A stretch of 64,000 nucleotides of DNA, taken from NCBI RefSeq assembly GCF_014639315.1, contig NZ_BMFY01000013.1:62001-126000 (forward strand). Reading direction: 5' to 3'. The position numbers and the translations under genes were made by a program. The stretch is from Sediminivirga luteola (GTDB lineage Bacteria; Actinomycetota; Actinomycetes; Actinomycetales; Brevibacteriaceae). Shown here in pieces: positions 1 through 64,000 of the stretch (its first letter is position 1; each line of letters begins with the position of its first letter). The notes beneath the pieces are model-generated. The model searched no databases, had not been told where the DNA came from, and worked only from the letters and a program-made list of their open reading frames with translations.

Positions 1-37
1 CCCGGATACCCCACGGCGCGGGTCGCGGGAACGCCCG

Positions 38-80
38 AGAGCCACGTTCCTTCGCCTTCAACGGCGAGGTACGTGGCTCT
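38..80 (+). terminator. Long hairpin, probable terminator of a gene left of the window
   Basis: A perfect 10-bp inverted repeat (AGAGCCACGT at 38-47, ACGTGGCTCT at 71-80) encloses a second stem (TCGCC at 52-56, GGCGA at 63-67), and is followed by a pyrimidine run TCTCTT. This two-part stem is much stronger than chance. It most likely ends a transcript entering from outside the window, though the upstream gene is not visible. Confidence 0.5.
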
Positions 81-101
81 TCTCTTGCCCGCTCTCGTCC
101 A

Positions 102-126
102 GGGGCCTTACAGCCCGCCCCTTTTT
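102..126 (+). terminator. Rho-independent terminator facing the ParA-like gene
   Basis: A short stem (GGGGC at 103-106 region pairing with GCCCC near 117-121) is followed directly by TTTTT at 122-126, the classical + strand terminator layout. It lies against the 3' end of the minus-strand ParA-like gene, so it would stop + strand transcription before it runs antisense into that gene. Confidence 0.45.
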
Positions 127-931
127 AGGCGCCGCGGTCCCGGCGGCGCATCTGACCGGCGCGCAGGGCGCGTTCCAGCAGTTCGTCGAATCCGGCGGCC
201 AGCTGCGCGGAGGTCTCGCCGGGCCAGGAGTGGATCGGCCGGGCCGAGCCCTGGGCCTGCTGCAGCACGGAGCGCTCCGGCACGGACGGGGAGAGCACGA
301 GCGGACCGAACATCTCCTTGAGTTCGTTGATCCGGTACTCGTGCTCCAGCGAGTTCGTCCGCACTCGGTTGACCACGATGCCCAGCGGCTGGAGCTGCCG
401 GGCCAGGCGGCGCTTGACCTCGTCGGCGGCGCGCAGGGCGCGGTCGGCGGCGGCGACGGAGAACAGACCCGGTTCGGTCACCACGGCCACCCGGTGGCTC
501 GCCACCCAGGCGGCGCGGGTGAGGCCGCCCAGGGACGGCGGGCAGTCGATCAGGACGAGCCGGTACGACTGGTCCGTCCGCGCCAGAGCCTCCTTGAGCC
601 GGCGCAGGTACTTCTCCGAGAGGCTGGGCCGGTCGAACTCGGCCGAACGGGGGGAACCGGGGATGACGTCCAGGTGCCCCCGCTTGCCCTCGGACCAGCC
701 GCTGGGCGTGATCGCCTGCTGGATGGTCCGGGGCCGCGGCGAGAGCAGGACGTCGGCGACGTCCATCTCCGCGCTGACCGGCACGTCCAGGCCGGTTGAG
801 ACATCCGCCTGGGGATCCATGTCGATCACCAGCGTGGGCACGCCCCTGGCGTGCGCCGCGGAGGCCAGGCCGAGGGTGATGGAGGTCTTCCCGACTCCGC
901 CTTTGAGGCTGCTCAGACTGAGGACTAACAC
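125..931 (-). CDS. ParA/Soj-like ATPase (orphan)
   Basis: A 268-residue P-loop ATPase of the ParA/MinD superfamily. The deviant Walker A KGGVGKT lies within ten or so residues of the proposed GTG start, followed by the IDMDPQAD switch I region and LVLIDCPPSLG (Walker B). Such proteins dimerise on ATP and move DNA or protein cargo. No ParB gene or clear parS site is seen nearby, so it is probably not the main chromosome-partition ATPase. It follows sbcC on the same strand by about 40 bp. The frame stays open upstream to an ATG at 1000, but that would overlap sbcC and add a basic tail not expected in the family. No clear ribosome site decides the start, so GTG 931 is a best guess. Confidence 0.8.
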   Translation of the reverse strand: MLVLSLSSLKGGVGKTSITLGLASAAHARGVPTLVIDMDPQADVSTGLDVPVSAEMDVADVLLSPRPRTIQQAITPSGWSEGKRGHLDVIPGSPRSAEFDRPSLSEKYLRRLKEALARTDQSYRLVLIDCPPSLGGLTRAAWVASHRVAVVTEPGLFSVAAADRALRAADEVKRRLARQLQPLGIVVNRVRTNSLEHEYRINELKEMFGPLVLSPSVPERSVLQQAQGSARPIHSWPGETSAQLAAGFDELLERALRAGQMRRRDRGA

Positions 932-968
932 GAGTCCAACCGTATACGATCCAGGCCCCCGGCCGCCG

Positions 969-3900
969 TCATGACGCACCCTCCGTACCAGCCGGCGCAC
1001 CGAGATCCGCGCCGGTGAACTCCACCCGCGAGCCGGCCGGGGACGGGACGACTCTCAGCGCCACCGGGATGACCTGCCGGAGTTCGGGGACGTGCGAGAT
1101 CACTCCCACGGTGCGGCCGCCGTCGCGCAGATCGTCGAGGATCCGCAGCACTTCCTCCAGGGCCTCCGGATCGAGCGTGCCGAAGCCCTCGTCGATGAAC
1201 AGCGTCTCCAGCTGCCGGCCGCCCTGCTCGGCGGTCACCGTGTCGGCCAGGCCCAGAGCCAGGGCGAGGGACGCCTGGAACGTCTCCCCGCCGGACAGCG
1301 TCCGCGGATCCCTTCGGGTGCCCGAGTATGCGTCGAGCACCGCCAGCCCCAGGCCGGAGCGGGTGTCCCCGCGGGCCCGCTCCTCCTCGTGCGCCAGCCG
1401 GTACCGCCCGCGGCTCATGACCGCCAGCCGTTCGCTGGCGGCGGCAATGGTCCGTTCGAACTGGGCCAGGAGCGCAAAGGAGGTCAGGGTCATCCGGCGG
1501 GCATTGGCGCCCGTGCCGGTGACGATCTGCCCGAGCTCGCTCCGCCCGGCCAGCTCCGCCAGCCGGGCGTCCTCGGCGGCGGCGCCGGCGCCGAACCCCT
1601 CGCGCACCCGCACGAGGCGATCCACGCGGGCCTGCGCGGTGCGGAAGGCGAAGCGAGCCTGTTCGGCGTGCTCGGAGGCCCGGGCGAACTCCTGGCGGGC
1701 GGCCTGAAGCAGATGCTCGAGTTCCTGGATGCTGTGGCGCTCCGCCTCGGCGGGTTCGACCCAGGCCGCGGCGCGCTGCCGGGCGACCGACTCGCGGAGC
1801 GCATCGCGGCGAGCCAGCTGCGCGGACAGCGTGGTGACGTGCTCGGCCTCCAGGACAGCCTCCCGGACGGCGTCGTCGTCGGCCAGGCCGGCCGCGCGCC
1901 GGGCCTCGGCAGCGTCCTCGGCGGCGGCGGCCGCGGACCGTTCGGCTTCGTCGAGGCGGACCTGCGCCGTCCCGAGTTCCTTCAGCACGGCGATGTGCTC
2001 GGCTGCCTGCGCCTGCAGCGTCCCGGACGATTCGCCCGGCGCGGGGCGGTCCGTGGCCTGGCCGGCGGCGGCCAGGGCCGCGCGCAGCTCCGAGTGCCTG
2101 GCCTGCAGCGCCTGCTGGCACTGATCCGCCCGCGCCTCGGCGGCGGCGTAGCCGATCTCGGCGGTCCGGGCCCGCTCCTGGGCCCGCCCGGCCGCCTCGC
2201 TGCGGGCCTGTGCGTCGGCGAGCGCCTGCATGGCCGTCTCGGCACGTTGCTGTGCTGCGGTGAGTTCGTCCAGGGCATCGTCGGCGGAGCGGACCTCGCC
2301 CTCGCGTTCCAGGGCCGCGAGCTCCGCGGCGAGCTCAAGGCTGCGCGCGCGACATTCATCCCGGTGCGCTGCGGCCTGCGCCGCCAGCGCTGCGGCCTCC
2401 TCTTCCTCGGTGGCGCCCACGGCGTCCTCGGCCGGCTCGGCGGGCGCGGGATGGGCAGAGCTGCCGCAGACCGGACAGGGGCACCCCGGTTCCAGGTCGC
2501 GGGCGAGTTCGGCGGCCATCCCGGCGATGCGGCGCCCGCGCAGCGCTGCGACCAGATCCGCCGCCCGGTCGTACTGCTCCTCGGCGGCACGGGCCCGCTG
2601 CGCGGCGAGGGAACCGGCGGCGGACAGCTCAGCGTGCCGCTCGGCGCGCCCGGCGGCGGCCTGCGCGTCGGCGAGTCGCTCCTGCGCCTCGCGGACCGCA
2701 GATTCGCACGTGAGCTCCTGCGCGGCGGCGTCATCCGCCCGGATCGCCGCGGCGGCCTGCCGTGCGGCCTCGAGCTCGGCGCGTGCCTCGTCGAGCGCCC
2801 GGTTCCGTTCCCGTGCCTGCGCCGCTGCCTCATCGACGCCCCGGCTGGCCTCCGTCACCGTCTGCCAGGCGGTCAGCGCCTTCTCCCGTGCCGGCGGGTC
2901 CGTGCACACGGCATCGTCCAGACCGAGCCGGCCGGCCCGTTGCCGCGCTTCGTGGTACTCCCGTGCGGCCCGGTCCCTGGCCGCGGCGAGTTCCTCCGCA
3001 TGCCGGAGCAGTGGAAGCACGCCCCGTGCCTCGTGATGCGCCTTCAGAAGCGCATCCGCCTCGGCGGCGCCGGATTCCAGCCCGGCGAGTTCCTGCTCCT
3101 CGGCGTGCAGCTCCGCCAGCCGGTGCAGCGCTTCCATGCGGGCCTGGAGCTCCTGGACGGACCCGGCGGCCGCGCGTTCGAGCGCCACGGCGCCCTCCGC
3201 GGCGAGCCCGGCGGTGACGGCGAACTCCCGGGTGTCCTGCTCCAGCAGATGCAGGTGAGCGAGCACCTCCTGCCGGTCCAGGCGCTCCAGCGCCGCGGCC
3301 GGGAGGTCGATGGCGGTGCTGGCGTGTTCCGCCGCCCGGGTGAGCAGATCGCTCCAGGCCTGCCGGTGGGCCTCGGTCTCCCGCCGGGCCTCCTTGCCCC
3401 GTTCGGCCAGGAGTTCCTGCGCCCGCTGGAACCGTTCGGTGCCGAAGAGGCGCTGCAGGATCGGTTCGCGGTCCTGGGCAGGCGCGCGCAGGAACCGGGC
3501 GAAATCCCCCTGGGGCAGCATGATGATCCGCTGGAACTGCTCCGCGCTCAAGCCGGCGGCCTGGCCGATGATCTCGCCGGCCTCCTGCATATTGCGCGTG
3601 CCCTCGTCGTGAATTCCCGGGGTGGTCTCCTTCAGCTGGACGAAGGCACGGTTGACCGTGGTGCCCCGTCCGGACTTCTTGGGCCGTTCGTAGGCCGGGC
3701 CCCGGCGCACGATGAAGCTGCGTTCCCCGGCGGCGAACTCCAGCTCGACGTAGGTCTGTGCCTCCGGGGCAGCGAGATGGCTGCGCAGCTGAGCGGCGGC
3801 CTGCCGTTCCCCGGGGACGCGGCCGTAGAGCGCGAAACTGATCGCGTCCAGGAGGGTGGTCTTCCCCGCCCCGGTGGGACCGTGCAGGAGGAACAGCCCC

Positions 3901-3983
3901 TGCGAGGCCAGCCGGTCGAGGTCCAGGGCGATCCGGCCGGCGAAGGGACCGAAAGCGCTCAGCTCCAGGCGGCTGAACCTCAT
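969..3983 (-). CDS. sbcC: Nuclease subunit SbcC (Rad50-like ATPase)
   Basis: A 1004-residue SMC-type protein, the ATPase and coiled-coil partner of SbcD in the Mre11-Rad50-like complex that cleaves hairpins and processes double-strand breaks. The N-terminus carries Walker A GPTGAGKT (residues 35-42). Long Ala/Glu/Arg-rich coiled coils flank a zinc hook CPVC near residue 502. The C-terminal half has the ABC signature LSGGETFQ and Walker B LFIDEGFGTLD. Its ATG overlaps the TGA of sbcD in an ATGA arrangement, showing translational coupling. The frame is open upstream to 4145 but that region lies within sbcD and is not part of the protein. Confidence 0.96.
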   Translation of the reverse strand: MRFSRLELSAFGPFAGRIALDLDRLASQGLFLLHGPTGAGKTTLLDAISFALYGRVPGERQAAAQLRSHLAAPEAQTYVELEFAAGERSFIVRRGPAYERPKKSGRGTTVNRAFVQLKETTPGIHDEGTRNMQEAGEIIGQAAGLSAEQFQRIIMLPQGDFARFLRAPAQDREPILQRLFGTERFQRAQELLAERGKEARRETEAHRQAWSDLLTRAAEHASTAIDLPAAALERLDRQEVLAHLHLLEQDTREFAVTAGLAAEGAVALERAAAGSVQELQARMEALHRLAELHAEEQELAGLESGAAEADALLKAHHEARGVLPLLRHAEELAAARDRAAREYHEARQRAGRLGLDDAVCTDPPAREKALTAWQTVTEASRGVDEAAAQARERNRALDEARAELEAARQAAAAIRADDAAAQELTCESAVREAQERLADAQAAAGRAERHAELSAAGSLAAQRARAAEEQYDRAADLVAALRGRRIAGMAAELARDLEPGCPCPVCGSSAHPAPAEPAEDAVGATEEEEAAALAAQAAAHRDECRARSLELAAELAALEREGEVRSADDALDELTAAQQRAETAMQALADAQARSEAAGRAQERARTAEIGYAAAEARADQCQQALQARHSELRAALAAAGQATDRPAPGESSGTLQAQAAEHIAVLKELGTAQVRLDEAERSAAAAAEDAAEARRAAGLADDDAVREAVLEAEHVTTLSAQLARRDALRESVARQRAAAWVEPAEAERHSIQELEHLLQAARQEFARASEHAEQARFAFRTAQARVDRLVRVREGFGAGAAAEDARLAELAGRSELGQIVTGTGANARRMTLTSFALLAQFERTIAAASERLAVMSRGRYRLAHEEERARGDTRSGLGLAVLDAYSGTRRDPRTLSGGETFQASLALALGLADTVTAEQGGRQLETLFIDEGFGTLDPEALEEVLRILDDLRDGGRTVGVISHVPELRQVIPVALRVVPSPAGSRVEFTGADLGAPAGTEGAS

Positions 3984-5104
3984 GCGCGTGCTTCCAGCAT
4001 CGCCTCGGCGAAAGCCCGACGTTGCGCGGTGCCGGCGGGGTTGCCGGTCACGTGCCGCAGGTAGGCGCTGAAGATCTCTTCGTCGCTGGGACCGGAGCCG
4101 GCGCCGAGGCGGGTGGCCGGGGCGGCCGGCAACCGGGAGGTCCACTCCAGATGGACCAGATGGGCGAAGCGCTCCCGCAACCGCGCCATGGCGTGGGGGA
4201 CCCGGGCGGTGTCGTCGAGCCGGGCGGAGACGAAAGCGCCCTCGGCGAAGGCGAAGGCGGGGTCCGTGCGCAGCTGCTCGAACGATCCTTCCAGCACTGC
4301 CAGCGGCCGGCCCGCCGGCACCGGGATCTGCTCGAGCTCCAGCTCGCCGGCCTCGCCCAGCTCGACGAGGGAGACCGTCTTGGGCACGCCGGCCTCGGAG
4401 AACGAGTAGGGCAGGGGCGACCCCGAGTACCGCACCGCGGAGGTGATCGCCTGCGGCCGGTGCACATGGCCCAGCGCGGTGTAGTCGAAGGGGGTGAAGA
4501 CCGAGGCGCCCGCATTGCCGAGGCCGCCGACGGAGACATCGCGTTCCGAATCGCTCGGCGTGGCTCCCGTGATGAAGGCGTGCGCGAGGACCACGGACCG
4601 GTGCGGCAGCGTGTCCCGGCCTGCGAGGATGCGCTCGACCGCCGCCGTCAGGACCGCTTGATGCGTCCGGTGCGCCGCTCCGAGATCCCGCCAGACGAGG
4701 CCGGGCTCCAGATAGGGGATGCCGTACACCTCAACCGGGCCGTGGGCGTCCTCCAGCCGGACCGGATCAGCGATGTCCGCCGGGACGGTGCGCAGGTGCA
4801 GCCCGGCGCGGGCGAATCGACGGCGGCCGTACCCCAGGCGGGGACCGGAATCGTGGTTTCCGGAGCTGATCACCACCTGCGCGCCGGTCTCCAGCAGCGC
4901 GTCCACGGCGTCGTCGAACATCGCGATCACCTCAGGGCCCGGCAGCGCGCGGTCGTAGACATCGCCGGCCACGAGTACCGCGTCCACCTGGTGCGAGGCG
5001 GCCTCGCGCACGAGGAACTCCAGGAAATCCCGCTGGAACCGGCGCATATCGGCGCCGTGGAAGGTGCGGCCCAGATGCCAGTCGGAGGTGTGGATGAAGC
5101 GCAT
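3980..5104 (-). CDS. sbcD: Exonuclease subunit SbcD (Mre11-like)
   Basis: A 374-residue calcineurin-like metallophosphoesterase, the nuclease partner of SbcC. The metal-binding motifs are at the N-terminus: HTSDWHLG (residues 5-12), VAGDVYD and SSGNHDS, followed by LAHAFITG and ALGHVH, all typical of SbcD/Mre11. The length is normal. It is the first gene of the sbcD-sbcC unit. There is no Shine-Dalgarno sequence before the ATG; instead a -10-like TAGGCT lies six bases upstream, suggesting a leaderless mRNA. It diverges from the pyruvate carboxylase gene. Confidence 0.96.
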   Translation of the reverse strand: MRFIHTSDWHLGRTFHGADMRRFQRDFLEFLVREAASHQVDAVLVAGDVYDRALPGPEVIAMFDDAVDALLETGAQVVISSGNHDSGPRLGYGRRRFARAGLHLRTVPADIADPVRLEDAHGPVEVYGIPYLEPGLVWRDLGAAHRTHQAVLTAAVERILAGRDTLPHRSVVLAHAFITGATPSDSERDVSVGGLGNAGASVFTPFDYTALGHVHRPQAITSAVRYSGSPLPYSFSEAGVPKTVSLVELGEAGELELEQIPVPAGRPLAVLEGSFEQLRTDPAFAFAEGAFVSARLDDTARVPHAMARLRERFAHLVHLEWTSRLPAAPATRLGAGSGPSDEEIFSAYLRHVTGNPAGTAQRRAFAEAMLEARA

Positions 5105-5110
5105 GGCCCC

Positions 5111-5116
5111 AGCCTA
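5111..5116 (-). promoter_or_regulatory. Probable -10 element of leaderless sbcD
   Basis: TAGGCT reads on the minus strand, 6 bp before the sbcD ATG, with no ribosome-binding sequence between. The -35 region is weak. The same layout recurs before many genes in this window. Confidence 0.45.
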
Positions 5117-5204
5117 GGTCAGGGGGCGGACAACGGTTCCGGTACATTAGCGTCCAGACCTGCACGGTGTGTCGCCGACGACACTGGACGAAAGAGTTCC
5201 CTAG

Positions 5205-8200
5205 ATGTTCTCGAAGATCCTGGTTGCCAATCGAGGTGAGATCGCAGTCCGCGCGTTCCGCGCCGCCTACGAGCTCGGAGCCCGCACGGTGGCGGTGTTC
5301 CCGCATGAGGACAGGAACTCCGAGCACCGGCTGAAGGCGGACGAGTCCTACCAGATCGGTGAGATCGGCCATCCGGTGCGCGCCTACCTCGATGTGGACG
5401 AGATCATGCGGGTGGCCAAGGAGTCCGGCGCCGACGCGATCTACCCCGGCTACGGATTCCTGTCCGAGAACCCGGGCCTCGCCCGTGCCTGCGCCGAGGC
5501 CGGCATCACCTTCATCGGCCCCCGCGCCGATGTGCTCGAGCTGGCCGGCAACAAGGTGCAGGCGCTGGACACCGCCCGCAAGGCCGGGATCCCGGTACTC
5601 GCCTCCACCCGGCCGTCCTCCGACCTCGACAGCCTCCTGGCGGAGGCCGAGGGCCTGGAGTTCCCGCTGTTCGTGAAGGCCGTCGCCGGCGGTGGCGGCC
5701 GCGGCATGCGCCGGGTCGACTCGGCCCAGAAGCTTCCCGAGGCGCTACGGGCGGCGATGCGCGAGGCCGAGGGTGCCTTCGGCGATCCCACCGTGTTCAT
5801 CGAGCAGGCGGTGCAACGGCCCCGGCACATCGAGGTCCAGATCCTGGCCGACAACGACGCCAACGCCATCCACCTGTTCGAGCGCGACTGCTCGGTCCAG
5901 CGCCGGCACCAGAAGGTCGTGGAGATCGCCCCGGCACCGAATCTGGACGAGGAGGTCCGGCAGGCGCTGCACCGCGATGCGCTGACCTTCGCCCGCGCCC
6001 TGGGCTACCAGAACGCCGGCACGGTGGAGTTCCTGCTGGAGACCGCCGGTCCACGGGCCGGGAAGCACGTGTTCATCGAGATGAACCCGCGCATCCAGGT
6101 GGAGCACACGGTCACCGAGGAGATCACCGATGTGGACCTGGTGCAGTCCCAGATGCGGATCGCCGCGGGGGAACGGCTGGCCGACCTCGGCCTGCAGCAG
6201 GACAGCATCGCGGTGAAGGCCGCGGCGCTGCAGTGCCGGATCACCACTGAGGACCCGGCGAACTCCTTCCGGCCCGACACCGGCACCATCACCGCCTATC
6301 GCTCCGCCGGCGGCGCGGGCGTGCGCCTCGACGGCGGGACCGCGCACGCCGGTGCCGAGGTCAGCGCCCACTTCGACTCGATGCTGGTGAAGCTGACCTG
6401 CCGCGGGCGGACGTTCCCCGAGGCGGTCAACCGGGCCCGCCGCGCGCTGGCGGAGTTCCGCATCCGCGGCGTGGCCTCGAACATCACCTTCCTGCAGGCG
6501 GTGCTGGAGGACGCCTCCTTCATCGCGGGGGACCTGAGCACGCTGTTCATCGACGAGCGGCCCGAGCTGCTGCACGCGAAATCCAGTGCGGACCGCGGTT
6601 CCAAGCTGCTGCGCTTCCTGGCCGATGTCACGGTCAACCGGCCGCACGGCCAGTCCGACCTGCAGGTGCGCCCGGAGGAGAAACTGCCGCAGATCGACCT
6701 CACCCAGGAACCGCCGGCGGGCTCGCGCCAGCGCCTGCTCCAGCTCGGCCCGGAGGGCTTCGCGGCGGATCTGCGCCAGCGGCGCGGCGTGGGCATCACC
6801 GACACCACCTTCCGCGACGCCCACCAGTCGCTGCTGGCCACCCGGGTGCGCACCCGGGACCTGCTGGCCGCCGCGCCCTACGTCGCCCGGCTCACGCCGG
6901 AGCTGCTGAGCGTGGAGTGCTGGGGCGGGGCCACCTACGACGTGGCGCTGCGCTTCCTGGGAGAGGACCCCTGGGAGCGGCTGGCCAAGCTCCGCGAGGA
7001 GATGCCCAATATCGCCCTGCAGATGCTGCTGCGCGGGCGCAACACCGTCGGGTACACGCCTTATCCCACAGCCGTGACCGACGCCTTCGTGGAGGAGGCG
7101 ACGGCCACCGGCATCGACATCTTCCGGATCTTCGACGCCCTCAACGACGTGGAGCAGATGCGCCCGGCCATCGAGGCGGTGCGCGGCACCGGCACGGCCG
7201 TGGCGGAGGTCGCGCTGTGCTACACCTCGGATCTGAACGATCCCGGCGAGAAGCTCTACACCCTGGACTACTACCTGCGCCTGGCCGAGCGGATCGTCGA
7301 GGCCGGCGCCCACGTCCTGGCGATCAAGGATATGGCCGGCCTGCTGCGGCCGGCCGCGGCCGAGCGCCTCGTGAGCGCGCTGCGGGAGAACTTCGACCTG
7401 CCGGTCCATGTGCATACGCACGACACGGCCGGCGGGCAGCTTGCGACCCTGCTGGCCGCCGCCCGCGCCGGCGCCGATGCGGTCGACGCCGCCTCGGCCT
7501 CCATGGCCGGGACCACCAGCCAGCCCTCGCTCTCGGCGCTCGTGGCGGCCTTCTCGCACACCGAGTACGATTCGGGCGTCTCGCTCGACGCCGCCGGCGA
7601 TCTGGAACCGTACTGGGAGGCGGTTCGCAAGGTCTACCGTCCCTTCGAGTCGGGCCTGCCCGGCCCGACCGGGCGCGTCTACCACCATGAGATCCCCGGC
7701 GGCCAGCTCTCGAACCTGCGCCAGCAGGCTCAGGCGCTCGGACTGGGGGAGAAGTTCGAGCAGATCGAGGAGACCTACGCCGCCGCCAACCGGATGCTCG
7801 GCAACATCGTCAAGGTCACGCCGTCGTCGAAGGTGGTCGGCGACCTCGCCCTGCACCTGGTGGGCGCCGGCGTGGATCCGGCTGAGTTCGAGCAGAACCC
7901 GCAGGCCTATGACATTCCCGACTCGGTCATCGGGTTCCTCTCCGGCGAGCTCGGCGATCCGCCCGGCGGCTGGCCCGAGCCGTTCCGCAGCAAGGCGCTC
8001 GAAGGACGCACGGTCAAGCCGCAGATGGCCGATGTGCCCGAGGAGGACGCGGCGCTGCTGCGTGAGCCGGGCCGCACCCGGCAGGAGGCGCTCAACCGCC
8101 TGCTGTTCCCGCAGCCGACCAAGGAGTTCGAGCGGATGCGCTCCGAGTTCGGCGATGTCTCGGTGCTGGACACCCACGACTACCTCTACGGGCTGCTCGA

Positions 8201-8606
8201 GGGCGAGGAGCACACCATCGAGCTGGACAAGGGCAAGGAGCTGCTGGTCGGCGTCCAGGCGGTGGGCGCTCCCGACGAGCGCGGCATGCGCACGGTCATG
8301 TGCACGCTCAACGGGCATCTGCGCCCGCTCTCGGTGCGCGATCGCTCCGTGAAGGTGGACGTCAAACGCGCGGAGAAGGCGGATCCGGACGACAAGCGCC
8401 ATGTCGCCGCGCCGTTCGCCGGCGTGGTCACCCTGCAGGTGGAGGCGGGCCAGGCGGTCAAGGCCGGGGACACGGTCGCCACCATCGAGGCGATGAAGAT
8501 GGAGGCCTCCATCACCGCCGCCGTGGACGGCACCATCAGCCGGGTGGCGATCGGCCAGGTCCAGCAGCTCGAAGGCGGGGACCTGGTGGCGGTCATCGAT
8601 GGCTGA
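5205..8606 (+). CDS. pyc: Pyruvate carboxylase
   Basis: A 1133-residue biotin enzyme that carboxylates pyruvate to oxaloacetate, the main anaplerotic entry to the TCA cycle. The N-terminal biotin carboxylase domain (about 1-450) begins FSKILVANRGEIAVRAFRA and has a glycine-rich ATP loop AVAGGGGRGMRRV. The carboxyltransferase TIM barrel (about 535-800) starts DTTFRDAHQSLLATRVRT, followed by the conserved C-terminal linking domain. A biotinyl domain ends the protein with the target lysine in EAMKMEAS near residue 1098. The single-chain architecture and length match the alpha4 enzymes. The deformylase gene overlaps its last 8 bp, so the two are co-transcribed. Confidence 0.97.
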   Translation: MFSKILVANRGEIAVRAFRAAYELGARTVAVFPHEDRNSEHRLKADESYQIGEIGHPVRAYLDVDEIMRVAKESGADAIYPGYGFLSENPGLARACAEAGITFIGPRADVLELAGNKVQALDTARKAGIPVLASTRPSSDLDSLLAEAEGLEFPLFVKAVAGGGGRGMRRVDSAQKLPEALRAAMREAEGAFGDPTVFIEQAVQRPRHIEVQILADNDANAIHLFERDCSVQRRHQKVVEIAPAPNLDEEVRQALHRDALTFARALGYQNAGTVEFLLETAGPRAGKHVFIEMNPRIQVEHTVTEEITDVDLVQSQMRIAAGERLADLGLQQDSIAVKAAALQCRITTEDPANSFRPDTGTITAYRSAGGAGVRLDGGTAHAGAEVSAHFDSMLVKLTCRGRTFPEAVNRARRALAEFRIRGVASNITFLQAVLEDASFIAGDLSTLFIDERPELLHAKSSADRGSKLLRFLADVTVNRPHGQSDLQVRPEEKLPQIDLTQEPPAGSRQRLLQLGPEGFAADLRQRRGVGITDTTFRDAHQSLLATRVRTRDLLAAAPYVARLTPELLSVECWGGATYDVALRFLGEDPWERLAKLREEMPNIALQMLLRGRNTVGYTPYPTAVTDAFVEEATATGIDIFRIFDALNDVEQMRPAIEAVRGTGTAVAEVALCYTSDLNDPGEKLYTLDYYLRLAERIVEAGAHVLAIKDMAGLLRPAAAERLVSALRENFDLPVHVHTHDTAGGQLATLLAAARAGADAVDAASASMAGTTSQPSLSALVAAFSHTEYDSGVSLDAAGDLEPYWEAVRKVYRPFESGLPGPTGRVYHHEIPGGQLSNLRQQAQALGLGEKFEQIEETYAAANRMLGNIVKVTPSSKVVGDLALHLVGAGVDPAEFEQNPQAYDIPDSVIGFLSGELGDPPGGWPEPFRSKALEGRTVKPQMADVPEEDAALLREPGRTRQEALNRLLFPQPTKEFERMRSEFGDVSVLDTHDYLYGLLEGEEHTIELDKGKELLVGVQAVGAPDERGMRTVMCTLNGHLRPLSVRDRSVKVDVKRAEKADPDDKRHVAAPFAGVVTLQVEAGQAVKAGDTVATIEAMKMEASITAAVDGTISRVAIGQVQQLEGGDLVAVIDG

Positions 8607-9090
8607 ACGGGAGATCCGGCTGTTCGGGGACCCTGTGCTCAAGACCCCGGCAGCCACGGTCACCGTCTTCGATGATGCGCTGAAGGACCTCGTCCGGGAC
8701 CTGCTGGACACCACCGCGCTGCCGAACCGGGCGGGCGTCGCGGCACCGCAGATCGGCGTCTCGCAACGGGTGTTCGCCTATCACATCGAGGGCCGGACCG
8801 GATATGTCGTGAACCCGGAGATCGTCGAGCTCTCCGGCGAGAAACGCGAGATCGGGGAGGGATGCCTCTCGGTGCCCGAGCTGTGGTTCCCCACGCCCCG
8901 GTACGAGCGCGCCGTCGTGCGCGGCGTGGACGCTGACGGGGAGCCCGTCACCCTGGAGGGCGAAGGGCTGATGGCGCAGATGCTCCAGCACGAGACGGAC
9001 CACCTGGACGGCTACGTCTACCTGGACCGGCTGGAGCGCGAGCACCGGAAGGCGGCGCTGCGCCAGGTCCGGCAGTCCGCCTGGTTCTAA
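8599..9090 (+). CDS. def: Peptide deformylase
   Basis: A 163-residue metalloenzyme that removes the N-formyl group from new proteins. All three family motifs are present: GVAAPQIG (I), EGCLSVPE (II, metal-binding Cys) and QHETDHLDG (III, HExxD with two metal-binding His and the catalytic Glu). The ATG lies inside the last codons of pyc, an overlap suggesting translational coupling. A deformylase paralogue elsewhere in the genome is possible, since actinobacteria often keep more than one. Confidence 0.95.
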   Translation: MAEREIRLFGDPVLKTPAATVTVFDDALKDLVRDLLDTTALPNRAGVAAPQIGVSQRVFAYHIEGRTGYVVNPEIVELSGEKREIGEGCLSVPELWFPTPRYERAVVRGVDADGEPVTLEGEGLMAQMLQHETDHLDGYVYLDRLEREHRKAALRQVRQSAWF

Positions 9091-9125
9091 CCGGTCCCAG
9101 CGCGGTGTGAGACGCTGCCGCCCGC

Positions 9126-10418
9126 TCAGGCGGCCAGCAGTTTCTCCAGCGCGGCCAGCCGCACGCACACCACCAGGCCGTCCACCGCCTTCTGCACGTC
9201 CTGCGGCTCCGGCAGCGTCGGGGCGATGCGGATGTTCTCGTCCCGCGGATCGAGTCCGTGCGGGAACGCCGCGCCGGCGGGAGTCAGGGCGATGCCGGCC
9301 TCCGCGGCCAGCTTGATCACCCGGTCCGCGGTGCCCGGCAGGACGTCCAGGCTGATGAAGTAGCCGCCCGCGGGACGCGTCCAGCGCGCGATGCCCAGCC
9401 CGCCCAGGCCTTGGTCGAGCGTGCGCAGCACCGCCTGGAACTTCGGCGCGATGATCTCGGCGTGCCTGCGCATATGCGCGCGCACGCCCTCCGCGTCCTG
9501 GAAGAACCGCAGGTGGCGCAACTGGTTGATCTTGTCCGGGCCGATGGACATCTGCCCGGCATGGTGCAGGTACCAGCGGATGTTGGCCGGGCTGGAGGCG
9601 TAGAAGGCGACTCCGGCACCGGCATGGGTGATCTTGGAGGTGGAGGCGAAGACGTGCACCCGGTCCGGGTTGCCGCTGGCCTCGGCCAGCCCGAGGACAT
9701 CCAGCGGCGCGGGCTCGTCCGGGCCCAGGTGGTGGAGAGCATAGGCGTTGTCCCACAGGATCTTGAAGTCCGGGGCCGCCGTGGTCATGGAGACCAGCTC
9801 GCGGACCACCGGCTCGCTGTAGGTGATGCCGGTGGGGTTGGAGTACATCGGGACCGCCCACATCGCCTTGATCGAGGAGTCCGCGGCCACCAGCTGGCGC
9901 ACCACCGCCATATCCGGGCCCTCATCGGTCAGGGGCACCGGGATCAGCTCGAAGCCGAGGGACTCCGCCACCGTGTAGTGCCGGTCGTAGCCGGGGACGG
10001 GGCAGAGCATCTTCGGCGCCTGCGGCTGGCGGATCCATCCGCTGCTGCCGTCATCGGCGGTGCCGTGCAGGACGGAGAACCCGAGCGCCGCGTGCATGAG
10101 CACGAGGGAGGAATTGCCCTGCGCCAGGAGCTGCTCCGCCGGGATCCCGAGCAGTTCCCCGAAGACGGCGCGCAGTTCCGGCAGGCCCTCCAGGCCGCCG
10201 TAGTTACGGACGTCGACGCCACCCGGGCTGCGGTAGTCGTCCGCCGTGACGGCGGTGAGCAGGGGCCCGGCGAGGTCCAGCTGAGCGGGGGCGGGCTTGC
10301 CCCGGGTCAGATCCAGTGCGAGGCCGCTCTCGGCGAGAGCCGCGTACCCGGCGCGGGCATCCTCCAGGGCGGCGGCCAGTGCGGTGCGATCCAGATCGGG
10401 GTAGCGGGAAGCGCTCAC
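9126..10418 (-). CDS. Aspartate aminotransferase family (AspT-type, PLP-dependent)
   Basis: A 430-residue fold-type I aminotransferase. It resembles the AspT-type aspartate aminotransferases described in Corynebacterium (Pfam Aminotran_MocR/PF12897 group) rather than the AspC type. Visible features are the substrate loop YGGLEGLPELR, MYSNPTG (Asn contact to PLP), ILWDNAYALHHL (Asp for the pyridine nitrogen, Tyr for O3') and ASTSKITHAG with the Schiff-base lysine. The likely role is aspartate/oxaloacetate interconversion, fitting the pyruvate carboxylase gene upstream. The start codon is GTG. The neighbouring methyltransferase gene diverges from it. Confidence 0.85.
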   Translation of the reverse strand: MSASRYPDLDRTALAAALEDARAGYAALAESGLALDLTRGKPAPAQLDLAGPLLTAVTADDYRSPGGVDVRNYGGLEGLPELRAVFGELLGIPAEQLLAQGNSSLVLMHAALGFSVLHGTADDGSSGWIRQPQAPKMLCPVPGYDRHYTVAESLGFELIPVPLTDEGPDMAVVRQLVAADSSIKAMWAVPMYSNPTGITYSEPVVRELVSMTTAAPDFKILWDNAYALHHLGPDEPAPLDVLGLAEASGNPDRVHVFASTSKITHAGAGVAFYASSPANIRWYLHHAGQMSIGPDKINQLRHLRFFQDAEGVRAHMRRHAEIIAPKFQAVLRTLDQGLGGLGIARWTRPAGGYFISLDVLPGTADRVIKLAAEAGIALTPAGAAFPHGLDPRDENIRIAPTLPEPQDVQKAVDGLVVCVRLAALEKLLAA

Positions 10419-10566
10419 GGCGTGCTGTGCTCTTTTCTCTCATCGGACCCGCGCGCCGCGCCCGGGGCCGACGAAGCCCTCGTCCATGGCGCGCCATTAG
10501 TGTTGATGCCAGTCTATTGCCAACCATTGCCAACGGCATCCGCCATGTCAGGAGGGCGCGAGTTCG

Positions 10567-11343
10567 ATGTCGGCACCTCGCATCCCCGCCGTCCGGCGGC
10601 AGGAGCTGGGCGCGGCGTACGCCGATGAGGGACGCGCCTATCACGCGGTCCGTCCCGGGTACCCGGCTGAGGCCTTCGACTGGCTGCTGGCCCCGCTGGA
10701 CGGGACCCGGCTGCGGGCGGCGGTCGACATCGGCGCCGGGACGGGCAAGTCCACGGCGGGGCTGCTGGCCCGCTTCCCGGCTGAGAGCGTCACCGCGGTG
10801 GACCCGAGCGCGGAGATGCTGGCCGTGCTGCGGGACGAGCTTCCCGGGGTGCGCGTGGCGCCCGGCCGGGCGGAGGCGCTGCCGATCCCGGGCGGTTCCG
10901 TCGATGTGGCGCTGCTGGCGCAGGCCTGGCACTGGGTGGAACCGCGGGACTGCGGGCGTGAGCTGCTGCGCGTGCTGCGGCCCGGGGGAGTGGCGGCGAT
11001 CCTGATCAACCAGCTGGACGTGCGGCTCGGATCCGTGCTCCGGCTCAGCCGCATCATCCACGCCGGCGACGTCTACGACGAGACCTTCCGCCCGGCACTG
11101 CCGGACGGATTCGGGCCGGTGGCGTTCGCCGAGTTCGGGTTCACCCAGGAACTCGACCGCGACGGGGTGTTCGCGCTGGCGCGAAGCCGCAGTTACTGGC
11201 GCCGGGCCGGTCCGCGCGGCCGGGCCCGGCTGGAGGAGAACCTGCGGTGGTTCCTGGACGAGCACCTGCGTCTGGACCCCGCAGGTTCCCTCCGGCTGCC
11301 GTATCGCTGCTTCGCGCTGCGCGCGGTCCGTCAGTCCTCGTGA
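10567..11343 (+). CDS. Class I SAM-dependent methyltransferase
   Basis: A 258-residue protein of the Methyltransf_11 type. Motif I is VDIGAGTGKSTAGLL (about residues 56-70), followed by AVDPSAEML (acidic residue binding the SAM ribose) and LLAQAWHWVEP. It resembles the broad actinobacterial group of small-molecule methyltransferases; no substrate can be read from sequence or neighbours. A strong ribosome site AGGAGGG precedes the ATG. Its 3' end overlaps the convergent ferritin gene by 13 bp. Confidence 0.85.
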   Translation: MSAPRIPAVRRQELGAAYADEGRAYHAVRPGYPAEAFDWLLAPLDGTRLRAAVDIGAGTGKSTAGLLARFPAESVTAVDPSAEMLAVLRDELPGVRVAPGRAEALPIPGGSVDVALLAQAWHWVEPRDCGRELLRVLRPGGVAAILINQLDVRLGSVLRLSRIIHAGDVYDETFRPALPDGFGPVAFAEFGFTQELDRDGVFALARSRSYWRRAGPRGRARLEENLRWFLDEHLRLDPAGSLRLPYRCFALRAVRQSS

Positions 11344-11852
11344 TCCGGGGTGATCTCGGGGCTGCGTTCGCCCAGCTTGGCGTCCATCCGCAGCAGGCCG
11401 GCGCCGTCGTCGCCGATGAGGCGCAGCTGCGCGACCACCTGGCCGACGGAGGCCTCCTCCTCGACCTGCTCGTCGATGAACCAGTGCAGCAGCGGGAGGA
11501 TGTCCAGATCGCCCTCGGACTGCGCGGTGCGGTACAGCTCCCGGATGGCTGCTGAGACCTTCTCCTCATGCGCGAGCGCGGCCTCGAACAGCTCGGCCGG
11601 GCTGTCGGCCTTGAGCTCTTCCGGTTCGATGGCGCCGATGGCCGGGGCATGCCCGCGGTCGAGCGCGTGCTGGATGAACTTGGCCGCGTGCACCTGCTCT
11701 TCCTCGGACTGCGCGCGCATCCAGCCGGCCATGCCGGGAAGATCGAGGTGGTCGAGCTCGATGGCGAGCTGGAGGTACACGAGGGAGGCTTTGAGCTCCA
11801 GGGTGACCTGATCGGTGACGGCCTTGGCCAGGGCGGGGGTGAGTTCTGCCAT
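11331..11852 (-). CDS. Ferritin, non-haem iron storage
   Basis: A 173-residue four-helix-bundle ferritin. Ferroxidase ligands are visible in helix A (LELKASLVYLQ), helix B (SEEEQVHAAKF, the ExxH pair) and helix C (FIDEQVEEEASV). It stores iron as a mineral in a 24-mer cytosolic shell and lacks the haem-binding features of bacterioferritin. An IdeR/DtxR-like inverted repeat lies about 95 bp upstream, which fits iron-dependent control as known for mycobacterial bfrB. The 3' end overlaps the methyltransferase gene by 13 bp. Confidence 0.92.
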   Translation of the reverse strand: MAELTPALAKAVTDQVTLELKASLVYLQLAIELDHLDLPGMAGWMRAQSEEEQVHAAKFIQHALDRGHAPAIGAIEPEELKADSPAELFEAALAHEEKVSAAIRELYRTAQSEGDLDILPLLHWFIDEQVEEEASVGQVVAQLRLIGDDGAGLLRMDAKLGERSPEITPDHED

Positions 11853-11944
11853 GATGTGCTCCTCGTCTTAGGCGAACTGCTGCGCCGGACCTGCACCGGC
11901 GCGCTCGCATCGCCAGCTTATCCGGAACGATTCCAGATTGTAAG

Positions 11945-11963
11945 CGAGGTGCGTCTCACCTTA
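11945..11963 (-). promoter_or_regulatory. Candidate IdeR/DtxR operator before ferritin
   Basis: The core is AGGTG-N5-CACCT. Read on the minus strand, the 19 positions agree with the DtxR/IdeR consensus at 12 of 19. It lies 93-111 bp upstream of the ferritin start. IdeR activates ferritin genes from upstream sites in mycobacteria, so position and orientation make sense, but the match is imperfect. Confidence 0.4.
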
Positions 11964-12055
11964 GCGCGCCTGTCAGTGGGTTCCAGGCTGGTCGTTTAGG
12001 CTGATGGGGCGCGTACGCGGCGGCTGTTCCGCCTGACACGAGGAGTGATGCGACG

Positions 12056-13048
12056 ATGCCGGCTGAGCGCCAGGACGTCCCGGAGCAGCCCGAGCCACCC
12101 GGATCGCGGCAGCCGGACCTGCGCGGGACCGCGGTCAACCGGCGCGGCCTGAGCCTGGCGGTCTTCCTCGTCCTGGCGTTCGGCCTGGCCTGGCTCACCG
12201 CCTCGCCGCTGTGGCTGCTCGACACGGCCGGGCTGCCCGCCGAGGCCACGGCCCTGCTGGCCACCGGCGTGAGCGCGGCGATGATGCTCACCCCGGGCCT
12301 GGCCGCCTTCGTCGCGGCCCGATGGGTGGAACGGCACCGGGGCCGTGCCCTCGTCGCGCGTTTGAGACTCGGCGGCCGCGGCGGTTTCCGCCAGATCGCC
12401 GTGTGGACCCTCGGCTTCGCCGCGGTGATCATCGCGCTGTGCCTCGTCACGGCCGTGGTGGCCATCGGGTTCGGTGCGATCACCCCGGACTGGACGTTCT
12501 CCGCGCTGGAAGCGCAGGCCGAGGGCGCGATGCCCGGCTGGGTGCTGTTCGCGCTCACCGCCGCGTCCATCCCGATCGCCGCGCTCGTACCCAACGCGCT
12601 GCTGGCCGCCGGCGAGGAGATCGGCTGGCGCGGATACCTCACCCCGGTGCTGGCGCCGCTGGGCCGGCCCGCGACGATCGTCCTGGGCGGCGTCATCTGG
12701 GGGCTCTGGCATGCGCCGGTGGTGATGCTCGGCCACAACTTCGGGCTGTACGGCTTGCCGGGCGTGGGCCTGATGATCGTCGGCTGCATCGTCCTGGGTG
12801 CGCTGTTCATCGAGGTGACGGAGCGGACGTCCTCGGTCTGGCCGGCCGTGGTGGGTCACGGCGCGTTCAACGCCGCCGCCGGGATCGGGCTGGCCGTTCA
12901 GTCCGCCGAGGTCCCGCCGGACCTGGTCATCGCGAACCCGCTCGGGATCGCTGGATGGATCGTCTTCGGCGCGGCCGGGCTCGGCTGGCTCCTGCTGGCC
13001 CGGCTAGGATCGTCGCATGGCCGAACTCCACGAACTGAGCGCCCTTGA
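12056..13048 (+). CDS. CPBP-family intramembrane metalloprotease
   Basis: A 330-residue membrane protein with about eight hydrophobic segments. It carries the CPBP/Abi motifs: EEIGWRGYL (motif 1, EExxxR), a conserved histidine in WGLWHAPVVM (motif 2) and VVGHGAFNAAAG (motif 3). Bacterial members are predicted glutamic-type or metal-dependent intramembrane proteases related to CAAX prenyl proteases, with diverse roles. The ATG follows GAGGAG. Its last 32 bp overlap the amidase gene, which appears to have its own promoter inside this reading frame. Confidence 0.88.
   Translation: MPAERQDVPEQPEPPGSRQPDLRGTAVNRRGLSLAVFLVLAFGLAWLTASPLWLLDTAGLPAEATALLATGVSAAMMLTPGLAAFVAARWVERHRGRALVARLRLGGRGGFRQIAVWTLGFAAVIIALCLVTAVVAIGFGAITPDWTFSALEAQAEGAMPGWVLFALTAASIPIAALVPNALLAAGEEIGWRGYLTPVLAPLGRPATIVLGGVIWGLWHAPVVMLGHNFGLYGLPGVGLMIVGCIVLGALFIEVTERTSSVWPAVVGHGAFNAAAGIGLAVQSAEVPPDLVIANPLGIAGWIVFGAAGLGWLLLARLGSSHGRTPRTERP
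13005..13010 (+). promoter_or_regulatory. Probable -10 element of leaderless amidase gene
   Basis: TAGGAT lies 6 bp before the amidase ATG with no ribosome site between, inside the 3' end of the CPBP gene. This would allow the amidase to be transcribed independently as a leaderless mRNA. Confidence 0.45.
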
Positions 13049-14444
13049 GCTGGGGAAGCGGATCGCGACCGGCGAGATCAGCAGCGAGGAGGCCGTCCGG
13101 CACTTCGCCGGCCGAATCGAGGCCAGCTCGCACGCGCCCGGGGCGTTCCTGACCCTGAATCTGGACGATGCGCTGGCCCGGAGCCGGGCTTTCGACGAGG
13201 ACGCAGCGCGCGCCCGCCGGGCGGGCGAGGTCCCTGCCTCGCCGCTGGCGGGCGTGCCCACCGCCATCAAGGACCTCAACCCCACCCCGGGCATCCGCAC
13301 GACCTTCGGCTCCTACGCCTGCCGGGACCTCGTCCCGGAGGCGGGTGACAACATCGTGGTCCGGATGCAGGCGGCGGGCCTGATCTCCCTCGGCAAGACC
13401 AACACACCGGAGTTCGGGACCAGCTGTTACACGGAGAACGCCCTCGGCCCGGCCGCGGAGACCCCGTGGCGCGCCGGGCATATGGCCGGCGGCTCTTCCG
13501 GCGGCGCCGCCACGGCGGTGGCCGCCGGCCTGGTGCCGCTTGCGCACGGCAGCGACGGCGGCGGCTCCATCCGGATCCCGGCGTCGTGCTGCGGGCTGTT
13601 CGGCTTCAAACCGAGCCGTGGGCGCATCTCCCCGGCACCGGCCTACGGCGACCCGATGGGCTTGGCGACCGCCGGCGCGCTCAGCCGCGACGTCCGCGAC
13701 GCGGCCGCCCTCATCGATGTCCTCGCCGGCCGCGAGCCCGGCGACCCGTACTGGGCGCCAGAGGCGACCGGCAGCTTCCTCTCGGCGTGCCAGGAGGCAC
13801 CCGGGCGGCTGCGCATCGCCCGGTTCTCCCGCCCCATCATCACCGAGGCGCAGGTGCATCCCGATTGCCTGGCCGCCTACGAGTCGATGAGAGCACTGCT
13901 GGAGTCCCTCGGCCACGAGGTGGTCGAGATCGAGGCGCCCATCGGGCCCGATGCGGCTCCCGCTTTTGAGGTGTGCTGGTCCGTGCTGACCGCCCTGGCG
14001 CCGCTCCCGGCGGACCAGGAGGACGATCTGATGCCCATCACCCGGTGGCTGATGGACCGCGGCCGGTCGACGGGCGCCGTCGAGTTCGGCCGGGCCCTGG
14101 TGGAACTGCGGCAGATCGCGGCCCGCGCACTGGAGGCCCTGGCGCCGTACGATGCCGTGCTCACCCCGACGCTCGCGCAGCCGCCGCTCGAAGTGGGGGC
14201 GATCCGGGACGACGAGGACCCGCACGCCGATTTCGAAGCGCAGAAGCGCTTCAGCCCCTTCACCTCCGCCTGGAACGTCACCGGCATGCCGGCGGTGTCG
14301 ATCCCCACCGCCGTGTCCGGCTCGGGACTTCCGATCGGGACCATGCTCGCCGGGCGGCCCGGCGAGGATCATGCGCTGTTCTCCCTGGCAGCGCAGATCG
14401 AGACGGCCACCGGGTTCCCCGCCTGGCGCGCGCCGGGCGTCTAG
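13017..14444 (+). CDS. Amidase (amidase-signature family)
   Basis: A 475-residue hydrolase of the amidase-signature family with the Ser-cisSer-Lys triad. The catalytic lysine is in TAIKDLNPTPG, and the signature block runs from AGGSSGGAATAVAAG to HGSDGGGSIRIPASCCG, with FKPSRGRIS after it. The family includes GatA, but there is no GatB or GatC nearby and the C-terminus is not GatA-like, so a free-standing amidase acting on an unknown amide is more likely. It overlaps the upstream CPBP gene by 32 bp. Confidence 0.88.
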   Translation: MAELHELSALELGKRIATGEISSEEAVRHFAGRIEASSHAPGAFLTLNLDDALARSRAFDEDAARARRAGEVPASPLAGVPTAIKDLNPTPGIRTTFGSYACRDLVPEAGDNIVVRMQAAGLISLGKTNTPEFGTSCYTENALGPAAETPWRAGHMAGGSSGGAATAVAAGLVPLAHGSDGGGSIRIPASCCGLFGFKPSRGRISPAPAYGDPMGLATAGALSRDVRDAAALIDVLAGREPGDPYWAPEATGSFLSACQEAPGRLRIARFSRPIITEAQVHPDCLAAYESMRALLESLGHEVVEIEAPIGPDAAPAFEVCWSVLTALAPLPADQEDDLMPITRWLMDRGRSTGAVEFGRALVELRQIAARALEALAPYDAVLTPTLAQPPLEVGAIRDDEDPHADFEAQKRFSPFTSAWNVTGMPAVSIPTAVSGSGLPIGTMLAGRPGEDHALFSLAAQIETATGFPAWRAPGV

Positions 14445-14492
14445 GGCGCATCCCGCACGCCGGCGCGCACGAGCGGTACGCGCCGGGAGGCC

Positions 14493-15356
14493 TCAGGCCG
14501 CGTCGAGGATGGCCTGGGAGAACTCGGGCCAGGCCTGCGCGGCCCAGTCGCCGAAGGCGCGGTCGGTCAGCGCGATGGCCGCCAGCCCGGCGTCCGGGTC
14601 GACCCAGAGGAAGGTCCCGGACTGGCCGAAGTGCCCGTAGGTCCGCGGGGAGTTCCCCGGAGCGGTCCAGTGCGGATCCTTGGATCCCCGCAGTGAGAAC
14701 CCCAGACCCCAGTCGCAGGGTCGCTGCCGGCCGAATCCCGGCAGCACGCCGTCGAGCCCCGGGAACTGCACCGAGACGGCTTCGGTGAGAGTACTGGCGT
14801 GCAGCAACTGCGGGCGCTGCAGCTCAGCGGCAAAGCGGAGCAGATCGTTCACGCTGGAAGCTGCCGCATGAGCCGGTGAGCCGCCGAGCTCCGTGGCGGT
14901 CATGCCCAGCGGATCCAGCACCGCCTCGCGCAGATACTCCGCGAAGGCCATCCCGGTGGCACGCTCGAGCTCTTCGCCGAGCACCTCGAAGCCGGCGTTC
15001 GAGTAGATCCGCCGCTCGCCGGGACGAGCGCGCACCCGTCGCTCGGAGAAGTCCAGGCCCGAGGCGTGGGCGAGCAGGTGCCGCACGGTGGCGCCCTCCG
15101 GCACGGAGACCGGGGAATCCAGCTCGAAAGCACCCTCCTCGACAGCGATCAGCACCGCGTAGGCAGCCAGGATCTTGGTCACGGAGGCCAGCGGGAAGAC
15201 CCTGTCCTGCTCGCCATGACGTCCCAGCACACGGCCGTCGGCGGCCAGCACGGCGCCGGCGGCGTGGTCGACCGGCCAGCCGGCCATCCGCTCCACGGTC
15301 TGCTGCATGGTCTGTGCTGCCGCCTCTGGCGGCTCGGCGGAGGAGAGGTTCTGCAT
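14493..15356 (-). CDS. Beta-lactamase-fold serine hydrolase
   Basis: A 287-residue class C beta-lactamase/DD-peptidase-like protein. The SxxK motif is ASVTK (nucleophile Ser), the YxN motif is IYSNAGFEV and the third motif is HFGQSGTF, replacing KTG as in many esterase-like members. No signal peptide is visible, so it is probably a cytosolic esterase or peptidase rather than a periplasmic lactamase. It converges with the amidase gene. The ATG has no ribosome site; TAGGAT lies 7 bp upstream. Confidence 0.85.
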   Translation of the reverse strand: MQNLSSAEPPEAAAQTMQQTVERMAGWPVDHAAGAVLAADGRVLGRHGEQDRVFPLASVTKILAAYAVLIAVEEGAFELDSPVSVPEGATVRHLLAHASGLDFSERRVRARPGERRIYSNAGFEVLGEELERATGMAFAEYLREAVLDPLGMTATELGGSPAHAAASSVNDLLRFAAELQRPQLLHASTLTEAVSVQFPGLDGVLPGFGRQRPCDWGLGFSLRGSKDPHWTAPGNSPRTYGHFGQSGTFLWVDPDAGLAAIALTDRAFGDWAAQAWPEFSQAILDAA

Positions 15357-15363
15357 GCCCCCG

Positions 15364-15369
15364 ATCCTA
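15364..15369 (-). promoter_or_regulatory. Probable -10 element of leaderless serine hydrolase gene
   Basis: TAGGAT on the minus strand, 7 bp before the ATG, with no Shine-Dalgarno sequence. Confidence 0.45.
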
Positions 15370-15653
15370 CGAGACCGTGCCCGTGGCGCCGCTGGAGACC
15401 GTGCCCTCCGCCCCGGAGCAGCCGGCCCCGGACACCTGGGCCGGACCCCGCCTGCCGCGCTGACGAGGCACCTTGTTACTGTGATCGAAGTCCCATCTGC
15501 ACTCTGCCGGTACCCCTTCGACGGGCACCGGCGGCCTCCGGGCAGAGGACGACGTCAGGACCGTACAGGTCGCATGCCCTCACCGGCGGCGGCCTGCTTG
15601 AGGCGTGGTCGCATCTACCGGGGGCCGAGCACCCTTTTCGGGGAGGAGTACAT

Positions 15654-16787
15654 ATGGAGCGTGTCGCGGGGCGACGGCTGAGGATCTGCCTCATCGCGTC
15701 CAGCCGGTTTCCCATCCGCGAGCCCTTCGCCGGCGGGATGGAGTCCCACACGCATCTCCTCGCGCGGAGCCTCCAGCAGCGCGGGCATCAGGTCGCGCTG
15801 TTCGCCGCGCCCGGCTCGGACCCGTGCCTGCAGGCCGAGGAAATCCCGGTGCCGCGTTTCAGCGGACGTTCCTCCGGACGGCCGGATGTGGGTGCCCTGC
15901 CGGCGGAGTGGATGCAAGAGCACCATGCCTACCTCGGTGTCATGCTTGCCCTGCTCGGAGCGCGTGCCCGCGACTTCGACGTCATCCACAACAACAGCCT
16001 CCACCATCTTCCGGTGGCGATGTCGCCGATGCTCCCGGTGCCGCTGCTGACCACGCTGCACACCCCGCCGACCCCGTGGCTGGAGTCGGCGGTGGCGTTC
16101 GCCGGTGCCGCAGCCCGCTTCGTCGCGGTCAGTGCGGCCACGGCCGTGGCCTGGCAGCCATATGTACCGGCCACGGTGGTGCGCAACGGCGTCGATCTGG
16201 CGGCCTGGCGCCCGGGCCCGGGCGGGCCCGACGCCGTATGGACCGGGCGGATCGCGCCGGAGAAAGCCCCGCATCTGGCCGTGCAGGCCGCCCTCATGGC
16301 CGGGATGGCCATCGATCTGGCCGGTCCCGTCATGGACGAAGCCTACTTCCGGCGGGAGCTCAAGCCGCTGCTGTCCTCCACGGTCCGCTACCACGGGCAT
16401 CTGTCCCGCGAGGGAATGCATGCCCTGGTCTCACGCGCCAGGGTGGCGGTGGTCAGCCCGGTCTGGGACGAGCCCTACGGCCTGGTCGCCGCCGAGGCAA
16501 TGGCCTGCGGCACGCCGGTGGCCGCGTTCCGCCGCGGCGGGCTCCCCGAGGTCGTCGCCGCCGAATCCGGCCGCCTCGCCCCGGCGGAGGACACCGCGGC
16601 GCTCGCCGAGGCCATCGTGGCCGCCTCGCAGCTCGACCGGGCCGGCGTCCGCCGCTATGCGGAGCGGCACTGCTCGTCCCAGCGCATGGTGGAGGAGTAC
16701 GAGCAGGCCTATGAGGCCACCATCGACGCCGGCGGCCGCGCTCCCTCCCCGGCTTTCCCCGTCGCCGAGGCGAGAGGGGAGACATGA
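15654..16787 (+). CDS. Glycosyltransferase family 4-like (GT-B), first of four
   Basis: A 377-residue GT-B glycosyltransferase. The N-terminal domain has the nucleotide-sugar fold start FAGGMESHTHLLARSLQQRG and DVIHNNSLHHLP. The C-terminal domain has VVRNGVDLAAW, GRIAPEKAPHLA and the donor-binding EAMACGTPVAAFRRGGLPE. It transfers a sugar from an activated donor to an unknown acceptor. The start was chosen because GGGGAGGAG lies just before ATG 15654; the frame is open further upstream but only over antisense and intergenic sequence. Its TGA overlaps the ATG of the next gene. About 295 bp of intergenic DNA precede it. Confidence 0.88.
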   Translation: MERVAGRRLRICLIASSRFPIREPFAGGMESHTHLLARSLQQRGHQVALFAAPGSDPCLQAEEIPVPRFSGRSSGRPDVGALPAEWMQEHHAYLGVMLALLGARARDFDVIHNNSLHHLPVAMSPMLPVPLLTTLHTPPTPWLESAVAFAGAAARFVAVSAATAVAWQPYVPATVVRNGVDLAAWRPGPGGPDAVWTGRIAPEKAPHLAVQAALMAGMAIDLAGPVMDEAYFRRELKPLLSSTVRYHGHLSREGMHALVSRARVAVVSPVWDEPYGLVAAEAMACGTPVAAFRRGGLPEVVAAESGRLAPAEDTAALAEAIVAASQLDRAGVRRYAERHCSSQRMVEEYEQAYEATIDAGGRAPSPAFPVAEARGET

Positions 16788-17785
16788 TCGGGTACTACGT
16801 GCACCATCAGGGGTCCGGGCATCTGCACCGGGCGCAGGTGCTCGCCGGCGCCCTGGGCGTTCCCGTCACGGGACTGTCCTCGCTGCCGCGTCCGCAGGGC
16901 TGGGCGGGGGAGTGGGTGGTTCTCGCCCGCGACGACACCCCCGCCGACACCGGCCGGGATGTGAGCGCTCACCGGCGTCTGCACTGGGTGCCGAGGCATC
17001 ATCCGGGGCTGGCCTCGCGCATGGCCGCGGTCTCGGCCTGGATCCAGGCGGCGGAGCCGGATCTGGTGATCGCCGATGTCTCGGTGGAGATCCTGCTGCT
17101 GGCGCGGCTGCACGGTACGCCGGTGGCGACGGTCGTGCTGCCCGGCTGCCGTGCCGATGCTGCGCATCAGCTCGGCTTCGATGTCGCCGAGGCGGTCATC
17201 GGGATGTGGCCGGCATCGGCCCGCGGCATCCTCAGCGGCCTGGACGAGGCCCACGCCCGCAAGTTCCACGCCGTGGGCGCGCTGTCCCGGTTCCGGCCCG
17301 CGGAGCCCACCACCCGCTGCGGACCGGGGGAGATCCGGCGGATCACCGTGCTGCACGGCAGCGGGGGAGGGGGACTGAGCCGCAGCACGCTCAGCTCCCT
17401 GCGCCAGGCGGTCCCGGACGCGGAGGTGACCGTGCTGGGCGGGCCGGAGGGAGTCTGGGTGGACGATCCGTGGCCGTTCCTGCAGCGCGCCGATGTGGTG
17501 GTCACGCACGCCGGCCAGAACGCGATCGCCGAGGTCGCCGCCAGCCGCACGCCCGCGGTGGCCGTGGCGCTGCCGCGGCCTTTCGACGAGCAGCGGTACC
17601 TGCTCGGTGCGCTGTGCCGCGGGCCGTGGCCGGTGGTGGCGGCGCCGGAGGGCGGGGACGCCAGAGCCTGGGCCGGGGCGCTCCGCCGGGCCGCCTCCCT
17701 CGACGGCCGTGCCTGGCAGACGTGGAACGACGGCCGTGCCGGGGCCCGCTTCGCGGAGGTGATCGCCCATGTCCGCCGAGCGTGA
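16784..17785 (+). CDS. Glycosyltransferase, MurG/GT28-like
   Basis: A 333-residue protein with a GT-B layout. The N-terminus starts YYVHHQGSGHLHRAQVLA, the glycine-rich loop seen in MurG and GT28 enzymes. The C-terminal half has VLHGSGGGG, then ADVVVTHAGQNAIAEVAA and a PFDEQ motif that in MurG-like proteins contacts the donor. It is not MurG itself, which belongs to the division cluster and has different flanking motifs. It overlaps the upstream glycosyltransferase by 4 bp and the next by 17 bp, so the genes are translated as a unit. Donor and acceptor are unknown. Confidence 0.8.
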   Translation: MIGYYVHHQGSGHLHRAQVLAGALGVPVTGLSSLPRPQGWAGEWVVLARDDTPADTGRDVSAHRRLHWVPRHHPGLASRMAAVSAWIQAAEPDLVIADVSVEILLLARLHGTPVATVVLPGCRADAAHQLGFDVAEAVIGMWPASARGILSGLDEAHARKFHAVGALSRFRPAEPTTRCGPGEIRRITVLHGSGGGGLSRSTLSSLRQAVPDAEVTVLGGPEGVWVDDPWPFLQRADVVVTHAGQNAIAEVAASRTPAVAVALPRPFDEQRYLLGALCRGPWPVVAAPEGGDARAWAGALRRAASLDGRAWQTWNDGRAGARFAEVIAHVRRA

Positions 17786-18671
17786 GCCCTCCCGGCTGAT
17801 CGTCATCACCCCGGTGCACGGCCGGCACGACCATCTCCGGCGCCTGCGGGCGGGACTCGGCGGCGGCACCGTGCTTCCCGAGGCGCACATCATCGTGGCC
17901 ATGGGCGACCCGGCACTGGCGGCCATGCCGGCGACGATGGCACCGGGACCGCCGGTGCAGGTCGTGGACGTCCCCCTGCAGGACGGGCGCCTGCCGCTGG
18001 CCCGGGCCCGTAACGCCGGGGCGGCAGCGCGGCCGGGCGGTCCCGGCGATCTGCTGATCTTCCTGGACGTCGACTGCATTCCGGCCCCCGGCCTGGTTCA
18101 GGCCTATGCGGAGGCCTCCCGCCAGGCGCCGGGCGATCTGCTCTGCGGGCCGGTGGCCTATCTTCCGCCGCCCGGCCCGGAAGGGTACCCGGGCCCCGAG
18201 CGGCTGCACACGCTCGCCGCGCCGCATCCGGCACGTCCGGCGCCGCCGCCGGGGACGCTCGAACGGGGCGGGGACCACTCCCTTTTCTGGTCCCTGTCCT
18301 TCGCGGTGCGCCGCGAGGTCTGGGAGCGGCTGGGAGGTTTCGACGAGCAGTTCGTCGGCTACGGCGCGGAGGACACCGACTTCGGCTGGCGCGCCCGGGC
18401 CGCCGGGATCGGCCTGAGCTGGATCGGCTCGGCACCCGCCTACCACCAGCACCATCCTGTCTCGGATCCGCCCGTGGAGCACGTGGACGACATCCTGGCC
18501 AACGGCGCACGGTTCGCCCTGCGCTGGGGCGAATGGCCCATGCGCGGCTGGCTGGAGGCGTTCTGCCAGCACGGTCTCATCGAGCGCACCGCGACGGGCT
18601 ACCAGCGCACCAAGAACGGCACGACCACCGGGAACGGTCCCGGGGCGGCCGAGAGGAGAGTACGGCAATGA
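17769..18671 (+). CDS. Glycosyltransferase family 2 / galactosyltransferase-like
   Basis: A 300-residue GT-A protein. The N-terminal half carries a DxD metal-binding motif in FLDVDCIPAPG. The C-terminal half has WERLGGFDEQFVGYGAEDTD, the motif of the Glyco_transf_7C (galactosyltransferase C-terminal) domain that binds acceptor sugar. There are no membrane segments, so it is cytosolic. It overlaps both neighbours (17 bp upstream, 4 bp downstream). Linkage and substrate are unknown. Confidence 0.85.
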   Translation: MSAEREPSRLIVITPVHGRHDHLRRLRAGLGGGTVLPEAHIIVAMGDPALAAMPATMAPGPPVQVVDVPLQDGRLPLARARNAGAAARPGGPGDLLIFLDVDCIPAPGLVQAYAEASRQAPGDLLCGPVAYLPPPGPEGYPGPERLHTLAAPHPARPAPPPGTLERGGDHSLFWSLSFAVRREVWERLGGFDEQFVGYGAEDTDFGWRARAAGIGLSWIGSAPAYHQHHPVSDPPVEHVDDILANGARFALRWGEWPMRGWLEAFCQHGLIERTATGYQRTKNGTTTGNGPGAAERRVRQ

Positions 18672-19810
18672 CGACGCCTGGCACCATCACGGTGGCCTCG
18701 GTTCCGAGTTCACACGTCTACGTGAGGCACCTGTCGGTGCAGCGCGCCATCGATCCCGCCGCCACCGAGGTGGTGCGGTTACCGGACCCGGATCCGGACG
18801 GCGGGCATCCGGGATCGATCCGGCCGGCCGGTGCGAGGTGGTGGCCGCCGGCGATGCTGGAGCCGCACTGGGTGCGCGAGCACCGGCACGAGTTCGATCT
18901 GTTCCACCTGCACTTCGGCTTCGATGCCAGGACCCCGGATCAGCTCCGCGCGCTGACGCAGGCCTTGCGGGAGGAGGGGAAGCCCTTCGTCTACACCGTG
19001 CACGACCTGCGCAACCCGCACCATGAGGATCCGGCGCTGCACGCGGCCCAGCTGGACGTGCTGATCCCGGCGGCGGACCGGCTGCTGACCCTGACCCCGT
19101 GGGCGGCCGGTGAGATCGAACGCCGCTGGGGCCGGCGCGCCGATGTGGTCTCCCATCCTCACGTGGTGGACATCCTCACGATGCGGCGGCTGGCGGAGGA
19201 CGAACTCCGCGATCCGGGGGAGTTCCGGGTCGGGCTCCACCTGAAGAGCCTGCGCGCCAATATGGACGGCATCCCGATGATCGACGCGCTCAGCGAAGCC
19301 GTCGGCACGATTCCCGGTGGCGTGCTGCAGGTCAATGCGCACCGCGACATCGTCGAGGAGGACGGCGCCCGCTACGATCCGGAGGTCGCGTCCCGCCTGC
19401 GGGACGAGGGCCTCGATGTGCGGGTGCACGATTTCTTTCGCGATGAGGAGTTCTTCGCGTATCTGGCCGGCCTGCACGTGTCCGTGCTGCCGTACCGCTT
19501 CGGCACGCACTCGGGGTGGCTGGAAGCGTGCCGGGACGTCGGGACCCGCGTCCTGGCCCCGGCTCTGGGCGGGTATGCGGACCAGGGCGCCGATGCGCTC
19601 TACCACCGCGATGCGACCGGCCGCCTGGACGCGGGATCCGTACGGGAAGCGCTCCGGGCTCTGGCGGCGGCGCCCTCGGCGTGGCCGGCCCGCGCGGCGG
19701 GCCACATCGCCTGGCGGGCGCGGCAGCGGGGAGAGATCGCCGCCGTGCACGAGCGGATCTACCGGGGCCTGCTCGAGCGCGGCGCCGGAGACGAGCGCCA
19801 GGCGGGATGA
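18668..19810 (+). CDS. Glycosyltransferase family 1-like, last of four
   Basis: A 380-residue GT-B-like protein. Visible blocks are HLHFGFDARTPDQLRAL, VYTVHDLRNPHHEDP (a conserved His and Asp in the N-terminal domain), LTLTPWAAGEIERRWG and the C-terminal SVLPYRFGTHSGWLEACRD. The last block replaces the usual E-x7-E retaining motif, so the fold call is firmer than the mechanism. The ATG overlaps the previous TGA. The frame is also open upstream to 18533, but that part lies inside the previous gene. This is the end of the cluster; no flippase, polymerase or transporter lies nearby. Confidence 0.75.
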   Translation: MTTPGTITVASVPSSHVYVRHLSVQRAIDPAATEVVRLPDPDPDGGHPGSIRPAGARWWPPAMLEPHWVREHRHEFDLFHLHFGFDARTPDQLRALTQALREEGKPFVYTVHDLRNPHHEDPALHAAQLDVLIPAADRLLTLTPWAAGEIERRWGRRADVVSHPHVVDILTMRRLAEDELRDPGEFRVGLHLKSLRANMDGIPMIDALSEAVGTIPGGVLQVNAHRDIVEEDGARYDPEVASRLRDEGLDVRVHDFFRDEEFFAYLAGLHVSVLPYRFGTHSGWLEACRDVGTRVLAPALGGYADQGADALYHRDATGRLDAGSVREALRALAAAPSAWPARAAGHIAWRARQRGEIAAVHERIYRGLLERGAGDERQAG

Positions 19811-19875
19811 GAGCCCTGGGCCGGCCGGTGTGATGGACTTGAACAACGGATCGTCGTCTCGAGGAGGAGCTGGTC

Positions 19876-21462
19876 ATGCGCGTGGCAGTCGTGGGCGCCA
19901 CCGGGAACGCGGGCACCGCGGTCCTGAGGGAACTCGCCCGGAGAGAAGAGATCGATTCCGTCGTGGGCATCGCCAGGCGGTTGCCGGACGGCGACGCCGA
20001 GCCGTTCGCCGGCTGCGAATGGCGCTCGCTGGACATCGCCGGGGAGGACGCGGCGGAAGGACTCGAAGAGGCCTTCCGCGGTGCGGACGCTGTCATTCAC
20101 CTGGCCTGGCTGATCCAGCCGGGCAGCAAGCGCGAGCTGCTGCGGCAGGTGAACGTGACCGGCACCGCGAGAGTGCTGGCCGCGGCCGCGCGGGCCGGCG
20201 TGAAGCACATCGCTGTGGCCTCGTCGGTGGGTGCGTATTCGCCGGTCGACGATGACCGGCCGCGGGACGAGACCTGGCCGACCATGGGAGTGCCCGGCTC
20301 GCACTACAGCGAGGACAAGGCCGCCCAGGAACGGGTGATGGACGAGTTCGAGGCGAAGCATCCCGGCGTCTGCCTGGCCCGGATCCGGCCCGGGCTCGTG
20401 TTCCAGGGCAGCGCGGGTTCACAGATCCAGCGTTACTTCGCCGGGGTGCTGGCGCCAGTGCAGCTGCTGAAGCACGTGCGCCCGCCGGTGCTGCCGCTGC
20501 CGAAGGGGGTCCGGGCCCAGGCCGTGCACAGCGACGATGTCGCCCGCGCCTACGTCGAGGCCATCGTGCGCGGAGCCCACGGGGCCTACAACGTCTGCGC
20601 CGATGATGTGCTCGATGCCGCTGCCATCGCCCGCATCGTCGGCCGCGGCCGGCTGCTGCCCCTGCCGGCCCGTCCGCTGGTCCCGCTCATCAAAGCGGCC
20701 AACCGGGCACATCTCCTCCCGATGGACGAGGGCTGGCTGAGGATGGCGTTGCGGGTGCCGCTGCTGGACAACTCCAAGGCGAAGCGCGACCTCGGCTGGC
20801 GGCCGAGGACGACCGCCGCGCAGGCGCTGGAGGAGCTGATCGAAGGCATGAGCACGGGGGAGGGGACCGCCTCGGTGCCGATGCGTCCCCGCCGCGCGGC
20901 CGTCGCCGAGTCCGCGCTACTGCCGGCTGAGGGGCACCGGATCCCGGACGAGATCGACGGGGTGCTGCTGCGGCAGTACATCGCCGACCATCTTTCGGGC
21001 GCGACGGCGGGGCTGAGCCGTATCAGCATGATGGCGAGCGTCTACGTCGACACACCGGTCTTTGCGCAGCTCTCGGCCGTGGCTGAGGACGTCCGGCAGG
21101 AGCACGCCTTCCTGCAGGAACTCATGAAGCGGCAGGGCTTCCCCAGGCCGGCGGCGGCGCCGGCGTTCTGGGCGGGGGAGCGGCTGGCACGGCTGAAACC
21201 GTACAGCCGCCCGATGAAGCGTTCGCCCTCTGGCCTGGTGCTGAACACCGAACTGATGCTGGCGGCGGTGACCGCCAAGCTGCACGGATGGCTGGTGCTG
21301 CGCGAGCACGCGACCGAGCTGGGAGTCCCGGCGGCGGCGTTCGAGCGCCTGATCGCGGACGCCGAGCGTCAGCTGTCCCAGCTGGGCGCGGTGCACGAAC
21401 ACGCTCGCGAGATGGCGTTCCGCCGCCACCGGGAGACGTTCCGCCCGGTCAGTGATTCCTGA
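19876..21462 (+). CDS. NAD-dependent epimerase/SDR fused to a C-terminal helical domain
   Basis: A 528-residue protein. Residues 1 to about 320 form an extended SDR with VVGATGNAGTAVLRELA (NAD-binding GxxGxxG), HLAWLIQPG, a serine in VASSVGAYSP and YSEDKAAQE (YxxxK catalytic pair). After a short linker, about 180 residues with no SDR similarity follow. They are rich in long helices (LLRQYIADHLSGATAG, EHAFLQELMKRQGF, LMLAAVTAKLHGWLVLRE) and resemble ferritin-like or four-helix hypothetical proteins of actinobacteria. The ribosome site GGAGGAG is strong. It sits 65 bp after the glycosyltransferases and could act on a sugar nucleotide, but this is inference. The 3' end overlaps the next minus gene by 14 bp. 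Confidence 0.8.
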   Translation: MRVAVVGATGNAGTAVLRELARREEIDSVVGIARRLPDGDAEPFAGCEWRSLDIAGEDAAEGLEEAFRGADAVIHLAWLIQPGSKRELLRQVNVTGTARVLAAAARAGVKHIAVASSVGAYSPVDDDRPRDETWPTMGVPGSHYSEDKAAQERVMDEFEAKHPGVCLARIRPGLVFQGSAGSQIQRYFAGVLAPVQLLKHVRPPVLPLPKGVRAQAVHSDDVARAYVEAIVRGAHGAYNVCADDVLDAAAIARIVGRGRLLPLPARPLVPLIKAANRAHLLPMDEGWLRMALRVPLLDNSKAKRDLGWRPRTTAAQALEELIEGMSTGEGTASVPMRPRRAAVAESALLPAEGHRIPDEIDGVLLRQYIADHLSGATAGLSRISMMASVYVDTPVFAQLSAVAEDVRQEHAFLQELMKRQGFPRPAAAPAFWAGERLARLKPYSRPMKRSPSGLVLNTELMLAAVTAKLHGWLVLREHATELGVPAAAFERLIADAERQLSQLGAVHEHAREMAFRRHRETFRPVSDS

Positions 21463-21703
21463 GCGCGTCGATCAACTCGTCCTTCTTCATATCGGAGTAG
21501 CCGTCGATGCCGAGCTGCTTGGCGCGGTCGCGTAGCTCGTCCACCGTGCGATCCTCGTAGTTCTCGGCGTGCCCGCCTTTCTCACCCTGTTTCTCGCGGC
21601 CTTCCTTCGCCGCGGAGTTGGCGATCCGCGCGGCCTTCTCCTTGGAGTTGCCCTCCTCGCGCAGCCGCTCGTACAGTTCCTCGTCCTTGACTGAGCGTGC
21701 CAT
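21449..21703 (-). CDS. Small Rho N-terminal-domain protein (DUF7218-like)
   Basis: An 84-residue protein of a type common in actinobacteria. The N-terminal half has a conserved charged block (EGNSKEKAARIANSAAKEG). The C-terminal half is a Rho_N/SAP-like helical motif (TVDELRDRAKQLGIDGYS, then KKDELIDALRNH) that in other proteins binds nucleic acid. The role is unknown; members are often near stress genes. It is 5 bp downstream of the SDR gene on the same strand and probably in one operon. The reading frame continues upstream through the SDR gene in another register, but the family start is at 21703. Confidence 0.85.
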   Translation of the reverse strand: MARSVKDEELYERLREEGNSKEKAARIANSAAKEGREKQGEKGGHAENYEDRTVDELRDRAKQLGIDGYSDMKKDELIDALRNH

Positions 21704-21708
21704 GGTTC

Positions 21709-22587
21709 TCAGAACCCCTTTCCGCCGGTCACCGGGATCACGGAACCGGACACATAGGATGCTTCCTCGCTGGCCAGATAGACATAGGCGCCGGCGAGTT
21801 CTGCCGGCTGACCGGGCCGGCCCAGGGGAGTGTCCTGGCCGAACTGCTGCACGAACTCGTCTGGGAAGTCGGTGGCCGGGATGAGCGGCGTCCAGATCGG
21901 ACCCGGCGCCACCGCATTGACCCGGATGCCCTTCGGCCCGAGTTCCTGCGCGAGTGCCTCCGTGAACGCCTTCTGCGCCGCCTTCGTCATGGCGTAGTCG
22001 AACAGCGGGGGACTCGGCTGCGAGGCCTGGATGGAGGTGGTCGTGATGATGGAGGAGCCGGGCTTCATATGCGGGACGGCCTCGCGCGTGATGATGATGT
22101 GCGCGATGAGGTTCGTCTCGAAAACCCGGCGGATCTCCTCGGTGGGCACCGTGTCGATGCCTTCGCGGGCGCGCTGGTAGGCGGCGTTGAGGATGAGGAC
22201 GTCGAGTCCGCCGAGGTCCTCGACCGCCTGGCGCACGACCTCGGCGGCGGTCTCGTCGTCGCGGATGTCCACGGCGTAGTGCGTGCACGTCCGGCCGGCG
22301 TCGCGCACCAGTGACGCGGTCGCCTCGGCGTCCTGCGCCTCCTCGGGGAGATGGACGAACGCGATGTCGGCGCCCTCGCGTGCGAAGGCCAGCGCCACCG
22401 CGCGTCCGATGCCGGAGTCACCGCCGGTGATGAACGCCTTCTTGCCGCTCAGCCGGTTCCGTCCGGTCCAGCTGTCCTCACCGTGATCAGGGACCGGGGT
22501 GGTTTCGGTGGTCAGCCCAGGCTGGTCCTGCACCTGGGCCGGGAAGTCGTCGTCGTGATGCTTGGTCCGTGGATCCTGCGTACTCAC
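21709..22587 (-). CDS. SDR-family oxidoreductase (general stress type)
   Basis: A 292-residue classical short-chain dehydrogenase with the N-terminal extension typical of the YghA/general stress protein 39 group. It has ITGGDSGIGRAVALAFA (cofactor loop), LILNAAYQ in place of the usual NNAG, a serine in TTTSIQAS and the YAMTK catalytic pair (YxxxK), ending GSVIPVTGG. The substrate is unknown. It heads a two-gene minus-strand unit with the Rho_N protein. The upstream region holds an AT-rich palindrome at 22742. Confidence 0.88.
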   Translation of the reverse strand: MSTQDPRTKHHDDDFPAQVQDQPGLTTETTPVPDHGEDSWTGRNRLSGKKAFITGGDSGIGRAVALAFAREGADIAFVHLPEEAQDAEATASLVRDAGRTCTHYAVDIRDDETAAEVVRQAVEDLGGLDVLILNAAYQRAREGIDTVPTEEIRRVFETNLIAHIIITREAVPHMKPGSSIITTTSIQASQPSPPLFDYAMTKAAQKAFTEALAQELGPKGIRVNAVAPGPIWTPLIPATDFPDEFVQQFGQDTPLGRPGQPAELAGAYVYLASEEASYVSGSVIPVTGGKGF

Positions 22588-22741
22588 TGGCCGCCTCCTT
22601 CTTCGAGGAACTCCGGCGCGAGCGGCGCCCGCGCCGTCGTGTTCCTCACGCTATCGCCGCATGCGCTGGACGTTCAATGGGCACCGGGGTACTCGTGCGT
22701 GGGAATCGGGTGCGGGGATCGGTCACGGTGTTCTAGTTAAC

Positions 22742-22755
22742 ATAATGCACATTAT
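22742..22755. repeat. Perfect palindrome in the SDR upstream region
   Basis: ATAATG-CA-CATTAT, a perfect 6-bp inverted repeat in an AT-rich patch, about 155 bp upstream of the SDR start. It could be a dimeric repressor operator, for example of MarR or TetR type. Nothing in the window identifies the regulator. Confidence 0.35.
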
Positions 22756-22850
22756 CGGCGGTTGCGGACCGGAGAGAATTAGCCCGCCCGGATCGGCGGA
22801 TCTCGAGTGTTCAGCGGGTATCGAGTGGCGGCGGGCGTGCCGGGTCCGGC

Positions 22851-25268
22851 TCAGCGGCCGACGTAATCGGCCAGGTGCTGGCCGGTGAGCGTGGTGCGGG
22901 CCGCGATCAGATCGGCGGGCGTGCCTTCGAAGACGATGCGGCCACCGTCGTGACCCGCTCCGGGACCCAGGTCGATGATCCAGTCGGCGTGCGCCATGAC
23001 CGCCTGATGGTGCTCGATCACGAGCACCGAGGTGCCGTCGCCGACGAGCCGGTCCAGCAGCGCCAGCAGTTGTGCGACATCGGCCAGATGCAATCCGGTG
23101 GTCGGCTCGTCCAGCACGATGATCCCGGCATCGGCGCCCATATGCGTGGCCAGCTTCAGGCGCTGCCGCTCACCGCCGGACAGCGTGTTGAGCGCCTGAC
23201 CCAGCCGCAGGTAGCCCAGGCCCACGTCCGCCAGGCGCCGCAGGATGGCGTGCGCGGCGGTGAGCTTCACGCCTTCTCCTCCGGACGAATTGCCGCTGAA
23301 GAACTCCTCCGCCTCGGCCACCGACATGGCCAGCACCTCGGCGATGTTCTTCCCGCCGAGGGTGTACTCCAGCACCTCCGCCTGGAACCGGCGGCCCTCG
23401 CACTCCTCGCAGGTGGTCGAGACCGAGGCCATCACGCCCAGGTCCGTCACGATCACGCCGGCGCCGTTGCACACCGGGCACGCACCCTCGGAGTTGGCGC
23501 TGAACAGTGCCGGTTTGACGCCGTTCGCCTTGGCGAACGCCTTGCGGACCGGCTCGAGCAGACCGGTGTAGGTCGCGGGGTTGCTCCGCCGGGAGCCCTT
23601 GATCGGCGCCTGGTCGACGAACACCGTCTCCACCCCGGCCGACCTGGCCGCCTGCGGCAGCGCGCTCTGGATGAGCGAGCTCTTGCCTGAACCCGCCACC
23701 CCGGTCACCGCGACCAGGACCCCGAGCGGGACATCGACGTCGACATCGCGCAGATTGTGCGCCCCGGCACCGCGGATCGCCACTTTCCCCGCCGGCGACC
23801 GGACCGCGTCCTTGACCGCGGCCCGGTCGTCCAGATGGCGTCCGGTGAGGGTGCCACTCCCCCGCAATCCTTCGACCGTGCCCTGGTAGACGATCTCACC
23901 GCCGTCGGTACCGGCGCCGGGACCGATGTCCACGACATGATCGGCGATGGCGATGCTCTCCGGCTTGTGCTCGACGACCAGCACCGTGTTGCCCTTGTCC
24001 CGCAGGCGCAGGAGCAGGGCGTTCATCCGCTGGACGTCGTGCGGGTGCAGACCGATCGTCGGCTCGTCGAAGACATAGGTCACATCTGTCAGGGAAGAGC
24101 CCAGATGCCGGATCATCTTCACCCGCTGGGCCTCGCCGCCGGAAAGCGTGCCGGAAGACCGGTCCAGGCTCAGATAACCGAGGCCGATCTCCACGAAATG
24201 GCGCAGCGTCTCCGCCAGCGCGTTCAGCAGCGGCGCGACGCCTTCCAGACGCAGCCCGGAGATCCAGCCGGCCAGATCGCTGATCTGCATGGCGCAGAGG
24301 TCCGCGATGCTCTTGCCGTCGATGGTGGACGAACGCGCGGCCCGGTTCAGCCGGGTGCCGCCGCAGTCGGGGCAGCTGGTGAAGGTCACCGCCCGCTCCA
24401 CGAAGGCGCGGATGTGCGGCTGCATCGACTCCTTGTCTTTAGAGAGCATCGACTTCTGGATCTGCGGGACGAGCCCCTGGTAGGTCATGTTCACGTTGTC
24501 GATCTTCACCTTCGTCGCCTCCCGGTAGAGGAAGTCGTGACGCTCGGTCTCAGTGAAGTCCTGCACCGGCTTGTCGGGGTCGAAGAACCCGGTCGAGGCG
24601 AAGAACTTCACCGACCAGCCCCCGGCCTTGTACCCGGGGACCATGATGGCGCCCTCGTTGATCGATTTGCTCTCGTCGACGATCTGGCTGATGTCCAGAT
24701 CGTTCACCACGCCCATCCCCTCGCAGCGTGGGCACATGCCGCCGAGGACGGTGAACTCCTTGCGCTCCGGCCGGGACCCGGCCGAGGCCTTCTCCACCGT
24801 CAGGGCGCCCTTGCCCGTGGCGGTGGCGATGTTGAAGGAGTAGGCGTTGGGAGAACCGAGGCTGGGCTCGGCGCAGCGGCTGAACAGGATGCGCAGCATC
24901 GCGTTCACATCCGTCACGGTGCCCACGGTGGAGCGGGAGTTCGCGCCGATCCGCTCCTGGTCGACGATGATCGCGGTGGTCAGGCCGTCCAGCACGTCCA
25001 CGTCCGGCCGGTCCATAGACGGCATGAACCCCTGCAGGAACGCCGGATAGGTCTCGTTGATCATGCGCTGCGACTCGGCGGCGATGGTGCCGAATACCAG
25101 CGAGCTCTTCCCCGAGCCCGAGACGCCGGTGAAGACCGTCAGCCGGCGCTTGGGGATCTCAATGCTGATGTCCTTGAGATTGTTCTCCCGCGCGCCCTGC
25201 ACGCGGATCGCATCGTGACTGTCGGCCGGATGCAGTGTGGCCGGGTACCGCGTGGAAGACTCGCTCAT
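22851..25268 (-). CDS. Short UvrA paralogue (DrrC-like ABC ATPase)
   Basis: An 805-residue ABC ATPase, clearly shorter than true UvrA (about 950). It has two nucleotide-binding domains with GVSGSGKSS and GVAGSGKSS Walker A loops, signatures LSGGEAQR and LSGGERQR, and zinc-type CxxC pairs (CPRC, CPDC, CPVC, CEEC). The region that binds UvrB in UvrA appears shortened. Such UvrA-like proteins, including DrrC of Streptomyces, are linked to tolerance of DNA-intercalating drugs; others have no known role. No uvrB or uvrC is nearby, so it is unlikely to be the housekeeping excinuclease subunit. It stands alone on the minus strand. Confidence 0.88.
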
Positions 25269-25321
25269 GGCAGCATCCTATGCGTGCGCGCGCATGCCGA
25301 CGGCGGACTGCGGTCCTGAGT

Positions 25322-25822
25322 TCAGTCCCCGGCCGGCTGGGAGGCGCGGCGCCTGCGCCGCGAACGGATCAGCAGCGCGACGGCGGCCAGGAGCACCACC
25401 AGCACGGCGACGCCCCACGGCGAGCCCGCGGCCGCGCCGACCACGGCCAGGAACGCCGCCAGGCCGATCGTGGCATAGATGAACGCCCAGGCGACGCAGC
25501 CGGGAATCATCACCAGCGTGTACACCGGCCAGGGCATCCGGATGACGCCGGCGGAGAGGTTGATGACGGTCTGGAAGCCGATGGTCAGGAAGCTGAACGG
25601 CACCGCGGCCGGGCCCCACCTCCGGAGGAAGGAGATGCCGCGGTCCAGCCTGCCTTCCTCGAACCGGCGGGCGACTCCGGCCCGGGCGGTGCCGGCCGCG
25701 ATGGCACGGCCCAGCCAGTACGTGCCCTGCGCGCGCAGCAGGACGATCCCGAAGAGGATCGCCACCGCGGCGGCGAAGGGAAAGTCCTGAAGGCCGTAGG
25801 CGGCCAGGCCGTCGGAGTTCAC
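25322..25822 (-). CDS. DedA/VTT-domain membrane protein
   Basis: A 166-residue membrane protein with four to five hydrophobic segments. It contains the DedA/SNARE-associated pattern (RGISFLRRWGPAAVPFSFL, GVIRMPWPVYTLVMIPG) and a basic C-terminus (RSRRRRRASQ). DedA proteins are linked to membrane lipid flipping, proton motive force and envelope stress. GTG 25822 was chosen because TAGACT lies 7 bp before it and no ribosome site is present; a TTG at 25852 in frame is the alternative. Confidence 0.75.
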   Translation of the reverse strand: MNSDGLAAYGLQDFPFAAAVAILFGIVLLRAQGTYWLGRAIAAGTARAGVARRFEEGRLDRGISFLRRWGPAAVPFSFLTIGFQTVINLSAGVIRMPWPVYTLVMIPGCVAWAFIYATIGLAAFLAVVGAAAGSPWGVAVLVVLLAAVALLIRSRRRRRASQPAGD

Positions 25823-25829
25823 GGGGACG

Positions 25830-25835
25830 AGTCTA
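25830..25835 (-). promoter_or_regulatory. Probable -10 element of leaderless DedA-like gene
   Basis: TAGACT on the minus strand, 7 bp before GTG 25822. It supports GTG 25822 over the upstream TTG as the start. Confidence 0.45.
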
Positions 25836-25993
25836 CCGGGCAGGCAAGGCAAGCCTTAAGCAGCCTGGCGCGAGAAAGCATGGGGCGCGAAGAACGCGGG
25901 AATAAGGCCGCTCCGGGGCGGCTTGATACGGATGTACCCCGTTCTCGGCCCTCCCCTGGCCGCCGCTGAACGCCCCTGCCGCAAGGAGCATGC

Positions 25994-26740
25994 ATGTCAC
26001 CTCTCGTGCTGGCGCATCGCGGCGGCGCCAAGATGCTGTACAACCTCAAACTGGAGAACACGATCTCCGCGTTCGAGCGCGCCGTCGCACTCGGCTGCAG
26101 CTGGATCGAGACCGATGTGCGCGCCTCGAAGGACGGAGTCGTCTACGTCATCCACGATGAAGACCTGCGCCGGCTCGCCGGGGCGCACTACCGCATCGAG
26201 GACACCGACTCCTCGGTGCTGGACCGGGTGCGCATCGGCGGACGGGAGCCGATGCCCCGGCTGAGCGAGGTGCTACGGCGGTTCAGCGGCGTCAACTTCA
26301 ACATCGACATCAAATCCGACCAGGCGGTGGCGCCGCTCATCCGGCTGCTGCGCTCGGCCGGGCACGGCGCGCAGATCCGGCTGGCATCCTTCGACACGGA
26401 CCGCCTGGTGCGCGTGCGCGAGGCGCTTCCCGGCGCCCGGACCTCGATCTCCCGGAACGAGCTGGCCCGGCTGCTGGTCCTGGGCGCGGCGCCTGCCAGC
26501 ATGCGGTACCCGAACATCGACGCCGCCCAGATCCCGCTGCACTGGCATGGTGTGCCGATCGCCACCCGCGCCGTGATCGGCAAGCTCCACCGGATGGACC
26601 TCGCGGTGCACGTGTGGACCGTGGACGAGGAGCCTCAGATGCGGCGGCTGATCGCCCTCGGCGTCGACGGCCTGGTCACCGGCCGGCCCGATCTCGCGAT
26701 GAAGGTCATCGCGCAGGCCGCTCACTCCGGCCGCCGCTGA
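25994..26740 (+). CDS. Glycerophosphodiester phosphodiesterase
   Basis: A 248-residue TIM-barrel enzyme that splits glycerophosphodiesters into glycerol 3-phosphate and an alcohol. The catalytic HRG is in LAHRGGAKM, followed by KLENTISAFERA, WIETDVRASKDG and VIHDEDL (second catalytic His). FNIDIKSD and VWTVDEE are metal and barrel motifs. There is no signal peptide, so it is probably cytosolic. The ATG at 25994 was chosen because AAGGAG lies 6-11 bp upstream; an ATG four bases earlier is out of frame. Confidence 0.92.
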   Translation: MSPLVLAHRGGAKMLYNLKLENTISAFERAVALGCSWIETDVRASKDGVVYVIHDEDLRRLAGAHYRIEDTDSSVLDRVRIGGREPMPRLSEVLRRFSGVNFNIDIKSDQAVAPLIRLLRSAGHGAQIRLASFDTDRLVRVREALPGARTSISRNELARLLVLGAAPASMRYPNIDAAQIPLHWHGVPIATRAVIGKLHRMDLAVHVWTVDEEPQMRRLIALGVDGLVTGRPDLAMKVIAQAAHSGRR

Positions 26741-26799
26741 ACCGTCGCCGCGGCTGCGGTAAGCTGTTGGGCTGGTGCCGTGGACCAGCTGGCCGGGCG

Positions 26800-26826
26800 G
26801 GAATAGCCGCCGGCACGGACCGCGTT
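26800..26826 (+). promoter_or_regulatory. SigR/SigH-type promoter of rbpA
   Basis: GGAAT at 26800-26804 and GTT at 26824-26826 are separated by 19 bp, matching the GGAAT-N18/19-GTT consensus of the thiol-stress ECF sigma factors SigR and SigH. rbpA is a known SigR target in Streptomyces, so the context supports the call. The predicted transcript would have a leader of roughly 95 nt. Confidence 0.6.
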
Positions 26827-26926
26827 CTTCACGTACGAAGCGCGCTGGCACCACTGGCCTGCGCGCCGCAGCACATCCGCCGCAGATACGCCAGACACGT
26901 CGAGAACGAGGAGAGCACGACCGAAG

Positions 26927-27265
26927 ATGAGCGAACGCAGCCTGAGGGGAACCCAGCTGGGTTCACGCAGCCTCGAATCCGATGCCGGCGTCGAGCCGGC
27001 TCCGCGCCAGGTGGTGGAGTACGTCTGCGAGGACGGGCACACCTTCTCCGTGCCGTTCTCGGTCGAAGCCGATGTCCCGCAGACGTGGGACTCCGGCAAG
27101 CACGGCATCGGCGTTCTCAAGGGCAGCAAGAACCCCGACGAGGAGCCCGAGAAACCGGCCCGCACGCACTGGGACATGCTGCTTGAGCGCAGGTCCCTGG
27201 AGGAGCTGCAGGTGCTCCTCGACGAACGGCTGGAAGTCCTCCGCAGCTCCCGGCCCAGCGCATGA
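26927..27265 (+). CDS. rbpA: RNA polymerase-binding protein RbpA
   Basis: A 112-residue actinobacterial transcription factor that binds the principal sigma factor and stabilises the open complex. The start RSLRGTQLGSRSLES is the basic linker region. The core PRQVVEYVCEDGHTF keeps Cys34 and His38, but the later CxxC pair of zinc-binding RbpAs is missing (WDSGKHG instead). The C-terminal sigma-interaction domain is intact (THWDMLLERRSLEELQ). It therefore resembles the mycobacterial type, which also lacks structural zinc. A SigR-like promoter lies upstream and a strong terminator follows. Confidence 0.95.
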   Translation: MSERSLRGTQLGSRSLESDAGVEPAPRQVVEYVCEDGHTFSVPFSVEADVPQTWDSGKHGIGVLKGSKNPDEEPEKPARTHWDMLLERRSLEELQVLLDERLEVLRSSRPSA

Positions 27266-27270
27266 CATCC

Positions 27271-27307
27271 GCGCCCGCCGGCGCCCTGGTGGCCCGGCGG
27301 GCGCTTT
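27271..27307 (+). terminator. Rho-independent terminator of rbpA
   Basis: A perfect 11-bp stem (GCGCCCGCCGG at 27271-27281, CCGGCGGGCGC at 27294-27304) with a 12-base loop, followed by TTT, begins 5 bp after the rbpA stop. It also argues against an upstream start for the aminopeptidase. Confidence 0.8.
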
Positions 27308-27339
27308 CGCATCCCGTGACGAGAAAGGCGGCTTCGCAT

Positions 27340-28926
27340 ATGTCCTCCCACTCCCCCAGCATCGACCTCTCCACTCAGACCCCCGGCCAGGTGTCCGGGG
27401 GTGTGCTCGTCCTGGCCGTCGGCACTGCCGGTCGCGGAGGCAAGGACGCCTCCGCGCTCGTGGTGCACGGCACCGGGACAGGCACGCTGCCGAAGAAGGC
27501 GGAGTCGCGGATCCTGGCGGCCGCCGAGGCGGTCGGCTTCACGGGAGGCGCCGAGGAGTTCGCCCGCATTCCGGCGGTGGACGGGCTCAAAGCGCCCTCA
27601 CTGGCCCTCGTCGGCGTCGGCTCCCTGGATCCGGCGGATCTCACCGGCCAGGAGCCGCACCGCGCGCTGGAGAGCCTGCGCCGTGCCGCCGGGCGCGTGC
27701 TGCGGGGCCTGAACGGGAAGAACGGCGGCGCGCACGTCGTGCTGGGGCTCCCGGCGCCCACCCCGGCGGCGCTCACCGCCCTCGCCGAGGGCGCCTGGCT
27801 CGGCGCTTACGCCTTCACCCGGCACAAGGCCTCCGAGCTCTCCTCCCCCGCCGTTCCCGCCGAGCGGGTCGAGATCCTCGCCGCCAAGCGGAGCAGCGAG
27901 AACAAGAAGGCCCTCGCCAGGGCCGCCTCGGTGGCCGCCGCGGTCAACCGCGCCCGCGACCTGGTGAACGAGTCCCCGAACCACCTCTACCCCGAGCTCT
28001 TCGCCCAGGAGGTCAAGGCGCAGGGCAGCGACCACAAGGTGAAGGTCACCGTCTACGACGACGCCTACCTGCGCAAGAACGGTTTCGGCGGCCTCATCGG
28101 CGTCGGCCAGGGCTCCGCCCGGCCGCCCCGGCTGGTCAAGGTGGAGTACAGCGGCGGGGCCCGCCGCGCCAAGCACCTGGCGATCGTCGGCAAGGGCATC
28201 ACCTTCGATTCCGGCGGCATCTCGCTCAAGCCCGCGGCCGGCATGGAGGACATGAAATCGGATATGGCCGGTGCCGCGGCAGCTGTCCAGGCGGTCTTCG
28301 CCATCGCGGACCTCGGACTGCCGGTCAAGGCCACCGCCTGGCTCGCCCTGGCGGAGAACATGCCCTCCGGTGCGGCGCAGCGGCCCTCCGACATCATCTC
28401 GATCTACGGCGGGCGCACGGTCGAGGTGCTCAACACCGACGCCGAGGGCCGCCTGGTCATGGCCGACGCCCTCGCCCTCGCCTCCGAGGACAAGCCCGAT
28501 CTGCTCCTCGACGTCGCCACCCTGACCGGCGCTCAGGTGATCGCCCTGGGCAACCGCGTCAGCGCCGTGATGGGCGCCGATGCCGCCCGGGAGGCGGTCG
28601 TGGCCGCCGCCGAGCGGGCCGGTGAGCAGGTGTGGCCCATGCCGCTGCCGGAGGAGCTGCTGCCGACGCTGAAGTCCCAGGCCGCGGATCTGGCGAATGT
28701 GGGCAAGCGCCCGGCCGGGATGCTCTCCGCCGGGGTCTTCCTGCAGCAGTTCGTCGGCGACAAGGACGGCAAGCAGACCAACGACGACGACGCCCGGATC
28801 GACTGGGCGCACATCGACATCGCCGGACCGGCCTACAACGGCGAGTCCGCGTGGGGGTACACCGTGCCCAAGGGCACCGGTGTCGCGGTGCGCACGCTGG
28901 TGGCGGTCGCCGAGCATCTGGCGTGA
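27340..28926 (+). CDS. pepA: Leucyl aminopeptidase (M17)
   Basis: A 528-residue cytosolic aminopeptidase with two metal ions that removes N-terminal residues from peptides. The M17 signature NTDAEGRLVMAD is present, preceded by KGITFDSGGISLKP (metal-binding Lys and Asp) and DMAGAAAAV. The less conserved N-terminal domain spans about 180 residues. The frame is open upstream to 27262, but that part would run through the rbpA terminator, and GAGAAAGG precedes ATG 27340, so the later start was chosen. Confidence 0.94.
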   Translation: MSSHSPSIDLSTQTPGQVSGGVLVLAVGTAGRGGKDASALVVHGTGTGTLPKKAESRILAAAEAVGFTGGAEEFARIPAVDGLKAPSLALVGVGSLDPADLTGQEPHRALESLRRAAGRVLRGLNGKNGGAHVVLGLPAPTPAALTALAEGAWLGAYAFTRHKASELSSPAVPAERVEILAAKRSSENKKALARAASVAAAVNRARDLVNESPNHLYPELFAQEVKAQGSDHKVKVTVYDDAYLRKNGFGGLIGVGQGSARPPRLVKVEYSGGARRAKHLAIVGKGITFDSGGISLKPAAGMEDMKSDMAGAAAAVQAVFAIADLGLPVKATAWLALAENMPSGAAQRPSDIISIYGGRTVEVLNTDAEGRLVMADALALASEDKPDLLLDVATLTGAQVIALGNRVSAVMGADAAREAVVAAAERAGEQVWPMPLPEELLPTLKSQAADLANVGKRPAGMLSAGVFLQQFVGDKDGKQTNDDDARIDWAHIDIAGPAYNGESAWGYTVPKGTGVAVRTLVAVAEHLA

Positions 28927-29071
28927 CGCTGATCTCGCGGTTCCCGGCGCCCCGCATGCTTAAAGATTGCCGTAAAGGTGCAAAGATAGGCACAAGTGAA
29001 GTACACGGCCGGCTGTCCCCGGACTTCCCTGGGACGCGGCGGGAGAATCGGATCAACGCAAGGAGCGATCT

Positions 29072-30466
29072 GTGAGTTCTGGAGACAATCACTACGACCT
29101 CGTCGTCCTTGGCGGCGGCAGCGGCGGATACGCCGCGGCACTGCGGGCCAGCGAGCTCGGCAAGTCCGTGGCGCTGATCGAGAAGGACAAGCTGGGCGGC
29201 ACCTGCCTGCACCGCGGCTGCATCCCCACCAAGACGCTCCTGCATGCGGCCGAGGTGGCCGATGACACCAGATCCGCCGCCCATGTGGGTGTGAAGGCGA
29301 CCTTCGAGGGCATCGACATCGGCGCGGTCAACGAGTTCAAGGACCAGGTGATCCAGCGCAACTACAAGGGCCTGCAGGGCCTGGTCAAGGCCCGCGGCGT
29401 GGAGTTCATCGCGGGAACCGGCAAGCTCGCCGGCAAGGACGCCGTCGAGGTGGAGACCGAGGACGGCACCCGGCGCGTGACCGGCGACGCGCTCGTGCTG
29501 GCGACCGGTTCCTACTCCCGCACCCTGCCCGGCCTGGAGATCGGCGGCCGCGTGATCACCTCCGAGCACGCCCTCGGCCTGGACCACCTCCCCAAGAGCG
29601 TGGTCATCCTGGGCGGCGGCGTCATCGGCGTCGAATTCGCCAGCGTCTGGGCCTCCTTCGGGGTCGAGGTGACCATCGTCGAGGCACTGCCGAGCCTGGT
29701 GCCGAACGAGGACGCCGCCATCTCCAAGGCGCTGGAGCGGCAGTTCCGGCGCCGGAAGATCGGCTTCAGCACCGGCGTGCGGTTCTCCGGCGTGGAGCAG
29801 GACGACGACGGCGTGAAAGTCTCCCTCGAGGACGGCAAGACCTTCGAGGCGGAGTACCTGCTCGTGGCCGTCGGCCGCGGTCCGGTGACCGAGGGCCTGG
29901 GCTACGAGGAGCAGGGCATCACGCTGGACCGCGGCTTCGTCATCACCAACGACCGGCTGCACACCGGCGTGGGCAACATCTACGCCGTGGGCGACATCGT
30001 CCCGGGCCTGCAGCTGGCTCACCGCGGTTTCGGCCAGGGCATCTTCGTGGCCGAGGAGATCGCGGGCCTGAACCCGGCTCCCATCGTGGAGTCCGGCATC
30101 CCGCGGGTCACCTACTGCAACCCGGAGATCATCTCCGTCGGCCTGACCGAGAAGCAGGCCAAGGAGGAGCACGGCGAGGACGCAGTCGAGACGGTCGACT
30201 ACAACCTGGGCGGCAACGGCAAGAGCGTCATCCTGGCGACGCAGGGCTTCGTGAAGCTGGTCCGCAAGAAGGACGGCCCGGTGCTGGGCGTGCACGCCAT
30301 CGGCGCGCGGATCAGCGAGCAGGCCGGTGAGGCCCAGCTGATCGTGAACTGGGAGGCCTACCCCGAGGAGGTCGCCCAGCTCATCCACGCCCATCCGACG
30401 CAGAACGAGGCACTGGGCGAAGCCCACCTCGCCCTGTCCGGCAAGCCGCTGCACTTCCACTCCTAA
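29072..30466 (+). CDS. lpd: Dihydrolipoyl dehydrogenase (E3)
   Basis: A 464-residue FAD-dependent disulfide oxidoreductase that reoxidises dihydrolipoyl groups of 2-oxo acid dehydrogenase complexes, passing electrons to NAD. The FAD loop is [14 protein letters not shown], the redox disulfide is in [13 protein letters not shown], the NAD loop is [15 protein letters not shown] and the C-terminal active-site pair is HAHPTQNE. The start is GTG, with AAGGAG 8 bp upstream. It is 19 bp before the E2 gene in the same direction, so the two are co-transcribed. The 145 bp upstream are AT-rich and probably carry the promoter. Confidence 0.95.
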
Positions 30467-30485
30467 GGACCGAAAGGCTTTCATC

Positions 30486-32351
30486 ATGTCTAACGCCGTG
30501 CAGATGCCAGCCCTGGGTGAGAGCGTCACCGAGGGCACCGTGACCCGCTGGCTCAAGGACGTCGGCGACACGGTGGAGGTGGACGAACCCCTGCTGGAGG
30601 TCTCCACCGACAAGGTCGACACCGAGATCCCCTCCCCGGTCGCCGGCACCCTGCTGAAGAAGCTGGCCGACGAGGACGACGTCGTCGAGGTCGGCGGTGA
30701 CCTGGCCCTCGTCGGCGAGGCCGGGGAGGACGACGGTGACGATTCCGGCGATGCCTCCGCCGCCGATGACGAGGCTCCCGCCGAGGACGAGAACGAGGCC
30801 GCTGCCGAGCAGCAGCCGGAAGAGGCCGAAGCGCCTGCCGAGGAGCAGGCCGAGCAGCAGCCGGAGAAGCCCACCGCGGACACGCAGGGTGAGAGCGGCA
30901 CCGGCGAGGGCACCGAGATCACCATGCCGGCCCTGGGCGAGAGCGTCACCGAGGGCACCGTGACCCGCTGGCTCAAAGACGTCGGTGACGACGTCGAGGT
31001 GGACGAACCCCTGCTGGAGGTCTCCACCGACAAGGTCGACACCGAGATCCCCTCCCCGGTCGCCGGCACCCTGCTGAAGAAGCTCGCCGACGAGGACGAC
31101 ACCGTCGAGGTCGGCGGCGCGATCGCCGTCGTCGGCTCCGGTGCCCCGGCCGAGGACTCCGGTGCGGCCGAGGCCACCGAAGCCTCCGCGGCCGAACCCG
31201 CCGAGGGCCTCTCCCCCGCCGAAGAACCGCCGACCGGCGCTCCGGCCAAGGAGCCGGCTGAGCCGGAAGAGGATGAGGCGGAGCAGACCGGAGAGCCCGA
31301 GCAGGACGACGACGCGGAGCAGGCCGAGGCGACTCAGGACAGCGCGCCGGCGCAGGACGAGAGCCAGCAGCGCTCCCGCGCCGCCGCCGACGCCGTCAGC
31401 ACGCAGTCGCCTTCGGCCTATGTGACGCCGCTGGTGCGCAAGCTCGCCAAGCAGGAGGGCGTGGACCTGTCCACCGTCACCGGCACCGGCGTGGGCGGGC
31501 GCATCCGCAAGCAGGACGTGCTCGCCGCCAAGGAAAGCCGCCCGGCCCAGGGCGGCACGCCTGCCGCGACCTCCTCGCCGGCGCCCTCGGAGCCGTACAC
31601 CTTCGAGATCCCGGAGGAGGCCCAGAAGCTCCGCGGCACCACCCAGAAGGCCTCGCGCATCCGGCAGACCATCGCCAAGCGGATGAAGGAGTCGCTCGAC
31701 GTCTCCGCCCAGCTGACGCAGGTCCCGGAGATCGACATGAGCGGGATCGTGAAGCTGCGCGCCAAGCACAAGGAGGCCTTCCAGGCCAAGCACGGTGTGA
31801 AGCTCACCTATCTGCCGTTCTTCGCCAAGGCCGTCTCCGAGGCGCTGCAGCAGCATCCGGCCGTGAACGCCTCCTACAACGCGGAGACGCAGGAGATCAC
31901 CTACCACGACGCGGAGCACCTTGCCGTCGCGGTGGACACCCCGCGTGGCCTGCTGGTCCCGGTGATCCATAACACCGCCGGCATGAGCATCGCCGAGCTG
32001 GCCAAGCGGATCGACGACGTCGCCACCCGCACCCGCAACAACAAGATCGGCATCGACGAGCTCTCCGGCGGCACCTTCACGATCACCAACATCGGCAGCT
32101 TCGGCGCGCTGTTCGACACGCCGATCATCAACCAGCCGCAGGTGGCGATCCTGGGCACCGGCAGCATCGTCCGCCGGCCCGTCGTGGTGAAGACCCCGGA
32201 GGGCGAGGAGGCCATCGCCATCCGCGACATGGTCTACCTGCCGCTCACCTACGACCACCGCCTGGTGGACGGCGCCGATGCCGGCCGCTTCCTGTCCACC
32301 CTGAAGAAGCGGCTCGAAGGGGCACAGTTCGAGGCCGACCTCGACCTGTGA
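30486..32351 (+). CDS. sucB: 2-oxoglutarate dehydrogenase E2, dihydrolipoyllysine succinyltransferase, two lipoyl domains
   Basis: A 621-residue E2 acyltransferase. Two near-identical lipoyl domains (residues 1-75 and 141-215) each have the DKVD lysine for lipoylation (Lys43 and Lys183). They are joined by long linkers rich in Glu, Ala and Pro. A peripheral subunit-binding domain follows ([19 protein letters not shown]), then the catalytic domain with [12 protein letters not shown] (HxxxDG). Neighbouring lpd, lipB and lipA fit assembly and lipoylation of the complex. In actinobacteria this gene is usually called sucB, but the chain may serve pyruvate dehydrogenase as well as 2-oxoglutarate dehydrogenase. 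Confidence 0.93.
30504..31122 (+). repeat. Direct repeat of about 199 bp within sucB (two lipoyl domains)
   Basis: Copies at 30504-30702 and 30924-31122, offset 420 bp, differ at about 11 positions. One uninterrupted stretch of about 89 bp is identical, including synonymous positions. This is far closer than protein selection needs and indicates recent duplication or ongoing gene conversion. Confidence 0.85.
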
Positions 32352-32373
32352 GGCGCACCATACGCACGGCACT

Positions 32374-33795
32374 CTAAGAAGGAGGGCCGGCGGGGCAGGC
32401 GGATCCGATCCGCTCCACCCGCCAGCCCTCCTTCTGCGTGTGTACGAGGTGGAATGCCAGTTCCTCGTCCGCGGCGCGCTGACTGCCGGTGAGGCCGTCC
32501 TGCCGGTAGCGGTACTCCCCTGTCCGGGCCCGGGCGCAGACCACCGCGGTGCGGTGCTCAGGCTGAAGGCCGCTCGCTGGCTGCGCGGCGGCGTCCCCGG
32601 TGCCCGCGGGAGCGAGACGAAGATCCTCCACGGAGATCTCCGGCGCGCTGATCAGCTCCAGATCGGCGAACCGCGACAGCAGCCTCGCGTCCTGCCGGTA
32701 TGCCGGCGAACCCGGTACCGTGATCCGGTCCAGGAGCTCAGGCCGGCCCTCGTGGACCATGGTCTCCCGGAGCGCGGTCAGGTCCTGCAGAGCGCACAGC
32801 GGATCGCCGGCAGCTGCACCGGGCTCGCACTCCGGGGTCGCCTCCACCGCATCGGCGCCCGGCCGGAAGACTCCTGCCGCGGCCGTTCCGGCGCCCAGGA
32901 TCAGGAGCACGGCCCCGGCCGCGATCATCCACCGAGAGCGCGAAGCGCCTCGCCCGTGGCGACGGCGGACTCGCCCGGGCCTGCGGGAATCACCGTCTCC
33001 GCTCGAACTACCCGGTTCGGCCGCGTCATCCGGATCATCCGGGCTCTCCGGCCCGAGGCGCCGGCGCAGCTGTGCCAGCACCGAGCCGGGAACGATCTGC
33101 GCCGTCATCTCCGCCGCTCGCTCGGTGCCCGGGACCGCCGGGAGGAGGACCAGCGGCTCCGCTGGGCCCAGCACGCCCAAGCGGGAGAGGATATCCTCCG
33201 CGGTGAGCGCTTCCGCGTCGAGAGCCGCCACCAGCTCCAGCAGCTGCGGACTGGTGCCGGGACGCAGTTCCCCGAGCGGCACGGCGGTGCGCATCCAGTC
33301 CCGGCCGGTGAGCATGCGGTAGAGCAGTGCCAGGCAGTCCCGTCCCACCGTTCCCGCGCCGGGGACGCTCGTGCCCGGCAGCAGCACCGGCTCCCCGGTG
33401 GCGCGGATGGCGGCCGTACGTGCGCTCAGCCGGGTGCCTCCGGCAGACGGCGCGGGAGCGGCGCAGATCGCACGCAGCAGCGCCGTCAGCACGGTCACGG
33501 CCTCCCCGGCCCGTACGGTGCCACGTGCCGCCAGGAACTCCTCCAGCCGGCCGGCTCCGCACTCCTCCAGCACGACGACGTCCGGGATCCCGCCGCGGTG
33601 CCGCGCCGGAACCGCGCAGTGGGGAACCTGCGCCCAGCGTCGCCAGGAGAACGACCGGGACCGCACCGCCCAGTGCAGCCGCCCGGGATCGGGCCCGGCG
33701 GCATCGGCGGCCCCGGCCATCACCCCGGGCACGCGGACGATGGCGAGATCGTCGTCGATCCAGCGCTCCAGTACCGGCGTCCCTCTGTCGTCCAT
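32374..33795 (-). CDS. Membrane protein with a degenerate kinase-like N-terminal domain
   Basis: A 473-residue protein. Residues 1 to about 240 resemble a serine/threonine kinase fold without its active site: a possible helix region RAGEAVTVLTALLRAICAA, a segment where the catalytic HRD should be but is not (SAGGTRLSARTAAIRATGE), and DCLALLYRMLTGRDW, which resembles the late helix of Pkn kinases. A basic and acidic linker is followed by one transmembrane helix (MIAAGAVLLILGAGTAAAG, about 290-310). The C-terminal 160 residues are then predicted to be outside. A pseudokinase sensor is an inference; there is no close family name I can give. Its 3' end carries an inverted repeat shared with sucB termination. 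Confidence 0.7.
   Translation of the reverse strand: MDDRGTPVLERWIDDDLAIVRVPGVMAGAADAAGPDPGRLHWAVRSRSFSWRRWAQVPHCAVPARHRGGIPDVVVLEECGAGRLEEFLAARGTVRAGEAVTVLTALLRAICAAPAPSAGGTRLSARTAAIRATGEPVLLPGTSVPGAGTVGRDCLALLYRMLTGRDWMRTAVPLGELRPGTSPQLLELVAALDAEALTAEDILSRLGVLGPAEPLVLLPAVPGTERAAEMTAQIVPGSVLAQLRRRLGPESPDDPDDAAEPGSSSGDGDSRRPGRVRRRHGRGASRSRWMIAAGAVLLILGAGTAAAGVFRPGADAVEATPECEPGAAAGDPLCALQDLTALRETMVHEGRPELLDRITVPGSPAYRQDARLLSRFADLELISAPEISVEDLRLAPAGTGDAAAQPASGLQPEHRTAVVCARARTGEYRYRQDGLTGSQRAADEELAFHLVHTQKEGWRVERIGSACPAGPPS
32377..32435. terminator. Inverted repeat between sucB and the convergent membrane-protein gene
   Basis: A perfect 11-bp inverted repeat, AGAAGGAGGGC at 32377-32387 and GCCCTCCTTCT at 32425-32435, with a 37-base interval. 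It lies 25 bp after the sucB stop and within the last codons of the minus-strand gene. It could terminate sucB transcripts and protect the convergent gene. The long loop and missing T-run lower confidence. Confidence 0.4.
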
Positions 33796-33930
33796 GACCC
33801 TCTCCTCCCGTGTGGCCCCACCCTAGAGCGGCCCGGAAAGCGGCGGCCAGAGCCCGACGACGGCTGTGGATAACCGGAGGGTACGATGACGCGCATGTCA
33901 TCCGGTGGCCGGGAGCCGCGACATCGGGAG

Positions 33931-33936
33931 TAGGGT
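33931..33936 (+). promoter_or_regulatory. Probable -10 element of leaderless lipB
   Basis: TAGGGT lies 6 bp before the lipB ATG, with no ribosome-binding sequence between. Confidence 0.4.
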
Positions 33937-33942
33937 GGGGCC

Positions 33943-34587
33943 ATGACGTTCGAGACGACCGTGCTTGGCCTCGACCCGCACCTGGTGGACTACCTCGAAG
34001 GCCTCGAACATCAGCGCCGTGTCTTCGACGCCGTCAGCGCCGGCACGCGTCCCGACACGCTCCTGCTGCTGGAGCACGCCGCCGTCTATACGGCGGGCAA
34101 GCGGACCGAACCCCATGAGCGGCCGGCCGAGGGCGACGGCACCCCCGTGATCGACGTCGATCGCGGCGGCAAGATCACCTGGCATGGTCCCGGCCAGCTG
34201 GTCGGCTATCCCATCCGGCGGCTCGCAGATCCCAAGGACGTCAGGCTCTACGTGCATCAGCTCGAGGCCGCGCTGATCGAGGTCCTGGCGGACCTCGGCA
34301 TCGAGTCCGGCCGGATCGAAGGACGTTCCGGTGTGTGGCTGGCCGGAGAAGGCGCCGCGCCGGCGCGCAAGGTCGGCGCCATCGGCATCCGCGTCCACGA
34401 GGGCGTCACGATGCACGGGTTCGCCCTCAACTGCAGCAACGAACTGGGCCCCTATGAGCGGATCGTCCCCTGCGGCATCGCCGACGCCGGGGTCACCACG
34501 ATCTCCGCGGAGCTCGGACGCACGGTGACCCCCGCCGCGCTCGCAGCGCCGGTGGAAGCCGCGCTCAGGAAGCACGTCACGGCATGA
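33943..34587 (+). CDS. lipB: Octanoyltransferase
   Basis: A 214-residue enzyme that moves octanoyl groups from acyl carrier protein to the lipoyl domains of E2 and GcvH. The family motif [17 protein letters not shown] is intact, and the catalytic lysine ([11 protein letters not shown]) and cysteine ([10 protein letters not shown]) are both present. It is 22 bp before lipA in the same direction. The nearby sucB encodes the main acceptor. Confidence 0.96.
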
Positions 34588-34609
34588 GGAACCAATCGAG
34601 GAGGAGTCC

Positions 34610-35623
34610 ATGGCGGTAGCGCCCGAAGGCCGGCGTCTGCTCAGGGTCGAGGCCCGCAACGCGCAGGTGCCGATCGAGGAGAAGCCGGACTGGATCAAGG
34701 CGAAGACCAAGATCGGCCCGGAGTACATCGACATCAAGAACCGGGTACGCCGCGGCGGGCTGAACACGGTCTGCGAGGAAGCCGGCTGCCCGAACATCTT
34801 CGAGTGCTGGGAGGACCGCGAGGCGACGTTCCTGATCGGCGGTTCCCAGTGCACGCGCCGCTGCGACTTCTGCCAGATCGACACCGGCAAACCGGCGGAC
34901 TTCGACGCCGACGAGCCGCGGCGGGTCGCCGAGTCCGTCGCCCAGATGGGCCTGCGCTACTCCACCGTCACGGGAGTCGCCCGGGATGACCTCGCCGATG
35001 GCGGGGCCTGGCTCTACGCCGAGACGGTCCGGCAGATCCACGGGCTGGGCCAGGGCACCGGCGTGGAACTGCTGATCCCGGACTTCAACTCCGACGATGA
35101 GCAGCTGGCGGAGGTCTTCTCCTCCCGCCCGGAGGTGCTGGCGCACAATGTGGAGACCGTGCCGCGGATCTTCCGCCGCATCCGCCCCGCCTTCCGGTAC
35201 GAGCGGTCCCTGGAGGTGCTCACGAAGGCCCGCGACGCCGGTCTCGTCACCAAGTCCAACCTCATCCTGGGCATGGGCGAGACCACTGATGAGGTGGTGG
35301 AGGCGATGCAGCAGCTGCACGACGCCGGCACCGACATCATCACCATCACCCAGTACCTCCGGCCCAGCCCGCGCCATCATCCGGTTGAGCGCTGGGTCAA
35401 GCCCGAGGAGTTCGTGAGCCTGAGTGAGGAAGCCGAGCGGATCGGGTTCCTGGGCGTCATGTCCGGCCCGCTCGTGCGTTCGTCCTACCGGGCCGGTCAG
35501 CTCTGGGCCAAGGCCATGAAGAAGCGCGGCGAGCAGATCCCGGAGCACCTGGCGCATCTGGACAAGGACGCGCCCGCGCGCCAGGAGGCCTCCTCCGTGG
35601 TCGCCTCGCTGCTGCGCGGCTGA
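34610..35623 (+). CDS. lipA: Lipoyl synthase
   Basis: A 337-residue radical-SAM enzyme that inserts two sulfur atoms into protein-bound octanoyl groups. The N-terminal auxiliary cluster motif [12 protein letters not shown] (CxxxxCxxxxxC) and the radical-SAM motif CTRRCDFC (CxxxCxxC) are intact, and a C-terminal serine ligand is in [15 protein letters not shown] precedes ATG 34610. It follows lipB directly. Confidence 0.97.
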
Positions 35624-35772
35624 GAGCACCTCCACGGCGGCGGACACCGCCGGGAGCCGCCGCGCACCGGCCGCGGCGTGAGGGACACTGCCCTCCTGCG
35701 TGCCGTACTACACTGGGGAGGGCGACTTTCGCGTGCGTCCGGCACGCGACCCACCGTAAAGAACCAAGGACA

Positions 35773-36522
35773 ATGTCGAGCACCCAGACGCCAGAGCCAG
35801 AACAGAAGCGACGTCTCTTCTCCCGGAAGCCTAAGAAGGAGAAGACGGCGAAGAAGCCGAACCGCTTCAAGCAGATGTGGCAGGTCTTCCAGATGACGAG
35901 GCGGCAGAACCCCGCCTCGGCGTGGTGGATGCTGCTCGTGCTCGTCCTGGCCACGGCCGCCGGCGTGGGAATCGGCTTTGTCTGGGGCCACCCGATCCTG
36001 ACCGGCATCTCCGGTCTGCTGCTGGGCGTCCTGCTGGCGATGATCCTGCTGGGGCGCTTCGCCCAGGCCGCGGCTTTCGAGCAGATCGAGGGTCAGCCCG
36101 GTGCCGTGGGCGCCGCGTTGAACTCGGCCCGCCGTACCTGGCTGATGGAGGACGAACCGGTCGCGATCGACCCGCGCACGCAGGACCTGATCTTCCGCGC
36201 CACGGGCCGCGGTGGCGTGGTCCTGGTCAGCGAGGCGCCGCCGCACCGCGCCGCCAAGCTCCTGGCCAAGGAGGCCAAGCGGGTCTCGCGGGTGCTGCCC
36301 ACCGTGCCGGTGCATACGATCCAGGGTGGCAACGGCGAGGGCCAGGTGCCGCTCAAGCGGATCCCCAAGGAAGTCAACCGGATCAAGCCGGCGCTGAAGA
36401 AGGCCGAGGTGCTCGTGGTGCGCAAGCGCCTGGCCGCGCTGCAGCGCAGCCAGCTGCCGATCCCCAAGGGCGTCGATCCGATGAAGGCCCGCATCGACCG
36501 GAAGGCCATGCGCGGCCGCTGA
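35773..36522 (+). CDS. DUF4191-family membrane protein
   Basis: A 249-residue protein of the actinobacterial DUF4191 family. A charged N-terminus rich in Lys (RKPKKEKTAKKPNRFKQMW) precedes two transmembrane helices (about residues 52-100). A soluble domain of about 140 residues follows, including PRTQDLIFRATGRGGVVL. The gene is usually found between lipA and glnA in Micrococcales; its function is unknown. AAGGAC lies before the ATG. A -10-like TACACT lies about 65 bp upstream. Confidence 0.85.
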   Translation: MSSTQTPEPEQKRRLFSRKPKKEKTAKKPNRFKQMWQVFQMTRRQNPASAWWMLLVLVLATAAGVGIGFVWGHPILTGISGLLLGVLLAMILLGRFAQAAAFEQIEGQPGAVGAALNSARRTWLMEDEPVAIDPRTQDLIFRATGRGGVVLVSEAPPHRAAKLLAKEAKRVSRVLPTVPVHTIQGGNGEGQVPLKRIPKEVNRIKPALKKAEVLVVRKRLAALQRSQLPIPKGVDPMKARIDRKAMRGR

Positions 36523-36535
36523 GGCCTCGCCTCAG
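36519..36535. terminator. Short hairpin between DUF4191 and RDD genes
   Basis: CTGAGGC-CTC-GCCTCAG, a perfect 7-bp stem, begins at the stop codon of the DUF4191 gene between two convergent genes. There is no T-run, so termination is only plausible. Confidence 0.35.
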
Positions 36536-36538
36536 GGC

Positions 36539-36982
36539 TCAGCGAGTCCGCACCAGGACGGTGCCGGCGGCCATATCGTGGCCGCCGCGCCGGTCCGCAT
36601 CCCATACGACGGCCGGCAGGACCAGGCACAGCAGGACGGTGCGCAGCGCAGCCCGCAGCGGGCCGGCCCAGTTGCCGTCCAGCCGGACCACGCGCATTCC
36701 CAGCAGCCGGTGGCCGGGCGTACCGCCGGTCGTGCCCACCAGGAGCAGATTCACCACGGCGAAGATGAGCAGCGGGCCCCAGATGTTCTGCGGCAGCAGC
36801 CAGGCGGCGATGAGCGAGCTGGCAGCCCAGTCGATCAGCAGCGCCACGATCCGGCGGCCCAGGCCCGCGATCGATCCCGGCCCGTTCTCGGGCCGGCCGA
36901 GCCGCTGTCCGGGGTAGTCCTGTGCCTGCGGACCGGGCTTGGGCCCCTCGAGCCACGAGCCGAGATCGTCTCTGGAGATCAT
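36539..36982 (-). CDS. RDD-family membrane protein
   Basis: A 147-residue protein. The N-terminus SRDDLGSWLEGPKPG is typical of the actinobacterial group that precedes glnA. The RDD domain starts GLGRRIVALLIDWAASS, with the conserved Arg-x-x-Asp pattern, followed by TGGTPGHRLLGMRV and a last helix. The function is unknown; some RDD proteins are linked to Na+/H+ exchange. ATG 36982 was chosen because TAGAAT lies 7 bp upstream and the family usually begins here; an ATG at 36991 is the alternative. It diverges from glnA. Confidence 0.82.
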   Translation of the reverse strand: MISRDDLGSWLEGPKPGPQAQDYPGQRLGRPENGPGSIAGLGRRIVALLIDWAASSLIAAWLLPQNIWGPLLIFAVVNLLLVGTTGGTPGHRLLGMRVVRLDGNWAGPLRAALRTVLLCLVLPAVVWDADRRGGHDMAAGTVLVRTR

Positions 36983-36989
36983 GCGCTCC

Positions 36990-36995
36990 ATTCTA
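36990..36995 (-). promoter_or_regulatory. Probable -10 element of leaderless RDD gene
   Basis: TAGAAT on the minus strand, 7 bp before ATG 36982. It supports this start over the one at 36991. Confidence 0.45.
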
Positions 36996-37034
36996 TCGCC
37001 GGCTACGCATCGAGCCCTGCCCATCCAGCCGCGC

Positions 37035-37072
37035 GTAACATGCCGGAAACATAAGCGTCACGGGCGGGAAAC
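37035..37072 (+). promoter_or_regulatory. Perfect tandem GlnR box upstream of glnA
   Basis: Four elements at exact spacing: GTAAC (37035-37039), N6, GAAAC (37046-37050), N6, GTCAC (37057-37061), N6, GAAAC (37068-37072). This matches the actinobacterial GlnR consensus gTnAC-n6-GaAAC repeated twice, with no mismatch in the conserved positions. It lies about 75-110 bp before the glnA start, next to a -10-like TAGGAT at 37083-37088. It shows nitrogen control of glnA by GlnR, whose gene is outside the window. Confidence 0.85.
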
Positions 37073-37146
37073 CCGCGGAACCTAGGATGGCGGTAGCCCG
37101 ATGCGGCCTGGACGGTCCGCTAATCACCTGCACGCGAGGAGTGACC

Positions 37147-38571
37147 TTGTTCAACACAGCCGAAGAGCTCGTCGAATATCTGGAGAAGGAGGACGTCGCG
37201 TTCGTCGATGTCCGTTTCACCGATCTGCCGGGCGTCGTCCAGCACTTCAATGTGCCGTCGAGCTCCTACGGTCTCGACGAGATCAAGGAGGGACTGCTCT
37301 TCGACGGCTCGTCCATCCGCGGCTTCAAGGCGATCAACGAGTCCGATATGAAGCTGCTCGCCGATGTCTCCTCGGCGTTCATCGACCCGTTCCGCGCGCA
37401 GAAGACCCTCGTGGTCAACCACTCCATCGTCGATCCCTTCACCGACGAGGCCTACAGCCGCGATCCGCGCCAGGTGGCCGCGAAGGCGGAGGCCTACCTG
37501 AAGAGCACCGGCATCGCCGACACCGCGTTCTTCGGCGCCGAGGCCGAGTTCTACCTGTTCAACGACGTCCGCTTCCAGAACGAGCCGTACTCGAGCTTCT
37601 TCGCCGTGGACTCCGAGGAGGGTACCTGGAACACCTCCCGTCAGGAGGAGGGCGGCAACCTCGGCTACAAGACCCCCTACAAGGGCGGCTACTTCCCGGT
37701 GCCGCCGCAGGATCACTTCGCCGATGTGCGAGACGAGATCACCACGACCCTGGGTGCCGTCGGCATCAACGTCGAGCGCGCGCACCACGAGGTCGGCGGC
37801 GCGGGCCAGCAGGAGATCAACTACAAGTTCAACACCCTGCAGAAGGCCGGCGATGAGCTGCTCGCCTTCAAGTACGTGGTGAAGAACGTGGCCTGGCACA
37901 ACGGCTACTCCGCGACCTTCATGCCCAAGCCGATCTTCGGCGACAACGGCTCCGGCATGCACTGCCACCAGTCGCTGTGGAAGGACGGCAAGCCGCTGTT
38001 CTTCGACGAGAACGGCTACGGCAGCCTGTCCGATCTGGCGCGCTGGTACATCGGCGGCCTGATCAAGCACGCCGGTTCGGTGCTGGCCTTCACCAACCCG
38101 ACCATCAACTCCTACCGCCGCCTGGTCAAGGGCTACGAGGCCCCGGTCAACCTGGTGTACTCGGCGCGGAACCGCTCCGCGGCGATCCGCATCCCGGTGA
38201 CCGGCTCCAATCCGAAGGCCAAGCGCCTGGAGTTCCGGGTGCCGGACCCCTCGGGCAACCCGTACCTGGCGTTCTCGGCGCAGCTGATGGCGGGCCTGGA
38301 CGGCATCAAGAACCGGATCGAGCCGCCGGCGCCGGTGGACAAGGACCTCTACGAGCTGCCGCCGGAGGAGCTCGAGGGCATCGCGACCGTCCCGGACAGC
38401 CTGGACGAGGCGCTGAACGCGCTCGAAGCCGATCACGAGTTCCTCACCCAGGGCGATGTCTTCACCGAGGACCTGATCCAGGCCTGGATCGCCTACAAGC
38501 GCGAGAACGAGATCGAGGTCGCCAAGCTCCGTCCGACCCCGACCGAGTACGAGCTGTACTACGGCATCTGA
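37147..38571 (+). CDS. glnA: Glutamine synthetase type I, adenylylated form
   Basis: A 474-residue GSI-beta enzyme that makes glutamine from glutamate and ammonia in a dodecamer. Motifs are [17 protein letters not shown] (metal site), [19 protein letters not shown] (ATP/metal region) and NRSAAIRIP. The adenylylation loop DLYELPPEE has its tyrosine near residue 402, the target of GlnE encoded in the same window. The start was set at TTG 37147, giving the usual beginning FNTAEE with GGAG 5 bp upstream; GTG 37141 is possible. A GlnR box lies upstream and a hairpin follows. Confidence 0.96.
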
Positions 38572-38626
38572 GGTCTTAAGCGACCACAGTGAGCTCACCG
38601 TGAGGCTGTGAGCGAGCCTACGGCGG

Positions 38627-38660
38627 CGAAGGCCCGCAGGCATCTGCCCGCGGGCCTTCG
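38627..38660 (+). terminator. Terminator hairpin after glnA
   Basis: A perfect 11-bp stem (CGAAGGCCCGC at 38627-38637, GCGGGCCTTCG at 38650-38660) with a 12-base loop. It lies 56 bp after the glnA stop. The T-run is poor, but the stem is strong and is well placed between glnA and the next promoter. Confidence 0.6.
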
Positions 38661-38679
38661 TCGTGTCCGCGAGCGCCCC

Positions 38680-38685
38680 TAGACT
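38680..38685 (+). promoter_or_regulatory. Probable -10 element of leaderless mtr
   Basis: TAGACT lies 7 bp before the mtr ATG and 19 bp after the glnA hairpin, with no ribosome-binding site between. Confidence 0.45.
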
Positions 38686-38692
38686 GGGGGCC

Positions 38693-40117
38693 ATGAGCAC
38701 CGCACAGCACGCTGATCTGGCCATCATCGGTGCCGGCTCCGGCAACACCGTCCCCGGCGAGGACCTGCAGGGTCGTACCGTGCTGTTCGAGCGCGGCCTG
38801 TTCGGCGGCACCTGCCTCAACGCCGGGTGCATCCCCTCGAAGATGCTGGTCAAGGCAGCCGAGGCGGCCCTCTCCCCCGCCGATGCCGCCCGGCTGGGGG
38901 TCGAGCTGCGTGTGGAGAGGACCGACTGGCCGGGTATCCGGGACCGCGTCTTCGACCGCATCGACCGGATCGAGGCCGGCGGACGCGAATACCGGCAGAG
39001 CCAGTCGCCGCAGCTTCAGGCCGTGACGGAGACGGTGCGGTTCACCGGTCCGCGGCGCCTGGTCACGGACAGCGGCGCGGAGTGGACCGCGGATCGGATC
39101 GTCATCGCCGCCGGAGCACGCCCGGTGGTTCCCGCCATTCCCGGCCTGGACCCCGCGCGGGTGGACGCGCCTGACTCCGCCGTGTGCACCTCCGAGACGC
39201 TGATGCGGCGCGCGGAGGTCCCGGGGCACGCCACCATCGTCGGCGGCGGCTATGTCGCCATGGAGATGGCGCACGTCCTTCAGGGCCTGGGCTCGGAGGT
39301 GACGGTCCTGGTCCGCTCCGAGACACTGCTGCGCGGGCACGACGCCGAGATCCGCCGGACACTCGGCGAGGCGGTGCAGGAGCACTGGGACGTGCGCTTC
39401 GGCACCACCGCCACGAAGGTCACCGAGCGCGAGCCGGGCGCCGCCTCAGCGCCGGCGTTGGAGCTGGAGCTCAGCGACGGTGGCGTGCTCGCCACGGACC
39501 TGCTGCTGCTCGCGGCCGGGCGCACGCCGAACACCGATCAGCTCGGCCTCGCCGCGGCCGGCTACGACCTGCACCTGGATGGGCGCCTCGCGGTGGACGA
39601 GTATCAGCGGGTCCTGGCCGGCGGCGAGCCGCAGCAGGGGGTGTACGCCCTGGGGGACATCTGCTCGCCGTTCCAGCTCAAGCATGTCGCCAACCACGAA
39701 GCGCGTGTGGTGACGGCGAACCTTCAGGCGGAGCGCGGCCGCGAGCCGCTCACCGCGGTCAACCACAGGGCCGTGCCCTCAGCGGTGTTCAGCAGCCCGC
39801 AGATCGCTTCGGTCGGACTGACCGAGGAGGACGCCCGCGCGGAGCACCGCGACGTCCTCATCGCCCGGCACGACTACGCGGACGTCGCCTACGGCTGGGC
39901 GCTGGAGGAGAAGCGCGGCTTCGTGAAACTGGTGGCGACGGCGGACGGCTCCCGGCTGCTGGGCGCGCATATCCTCGGTCCCGACGCGGCCAGCCTGCTG
40001 CAACCGCTCATCGGCGTGATCGCGCTGGATCTCGATCCCAGGCGCTTCGTGCGGGAGCAGTACTGGATCCATCCGGCTCTGCCGGAGGTCGTGGAGAACG
40101 CCCTGCTGAAGCTGTGA
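38693..40117 (+). CDS. mtr: Mycothione reductase
   Basis: A 474-residue FAD/NADPH disulfide reductase that keeps mycothiol reduced, the actinobacterial equivalent of glutathione reductase. The FAD loop is IIGAGSGNTVPG, and GSGN in place of the more common GxGGY is typical of mycothione reductase. The redox disulfide is GGTCLNAGCIPSK and the NADPH loop is IVGGGYVAMEMAHVL. The C-terminal active-site region ends QYWIHPALPE (His-x-x-x-x-Glu). The ATG at 38693 is preceded by TAGACT, so the transcript is probably leaderless; an in-frame start at 38663 would overlap the glnA hairpin. Confidence 0.9.
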   Translation: MSTAQHADLAIIGAGSGNTVPGEDLQGRTVLFERGLFGGTCLNAGCIPSKMLVKAAEAALSPADAARLGVELRVERTDWPGIRDRVFDRIDRIEAGGREYRQSQSPQLQAVTETVRFTGPRRLVTDSGAEWTADRIVIAAGARPVVPAIPGLDPARVDAPDSAVCTSETLMRRAEVPGHATIVGGGYVAMEMAHVLQGLGSEVTVLVRSETLLRGHDAEIRRTLGEAVQEHWDVRFGTTATKVTEREPGAASAPALELELSDGGVLATDLLLLAAGRTPNTDQLGLAAAGYDLHLDGRLAVDEYQRVLAGGEPQQGVYALGDICSPFQLKHVANHEARVVTANLQAERGREPLTAVNHRAVPSAVFSSPQIASVGLTEEDARAEHRDVLIARHDYADVAYGWALEEKRGFVKLVATADGSRLLGAHILGPDAASLLQPLIGVIALDLDPRRFVREQYWIHPALPEVVENALLKL

Positions 40118-40163
40118 CGCCGTGAAGCTGTAACCCCGGTCCCGCCGGCGCCGCCGCGGGAGT

Positions 40164-41363
40164 TCAGCCGGTGTGGAGCACGCGTTCGTACAGCTCCTGC
40201 GTGCGTGCCGCGATTCGCTCCCAGGAGAACTCCGACCGCGCCCGCGCCATGCCCGCCTGGCCCATCCGCGCGGCCCGGTCCGGATCGGCGACGATCTCGT
40301 TCAGCCGGGCGGCCAGGTCCCGCACGAACGCCTCGCCGTCCACCGGCGTGCCGGTGCCGTCCTGCGCCTGCTCGATCGGGACGAGCAGGCCGGTCTCGCC
40401 GTCGGCGACGACCTCGGGGATCCCCCCGGTGGCGGTCCCCACCACGGGAGCTCCGCAGGCCATGGCCTCCAGGTTCACGATCCCCAGGGGCTCGTACACG
40501 CTGGGGCACACGAAGGCGGTGGCGTGGCTGAGGATCTGGACCAGCTCATCGCGCGGGAGCATCCGCTCGATCCAGAACACGCCCGGCCGGCGGCCCTGCA
40601 GCTCGGCGACCAGACCGGACACCTCGGCCGCGATCTCAGGCGTGTCGGGGGCGCCGGCGCACAGCACCACCTGCACCTCCGGGTCCACGTGCCGGATGGC
40701 CCGCAGCAGGTACGGCAGTCCCTTCTGCCGGGTGATCCGGCCGACGAACACGATGCTCCGCTTCCCCGGGTCGATGCCGTGCTCCCCCAGCGCGGCGGTC
40801 TGCGGATCGGGCCGCCACAGCGAGGCGTCGATCCCGTTGTGGATCACCTGGACCCGCTCGGGGTCCAGGAACGGGTAGCAGCGGAGGATGTCGCGCCGCA
40901 TGCCGTGGGAGACCGCGATCACGGCGGCGGCTCCCTCATAGGCGGTGCGCTCAGCCCAGGAGGACAGCGCGTAACCGCCGCCGAGCTGCTCGGCCTTCCA
41001 CGGCCGCAGCGGCTCCAGCGAATGCGCGGAGAGCACGTGCGGGATGTCGTGGTAGAGATGCGCCCAGTGCCCGGCCATATTGGCGTACCAGGTGTGCGAG
41101 TGCACCAGATCGGCACCGCCGATGTCCTCCACCATGGCAAGATCCGTGCCGAGAGTGCGCAGAGCGCCATTGCCCGCGGCCAGGCCGGCGGGCTCCGGGT
41201 AGCCGGTGGCGAGCGGTTCATCGGCGTAGTCGTCGGCGGGACCGAAACAGCGCACGCGCACGTCCATTCGCGCGGCGAGATTCCGGCTCAGCTCGGCCAC
41301 GTGCACGCCCGCGCCCCCGTAGACGTGGGGCGGGAACTCCCTCGTGACGATATCGACTCGCAT
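40164..41363 (-). CDS. glgA: Actinobacterial glycogen synthase (GT4 family, GlgA/GlgM type)
   Basis: A 399-residue GT-B glycosyltransferase of the actinobacterial glycogen synthase group (GT4, about 400 residues), distinct from GT5 GlgA. In mycobacteria the homologue (GlgM) makes maltose 1-phosphate from ADP-glucose and glucose 1-phosphate. Motifs are REFPPHVYGGAGVHVAEL, HSHTWYAN, HNGIDASLWRPD, FVGRITRQKGL and EAMACGAPVVGTATGGIPE. The glgC gene diverges 64 bp away, so the pair supplies and uses ADP-glucose. TAGATT lies 6 bp before the ATG without a ribosome site. Confidence 0.88.
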   Translation of the reverse strand: MRVDIVTREFPPHVYGGAGVHVAELSRNLAARMDVRVRCFGPADDYADEPLATGYPEPAGLAAGNGALRTLGTDLAMVEDIGGADLVHSHTWYANMAGHWAHLYHDIPHVLSAHSLEPLRPWKAEQLGGGYALSSWAERTAYEGAAAVIAVSHGMRRDILRCYPFLDPERVQVIHNGIDASLWRPDPQTAALGEHGIDPGKRSIVFVGRITRQKGLPYLLRAIRHVDPEVQVVLCAGAPDTPEIAAEVSGLVAELQGRRPGVFWIERMLPRDELVQILSHATAFVCPSVYEPLGIVNLEAMACGAPVVGTATGGIPEVVADGETGLLVPIEQAQDGTGTPVDGEAFVRDLAARLNEIVADPDRAARMGQAGMARARSEFSWERIAARTQELYERVLHTG

Positions 41364-41369
41364 AAGGCC

Positions 41370-41375
41370 AATCTA
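41370..41375 (-). promoter_or_regulatory. Probable -10 element of leaderless glgA
   Basis: TAGATT on the minus strand, 6 bp before the glgA ATG, in the short divergent interval shared with glgC. Confidence 0.45.
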
Positions 41376-41427
41376 GGCCATAGGCTGGGGACCAGGCGAG
41401 ACGCTGCTCGAAGGGAGCGATCTTACG

Positions 41428-42693
41428 ATGCCGGATCCGAAGGTGCTGTCCATCGTCCTCGCCGGTGGTGAGGGAAAGCGGCTGCTGCCCCTGACCATCG
41501 ACCGGGCCAAACCCGCGGTGCCCTTCGGGGGCACGTACCGGCTGATCGACTTCGTGCTCTCGAATCTGGTGAACTCGGGCCTGCGCGCCATCGTGGTCCT
41601 CACCCAGTACAAGTCCCACAGCCTGGACCGGCACATCTCCGAGACCTGGCGCTTCTCCAGTCAGCTGGGCAACTACATCGCCTCCGTGCCGGCCCAGCAG
41701 CGGGTGGGCAAGAGCTGGTTCCAGGGCAGCGCCGACGCGATCTACCAGAGCCTGAACCTGGTGTACGACGCCAAACCCGATGTCGTGGTGGTGGCCGGCG
41801 CCGATCACGTCTACCGGATGGACTTCCGGCAGATGATCGAGGCGCATATGAACTCCGGGGCGGCGTGCACCGTGGCGGCAGTACGGCAGCCGCTCGCGCT
41901 GTCCGATCAGTTCGGCGTGATCGAGACCGATCCGAACGATCCGGAGCGGATCGCGCGGTTCGTGGAGAAACCGGAGACCACCGAGGGCCTGCCCGATGCG
42001 CCGGGCGAGTTCCTGGCCTCGATGGGCAATTACGTCTTCGATGCTCGCGCCCTGGTCGGTGCGGTCCGGGCCGATGCGGGAGATCAGTACAGCAAGCGGG
42101 ACATGGGCGGGGACATCATCCCCGCCTTCGTCGCCCGCGGGGAGGCCGGGGTCTACGACTTCAGCCGCAATACGGTGCCGGGCGCCTCGGAGCGGGACAA
42201 GGACTACTGGCGGGACGTGGGCACCATCGACGCGTTCTACGACGCCCATATGGACCTGATCGCGCCGGTGCCGCTGTTCAATCTGTACAACATGAGCTGG
42301 CCGCTCTACACCCGGCATACTGTGCTGCCGCCGGCGAAGTTCATCCACGACGTGGACAACCATCCCGGCCGGGCGGTGGACTCGATCGTCGCGCCGGGCG
42401 TGGTGGTCTCCGGCGGCTACGTCGAAGGGAGCGTCGTCTCCGATGCGGTGAAGATCGACTCCCTGGCAGCGGTGTCGTCATCGATCATCATGAACGACGT
42501 GCATATCGGCCGCGGTGCGCGGGTGCATAAGGCGATCCTGGACAAGAACGTGTTCGTCCCGCCGGGCGAGACCGTCGGCATCTTCCCCGAGCTCGACGCC
42601 GAACGGGGCTTCACCGTCACCGAGTCCGGCCTGACCGTCGTGGCCAAGAACCAGGTCGTCGACGACAACCCCTTCGAGGACCCCTGGCTCTGA
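41428..42693 (+). CDS. glgC: Glucose-1-phosphate adenylyltransferase (ADP-glucose pyrophosphorylase)
   Basis: A 421-residue enzyme that makes ADP-glucose for glycogen and alpha-glucan synthesis. The nucleotide loop is [14 protein letters not shown], followed by [15 protein letters not shown] and [18 protein letters not shown] and [13 protein letters not shown] (sugar-phosphate site) follow, and a left-handed beta-helix with hexapeptide repeats forms the C-terminus. AAGGGAG precedes the ATG. It is divergent from glgA. Confidence 0.96.
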
Positions 42694-42735
42694 AGCCGGT
42701 GCCCTGGCGTGTCAGTATATTTTTACGCAGTGCGT

Positions 42736-42766
42736 AGCGGTATGTGGACTCAGGTACCGCTTTCGT
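42736..42766 (+). terminator. Terminator hairpin after glgC
   Basis: AGCGGTA at 42736-42742 and TACCGCT at 42755-42761 form a 7-bp stem, followed by TTCGTC, 43 bp after the glgC stop. It marks the left border of the AT-richer region. Confidence 0.5.
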
Positions 42767-42815
42767 CATCCTTCTTCCGTGTGACCTACGAAATCGGGTT
42801 TTCTTACATGCCCCC

Positions 42816-42844
42816 TTGCTACCTTCGGAAGGGCTTCTTAGGCT
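42816..42844 (+). promoter_or_regulatory. Candidate sigma-A promoter of the accessory pair
   Basis: TTGCTA (42816-42821), a 17-bp spacer and TAGGCT (42839-42844), followed 44 bp later by the start of the broken secreted-protein gene. The spacing is ideal and the -35 is a fair match. Confidence 0.45.
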
Positions 42845-42887
42845 GGGGATGTCAGTGTGACATTTCGCAAGCGGAAGGTGGGTCGCC

Positions 42888-43473
42888 ATGCAATCGTCAA
42901 GAACGGGTTACGTGCGGAGCCCTCGACTCCTGACCATCTCCGGAATAATAGGATTGGCTTTTTATCCTCATCGGCGGGTTTGTATCGCCTGCGGTGGCGT
43001 CTGAAGAATCCGAGTATCAGATAGTCATCGGTGACGAGACATAAGATCCAGACGCCGACTTTGAGGCTTTTGCGTCTAGTTGCGCGAGCGGTGACGATAA
43101 CCAGCGTGTCGTGTACACCTACAACCGGGGAACGCCACCCACCGGGGGTGGTCTCCCCTCGGGAACGTCCTATCTGCGATGCGGCAATGATGCGTGGGGT
43201 CTCCGACACATCGATCTGCGCCATTCGTCCGACTGGGGAACGATCGCTTCCAGGGTTGGTGGCGACTGGGAGAGCTTTGCGGACTGGGCTGTAGGTGTGA
43301 TCTTGTCAGCGCCGGAGTCAGCTTCCTACAACAGTGGAAATGACACTTACGGATATACGGCTCCAATTGAGATCAGAGACCCGAGCGGAGAGGTCGTTGG
43401 TAACTATAGGCCGCTAGTGTCTGTAGCAGCAGGGTCTGGAAATATAATCACTGCGTTTCCGCGAAGCGCCTAA
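42888..43473 (+). pseudogene. Broken secreted protein, possible RNase-type toxin
   Basis: A coding frame of 586 bp with two lesions. ATG 42888 follows GGAAGGTGGG and starts a signal peptide (basic stretch, then GIIGLAF). The frame shifts at a TTTTT run (42959-42963); with one T fewer it would read on through ILIGGFVSPAVASEES with a good signal-peptidase site. An in-frame TAA at 43042-43044 is the second break. The remaining part is intact to 43473: GLRHIDLRHSSDWG, a helical segment, then LVSVAAGSGNIITAFP at the C-terminus. The H...RH pair with a final TAYP/TAFP-like strand resembles small secreted RNase toxins of the BECR fold. The toxin call is inference; the two lesions are read directly. 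Base composition is less GC-rich than the neighbours. Confidence 0.6.
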
Positions 43474-43494
43474 CAACGCATTAGAGGTCTCATT

Positions 43495-43827
43495 ATGGGC
43501 GGGAATGATTTGATCCATACCCTGGCCGAGCGGCTCGGGAACGCGAGTGAAGGCACGGTCTCCGCGGCGGTGCGACCATGGCAGCTTATGTGGAAGCCAG
43601 CGGAGGGTGAGCGCGACGTCGTGATCGAGACCGAGCCCGGGAAGCTCGCCGCGCGGTTGGAGGCCCTGACCGATAAGGGGAGCGTTTCGCCCTGGGGAGC
43701 AGATGTGTCGGCGGAGGAAACCGCCTGGCGTCTCCTGGTGACACACCTTGAAGAGGAGTACTGGGCCATGCCCGCCGGACATGGACGCCTCATCATCGGG
43801 GCTGATGGGGTTCATACCGCGTCATAA
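43495..43827 (+). CDS. Hypothetical small protein, candidate immunity protein
   Basis: A 110-residue acidic cytosolic protein with no signal peptide or membrane segment. AGAGG lies 7 bp before ATG 43495. It begins GGNDLIHTLAERLGNASEG and has a helical middle (ETAWRLLVTHLEEEYWAM). I do not recognise a family. It lies 21 bp after the broken secreted protein, the usual position of an immunity gene, and is intact. The gene could be a retained orphan immunity factor. The 38 bp after it separate it from the convergent glnE gene and show no clear terminator. Confidence 0.6.
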   Translation: MGGNDLIHTLAERLGNASEGTVSAAVRPWQLMWKPAEGERDVVIETEPGKLAARLEALTDKGSVSPWGADVSAEETAWRLLVTHLEEEYWAMPAGHGRLIIGADGVHTAS

Positions 43828-43865
43828 GAAGGACGGGCGGTGCTGCCTCTCTCAGGCCCTCGGCC

Positions 43866-46800
43866 TCAGCCCTCGTAGAACAGGCGCTCCATGACCTTCC
43901 GGGCGTGGCGCGTGGTGCGCAGGTAGTCCTGCTCGAAATCGCGGCCGGCCTCGGGCGGGTACCCGCAGATCCGTGCCACCGCCTCCAGGTCGATGCCGTG
44001 CGTGGGCAGGGAATGCGCGGTGCGCCCGCGCCAGAGCACGGCGGCCGAACGCACCCGGGAGGCCATCCGCCAGGCCGCCCGGAGCACATCGGCGTCATCG
44101 GCGTCCATCAGCCCGAGGTCCACCGCCGCCCTCAGTGCCTCCAATGTGCCGGTGGTACGCAGCTTCGGATGCGCGTGCGCGTGCCGTAGCTGGAGCAGCT
44201 GCACGGTCCATTCGACGTCCGCCAGTCCGCCGCGCCCGAGCTTGCAGTGCCGGGTGGCATCCGCGCCGCGGGGCAGGCGCTCCGCCTCCATCCGCGCCTT
44301 GAGCCGGCGCACCTGCCGCACCGAGGCGGCGGGCATCCGCTCCGGATAGCGCAGCGGGTCGATGAGCGCCAGGTACTCCCGGCCGAGGTCCTCGTCGCCC
44401 GCGATGGGGCGGGCCCGCAGCAGTGCCTGTGCCTCCCAGGGCTCCGACCAGCTCTCGTAGTAGCGGGCATAGGAGGCGAGCGTGCGCACCAGCGGGCCCT
44501 GCTTGCCTTCCGGCCGCAGATCCGCGTCGACGTCGATGCCCAGCTCTCCCGAGGCCTCCCCCAGGCGGCTGCGCACGGCCAGGGCCAGTTCCCGCGCCGC
44601 GGCCGCGGCGGCCTGCCGGTGCTCGTCGCCGGCCTCCGCCGGGACGTCCATGACGAACATGACGTCCGCATCGGAGTGGAAACCGACTTCCTGGCCGCCC
44701 AGCCGGCCCATCGCGATCACCGCGAAGCGGAACTCCGGTGCCTGGTGCACGCCCTCCAGCTGCCGGCGCAGCGTCTTCACCACGCCGTCGATGGTCAGGT
44801 CCATCGCGCAGGTCAGCTCGGCGGCGATCTCCTCGACGTCGGCCAGCTGGAGCACTTCGCGGATGGCGCTGCGGAGCACCTCGCGGCTGTAGGCGGCGCG
44901 AATCCGGGTGACCGCGTCGCCCGGCCGGCCGGGCTCCCCGGCGTGCCGGTCGGCCAGGCCGCTGATCTCGGCCCGGAGCGCCTGCGGATCCTTGGGGCTG
45001 AGGGCACGGTCGTCGTCGAGCCAGGCGGCCGCCGCGGGGCGCCGCTCCAGCAGTCCCGCCACGAACGCGGAGGTGGACAGCAGCGTGGTCATCCGCTGCG
45101 CGGCGGCGCCGGAATCGCGCAGCATCCGCAGGTACCAGGCGGAGTCGCCCAGATTGTCGCTGAGAGTGCGGAACGCCAGCAGGCCGGCGTCGGGATCCAC
45201 TCCTTCGGAGAACCAGTCCAGCAGCACCGGCAGGAGCTGCTTCTGGATCGCGGCCCGGCGGCTCACGCCCGCTGTCAGGGCCGCGATGTGCCGCATGGCG
45301 CCGGCCGGATCGGCGTAGCCGAAAGCCTCCAGCCGGGCCCGCGCGGCTTCCTCGCTCAGCCGTGCCTCCGCTGTGGTCAGCCGGGCGGCGGACTCCAGGA
45401 TCGGCCGGTAGAAGAGCTGTTCGTGCAGGGTGCGCACCTTCCGGCTGTACGCGGCGCGCAGCTGCTCCAGCGCCTCCGCGGACCGGTCGGCGGCCTCCTC
45501 CGTCAGCACGGCGCGGGCCAGCCGGCGCAGCGCCTCCGGCTCGGTGGGAATGAGGGCGGTACGACGCAGGCGGGCCAGCTGCAGGCGGTGCTCCACCACG
45601 CGGAGGAACCGGTAGGCCTCGGCCAGGGCGGCCTCCGCCGACCGGCCGATGTACCCGCCGTCGGCCAGGGCGGCGAGCGACTGGAGGGTATTGGCGGTGC
45701 GCAGCGACTCGTCGGCGCGCCCGTGGACGAGCTGCAGGAGCTGCACGGTGAACTCCACGTCTCGTAAGCCCCCCGGCCCGAGCTTCACCTGCCGGGCCGC
45801 TTCCCGGTCCGGGAGCAGACGGACGACGCGCCGGCGCATCGCACGGGCCTCCGCCACGAAGCCGTCCCGGCCGGCGGCGGACCAGACCAGGGGCCGCATC
45901 GCGTTCGCCCACTCCTCCCCCAACTCGGGGTCCCCGGCGATGGGACGCGCCTTGAGCAGCGCCTGGAACTCCCAGTTCTGGGCCCAGGCGTCGTAGTAGG
46001 CGCGGTACTCCCCCAGCCGCCGGACCAGCGGGCCGTCGCGGCCCTCCGGGCGCAGGGCGGCATCCACCTCCCAGAGCGCGGGTTCCTGGCCGGGGGCGGC
46101 GCAGATCTCCGCCGTCCGGCGTGCCAGCGCGGCGGCGATCCCGGCCAGCTCGCCCGTGCCGGTCTCATCCGCGGTGCCGGACTCGCCGGCCGGACGGGAC
46201 GGCTCCCAGACGTACATCACGTCGACGTCGCTGACGTAGTTCAGCTCCAGCGCGCCGCATTTGCCCAGGCCGATGACGGCGAATCTGATGCGCTCGGAGC
46301 CGGGGAGCTCGGCGCGGGCCAGCGTGAGAGCGGCGTCGATGGCCGCGCCGGCGAGGTGTGAGAGCACGCCGGAGACCTCGCCGACGACGCGTGCCGGCTC
46401 GGGCTCGCTCAGATCGTCCGCGGCCAGCTGCAGGACGAGATCGCGGTACCGGGCGCGCAGGGCGTCCGGGGACCCGGCCTGGGCGAGTTCGGCGCCCAGG
46501 GACTCCGCCGCCGCGCGGGGGGTGCCCAGCAGCACCCGGGGGGCGTCGTCGTCCAGGCGCCGCCAGCAGGCCGGATGCCGCACCGCGTGGTCGGTGAGTG
46601 CCTGGGACGCGCCGAAGACCCGCAGCAGGCGGGTCAGCAGCGGGAGGTTGAGCGGTCCTTCGAAAACACCGGAGCCGCTGGAGCTGCCCCGGCCGCCGAT
46701 GCGGTCGTGCCGGACAGCCTGCGCGAACCGGGCGGCCTCGCCCTCGCCGGCCGCACCGGCCTGCGCGAGCGCCTCGGCGAAGCGCACCAGGCCGAGTACC

Positions 46801-46973
46801 GCCGCATCGGGATCCGCGGTGGCGGCGATGATCCGCACCAGCCGCTCATCGGCGAGCTCACCGTCCAGGCCCAGATGTCCTCCGGCCTCACGCAGGAACC
46901 GCTCGGCGCGCTCGGCCTCTGCCAGGCCCGCGCGCCGCAGCCGTGCGCCGAGGGTCGGTTCAGAGCGTGCCAA
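43866..46973 (-). CDS. glnE: Bifunctional glutamine synthetase adenylyltransferase/deadenylase
   Basis: A 1035-residue enzyme that adds AMP to, or removes it from, the regulatory tyrosine of GlnA. It has two nucleotidyltransferase domains: the N-terminal one with FAVIGLGKCGALELNYVSD (then VDAALRPEGRDGPLVRRL) and the C-terminal one with FAVIAMGRLGGQEVGFHSD (then VDADLRPEGKQGPLVRTL). Each has the G-x11-DxD metal site pattern. The length is normal for actinobacteria. The start codon is TTG 46973, overlapping glnA2 by 14 bp and implying coupled translation. It acts on GlnA encoded at 37147. Confidence 0.95.
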   Translation of the reverse strand: MARSEPTLGARLRRAGLAEAERAERFLREAGGHLGLDGELADERLVRIIAATADPDAAVLGLVRFAEALAQAGAAGEGEAARFAQAVRHDRIGGRGSSSGSGVFEGPLNLPLLTRLLRVFGASQALTDHAVRHPACWRRLDDDAPRVLLGTPRAAAESLGAELAQAGSPDALRARYRDLVLQLAADDLSEPEPARVVGEVSGVLSHLAGAAIDAALTLARAELPGSERIRFAVIGLGKCGALELNYVSDVDVMYVWEPSRPAGESGTADETGTGELAGIAAALARRTAEICAAPGQEPALWEVDAALRPEGRDGPLVRRLGEYRAYYDAWAQNWEFQALLKARPIAGDPELGEEWANAMRPLVWSAAGRDGFVAEARAMRRRVVRLLPDREAARQVKLGPGGLRDVEFTVQLLQLVHGRADESLRTANTLQSLAALADGGYIGRSAEAALAEAYRFLRVVEHRLQLARLRRTALIPTEPEALRRLARAVLTEEAADRSAEALEQLRAAYSRKVRTLHEQLFYRPILESAARLTTAEARLSEEAARARLEAFGYADPAGAMRHIAALTAGVSRRAAIQKQLLPVLLDWFSEGVDPDAGLLAFRTLSDNLGDSAWYLRMLRDSGAAAQRMTTLLSTSAFVAGLLERRPAAAAWLDDDRALSPKDPQALRAEISGLADRHAGEPGRPGDAVTRIRAAYSREVLRSAIREVLQLADVEEIAAELTCAMDLTIDGVVKTLRRQLEGVHQAPEFRFAVIAMGRLGGQEVGFHSDADVMFVMDVPAEAGDEHRQAAAAAARELALAVRSRLGEASGELGIDVDADLRPEGKQGPLVRTLASYARYYESWSEPWEAQALLRARPIAGDEDLGREYLALIDPLRYPERMPAASVRQVRRLKARMEAERLPRGADATRHCKLGRGGLADVEWTVQLLQLRHAHAHPKLRTTGTLEALRAAVDLGLMDADDADVLRAAWRMASRVRSAAVLWRGRTAHSLPTHGIDLEAVARICGYPPEAGRDFEQDYLRTTRHARKVMERLFYEG

Positions 46974-48297
46974 AGTGGTGCCGGAGCTCGAACGGGGTCA
47001 CCTGCGCCCGGTAGTCGTTCCACTCCTGGTACTTGTTGCGCAGGAAGAAGTCGAAGGCCTGCTCGCCGAGCACCTCGGCGACGAGCTCGGATTCCTCCAT
47101 GTGCTCCAGCGCGTCGTTGAGGCTGTTCGGCAGCGCCTTGATGCCCATCGCGCGGCGCTCCTGCGGGCTGAGCGACCAGACGTCGTCCTCGGCGCCCTCG
47201 GGGAGCTCGTACTTCTCCTCGATGCCCTTCAGCCCGGCCGAGAGCAGCGCGGCGTAGGCCAGGTACGGGTTGGCCGCGGAGTCCAGCGCCCGGTACTCGA
47301 TGCGGGCGCTGGACTCCTTGCCGGACTTGTACTGCGGCACGCGCACCAGCGCGGAGCGGTTGTTGTGCCCCCAGCAGATGTAGCTGGGCGCCTCGTGACC
47401 GGTCCAGATTCGCTTGTAGGAGTTGACGTACTGGTTGGTGATCGCGGAGATCTCCCGGGCATGGCGCAGGACGCCGGCGATGAACTGCCGGGCGGTGCGG
47501 GAAAGCTGATACTGGGCCCCGGCCTCGAAGAACGCGTTCGTCTCACCCTCGAACAGGGACATATGCGTGTGCATGCCCGACCCCGGCTGGCCCTCCAGCG
47601 GCTTGGGCATGAACGAGGCGTACACGCCCTGGGAGAGCGCGACCTCCTTCACGACCGCTTTGAAGGTCATGACGTTGTCGGCCATCGTCAGGCCGTCGGC
47701 GTAGCGCAGGTCGATCTCGTTCTGCCCGGGCCCGGCCTCGTGGTGCGAGAACTCCACCGAGAGGCCCATCGACTCCAGCATGTTGACCGCGGCGCGGCGG
47801 AAGTCGTTCGCGGTGCCGCCGGGCACATGGTCGAAGTAGCCGGCCTCGTCGACGGGCTCGGGCAGCCCGCCCTTCAGGTGGGCGGAGCGGAACAGGTAGA
47901 ACTCGATCTCGGGGTGCACGTAGAAGGTGAACCCCAGCGCGGCGGCCCGGTCCATCGCCCGCTTGAGGACGTTGCGGGGATCCACCGCTGCCGGCTCCCC
48001 GTCGGTGTTGTAGATATCGCAGAACATCCGGCCCGTCGGCTCGGTCTCGCCGCGCCAGGGCAACAGGCTGAAAGTGCTCGGATCGGGCCGCAGGACCATA
48101 TCGGACTCATGCACGCGGGAGAAGCCCTCCACCGAGGAGCCGTCGAAGCCCAGGCCCTCCGTGAAGGCGCCCTCCAGCTCGGCCGGGGCGATGGCGACGG
48201 ATTTGAGCTGTCCCAGGATGTCCGTGAACCAGAGCCGCACGAAGCGGACGTTGCGGTCCTCGACGGTGCGGAGGACGAATTCCTGCTGACGATCCAT
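46960..48297 (-). CDS. glnA2: Glutamine synthetase type I paralogue (GlnA2-like)
   Basis: A 445-residue GSI-alpha-like protein. It has FDGSSVEGF, PEIEFYLFR, FMPKPLEGQPGSGMHTHMS and NRSALVRVP. Its adenylylation loop reads DVWSLSPQE, with tryptophan where GlnA has tyrosine, so it should not be controlled by GlnE although glnE is its operon partner. GlnA2-type proteins of mycobacteria and Streptomyces are not essential and some act on other substrates. ATG 48297 was chosen because homologues begin DRQQEFVLRTVEDRN; GTG 48315 is an in-frame alternative that overlaps the upstream gene. Confidence 0.92.
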   Translation of the reverse strand: MDRQQEFVLRTVEDRNVRFVRLWFTDILGQLKSVAIAPAELEGAFTEGLGFDGSSVEGFSRVHESDMVLRPDPSTFSLLPWRGETEPTGRMFCDIYNTDGEPAAVDPRNVLKRAMDRAAALGFTFYVHPEIEFYLFRSAHLKGGLPEPVDEAGYFDHVPGGTANDFRRAAVNMLESMGLSVEFSHHEAGPGQNEIDLRYADGLTMADNVMTFKAVVKEVALSQGVYASFMPKPLEGQPGSGMHTHMSLFEGETNAFFEAGAQYQLSRTARQFIAGVLRHAREISAITNQYVNSYKRIWTGHEAPSYICWGHNNRSALVRVPQYKSGKESSARIEYRALDSAANPYLAYAALLSAGLKGIEEKYELPEGAEDDVWSLSPQERRAMGIKALPNSLNDALEHMEESELVAEVLGEQAFDFFLRNKYQEWNDYRAQVTPFELRHHFGTL

Positions 48298-48302
48298 GCG
48301 CG

Positions 48303-48482
48303 CTAGCTCTTCCACTCGTGGTCTTCGGCGTCCCAGCTGTCGTTGCGGCGCTGCGCCCGCGTCAGGGCCGCCTGGGCCTCTTCACGAGAATCATACGGCC
48401 CCATCCGGTTCTCCCAGCTGGACTGCCGGCCGTGTTCGATCTCGCCTGTGACCAGGTTGTACCAGTACTTCTCCTCGGACAT
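48303..48482 (-). CDS. Short SPOR-like protein upstream of glnA2
   Basis: A 59-residue protein encoded just before glnA2. It contains aromatic and acidic residues (SEEKYWYNLVTGEIEHG), then NRMGPYDSREEAQAALTRA, the pattern of a small SPOR-like domain, and ends WDAEDHEWKS. Similar 55-65-residue proteins annotated as SPOR-domain are common in Micrococcales near glutamine synthetase and methionine aminopeptidase genes. Its stop lies 5 bp before the glnA2 ATG, so the three genes form one operon. The function is unknown. Confidence 0.85.
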   Translation of the reverse strand: MSEEKYWYNLVTGEIEHGRQSSWENRMGPYDSREEAQAALTRAQRRNDSWDAEDHEWKS

Positions 48483-48567
48483 GGCCTCTCACGTCCTTCC
48501 CTTCGCGGTGCTCACCTCCAGCCTAACGCGGAAACCAAAAGGTCTTGCGAGCAGACCTTCACGGACG

Positions 48568-48573
48568 TAGAGT
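48568..48573 (+). promoter_or_regulatory. Probable -10 element of leaderless ald
   Basis: TAGAGT lies 7 bp before ATG 48581, with no ribosome site. It supports this start over the in-frame one at 48545. Confidence 0.45.
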
Positions 48574-48580
48574 GTCAGCC

Positions 48581-49696
48581 ATGAGAATCGCCGTGCCCAG
48601 GGAAATCAAGAACAACGAGTACCGCGTCGCCATCACCGACGATGGCGTGCACGAGCTCGTCGCCGCCGGACATGAGGTCTTCGTCGAGACGCAGGCCGGC
48701 GCCGGCTCCAGCATCTCCGACGCCGACTACCGGGCCGCCGGTGCGACCGTCCTGCCCGACGCCGCCTCCACCTGGGAAGCCGGCGAGCTGCTGATCAAGG
48801 TCAAGGAGCCCATCGAGCAGGAGTACGGCTACCTGCGCGAGGACCAGACGCTGTTCACCTACCTGCATCTGGCCGCCGACGAGCCCCTCACCCGCCGGCT
48901 CGCGGAGCAGCGGGTGACCGCCATCGCCTACGAGACGGTGCAGACCCCGGACCGCAGGCTTCCCCTGCTGGCGCCGATGAGCGAGGTCGCCGGCCGGCTG
49001 TCCGCCCAGGTGGGTGCGGAGTCCCTGCTGAAGGTCAACGGCGGCCGCGGCATCCTGCTCTCCGGCGTGCCGGGCGTGGACCGGGCCAACGTGGTGGTCC
49101 TCGGCGCTGGCGTGGCCGGTACCAATGCCGCGCGGATCGCGATGGGCCTGGGCGCCAATGTGACCGTCTTCGACATCAACATCCCCCGGCTGCGCCAGCT
49201 GGACGACCTCTACGGCGCCGCCCTGCAGACCAAGGTCTCCAACACCCTCGCGGTGACTGCCGCGGTGAAGGAGGCTGACCTCGTGATCGGCTCGGTCCTG
49301 GTGCCCGGCGCGAAGGCGCCCAAGCTGGTGACGAACGAGATGGTCGCGCAGATGAAGCCCGGCAGCGTGCTCGTGGACATCGCCATCGACCAGGGCGGCT
49401 GCTTCGAGGACTCCCGCCCCACCACGCACCAGGACCCCACCTTCGAGGTGCACCAGTCCATCTTCTACTGCGTGGCGAACATGCCCGGTGCCGTCCCGAC
49501 CACCTCCACGCGGGCGCTGACGAACGCGACCCTCCCCTACGTCGCGGCCATCGCCGCCAAGGGCTGGAAGCAGGCGCTGAGCGACGACGCCTCCCTGGCC
49601 AAGGGACTGAACACCTGGGCCGGCAAGGTCACCTACGCGCCGGTGGCGGCCGCCCACGGCCTGGAAGGCGCGGACCTGGCCGACGCCCTGGCCTGA
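48581..49696 (+). CDS. ald: Alanine dehydrogenase
   Basis: A 371-residue NAD-dependent enzyme interconverting alanine and pyruvate plus ammonia. It begins [18 protein letters not shown], with [16 protein letters not shown], the NAD loop [17 protein letters not shown] and the catalytic region [19 protein letters not shown]. The length matches the family. A strong hairpin follows. In mycobacteria ald responds to alanine through AldR, an Lrp-type factor; the neighbouring regulator here is a GntR protein. Confidence 0.96.
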
Positions 49697-49702
49697 GCCG
49701 CC

Positions 49703-49736
49703 GGCGCCTGCCGGGCATCCGTGCCCGGCAGGCGCC
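49703..49736. terminator. Strong bidirectional terminator between ald and the GntR gene
   Basis: A perfect 15-bp stem (49703-49717 with 49722-49736, core GCCTGCCGGGCA) with a TCCG loop, between two convergent genes. The stem is among the most stable in the window. Confidence 0.8.
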
Positions 49737-49741
49737 CGTTC

Positions 49742-50485
49742 TTAGTTCTCGGGGGCGCGCTGCGCCGAGGTGGCGCGGAAATGCTGCTCCGTCAGCTCGC
49801 CCGCGGCGGCCGCGTCGGCATCGGCGATGGCCTGGGCGATCTGCCGGTGGTGCTCCACCGCCTGGGCGTGCAACGAGGCGGAGAACGGGTCGTGGCGGAA
49901 GCCCAGGTTGATCCTCGAATCCACTTCGACCGCCAGCCTCGCCAGCTCGGCGTTGCCGCTCGCCTCGGCGATCGCGGAATGGAACCTGCCGTCAGCGGCG
50001 CGGGCCTGCATCGCATCGGCGACCCGCGCGTGCTCCGCCTGCGCAGCCATGATCGCCTCGACGTGCTGCTGACCACGACGGCGTGCCGCAGTCTCCGAGA
50101 GCAGCCGGTTGAGCAGCGCACGCGCGTCGAGCAGCTCTTCCCGTGCTTGCCAGAACGCCTCCAGGCCCGAGGTCTTCGCCAGCCGGCTGCGCGCCTCGTG
50201 CAGCGGCCGGACGAACGTACCGCCGTTGCGGCCCCGCCGCCGCTCGAGCACGCCGTCCTGCTCCAGCCGGGCCAGGGCCAGGCGGACGCTGGACCGGGAC
50301 ACCTCCAGCGCCTGGGCCAGCTGCCGCTCCGGTGGCAGCGCGGAGCCCTCCGCCAGGGCACCGACGACGATCGAGGACAGGATGTGCTCGGCGATCTGCT
50401 CGGGGGTGCTCGGCTGCTGGACGACGGCCCGCAGATCAGGGAGGACCGGCTCCGCGGGTTCCTGCGGTGTGCTTCCGGCGGCCAT
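49742..50485 (-). CDS. GntR-family regulator, FadR/FCD type
   Basis: A 247-residue transcription factor. The N-terminal winged helix (about residues 28-95) includes GSALPPERQLAQALEVSRSS and ALARLEQDGVLERRRGRNGG. The C-terminal FCD effector domain is all-helical (EELLDARALLNRLLSETAA, AIAEASGNAELARLAVEVD, HRQIAQAIADADAAAAGEL) and typically binds a metal and an organic acid. No target is visible; autoregulation, or control of ald or map, is possible but unsupported. GAGGAGG precedes the start. Confidence 0.88.
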   Translation of the reverse strand: MAAGSTPQEPAEPVLPDLRAVVQQPSTPEQIAEHILSSIVVGALAEGSALPPERQLAQALEVSRSSVRLALARLEQDGVLERRRGRNGGTFVRPLHEARSRLAKTSGLEAFWQAREELLDARALLNRLLSETAARRRGQQHVEAIMAAQAEHARVADAMQARAADGRFHSAIAEASGNAELARLAVEVDSRINLGFRHDPFSASLHAQAVEHHRQIAQAIADADAAAAGELTEQHFRATSAQRAPEN

Positions 50486-50547
50486 GCGTCCTCCTCACCG
50501 TGTGCCTCACGTGCGCTGCGGGCGTGTGCCGCCGCGCGGCTGCCACT

Positions 50548-50553
50548 AGAATC
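50548..50553 (+). promoter_or_regulatory. Probable -10 element of map
   Basis: TAGAAT lies 8 bp before the map ATG with only a weak ribosome site (CGAG) between, so the transcript may be leaderless. Confidence 0.35.
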
Positions 50554-50561
50554 GAGTCATC

Positions 50562-51437
50562 ATGACAGCGAGCACTGCGCCAGTCGGCACCCTCACTCGT
50601 GGCATCCTATCGCCCACCCGCCCGGTTCCGGCGTCCATTCCGCGCCCGGAGTACGTCGGCCGGCCCGGTCCGCGCCCGTTCGAGGGCAGCGAGGTCAAGG
50701 ACGAGGAGACGATCGGGCGCATCCGCATCGCCGGCCGGATCGCCGCCGATGCCCTGGCCGAGGTGGGCCGCGCGGTACGGCCCGGCATCACCACCGACGA
50801 GCTGGACCGCATCGGGCACGAGTTCCTGATCGACCACGGCGCCTACCCGTCCACGCTGGGCTACCGGGGGTTCCCGAAGTCCGTGTGCACCTCCGTCAAC
50901 GAGGTCATCTGCCACGGCATCCCCGATTCGACCGTGCTCCAGGAGGGCGACATCGTCAACGTGGACATCACCGCCTACATCGGCGGCGTGCACGGCGACA
51001 CCAACGCCACGTTCACGGTCGGGCAGGTGGACGAGGAGTCCGCGCTGCTCATCGAGCGCACCCGCGAGTCGCTGCAGCGGGCGATCAAGGCCGTGCGGCC
51101 CGGGCGGCAGATCAACGTGATCGGCCGGGTGATCGAGAAGTACGCCAAGCGGTTCGGCTACGGCGTGGTCCGCGACTTCACCGGCCACGGCGTCGGCGAG
51201 GCGTTCCACACCGGCCTGGTCATCCCGCACTACGACTCCCCCGAGCACGACGCGGAGATCCTGCCGGGCATGGTGTTCACCATCGAGCCGATGCTCACCC
51301 TGGGCACGATCGAATGGGACATGTGGGACGACGGCTGGACCGTGCTGACCAAGGACCGCAAGCGCACGGCCCAGTTCGAGCACACCCTCGTGGTGCGCCC
51401 CGACGGCGCGGAGATCCTCACCCTCCCCGGAAGCTAG
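50562..51437 (+). CDS. map: Methionine aminopeptidase type I
   Basis: A 291-residue dinuclear metalloprotease that removes initiator methionine. The actinobacterial N-terminal extension has [19 protein letters not shown], the SH3-binding-like PxxP region typical of Map1c. Catalytic residues are in [39 protein letters not shown] (two Asp ligands), [10 protein letters not shown] (His) and the final glutamates. Only one map is seen here; actinobacteria often have two. Confidence 0.95.
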
Positions 51438-51486
51438 CCGCCTTCAGACGGGGCGGTCATCGTACGTAAGAGCATAAGGAGCATCC

Positions 51487-52320
51487 GTGCCCAAGAGTAA
51501 GCAGCGGGTCATCGGCATCGGCGTGGACATCGGCGGCACCGGGATCAAAGCCGGCCTGGTGGACCTCGACTCCGGCAGCCTGCTGTTCAAGCGCCTGCGC
51601 GTCCTGACCCCGAAGCCGTCCACGCCCGAGGCGGTCGTCGCGGCCGTGAGCGAGGTGCTCGCCGCGCTGGCGCAGAAGGCCGTGGAGAACAAGGTGCTGA
51701 AGAACACCGCCGCCTTCGGGGAGCTTCCGCTCGGCGTCACCGTCCCAGGCCGGATCAAGGACGGCGTGGTGACGTTCGTGGGCAATGTGGACTCCAGCTG
51801 GGTCGGGTACCCGGTGACGGAGCAGATGTCCGCGGTGCTGGGGCACAGGGCGTATGCGGTGAACGACGGCGATGCCGCACTGCTGGCCGAGATGTACTGG
51901 GGCGCGGGCCGGGACCACGGCAAGGGCGTCGTGCTCATGACGACGCTGGGCACGGGGGTCGGCGGGGCCTTCGTGATCGACGGCACCCTGTTCCCGAACG
52001 TCGAACTCGGCCAGATCCCGATGCACGGCAAACGCGCCGAGAAGTACATGGCCGAGTCGATCAAGGTCGCCGAGGGGCTCAGCTTCGAGCAGTGGGCCTC
52101 CCGGCTGCAGGAGTACTACGAGATGCTCGAGCTCGTGTTCGGCCCGGACCTGATCCTGATCGGCGGGGGCGTGTCCAAGGAACATGAGAAGTTCCTGCCG
52201 CTGCTGCAGCTCAAGGCGCCGATCCGGCCGGCCGAGCTGTTCAACGACGCGGGCATCGTCGGAGCCGCCTATGTGGGCGCCAACCAGGGGAAGCTGCGGC
52301 TCAAGAAGAAACCGTTCTGA
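51487..52320 (+). CDS. ppgK: Polyphosphate glucokinase
   Basis: A 277-residue ROK-type kinase that phosphorylates glucose using polyphosphate or ATP. It has GVDIGGTGIKAGLVD (phosphate loop), VNDGDAALLAEMYWG (catalytic Asp region), TTLGTGVGGAFVIDG and LIGGGVSKEH. The polyphosphate-type segment near the C-terminus is NVELGQIPMHGKRAEKYM, as in actinobacterial PpgK. The start is GTG with AAGGAG 7 bp before it. It converges with rnpB. Confidence 0.93.
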   Translation: MPKSKQRVIGIGVDIGGTGIKAGLVDLDSGSLLFKRLRVLTPKPSTPEAVVAAVSEVLAALAQKAVENKVLKNTAAFGELPLGVTVPGRIKDGVVTFVGNVDSSWVGYPVTEQMSAVLGHRAYAVNDGDAALLAEMYWGAGRDHGKGVVLMTTLGTGVGGAFVIDGTLFPNVELGQIPMHGKRAEKYMAESIKVAEGLSFEQWASRLQEYYEMLELVFGPDLILIGGGVSKEHEKFLPLLQLKAPIRPAELFNDAGIVGAAYVGANQGKLRLKKKPF

Positions 52321-52365
52321 CCCGCGTCGTCCCGTACCGCCGGTGCAGCTTTCGGTGGCGGGCGT

Positions 52366-52764
52366 GGATGGGCCGCCCGTACGCCGGGTTCTGTTCCTCA
52401 CCCGCGGGTGAGGCGATGATCATCCATCTAGCCCTGCCGTTGCCGGCAGAGTCGAGCGATCCACCCGACAGCTCGGGCGAGCAGCCCTGATAGCGCTGTC
52501 TGTCTGATCTTGCTCCGGGCGGGGTTTACCGAGCCGCGCCGGTCACCCGGCGCGCTGGTGGTCTCTTACACCACCGTTTCACCCTTACCGGCGCCTCGCG
52601 ACGCCGGCGGTCTGCTTTCTGTGGCACTGTCCCGCGGGTTACCCCGGGTGGGCGTTACCCACCGCCCTGCTCTGCGGAGCCCGGACGTTCCTCGTCGGCA
52701 CCGCACTCGTCTGCGCGAAGCAGCGCGGGAGCGGTCCCGCCGCGATCATCTGGACGACCCATCC
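52366..52764 (-). ncRNA. rnpB: RNase P RNA (type A)
   Basis: About 399 nt on the minus strand. The terminal P1 helix is perfect: the 13 bases at 52752-52764 pair with 52366-52378. Conserved type A elements are visible, including the P4 and P15 regions (on the plus strand GTTCTGTTCC near the 3' end, GCGTTACCCACC and GTCTGCTTTCTG in the middle). The minus-strand -10 TAGAAT (52772-52777) lies 7 bp upstream of the 5' end. RNase P removes tRNA 5' leaders together with RnpA. Ends are set by P1 pairing and may be off by a few bases. Confidence 0.92.
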
Positions 52765-52771
52765 AGGTTTC

Positions 52772-52777
52772 ATTCTA
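52772..52777 (-). promoter_or_regulatory. -10 element of rnpB
   Basis: TAGAAT on the minus strand lies exactly 7 bp before the predicted 5' end of rnpB. It overlaps the probable TAAGCT -10 of the divergent yaaA (52776-52781), so the two promoters are back to back. Confidence 0.55.
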
Positions 52778-52789
52778 AGCTTGTGTCTC

Positions 52790-53548
52790 GTGCGTATCCT
52801 GCTTCCACCCTCCGAAGGCAAGTCCCGTCCCCGGCGCGGCCGTCCCTGGACCGCGCATGAGCTGAGCTTCCCGGAGCTCGACGAGTTCCGCCACGCAGTC
52901 CATCGGGAGCTCGCCGCGGTCTCCGCCCGCGCGGACGCCCTCGAGCTGCTCGGCGTCGGCGCATCCCTGGCCGATGAGGTCGCGGCGAACACGAGCCTGG
53001 CGCAGGCACCGGCCGCGCGGGCGGCGCAGGTGTACACCGGCGTGCTCTACGAGGCGCTCGGCGCCACCGAGCTGGGCGGCACCGCGCTGCGCCGGCTGCG
53101 GGAGAGCTGCATCGTGATCTCCGCGGCGTTCGGCGCGGTCAGGCTGAGCGACCGGATCCCGGCCTACCGCCTGTCGATGGGCACCGCCCTGCCGGAGCTG
53201 GGCCGGCTCTCGGCCGCATGGCGCGACGTGCTCACGCCGGTGCTCGACGCCGAATGCGCCGGCCACCTGCTGGTGGACTGCCGTTCCGCGGACTACCGGG
53301 CGGCATGGCCCGCTCCGAAGGGACGCACCGTCGAGGTCCAGGTCCTGACCCGGGCCGGAGGCCGCACCAAGGTCGTCACCCATATGGCGAAGAAGGCACG
53401 CGGCGAACTGACGAGGCACCTGTGCGAGCGTCCCGCTCCGCTCCCGAAGACGCCTGTGGCCCTCCTTGCCGCCGCCTCCGAACGGTGGGAGGCGGAACTC
53501 GACGCGCCGAGGTCCGGTACGCCCGGCCAGCTGCGGCTCTTCGTCTAG
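52790..53548 (+). CDS. yaaA: Peroxide stress protein YaaA family
   Basis: A 252-residue protein of the YaaA/DUF328 (UPF0246) family. In E. coli the homologue limits intracellular iron during peroxide stress. Conserved blocks are ILLPPSEGKSRPRRGRP, AAQVYTGVLYEAL, SAAFGAVRLSDRIPAYRLSM and LLVDCRSADYRA, followed by VVTHMAKKARGELTRHL. GTG 52790 was chosen; an in-frame TTG at 52781 overlaps the -10 element and there is no ribosome site, so a leaderless mRNA is probable. Confidence 0.88.
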   Translation: MRILLPPSEGKSRPRRGRPWTAHELSFPELDEFRHAVHRELAAVSARADALELLGVGASLADEVAANTSLAQAPAARAAQVYTGVLYEALGATELGGTALRRLRESCIVISAAFGAVRLSDRIPAYRLSMGTALPELGRLSAAWRDVLTPVLDAECAGHLLVDCRSADYRAAWPAPKGRTVEVQVLTRAGGRTKVVTHMAKKARGELTRHLCERPAPLPKTPVALLAAASERWEAELDAPRSGTPGQLRLFV

Positions 53549-53617
53549 CGATCCGCCGCGCGCGATCAGCCGCCGGAGACGGCTCGAGCGCGGGCTCAGC
53601 ATCCGCCCCATCATGCG

Positions 53618-53663
53618 CGGCGCGCCGCACCCTCCTTCATGCCGGAGAGGATGCGGCGCGCCG
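53618..53663. terminator. Bidirectional terminator between yaaA and alkaline phosphatase
   Basis: A perfect 12-bp outer stem (CGGCGCGCCGCA at 53618-53629, TGCGGCGCGCCG at 53652-53663) with an inner CTCC/GGAG pair, between convergent genes. Confidence 0.7.
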
Positions 53664-53692
53664 GTGATGCGGGGATGGTGCCGGGAACGGAC

Positions 53693-55366
53693 TCAGCCGA
53701 TCTCGACCCGGCGGCGGGTCTGGCGCACGAGCGCGTAGCCACCGCCGAGCAGCGCCAGCGCGGTCGCCAGGATCAGGCCGACCTGGGCGCCAGTGCGCGG
53801 AAGCGATCCGTTGCCGCTGCCGCTGCCACCGGCGTTGGGATCCTCCTCGTCGGGGGCCCCGCCCTCGCCCGGCCCGGGCTCGGTCGGGTCCTCACCCGGC
53901 GCGGTGGGATCACCGGAGGGGTCCTCGCCCGGCGCCTGCGGATCACCGGGGACCTCAGCGTTCACATCGAGGCCCAGGCCGTCCACCATGGTGAAGAAGG
54001 TGTCGCTCTGATCGGAGAGGCCGACCACATTGGCAGCGCCGGGGCCGTAGGCCGCGATGCGGATCTGGGCACCGGTGTGCTGCTGGGAGGCGCCCTCGTC
54101 GGCAGTGCCGTAGTTGATCGTCATGACCCGGTCATCGGCGGTGATCAGGTTGCGGGTCAGGCCCGGAGTGGTCTGCTCGGCCGAGGTGATCTGGCTGGTG
54201 TGGGCGTGGTCGGTGGTGACGATCACGAGGGTCTCGCCGTCCTGCTCGGCGAAGGCGAGCGCCTCCTGCACGGCCTCGTCCAGGTCGATGGTCTCGCCGA
54301 TCTGCCCGCACGGGTTGGCGGCGTGGTTCTGCTTGTCGATGGAGGCACCCTCGACCTGCAGGAAGAAGCCGTCCTCGTTGTCCAGCAGCTCGATCGCCTT
54401 GGACGTCAGCGAGGCCAGATCGGGAACGTCGGCGGTGCGCTCCGGGTTGTCGGTGCAGCGCACCGGGGCCTCGTCGGCACCCGTGGCGGTCGCCAGCGGG
54501 CCCTCCCAGCGGACCGGGAAGTTACCGTCGTGGAACAGGCCCAGCAGCGGCGCGTCCTGGTCCGCCTGCTCGACGGCGGCCAGTGAGGCGGCGTCGTCGA
54601 CGAACTGGTACCCGCGCTCCTCTGCCTGCTCCAGCAGGGTCAGGCCCTCCCAGTCACCGGCGCGGGCGGTCTGCTGGAACGAGGCCAGCCCGCCGCCGAG
54701 AGTGACGTCCGGGCGGTTGTCGAGCAGCTGCTCGCTGATCGAGCCCAGGCCGCCGTTCTCCTTGGCCTCCTCCGGGCAGCGCTCGGCGGTCTGCTCGGGA
54801 CCGTAGCAGGCTCGCTGGCTGATGTGGGAGACCAGCACCGCGGGCGTCGCGTCCTGGATCTCGGAGGTGGTGACGTTGCCGGTCTTCAGGCCGTTGGCCC
54901 GGGCGATCTGCAGGATGGTCTTCTGCGGGTTGCCGTGCCGGTCGACGGAGACGGCGTTGTTGTAGGTCTTGGTGCCGGTGGCCCATGCGGTGCCCGAGGC
55001 GGCGGAGTCGACCACGTAATCGGGCTGCCCGGTCTCGCGGTCCACGGCGTAGGTGGTGTAGTGGCCGGTGAGCGGGAGCTCGTCCAGGCCGGGCAGGCGG
55101 CCGGCCGCGCCGACGTGGTAGTTCCGCGCGATCGTCATCTCCGACTCGCCCATGCCGTCGCCGATCATGAGGATGACGTTCTTGGCGCCGGAGTCCTGGA
55201 TGGCCGCGCGGACCTCGTCGGTGATGTCCCCATCGTGCTGACGGGCGCCGCCGTGCTCGTCGACCGCCGAGGCGAGCGCCTGGGTGCCGCCGAGCATCAG
55301 GGCGGCGCCGGCGGCGAGACCGGCGACGGCGACCCGCCCGGTACGGCGCAGGGTGGTACGTCTCAT
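53693..55366 (-). CDS. phoA: Cell-wall-anchored alkaline phosphatase
   Basis: A 557-residue secreted phosphomonoesterase. A signal peptide occupies about residues 1-33 ([19 protein letters not shown]). The metal and nucleophile regions are [28 protein letters not shown] (nucleophile Ser) and ATDHAH-like [11 protein letters not shown] long Pro/Gly/Asp/Glu linker precedes LPRTG near residue 522, a hydrophobic helix and a basic tail [10 protein letters not shown], the sortase anchor layout. It releases phosphate from organic esters at the cell surface. GGAAGGAAC precedes the ATG, and PHO-box-like repeats lie about 100 bp upstream. The symbol is by function; phoA/phoB usage varies. Confidence 0.9.
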
Positions 55367-55464
55367 CGGGAGTGTTCCTTCCGCAGAGGGTTCAGATAGG
55401 AGTCACAGCGTTTCTGCGTGCAACCACAACGACGCTAAGAACCCCGGTTGTGAACCAGGCCACG

Positions 55465-55486
55465 CCGGCGTGACGCCCGGGTTAAC
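55465..55486 (-). promoter_or_regulatory. PHO-box-like direct repeats before phoA
   Basis: Two adjacent 11-bp units on the minus strand, GTTAACCCGGG and CGTCACGCCGG, agree with the Streptomyces PhoP unit GTTCACCCGGC at 9 and 6 of 11 positions. They lie 99-120 bp before the phosphatase start. Function and position agree, but the second unit is weak. Confidence 0.3.
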
Positions 55487-55497
55487 GTCACGTGAAG

Positions 55498-55517
55498 ATA
55501 TGCGCATGGTTGCATAT
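55498..55517. repeat. Inverted repeat upstream of fdhA
   Basis: ATATGC-N8-GCATAT, a perfect 6-bp inverted repeat with an internal ATGCGCAT palindrome, in the divergent phoA/fdhA interval of 295 bp. It is a plausible operator for either gene. The rest of the interval holds only AT-rich promoter-like sequence such as TAGACT near 55575. Confidence 0.35.
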
Positions 55518-55661
55518 AACGCACCCTCGTTCCGCCTTCGCGCTCGGACCCTGGCGCAGCCGGAGGCGCGAGTCTAGACTGCACAGACCACATATTGCCC
55601 GCCGTGCATCGGTCTGCGACGGGGCGGCCGGTCCGGTGCGGGCTGGAGGAGGGCGAAGAAC

Positions 55662-56876
55662 GTGGCAGGAAATCGTGCAGTCGCATACCAGGGCCCCGGG
55701 CGCGTCGAAGTCCGGGACATCGATTATCCGAGCTTCACGCTCCAGGACGGTCCAGGCGTCAATCCGGCGAATGTCGGGCGGGAACTCCCCCATGCGGCGA
55801 TCCTGAAGGTCGTCACCACCAATATCTGCGGTTCGGATCAGCATATGGTCCGGGGCCGCACCACTGCGCCGGAAGGGCTCGTCCTCGGCCATGAGATCAC
55901 CGGTGAGGTGGTCGAGACGGGACCCGGGGTGGAGTTCATCAAGGAAGGCGATCTGGTCTCCGTGCCGTTCAATATCGCCTGCGGCCGCTGCCGCAACTGC
56001 AAGGAAGGCGCGACCGGCATCTGCCTGAATGTCAATCCGGACCGGCCGGGCAGCGCGTACGGGTACGTCGACATGGGCGGATGGGTCGGCGGCCAGGCCG
56101 AATACGTGCTGGTGCCATATGCCGACTGGAACCTGCTGAAGTTCCCGGACAAGGACCGGGCGATGGAGAAGATCCTCGATCTGACCATGCTCTCGGACAT
56201 CTTCCCCACCGGGTTCCACGGCGCCGTCAGCGCCGGCACCGGCGTGGGCTCGACGGTGTACGTGGCCGGTGCCGGGCCGGTGGGCCTGGCGGCGGCGGCT
56301 TCGGCCCAGCTGCTCGGCGCGGCCGTCGTCATCGTCGGCGACCTGCAGGAAGAACGCCTTCAGCAGGCACGCAGCTTCGGCTGTGAGACGGTCGATGTCT
56401 CAAAGGGCGATCCGAAGGACCAGATCGAGCAGATCCTCGGGGTGCCCGAGGTCGACTGCGGTGTTGATGCGGTGGGCTTCGAAGCACGCGGCCACGGCGC
56501 CGGCGCCGCCCAGGAGGCGCCGGCGACGGTGCTGAACTCGCTCATGGACCTCACTCGCGCCGGCGGCGGCATCGGCATCCCGGGTCTCTACGTGACCGGT
56601 GACCCGGGTGGCGTCGACGAGGCCGCCAAGGAGGGCTCGCTCTCCCTGCGGCTGGGTCTCGGCTGGGCGAAATCGCATTACTTCATCACCGGGCAGTGTC
56701 CGGTGATGAAGTACCACCGCGGGCTCATGCAGGCGATCCTGCACGACCGGGTCCAGATCGCCAAGGCTGTCAACGCGACGGTCGTCAGCCTGGATGAGGC
56801 GCCTGAGGCCTACGCCGAGTTCGACTCCGGCGTGGCCCGCAAGTACGTCATCGACCCGCACGGCCTGGTCGCCTGA
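55662..56876 (+). CDS. fdhA: Formaldehyde dehydrogenase, glutathione-independent type
   Basis: A 404-residue zinc alcohol dehydrogenase of the Pseudomonas FdhA type, which oxidises formaldehyde to formate without added glutathione, with tightly bound NAD. Catalytic zinc ligands are in TTNICGSDQHMVRGR and LVLGHEITGEVVE; the structural zinc loop is CGRCRNCKEGATGIC. The Rossmann loop is VYVAGAGPVGLAAAASA. It starts with GTG, with GAGGAGG upstream. In an actinobacterium with mycothiol, a mycothiol-dependent enzyme may also exist elsewhere. Confidence 0.93.
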   Translation: MAGNRAVAYQGPGRVEVRDIDYPSFTLQDGPGVNPANVGRELPHAAILKVVTTNICGSDQHMVRGRTTAPEGLVLGHEITGEVVETGPGVEFIKEGDLVSVPFNIACGRCRNCKEGATGICLNVNPDRPGSAYGYVDMGGWVGGQAEYVLVPYADWNLLKFPDKDRAMEKILDLTMLSDIFPTGFHGAVSAGTGVGSTVYVAGAGPVGLAAAASAQLLGAAVVIVGDLQEERLQQARSFGCETVDVSKGDPKDQIEQILGVPEVDCGVDAVGFEARGHGAGAAQEAPATVLNSLMDLTRAGGGIGIPGLYVTGDPGGVDEAAKEGSLSLRLGLGWAKSHYFITGQCPVMKYHRGLMQAILHDRVQIAKAVNATVVSLDEAPEAYAEFDSGVARKYVIDPHGLVA

Positions 56877-56885
56877 GAGCCCGGT

Positions 56886-56921
56886 GTGAGGGCGGCCGCC
56901 GACGGCCGCGGCCGCCCTCAC
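56886..56921. terminator. Bidirectional terminator between fdhA and nei
   Basis: A perfect 14-bp stem (56886-56899 with 56908-56921, core AGGGCGGCCGC) with an 8-base loop. The right arm covers the stop codon of the minus-strand glycosylase gene. Confidence 0.7.
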
Positions 56922-57694
56922 CGCTGACAGTGCGGGCACCAGTAGACATCCCGCTCACGCAGGGGTTCCGGTCCCAGCCTGCCGCGCTGGATGACGGTGC
57001 CGCACCGCCGGCACGGCTGGCCGTCGCGAAAGCAGACGAACAGCCGCCGGCGGGGATCGCCGGTGGTGGTGCGGACCGGCCGTTCCACGTTCTGGCGGAT
57101 CAGCCGCGCGCCCAGCTCCAGTGCGGCGTGCGCATCGGCGTCCTGCGCCGGCCGCTGCGGCCGTACGCCCAGCAGGAAACAGATCTCATTGGCGTACTCG
57201 TTCCCGAATCCCGCCACGAGCCTCTGGTCCAGCAGGGCCATATGCAGCGGTCGGGCATCGGCGGCCAGCCGGTCCCCCGCCGCACGCGCCGTGCGGGAAT
57301 TCCAGCCCGGCCCCAGCGGGTCCGGGCCCAGATGCCCGATCAGCAGGGATTCCCGCTCCCGCGGGACGAGCCGTACCTGGGCCAGGTCGAAACCGACCGC
57401 CTCGATGCGCTGCGTGGCCAGGACGGCCCGGGCCCGGAAGGCCGGCCGGCGCCAGCGCGCGCCGCGACGGTACGTCTCCCACCGGCCCTCCATCTTCAGG
57501 TGCGAGTGGAGCGTGTAGCCGCCGATGCGATGCAGCAGGTGCTTTCCCACCGCGAGCACCTCGTCCACGCGGCTGCCGCGCAGATCCGCGGTGGCGGCGC
57601 GAGGCACGCGCAGCTCGAAGCGCTCCAGCACTGCGCCGGCCAGCGCGGCATGCAGCATCCGCGCCGTCCGGTGGGCTGTATCACCTTCCGGCAT
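56918..57694 (-). CDS. nei: Fpg/Nei-family DNA glycosylase (endonuclease VIII-like)
   Basis: A 258-residue base-excision repair enzyme. The N-terminus PEGDTAHRTARML places Pro2 and Glu3 as the catalytic residues, and the MPEGD form is typical of Nei. The H2TH domain has LLDQRLVAGFGNEYANEICF, and a C-terminal zinc finger has CRRCG and CPHCQ. It starts 15 bp after the lhr stop in the same direction, so helicase and glycosylase are co-expressed, an arrangement seen in other actinobacteria. An open frame runs further upstream, but the family start is ATG 57694. Confidence 0.93.
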   Translation of the reverse strand: MPEGDTAHRTARMLHAALAGAVLERFELRVPRAATADLRGSRVDEVLAVGKHLLHRIGGYTLHSHLKMEGRWETYRRGARWRRPAFRARAVLATQRIEAVGFDLAQVRLVPRERESLLIGHLGPDPLGPGWNSRTARAAGDRLAADARPLHMALLDQRLVAGFGNEYANEICFLLGVRPQRPAQDADAHAALELGARLIRQNVERPVRTTTGDPRRRLFVCFRDGQPCRRCGTVIQRGRLGPEPLRERDVYWCPHCQR

Positions 57695-57708
57695 CGCGTT
57701 CTCCCCTC

Positions 57709-60700
57709 TCAGCCGTACCGGCCGCGCAGCACCAGGCCGCGCGGGCTCTCTTCGAATCCCGCTTCCCGGAGGACCCCGGACCAGGGCGACTCCGCGACCC
57801 TCCGGCCGTCGATCTGTTCCAGGGCGAACCGCGCGAGTCCGCGGTCCCGGACGGTCTCCACGAGGGAACGGGCAGCCAGCTGCCGGGTCTCCTCGGGGCA
57901 GGAAGCCAGGCTGAGGGCACGGCGCCCGCCGCGTTCGACGTAGAGCACCGGTGCGCCTCCGGCGATGACGACGAGCGCACCCGGATTGCGGCGGGGCCGG
58001 CGCGATTCTTCTTCCGGCTGCGGCCAGGGCAGCGCCGCGCCGAACGGATTGGCCGGGTCCGTGGCCGAGAGGGTGATGACGTGCTGCGGCGCGGCAGGAT
58101 CCGGCTGCGCCGGGACCGCCGGGTCCGGGCTCGCCGCGGAGTCCATCCGGTCGGCGAGTTCCCGGATCTCGTCGATGGTGCCCGGCAGGGCGAACTGGGC
58201 GCCGCCGAGCCCGTCGACCACGTATCCGCGCCGGCAGTGGCCGGCGCGTTCGAGCTCGCTGAGCAGGCGGTAGGCCTGGGTGAATCCGCCTTCGAAACCC
58301 TCGGCCGCGACGGCGCCGCGGGTGACGACGCCATACCGGTCCAGGAGCAGCGCCACCCGCGCGGTGCGCCGCACGGCCTCCGTATCCTCCGCCGGTCCCG
58401 TCCCGGTCGTGAGCGACCAGCGTCCGGCGAGCCGCGGTTCGGCCGAGGCCAGCAGCCCGGTGGTGCTTGCGGAAGCGCGGAGCGCGGCGAAGGCGCTGCG
58501 CCGGGCGGTCCTGCCGCGCGGCGGCTGACGCCTGGTCTTCTGGGCAGCACGGCCGCCGGCGATGGCGGCGCGCACGGGAGCGAAGGAATCGCTTGTGATG
58601 CGCCCGGCCCAGACGAGCGACCAGAGCGCCTCGGTGAGTTCCTCCGTTCCGGGACGATGGCCCGCCTCCCCCAGCGCCTCGGCCAGCGCGGGGGCGAACG
58701 AGGCTCCGCGCCGTCGCAGGATGTCCAGGATCGCCTCCTGCAACGGCGTGCCGGGCTCCTCCGCCGGTCCGCTGCGCCGGCTCAGCTGCAGGGCGCCGGC
58801 CGGATGCAGGCTGATCCGGCCGTCGTTGCCGGGCAGGCCGCCTTCCCCGAGCCAGACCACCTCGCCGCTGCCGATCAGGCCGTCCAGCATCGCCGGGGTG
58901 TAGTCCCTGACGCGCTGCGGCAGCACCATGGTCTCCAGGGTGGATGCCGGCAGCGGATACCCGGCGAGCTGTTCGATCACGGCCAGGAGCCCTTCGGCTC
59001 CGGCCAGGGGTGCGGTGCAGTGCTGCCAGGACGCCAGGAACATGGCGTACGCCGGCGGCGGCACCGGTTCGATGCTCCCGCGCAGGCGCGCCAGGGAGCG
59101 GTTGCGCAGCCGGCGCAGCACGTCCCGGTCGACCCATTCGTCTGCCTGACCGCCGGCTCCGGCGGGACGGAAGGCACCGCGCAGCACGCGGCCGTCGGCG
59201 GCCATGCGCTGCAGCTCGGCGCGGACGACGCCGGCTCCGAGGCCGAATCGCGCTGCGGCTTCCTCTGCGGTGAACGGACCGTGCGTCGCGGCGTGGCGCG
59301 CGAGCACCTGGCGCAGGGCGTCCTCGACGGGTGCCGCCATCGCGGCGGGGACGCCGGGAGGCAGCGCAGTGCCGAGGGCATCGCGCAGCAAGCCGGCGTC
59401 CTCGATGGCGGCGTAGGCGTCCTGCCGGGCCAGGCGCAACCGGAACGCCCGCCGGGTGGTCGTCAGCTCCTCAAGACGTGCGGAGGCATCGGTGTCGTCC
59501 AGGCGGCCGGCGGCTTCCGCGGCGGCGAGCGGACCGAGCAGGCGGAGCAGGTCGGTGGCTCCCTCGGTGCCCCGCAGCCGCCGTCCGGGCGCGGTCCGCT
59601 GCAGCTCCGCTTCCACCTCGCTGATGGCGTCCGGGTCGAGGAGCTCGCGGAGCTCGACCTCTCCGAGAAGTTCGCGCAGCAGTTCCGGGTCGACGCTCAG
59701 CGCGGCGATCTTGCGCTCTCCCACCGGCGCGTCGCCCTCGTAGATGAACTCACCGACGTACCGGAAGAGCAGGGACCTGGCGAACGGGGAAGGCAACTCC
59801 ACGCCGACGTCCCGCACGGTGATCCTGCGCCGCTGGATGCGCTGCAGGACCTCGGTGAGGGCGTCGAGGTCGTAGACGTCGCGGAGGCATTCGCGGACCG
59901 CTTCGAGCACCATGGGGAAGTCCGGGTGCCGGGAGGCGACTTCCAGCAGCCGGGCCGAGCGCTGCCGCTGTTGCCACAGCGGGGATCGTTTCCCCGGCCG
60001 GGCGGCGCCGAGCAGCAGGGCGCGGGCGGCGCATTCCCGGAACCGGGCGGCGAACAGCGCGCTCCGGGTGACCTCGGCGGTGACGATCCGCCGGGCGTCG
60101 CCGGCCTCGGTCAGGAAGAACTCGGCACCGGGCGGTGAGCCGTCCATATCCGGCAGGCGGAGGATGATGCCGTCGTCCCCGGCGACGGCGGCGCCCTCCA
60201 GGCCGAGCTCGTCCCGCACGCGGGCGTTGACCGCCAGGGCCCAAGGAGCATGGACCGCCATGCCGTAGGGCGAGTGCAGCACCAGCCGCCAGTCGCCCAC
60301 CTCGTCCTTGCCGCGTTCCACCACCAGGGTGCGGTCTCCCGGCACGGCACCGGTGGCCTCGCGCTGATCGCGCAGGTAGGCGAGCGTATTGCGCACGGCG
60401 TACTCGGTGAATCCGGCCCGCCGCAGCCGGTCCGCGGCTTCCTCGTCACGTCCGTCGCGCAGTGCCTCGTCCAGCCAGGTGGTGAGTTCGCCGAGCGCCT
60501 GGCCGAGTTCGGCCGGGCGGCCGGCTGCGTCGTTGCGCCAGAACGGCATCCGGCCCGGCGCGCCGAATGCCGGGACCACGTGCACGGCCTCGTGGGTGAT
60601 CTCCCGGATCCGCCAGGAGGTCGCGCCCAGGGTGAAGACGTCGCCGACGCGCGATTCGTACACCATCTCCTCGTCGAGCTCGCCGACGCGCGTGGCACGG

Positions 60701-62316
60701 TCCTCATCCCCGATCGCCATCACGCGGAACAGCCCGCGGTCGGGGATGGTGCCGCCGCTGGTGACCGCCAGCCGCTGCGTCCCGGGCCGCGCGGTCAGCA
60801 TGCCCGCCTCCCGGTCCCAGATCAGGCGCGGCCGGAGCTCGGCGAAGTCACTGGAGGGGTACTTCCCGGAGACGAGGTCCAGCACGCCCTCGAATGCGCC
60901 GCGCGGCAGCGCGCGGTAGGGCGCCGCGCGCCGGACGGTCTCGAACCATTCCTCCACCTCGAGCGGACCCGCGGATGCCGCCGCGACGGTCTGCTGTGCC
61001 AGCACGTCGAGCGGATTGGCCGGGATGCTCAGGGCCTCCAGACCGCCCTCGCGCATACGCTCGGCGACCGCGGCGGTCTGCAGCAGACTGGCCCGGTGGC
61101 TGGGGTAGAGCACTGCCCGGGAGACCCCGCCGACCTGGTGCCCGGCGCGCCCGATGCGCTGCAGGCCGCTGGCGACCGACGGCGGGGCGTCGATCTGCAC
61201 CACGAGGTCGACCAGCCCCATGTCGATGCCCAGCTCCAGGCTGGAGGTGGCGACGACGCACCGGAGCGCGCCGGACTTGAGTAACTCCTCCACCTCCGCG
61301 CGCTGCTCCTTGGAGACCGAGCCGTGATGGGCGCGGGCCAGCGGACCCGCCTCGGCGTCGCCGGTGCGCTCCCGGTGCACCGCATTGAGCCTGCCGGTCA
61401 GGCGTTCGGCGAGCTGCCGGGAGTTGGCGAAGACGATGGTGGAGCGTTCTGACAGGATCCGCTCGTACAGCGAGCGCTCGATCGCAGGCCACATAGACCC
61501 GATCCGGTGTTCTCCCTGATCCCCTCCCTCCGCCGGCTCCGGCATGGGCGGGGCCGTCATGTCCTCGGCCGGCACCTCGACCGTGATGTCGAAACGTTTC
61601 TCCGATGGCGAGGCGACGACCTCTGCGTGGGCACCGCCGCCCAGGAACCGGGCGACCTCCTCGACCGGCCGCACCGTGGCGCTCAGGCCGATGCGCTGAG
61701 CGGGCGCCGGCAGCATCGCGTCGAGCCGTTCCAGTGACAGCGCCAGGTGAGCTCCGCGCTTGTTCCCGGCCAGGGCGTGGATCTCGTCGACGATGACCGT
61801 GTGCACGCCGGCGAGCGTGCGGGCAGCCTGGCTGGTGAGCATGAGGTACAGCGATTCGGGCGTGGTGATGAGCACATGCGGGGGTCTGGCGACGAGCCGC
61901 CGGCGCTCGGCGGCGGGCGTATCGCCCGAGCGGACGCCGACGGTCAGCTGCGGTGGCGGTTCGCCGATCCGGGCCGCCGTCCGGCCGATTCCGGCCAGCG
62001 GGGCGCGCAGGTTCCGTTCCACGTCCACGCCCAGCGCCTTGAGCGGGGAGATGTACAGCACCCCGGTCGTCTCCGCCGCCGTCCGGTCCTCCGGTTGCTG
62101 CCGGGCGAGCCGGGCAAGCCGGTCAAGGGCCCAGAGGAACGCCGCGAGGGTCTTGCCGGACCCGGTCGGCGCCACGACCAGGGTGTGCGCACCGCGCGAG
62201 ACGGCGTCCCAGGCACCGAGCTGCGCCTGGGTGGGCGCGGCGAAGGCGTCCGCGAACCACTCCCGCGTGGCCCGGGAGAACCGCTGCATCACATCGCTGC
62301 CCACTGTGCCGCTCAT
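57709..62316 (-). CDS. lhr: Lhr-type ATP-dependent DNA helicase
   Basis: A 1535-residue superfamily 2 helicase of the Lhr (large helicase-related) type. The N-terminal helicase core has Walker A APTGSGKT (residues 49-56), DEIH in VIVDEIHALAGNKRGA, SATVRPVEEVARFLGGG, FANSRQLAERL and QRIGRAGHQVGGVS (motif VI). A winged-helix and a long Lhr-specific C-terminal region follow. Mycobacterial Lhr unwinds 3' to 5' and is linked to repair of crosslinks. The length matches. It is followed by nei. Confidence 0.95.
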   Translation of the reverse strand: MSGTVGSDVMQRFSRATREWFADAFAAPTQAQLGAWDAVSRGAHTLVVAPTGSGKTLAAFLWALDRLARLARQQPEDRTAAETTGVLYISPLKALGVDVERNLRAPLAGIGRTAARIGEPPPQLTVGVRSGDTPAAERRRLVARPPHVLITTPESLYLMLTSQAARTLAGVHTVIVDEIHALAGNKRGAHLALSLERLDAMLPAPAQRIGLSATVRPVEEVARFLGGGAHAEVVASPSEKRFDITVEVPAEDMTAPPMPEPAEGGDQGEHRIGSMWPAIERSLYERILSERSTIVFANSRQLAERLTGRLNAVHRERTGDAEAGPLARAHHGSVSKEQRAEVEELLKSGALRCVVATSSLELGIDMGLVDLVVQIDAPPSVASGLQRIGRAGHQVGGVSRAVLYPSHRASLLQTAAVAERMREGGLEALSIPANPLDVLAQQTVAAASAGPLEVEEWFETVRRAAPYRALPRGAFEGVLDLVSGKYPSSDFAELRPRLIWDREAGMLTARPGTQRLAVTSGGTIPDRGLFRVMAIGDEDRATRVGELDEEMVYESRVGDVFTLGATSWRIREITHEAVHVVPAFGAPGRMPFWRNDAAGRPAELGQALGELTTWLDEALRDGRDEEAADRLRRAGFTEYAVRNTLAYLRDQREATGAVPGDRTLVVERGKDEVGDWRLVLHSPYGMAVHAPWALAVNARVRDELGLEGAAVAGDDGIILRLPDMDGSPPGAEFFLTEAGDARRIVTAEVTRSALFAARFRECAARALLLGAARPGKRSPLWQQRQRSARLLEVASRHPDFPMVLEAVRECLRDVYDLDALTEVLQRIQRRRITVRDVGVELPSPFARSLLFRYVGEFIYEGDAPVGERKIAALSVDPELLRELLGEVELRELLDPDAISEVEAELQRTAPGRRLRGTEGATDLLRLLGPLAAAEAAGRLDDTDASARLEELTTTRRAFRLRLARQDAYAAIEDAGLLRDALGTALPPGVPAAMAAPVEDALRQVLARHAATHGPFTAEEAAARFGLGAGVVRAELQRMAADGRVLRGAFRPAGAGGQADEWVDRDVLRRLRNRSLARLRGSIEPVPPPAYAMFLASWQHCTAPLAGAEGLLAVIEQLAGYPLPASTLETMVLPQRVRDYTPAMLDGLIGSGEVVWLGEGGLPGNDGRISLHPAGALQLSRRSGPAEEPGTPLQEAILDILRRRGASFAPALAEALGEAGHRPGTEELTEALWSLVWAGRITSDSFAPVRAAIAGGRAAQKTRRQPPRGRTARRSAFAALRASASTTGLLASAEPRLAGRWSLTTGTGPAEDTEAVRRTARVALLLDRYGVVTRGAVAAEGFEGGFTQAYRLLSELERAGHCRRGYVVDGLGGAQFALPGTIDEIRELADRMDSAASPDPAVPAQPDPAAPQHVITLSATDPANPFGAALPWPQPEEESRRPRRNPGALVVIAGGAPVLYVERGGRRALSLASCPEETRQLAARSLVETVRDRGLARFALEQIDGRRVAESPWSGVLREAGFEESPRGLVLRGRYG

Positions 62317-62455
62317 CGCTGTTCAGCGTAGCCGCCGGGACGGACGCTCCCGGCCGTCAGGGCGCAGCCGGTGAGGGATCCTCGCCGGCAACGCCCGCCG
62401 AAGATCCGTCCCGCGAGGGAGGCGCATCGCACCGAGTGCGCTGGAAGATGGAACC

Positions 62456-63793
62456 ATGACTCCGGCACGTCCTCGCCTCCGGGCACCTGACCGCAGCACC
62501 GTCGTGGCAGCATCCGTCGTCGGCGTGCTGAGCATCGCCGTGACGACGTTCTATCTGTGGACCGTCGCCGGTATCCCGGGCGCCTGGCAGTTGCTGGGCT
62601 TCACCCCGGGCCGGGTGAGTGCGTGGTTCGCGCTGATCGTGTTCCAGTCGGCGGCGCTGCTGTGGGTGCGGCGCGCCCCCGCCACCGTCCTGGTGGTCGT
62701 CTTCGGTCTCACGGTGGCGGCGACGACGCTCGCCATCGACGCCGGAGCCGGCATGGCGCTGCCGCTGTGGTTCGCGGTGTTCACCGCGGTGGTCCAGTTG
62801 CCGCCGGCGCGGTCGGTCCCGCTCGTGGCGGGGGTCTACGTGGCGCATATGACCGTCCACGTGTGGCTGTTCCAGTCCGCCGGGTTCGGCACATTGAGCG
62901 GGCACGAAGTGCTGCTGTTCGCTTCCAACCGGGCGCTGTTCTACCTCGCCTGCATCGCGGTGGCATTCGCCGTGCGCAATCACCGTGACGAGGCCCGCCG
63001 GGCGCAGGAACACGCGACGCTGGCGGACTCCAAGGTGGCTGCCGAGGCACGGGCGGCCACCGGACGCGAGCGTGCCCGGATCGCGCGGGAGCTGCATGAT
63101 CTGGCGGCGCATCAGCTGGTGGACGTGGTCATGCTGGCGCGCACGGGTCTGATCGAAGGCCGTACGGACGGCGGGAGCAGCCGGCAGGATGCCTCCCAGC
63201 AGCTCCTGGCGCAGATCGAGGAGCGCGGCAGTGCCGCGCTGGCCAGTGTCCGCGAGGCCGTGGCCGCCCTGCGCGAGGAGGACACCGGAGCCCGGAGCGA
63301 CGCGGACCTCGGGACGGGCAGCACGGCCGCCCCGGGCACTCCCCTGCGTCAGTGGCTGGGCGAGATCGTCGCGGAGGCGCGGCAACGCCGCGAGACGGAG
63401 ATCGAGTTCGGGTTCTTGCCCGGGGCGGAGCCTCCGCCGCCGGTGTGCCGCGCGATGGCCGCCGTCCTGAAAGAGGCCCTGGCGAACGCGGCCGCACACG
63501 CCCCGGGGTACCCGGTACGGGTCGCCGTCGGCACCGAGCCGGGCCGCGCCACGATGCAGGTGGACAACCCCTTGCCCGAGATTCCCGCCGCACCGGACCC
63601 GGGACGGACCGGCTACGGGCTGATCGGGATGCACGAACGCGCCGATCACATCGGCGGCACCCTGCAGGCACGGCCGCGAGACGGCGTCTGGACGGTCCGG
63701 ATGGAGGCGCCGTGCGAGGCGGGGCACGCAGCCGCGCCGCCTGCCTCGGTGCCGGGATCGGCGGGGCCGGCGGACCCGGAGGCGAGGCCATGA
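62456..63793 (+). CDS. NarL-type sensor histidine kinase (HisKA_3)
   Basis: A 445-residue membrane kinase. The first 190 residues form five or six hydrophobic segments and no large extracytoplasmic sensor domain, so it probably senses the membrane or an embedded ligand. The HisKA_3 dimerisation box is ARIARELHDLAAHQL, with the phosphorylated His in ELHD. The ATPase region has KEALANAAAHAPG (N box) and GYGLIGMHERADHIGG (G box). The gene overlaps the response regulator by 4 bp (ATGA). Confidence 0.9.
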   Translation: MTPARPRLRAPDRSTVVAASVVGVLSIAVTTFYLWTVAGIPGAWQLLGFTPGRVSAWFALIVFQSAALLWVRRAPATVLVVVFGLTVAATTLAIDAGAGMALPLWFAVFTAVVQLPPARSVPLVAGVYVAHMTVHVWLFQSAGFGTLSGHEVLLFASNRALFYLACIAVAFAVRNHRDEARRAQEHATLADSKVAAEARAATGRERARIARELHDLAAHQLVDVVMLARTGLIEGRTDGGSSRQDASQQLLAQIEERGSAALASVREAVAALREEDTGARSDADLGTGSTAAPGTPLRQWLGEIVAEARQRRETEIEFGFLPGAEPPPPVCRAMAAVLKEALANAAAHAPGYPVRVAVGTEPGRATMQVDNPLPEIPAAPDPGRTGYGLIGMHERADHIGGTLQARPRDGVWTVRMEAPCEAGHAAAPPASVPGSAGPADPEARP

Positions 63794-64000
63794 TCCGCCT
63801 CGTCGTCGCCGACGACCAGCCTCTCGTGCGCCGGGCACTGCGTGCCTATGCGGCGCAGGCCGCAGACATCGATGTGGTCGGAGAGGCCGCCGACGGCCCA
63901 GCCGCCGTGGAGCTGACGCTGCGGGAGCAGGCGGATGTGGTCCTGATGGACGTGCGGATGCCCGGCGGAGACGGGCTGAGCGCAACCCGCCAGATCGTGC
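63790..64000 (+). CDS. Response regulator, partial at window end
   Basis: The first 70 codons of a response regulator receiver domain. RLVVADDQPLVRRALRAYA holds the acidic pocket and VVLMDVRMPGGDGL the phosphorylated aspartate. The gene runs off the right edge. Its ATG overlaps the kinase stop. A NarL/LuxR-type DNA-binding domain is expected from the partner kinase but is not visible. Confidence 0.9.
   Translation, partial: MIRLVVADDQPLVRRALRAYAAQAADIDVVGEAADGPAAVELTLREQADVVLMDVRMPGGDGLSATRQIV

Follow-up and report, generated by a model that had tools for sequence, protein, structure and literature searches.

The gene for type I glutamine synthetase (glnA) in Sediminivirga luteola is preceded by a short stretch of evenly spaced repeats, and the question raised by this locus is which regulator reads them and which of the two flanking genes it controls. 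We analysed the locus within a window of 64,000 nucleotides (the whole stretch of DNA under study, whose numbering is used throughout), in the genome as a whole and across related genomes. The features that matter are the following.

36539–36982, minus strand: divergent gene for an RDD-family membrane protein, ATG at 36982 (PF06271 RDD, 40.4 bits, cut-off 24.1)
36990–36995, minus strand: TAGAAT, a -10-like element of the putative RDD promoter, with the start codon 7 nt downstream (leaderless type)
37035–37072, plus strand: four-element GlnR box with 11-nt steps, assigned by sequence match and conservation
37083–37088, plus strand: TAGGAT, a -10-like element of the putative glnA promoter, 10 nt past the box
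37136–37140, plus strand: GAGGA, the likely ribosome-binding site of glnA as read from the sequence
37147–38571, plus strand: glnA, the target gene, with a probable TTG start (TIGR00653 GlnA, 644.2 bits, cut-off 429.15; PF00120, PF03951)

The 38 bases of the box read GTAAC-ATGCCG-GAAAC-ATAAGC-GTCAC-GGGCGG-GAAAC, so that the elements GTAAC (37035–37039), GAAAC (37046–37050), GTCAC (37057–37061) and GAAAC (37068–37072) are separated by gaps of exactly 6 nt. Scored against the pattern GTNAC-N6-GNAAC-N6-GTNAC-N6-GNAAC, which has 16 fixed positions, the site reaches 16/16, and the rest of the window stays at 12 or below on both strands. The sequence-only reading, which had described a mismatch-free tandem GlnR box with exact spacing in the glnA/RDD divergent region, was right on both counts: the box lies between the putative TTG of glnA at 37147 and the RDD ATG at 36982, on the coding strand of glnA, upstream of the gene and adjoining its predicted promoter. 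The GlnR consensus of Streptomyces coelicolor is gTnAc-n6-GaAAc-n6-GtnAC-n6-GAAAc (Tiffert et al. 2008, as quoted in an excerpt of the review PMC10704036). The window box shows the same a-b-a-b order of gTnAc and GaAAc units with 6-nt gaps, and carries in all four elements the adenine at position 4 of the 5-mer that is termed irreplaceable in that excerpt. An Rfam scan of the window at gathering thresholds returned RNase P only, a bacterial class A RNA at 52365–52761 on the minus strand (282.1 bits), and no RNA element in the glnA leader.

The arrangement of box and promoter is conserved among glnA loci from other genomes. Our comparison set was the best 80 of at least 593 confirmed relatives, and within these best 80 a box of at least 13/16 occurs within 300 nt of the glnA start in 73; 33 of the 80 reach at least 15/16 and seven reach 16/16. 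A TAnnnT motif is placed exactly 10 nt past the box in 72 of these 73 box-bearing loci, as it is in the window. An alignment and a box profile combine the window with all the loci scoring at least 13/16 except L083, the one without the 10-nt spacing (72 of 73). The hexamer found 17 nt upstream of the -10-like element (ACGGGC, 37060–37065) bears on reading no likeness to a -35 element and falls inside the box. Since the box covers the -35 place and nothing there resembles a -35, the promoter is built like one in which an activator site replaces this element, and activation would be the expected mode of action.

On this sequence evidence, the stretch at 37035–37072 is very probably a GlnR operator of the standard actinobacterial kind, serving as an activator site for glnA. 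When nitrogen runs short, GlnR, an orphan regulator of the OmpR type, would fill the four 5-mers with four head-to-tail copies. From this position, immediately before a -10 element with no discernible -35, the bound copies would keep RNA polymerase at the promoter, and expression of glutamine synthetase would rise. Binding, activation and the nitrogen signal are all proposed here by analogy with other actinobacteria.

A box in a divergent region might also work both ways and govern the RDD gene, an effect which the sequence-only reading had raised. The RDD start codon is 52 nt from the box, and one Streptomyces gene is known to have its GlnR site on the non-coding strand (excerpt of PMC10704036). 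A divergent RDD relative is found upstream of glnA in the window and in 72 of the 80 comparison loci (the best 80 of at least 593). The distance from box to RDD gene varies widely among these loci, however, whereas the glnA side keeps its 10 nt almost without exception. Moreover, a leaderless-type promoter (TAnnnT, 5–8 nt, start codon) stands between the box and the RDD gene in 46 of 68 sequences, the window among them, a count in which the motif's chance frequency plays no part and for which the 68 are those with a box of at least 13/16 among 73 having an RDD relative, window included. With a constant spacing towards glnA and a variable one towards the RDD gene, the box offers no support for the possibility that GlnR also controls the latter, and we regard a two-way box as improbable.

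For the assignment of glnA to GlnR, the regulator itself has to be encoded. A search of the genome for glnR, whose absence had been named beforehand as grounds for abandoning the proposal, found one GlnR (G000:C6:33474-34190:-). The protein matches the Pfam families GlnR_1st (PF21695, 99.8 bits, cut-off 27) and winged helix (PF00486, 100.4 bits), its best two PDB matches span residues 9–235 and 8–222 of 239, and PDB 4o1h (Transcription regulator GlnR) aligns with the N-terminal domain. None of the 25 NCBIfam families listed for this protein, out of 39, is named GlnR or reaches its cut-off.

The link between regulator and box was followed in a sample of 60 genomes of the window's family, which we take to be the Brevibacteriaceae. 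GlnR is found in 50 at a threshold of E 1e-30 (all at 2.0e-39 or below); the best matches in the other ten have E 3.1e-27 or weaker, and each of these we take, by reading, to be an MtrA- or RegX3-type regulator. These ten genomes, each with its locus upstream of glnA, are:

G010 (L175), G013 (L178; 86% complete), G015 (L180), G020 (L185), G031 (L196)
G037 (L202), G038 (L203), G040 (L205), G055 (L219), G056 (L220)

glnA is found in 59 of the 60 genomes, and G050, which is 89% complete and has no glnA match at the threshold, was left out of the box comparison. With a box profile built without any member of the family, scores upstream of glnA lie between 19.8 and 52.3 for every one of the 49 genomes with glnR and between -33.1 and 14.9 for the ten without it; glnR and the glnA box are thus jointly present or jointly absent in 59 of 59 genomes (49 with, ten without). 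An intact box is seen in none of the ten, where three have decayed remnants and seven show no recognisable trace. In G055, G015 and G056 a decayed box stands 10 nt ahead of a TAnnnT motif; G055 scores 14.9, above the shuffle maximum of 7.8, and G015 scores 4.8, above the 99% level of the shuffles, which argues for remnants rather than absences. The remaining seven score -9.3 or lower.

Fisher's p for this agreement is 1.6e-11 with relatedness ignored. On a quick tree of a single gene, glnA, regulator and box each change three times and agree in three of three independent comparisons, for which a sign test gives p = 0.25, three pairs being unable to reach 0.05. These counts of change are silent on loss versus gain; the presence of the box in other actinobacterial genera makes loss the natural reading. 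The joint presence and absence of glnR and box supports GlnR as the probable reader of the site.

Within the family the box varies in detail. The step from box to -10 element in the 49 genomes with glnR is 11 nt in 38, 10 nt in nine and 9 nt in two, and in most glnR-bearing genomes the final two elements of the box are weaker (GACAT or GTCAT, then TTCAY). The fourth adenine is kept in all 196 elements of these 49 genomes, a figure partly owed to selection, as the sites were picked as best matches. The P-II protein is distributed independently of GlnR, being found in 18 of the 60 genomes (12 of the 50 with GlnR, six of the ten without). As a separate observation, three of the GlnR-less loci, L202 (G037), L178 (G013) and L203 (G038), share by eye a similar stretch before glnA with the look of an inverted repeat, approximately GGGGCGC...GTGGCGCCC, which also occurs in L016; in the GlnR-less group it might be the site of another regulator.

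Of the family's 50 GlnR matches, 37 cover just the C-terminal part of the query. A reduction of GlnR to its DNA-binding part in many Brevibacterium was considered on this account and dropped, as L159–L164 read through a receiver domain and a long linker that splits the alignment. Frames were read for these six of the 37 partial matches, and 16 of 20 loci contained the motif looked for, four being without it. The linker between the receiver and DNA-binding domains of GlnR is long and poorly conserved in L159–L164.

The site could instead be read mainly by another OmpR-family regulator of direct repeats, of PhoP or RegX3 type, with GlnR in a minor role. There are ten Trans_reg_C matches in the genome, one of them GlnR itself, and GlnR and PhoP cross-regulate amtB in Streptomyces (excerpt of PMC10704036). 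Yet the ten family genomes without glnR retain OmpR-type regulators and their box is lost or decayed all the same, and the window box departs from the GlnR consensus at no fixed position. We consider such a reader very unlikely and retain GlnR.

The reading in which an AmtR-like repressor of the TetR type runs the nitrogen genes, leaving the box as a relic, fares no better. The genome's 35 TetR_N matches leave room for a very divergent functional analogue; however, the Corynebacterium glutamicum AmtR protein (a query checked against PDB 5dy1) has eight matches in this genome, among which no AmtR ortholog was detected. The best scores only 29.1 bits, with 36% identity across a 66-residue stretch at the DNA-binding end, and six of the eight are confined to the first 79 residues; for scale, the Mycobacterium smegmatis AmtR reaches 126.5 bits against this query in another program. 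A relic would be expected to decay, as is visible in the three relatives without glnR, yet the box is intact. We judge this reading extremely unlikely. It is the genome search that excludes AmtR, the box alone being insufficient for that; with glnR present, no AmtR ortholog detected and regulator and box in agreement throughout the family comparison, the earlier claim that GlnR and not AmtR controls nitrogen assimilation in this organism gains support as a prediction. No convincing AmtR is seen in the ten GlnR-less genomes either (best E 1.0e-8), and the best AmtR match in the family (E 9.7e-14, 31% identity) belongs to a genome with GlnR.

The chance of a fortuitous match in a GC-rich genome is negligible and was rejected on a Markov control and a genome-wide scan: 14/16 or better is reached by none of 200 first-order Markov sequences of 64 kb (13/16 or better occurs 0.135 times per sequence, both strands), the box is the sole mismatch-free match in the genome (3,862,407 bases, 45 contigs), and its position and spacing are kept in other genera. 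Genome-wide there is one further place with two mismatches and 12 with three, 14 in all against five for a reversed control pattern.

Among the places where the sequence-only reading had proposed looking for further boxes, both amtB genes have a box-like site and glnA2 has none. The genome has two amtB genes, each with a P-II gene close behind, and a profile of the 72 other glnA boxes gives scores of 16.2 upstream of amtB1 and 8.3 upstream of amtB2, values reached by none of 200 shuffles in either case. By eye, the amtB1 site is GTAAC-N6-GAAAC-N6-GCGTT-N6-TTAAC, with AATACT, not a TAnnnT, 10 nt beyond it; that of amtB2 is GTTAC-N6-AGCGA-N6-TTAAC-N6-GAAAC, with TACCGT 10 nt beyond it. In this four-element register amtB2 scores -6.1, the value of 8.3 arising with TTAAC-N6-GAAAC as the first pair. 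Since amtB1 is without TAnnnT and amtB2 is low in register, the amtB sites are weaker evidence. The profile and shuffles showed no box upstream of glnA2, the small gene before it, the glutamine-synthetase-like L003 and L005, or glnR, and a weak match upstream of the glutamine-synthetase-like L004 was equalled by two of 200 shuffles.

A scan of the genome with a profile that contained the window's own site gave no further site with E < 0.1 among the 150 of 1080 candidates scored, and four more places at E 0.14 to 1, one of them the amtB1 site. Two of the four were judged chance-like on inspection. The fourth, a weak box-like match (E 0.14) in L224, at about 1501–1527, lies some 90 nt before a gene that is followed by a second; these are presumably ornithine-cyclodeaminase-like and oxidase-like, respectively, and the site is a possible amine-catabolism target of GlnR.

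The glnA box of S. luteola thus appears to be an ordinary site, a further instance of a familiar operator in a genome that has the regulator, with its function predicted. Control of glutamine synthetase in this organism can be assigned to GlnR with good confidence at the level of prediction, and the two amtB–P-II loci are indicated as further candidate targets. Of the by-products, the most interesting is that regulator and operator have disappeared jointly in three branches of the family, which makes the Brevibacteriaceae a natural experiment in which glnR and the glnA operator appear and vanish together. Tentatively, and at a little short of an even chance, Brevibacterium may have lost GlnR at least three times, with the operator each time erased or decaying and no AmtR ortholog as a substitute, leaving glnA either free of both known systems or under an undescribed regulator. 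If so, G055, G015 and G056 show an operator caught in mid-decay, and the family would be well suited to asking how glutamine synthetase is managed in actinobacteria that have lost this global regulator of nitrogen. A search of literature titles, most subscription journals lying outside its scope, found none on GlnR loss in Brevibacteriaceae among those listed.

Among known systems, AmtR of C. glutamicum likewise controls nitrogen genes in an actinobacterium, but it is a TetR-type repressor with no ortholog detected in the S. luteola genome. The S. luteola GlnR resembles, over most of its length, the GlnR proteins in PDB entries 8hih, 8hig, 8hml and 4o1h, which we take to be those of Amycolatopsis mediterranei and others, in its receiver-like domain and winged helix; the likeness is one of sequence similarity only, and 4o1h is the receiver domain alone. 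The closest parallel in DNA is the tandem GlnR box of S. coelicolor glnA, with the same gene, four elements, 6-nt gaps and all fixed positions, although binding there has been footprinted and the S. luteola box is known from its sequence (excerpt of PMC10704036). A transcription activation complex that depends on GlnR and has four binding sites has also been described (Shi et al. 2023, as reported in the same review); the S. luteola promoter, known from sequence alone, shares with it four head-to-tail sites just upstream of the -10 element.
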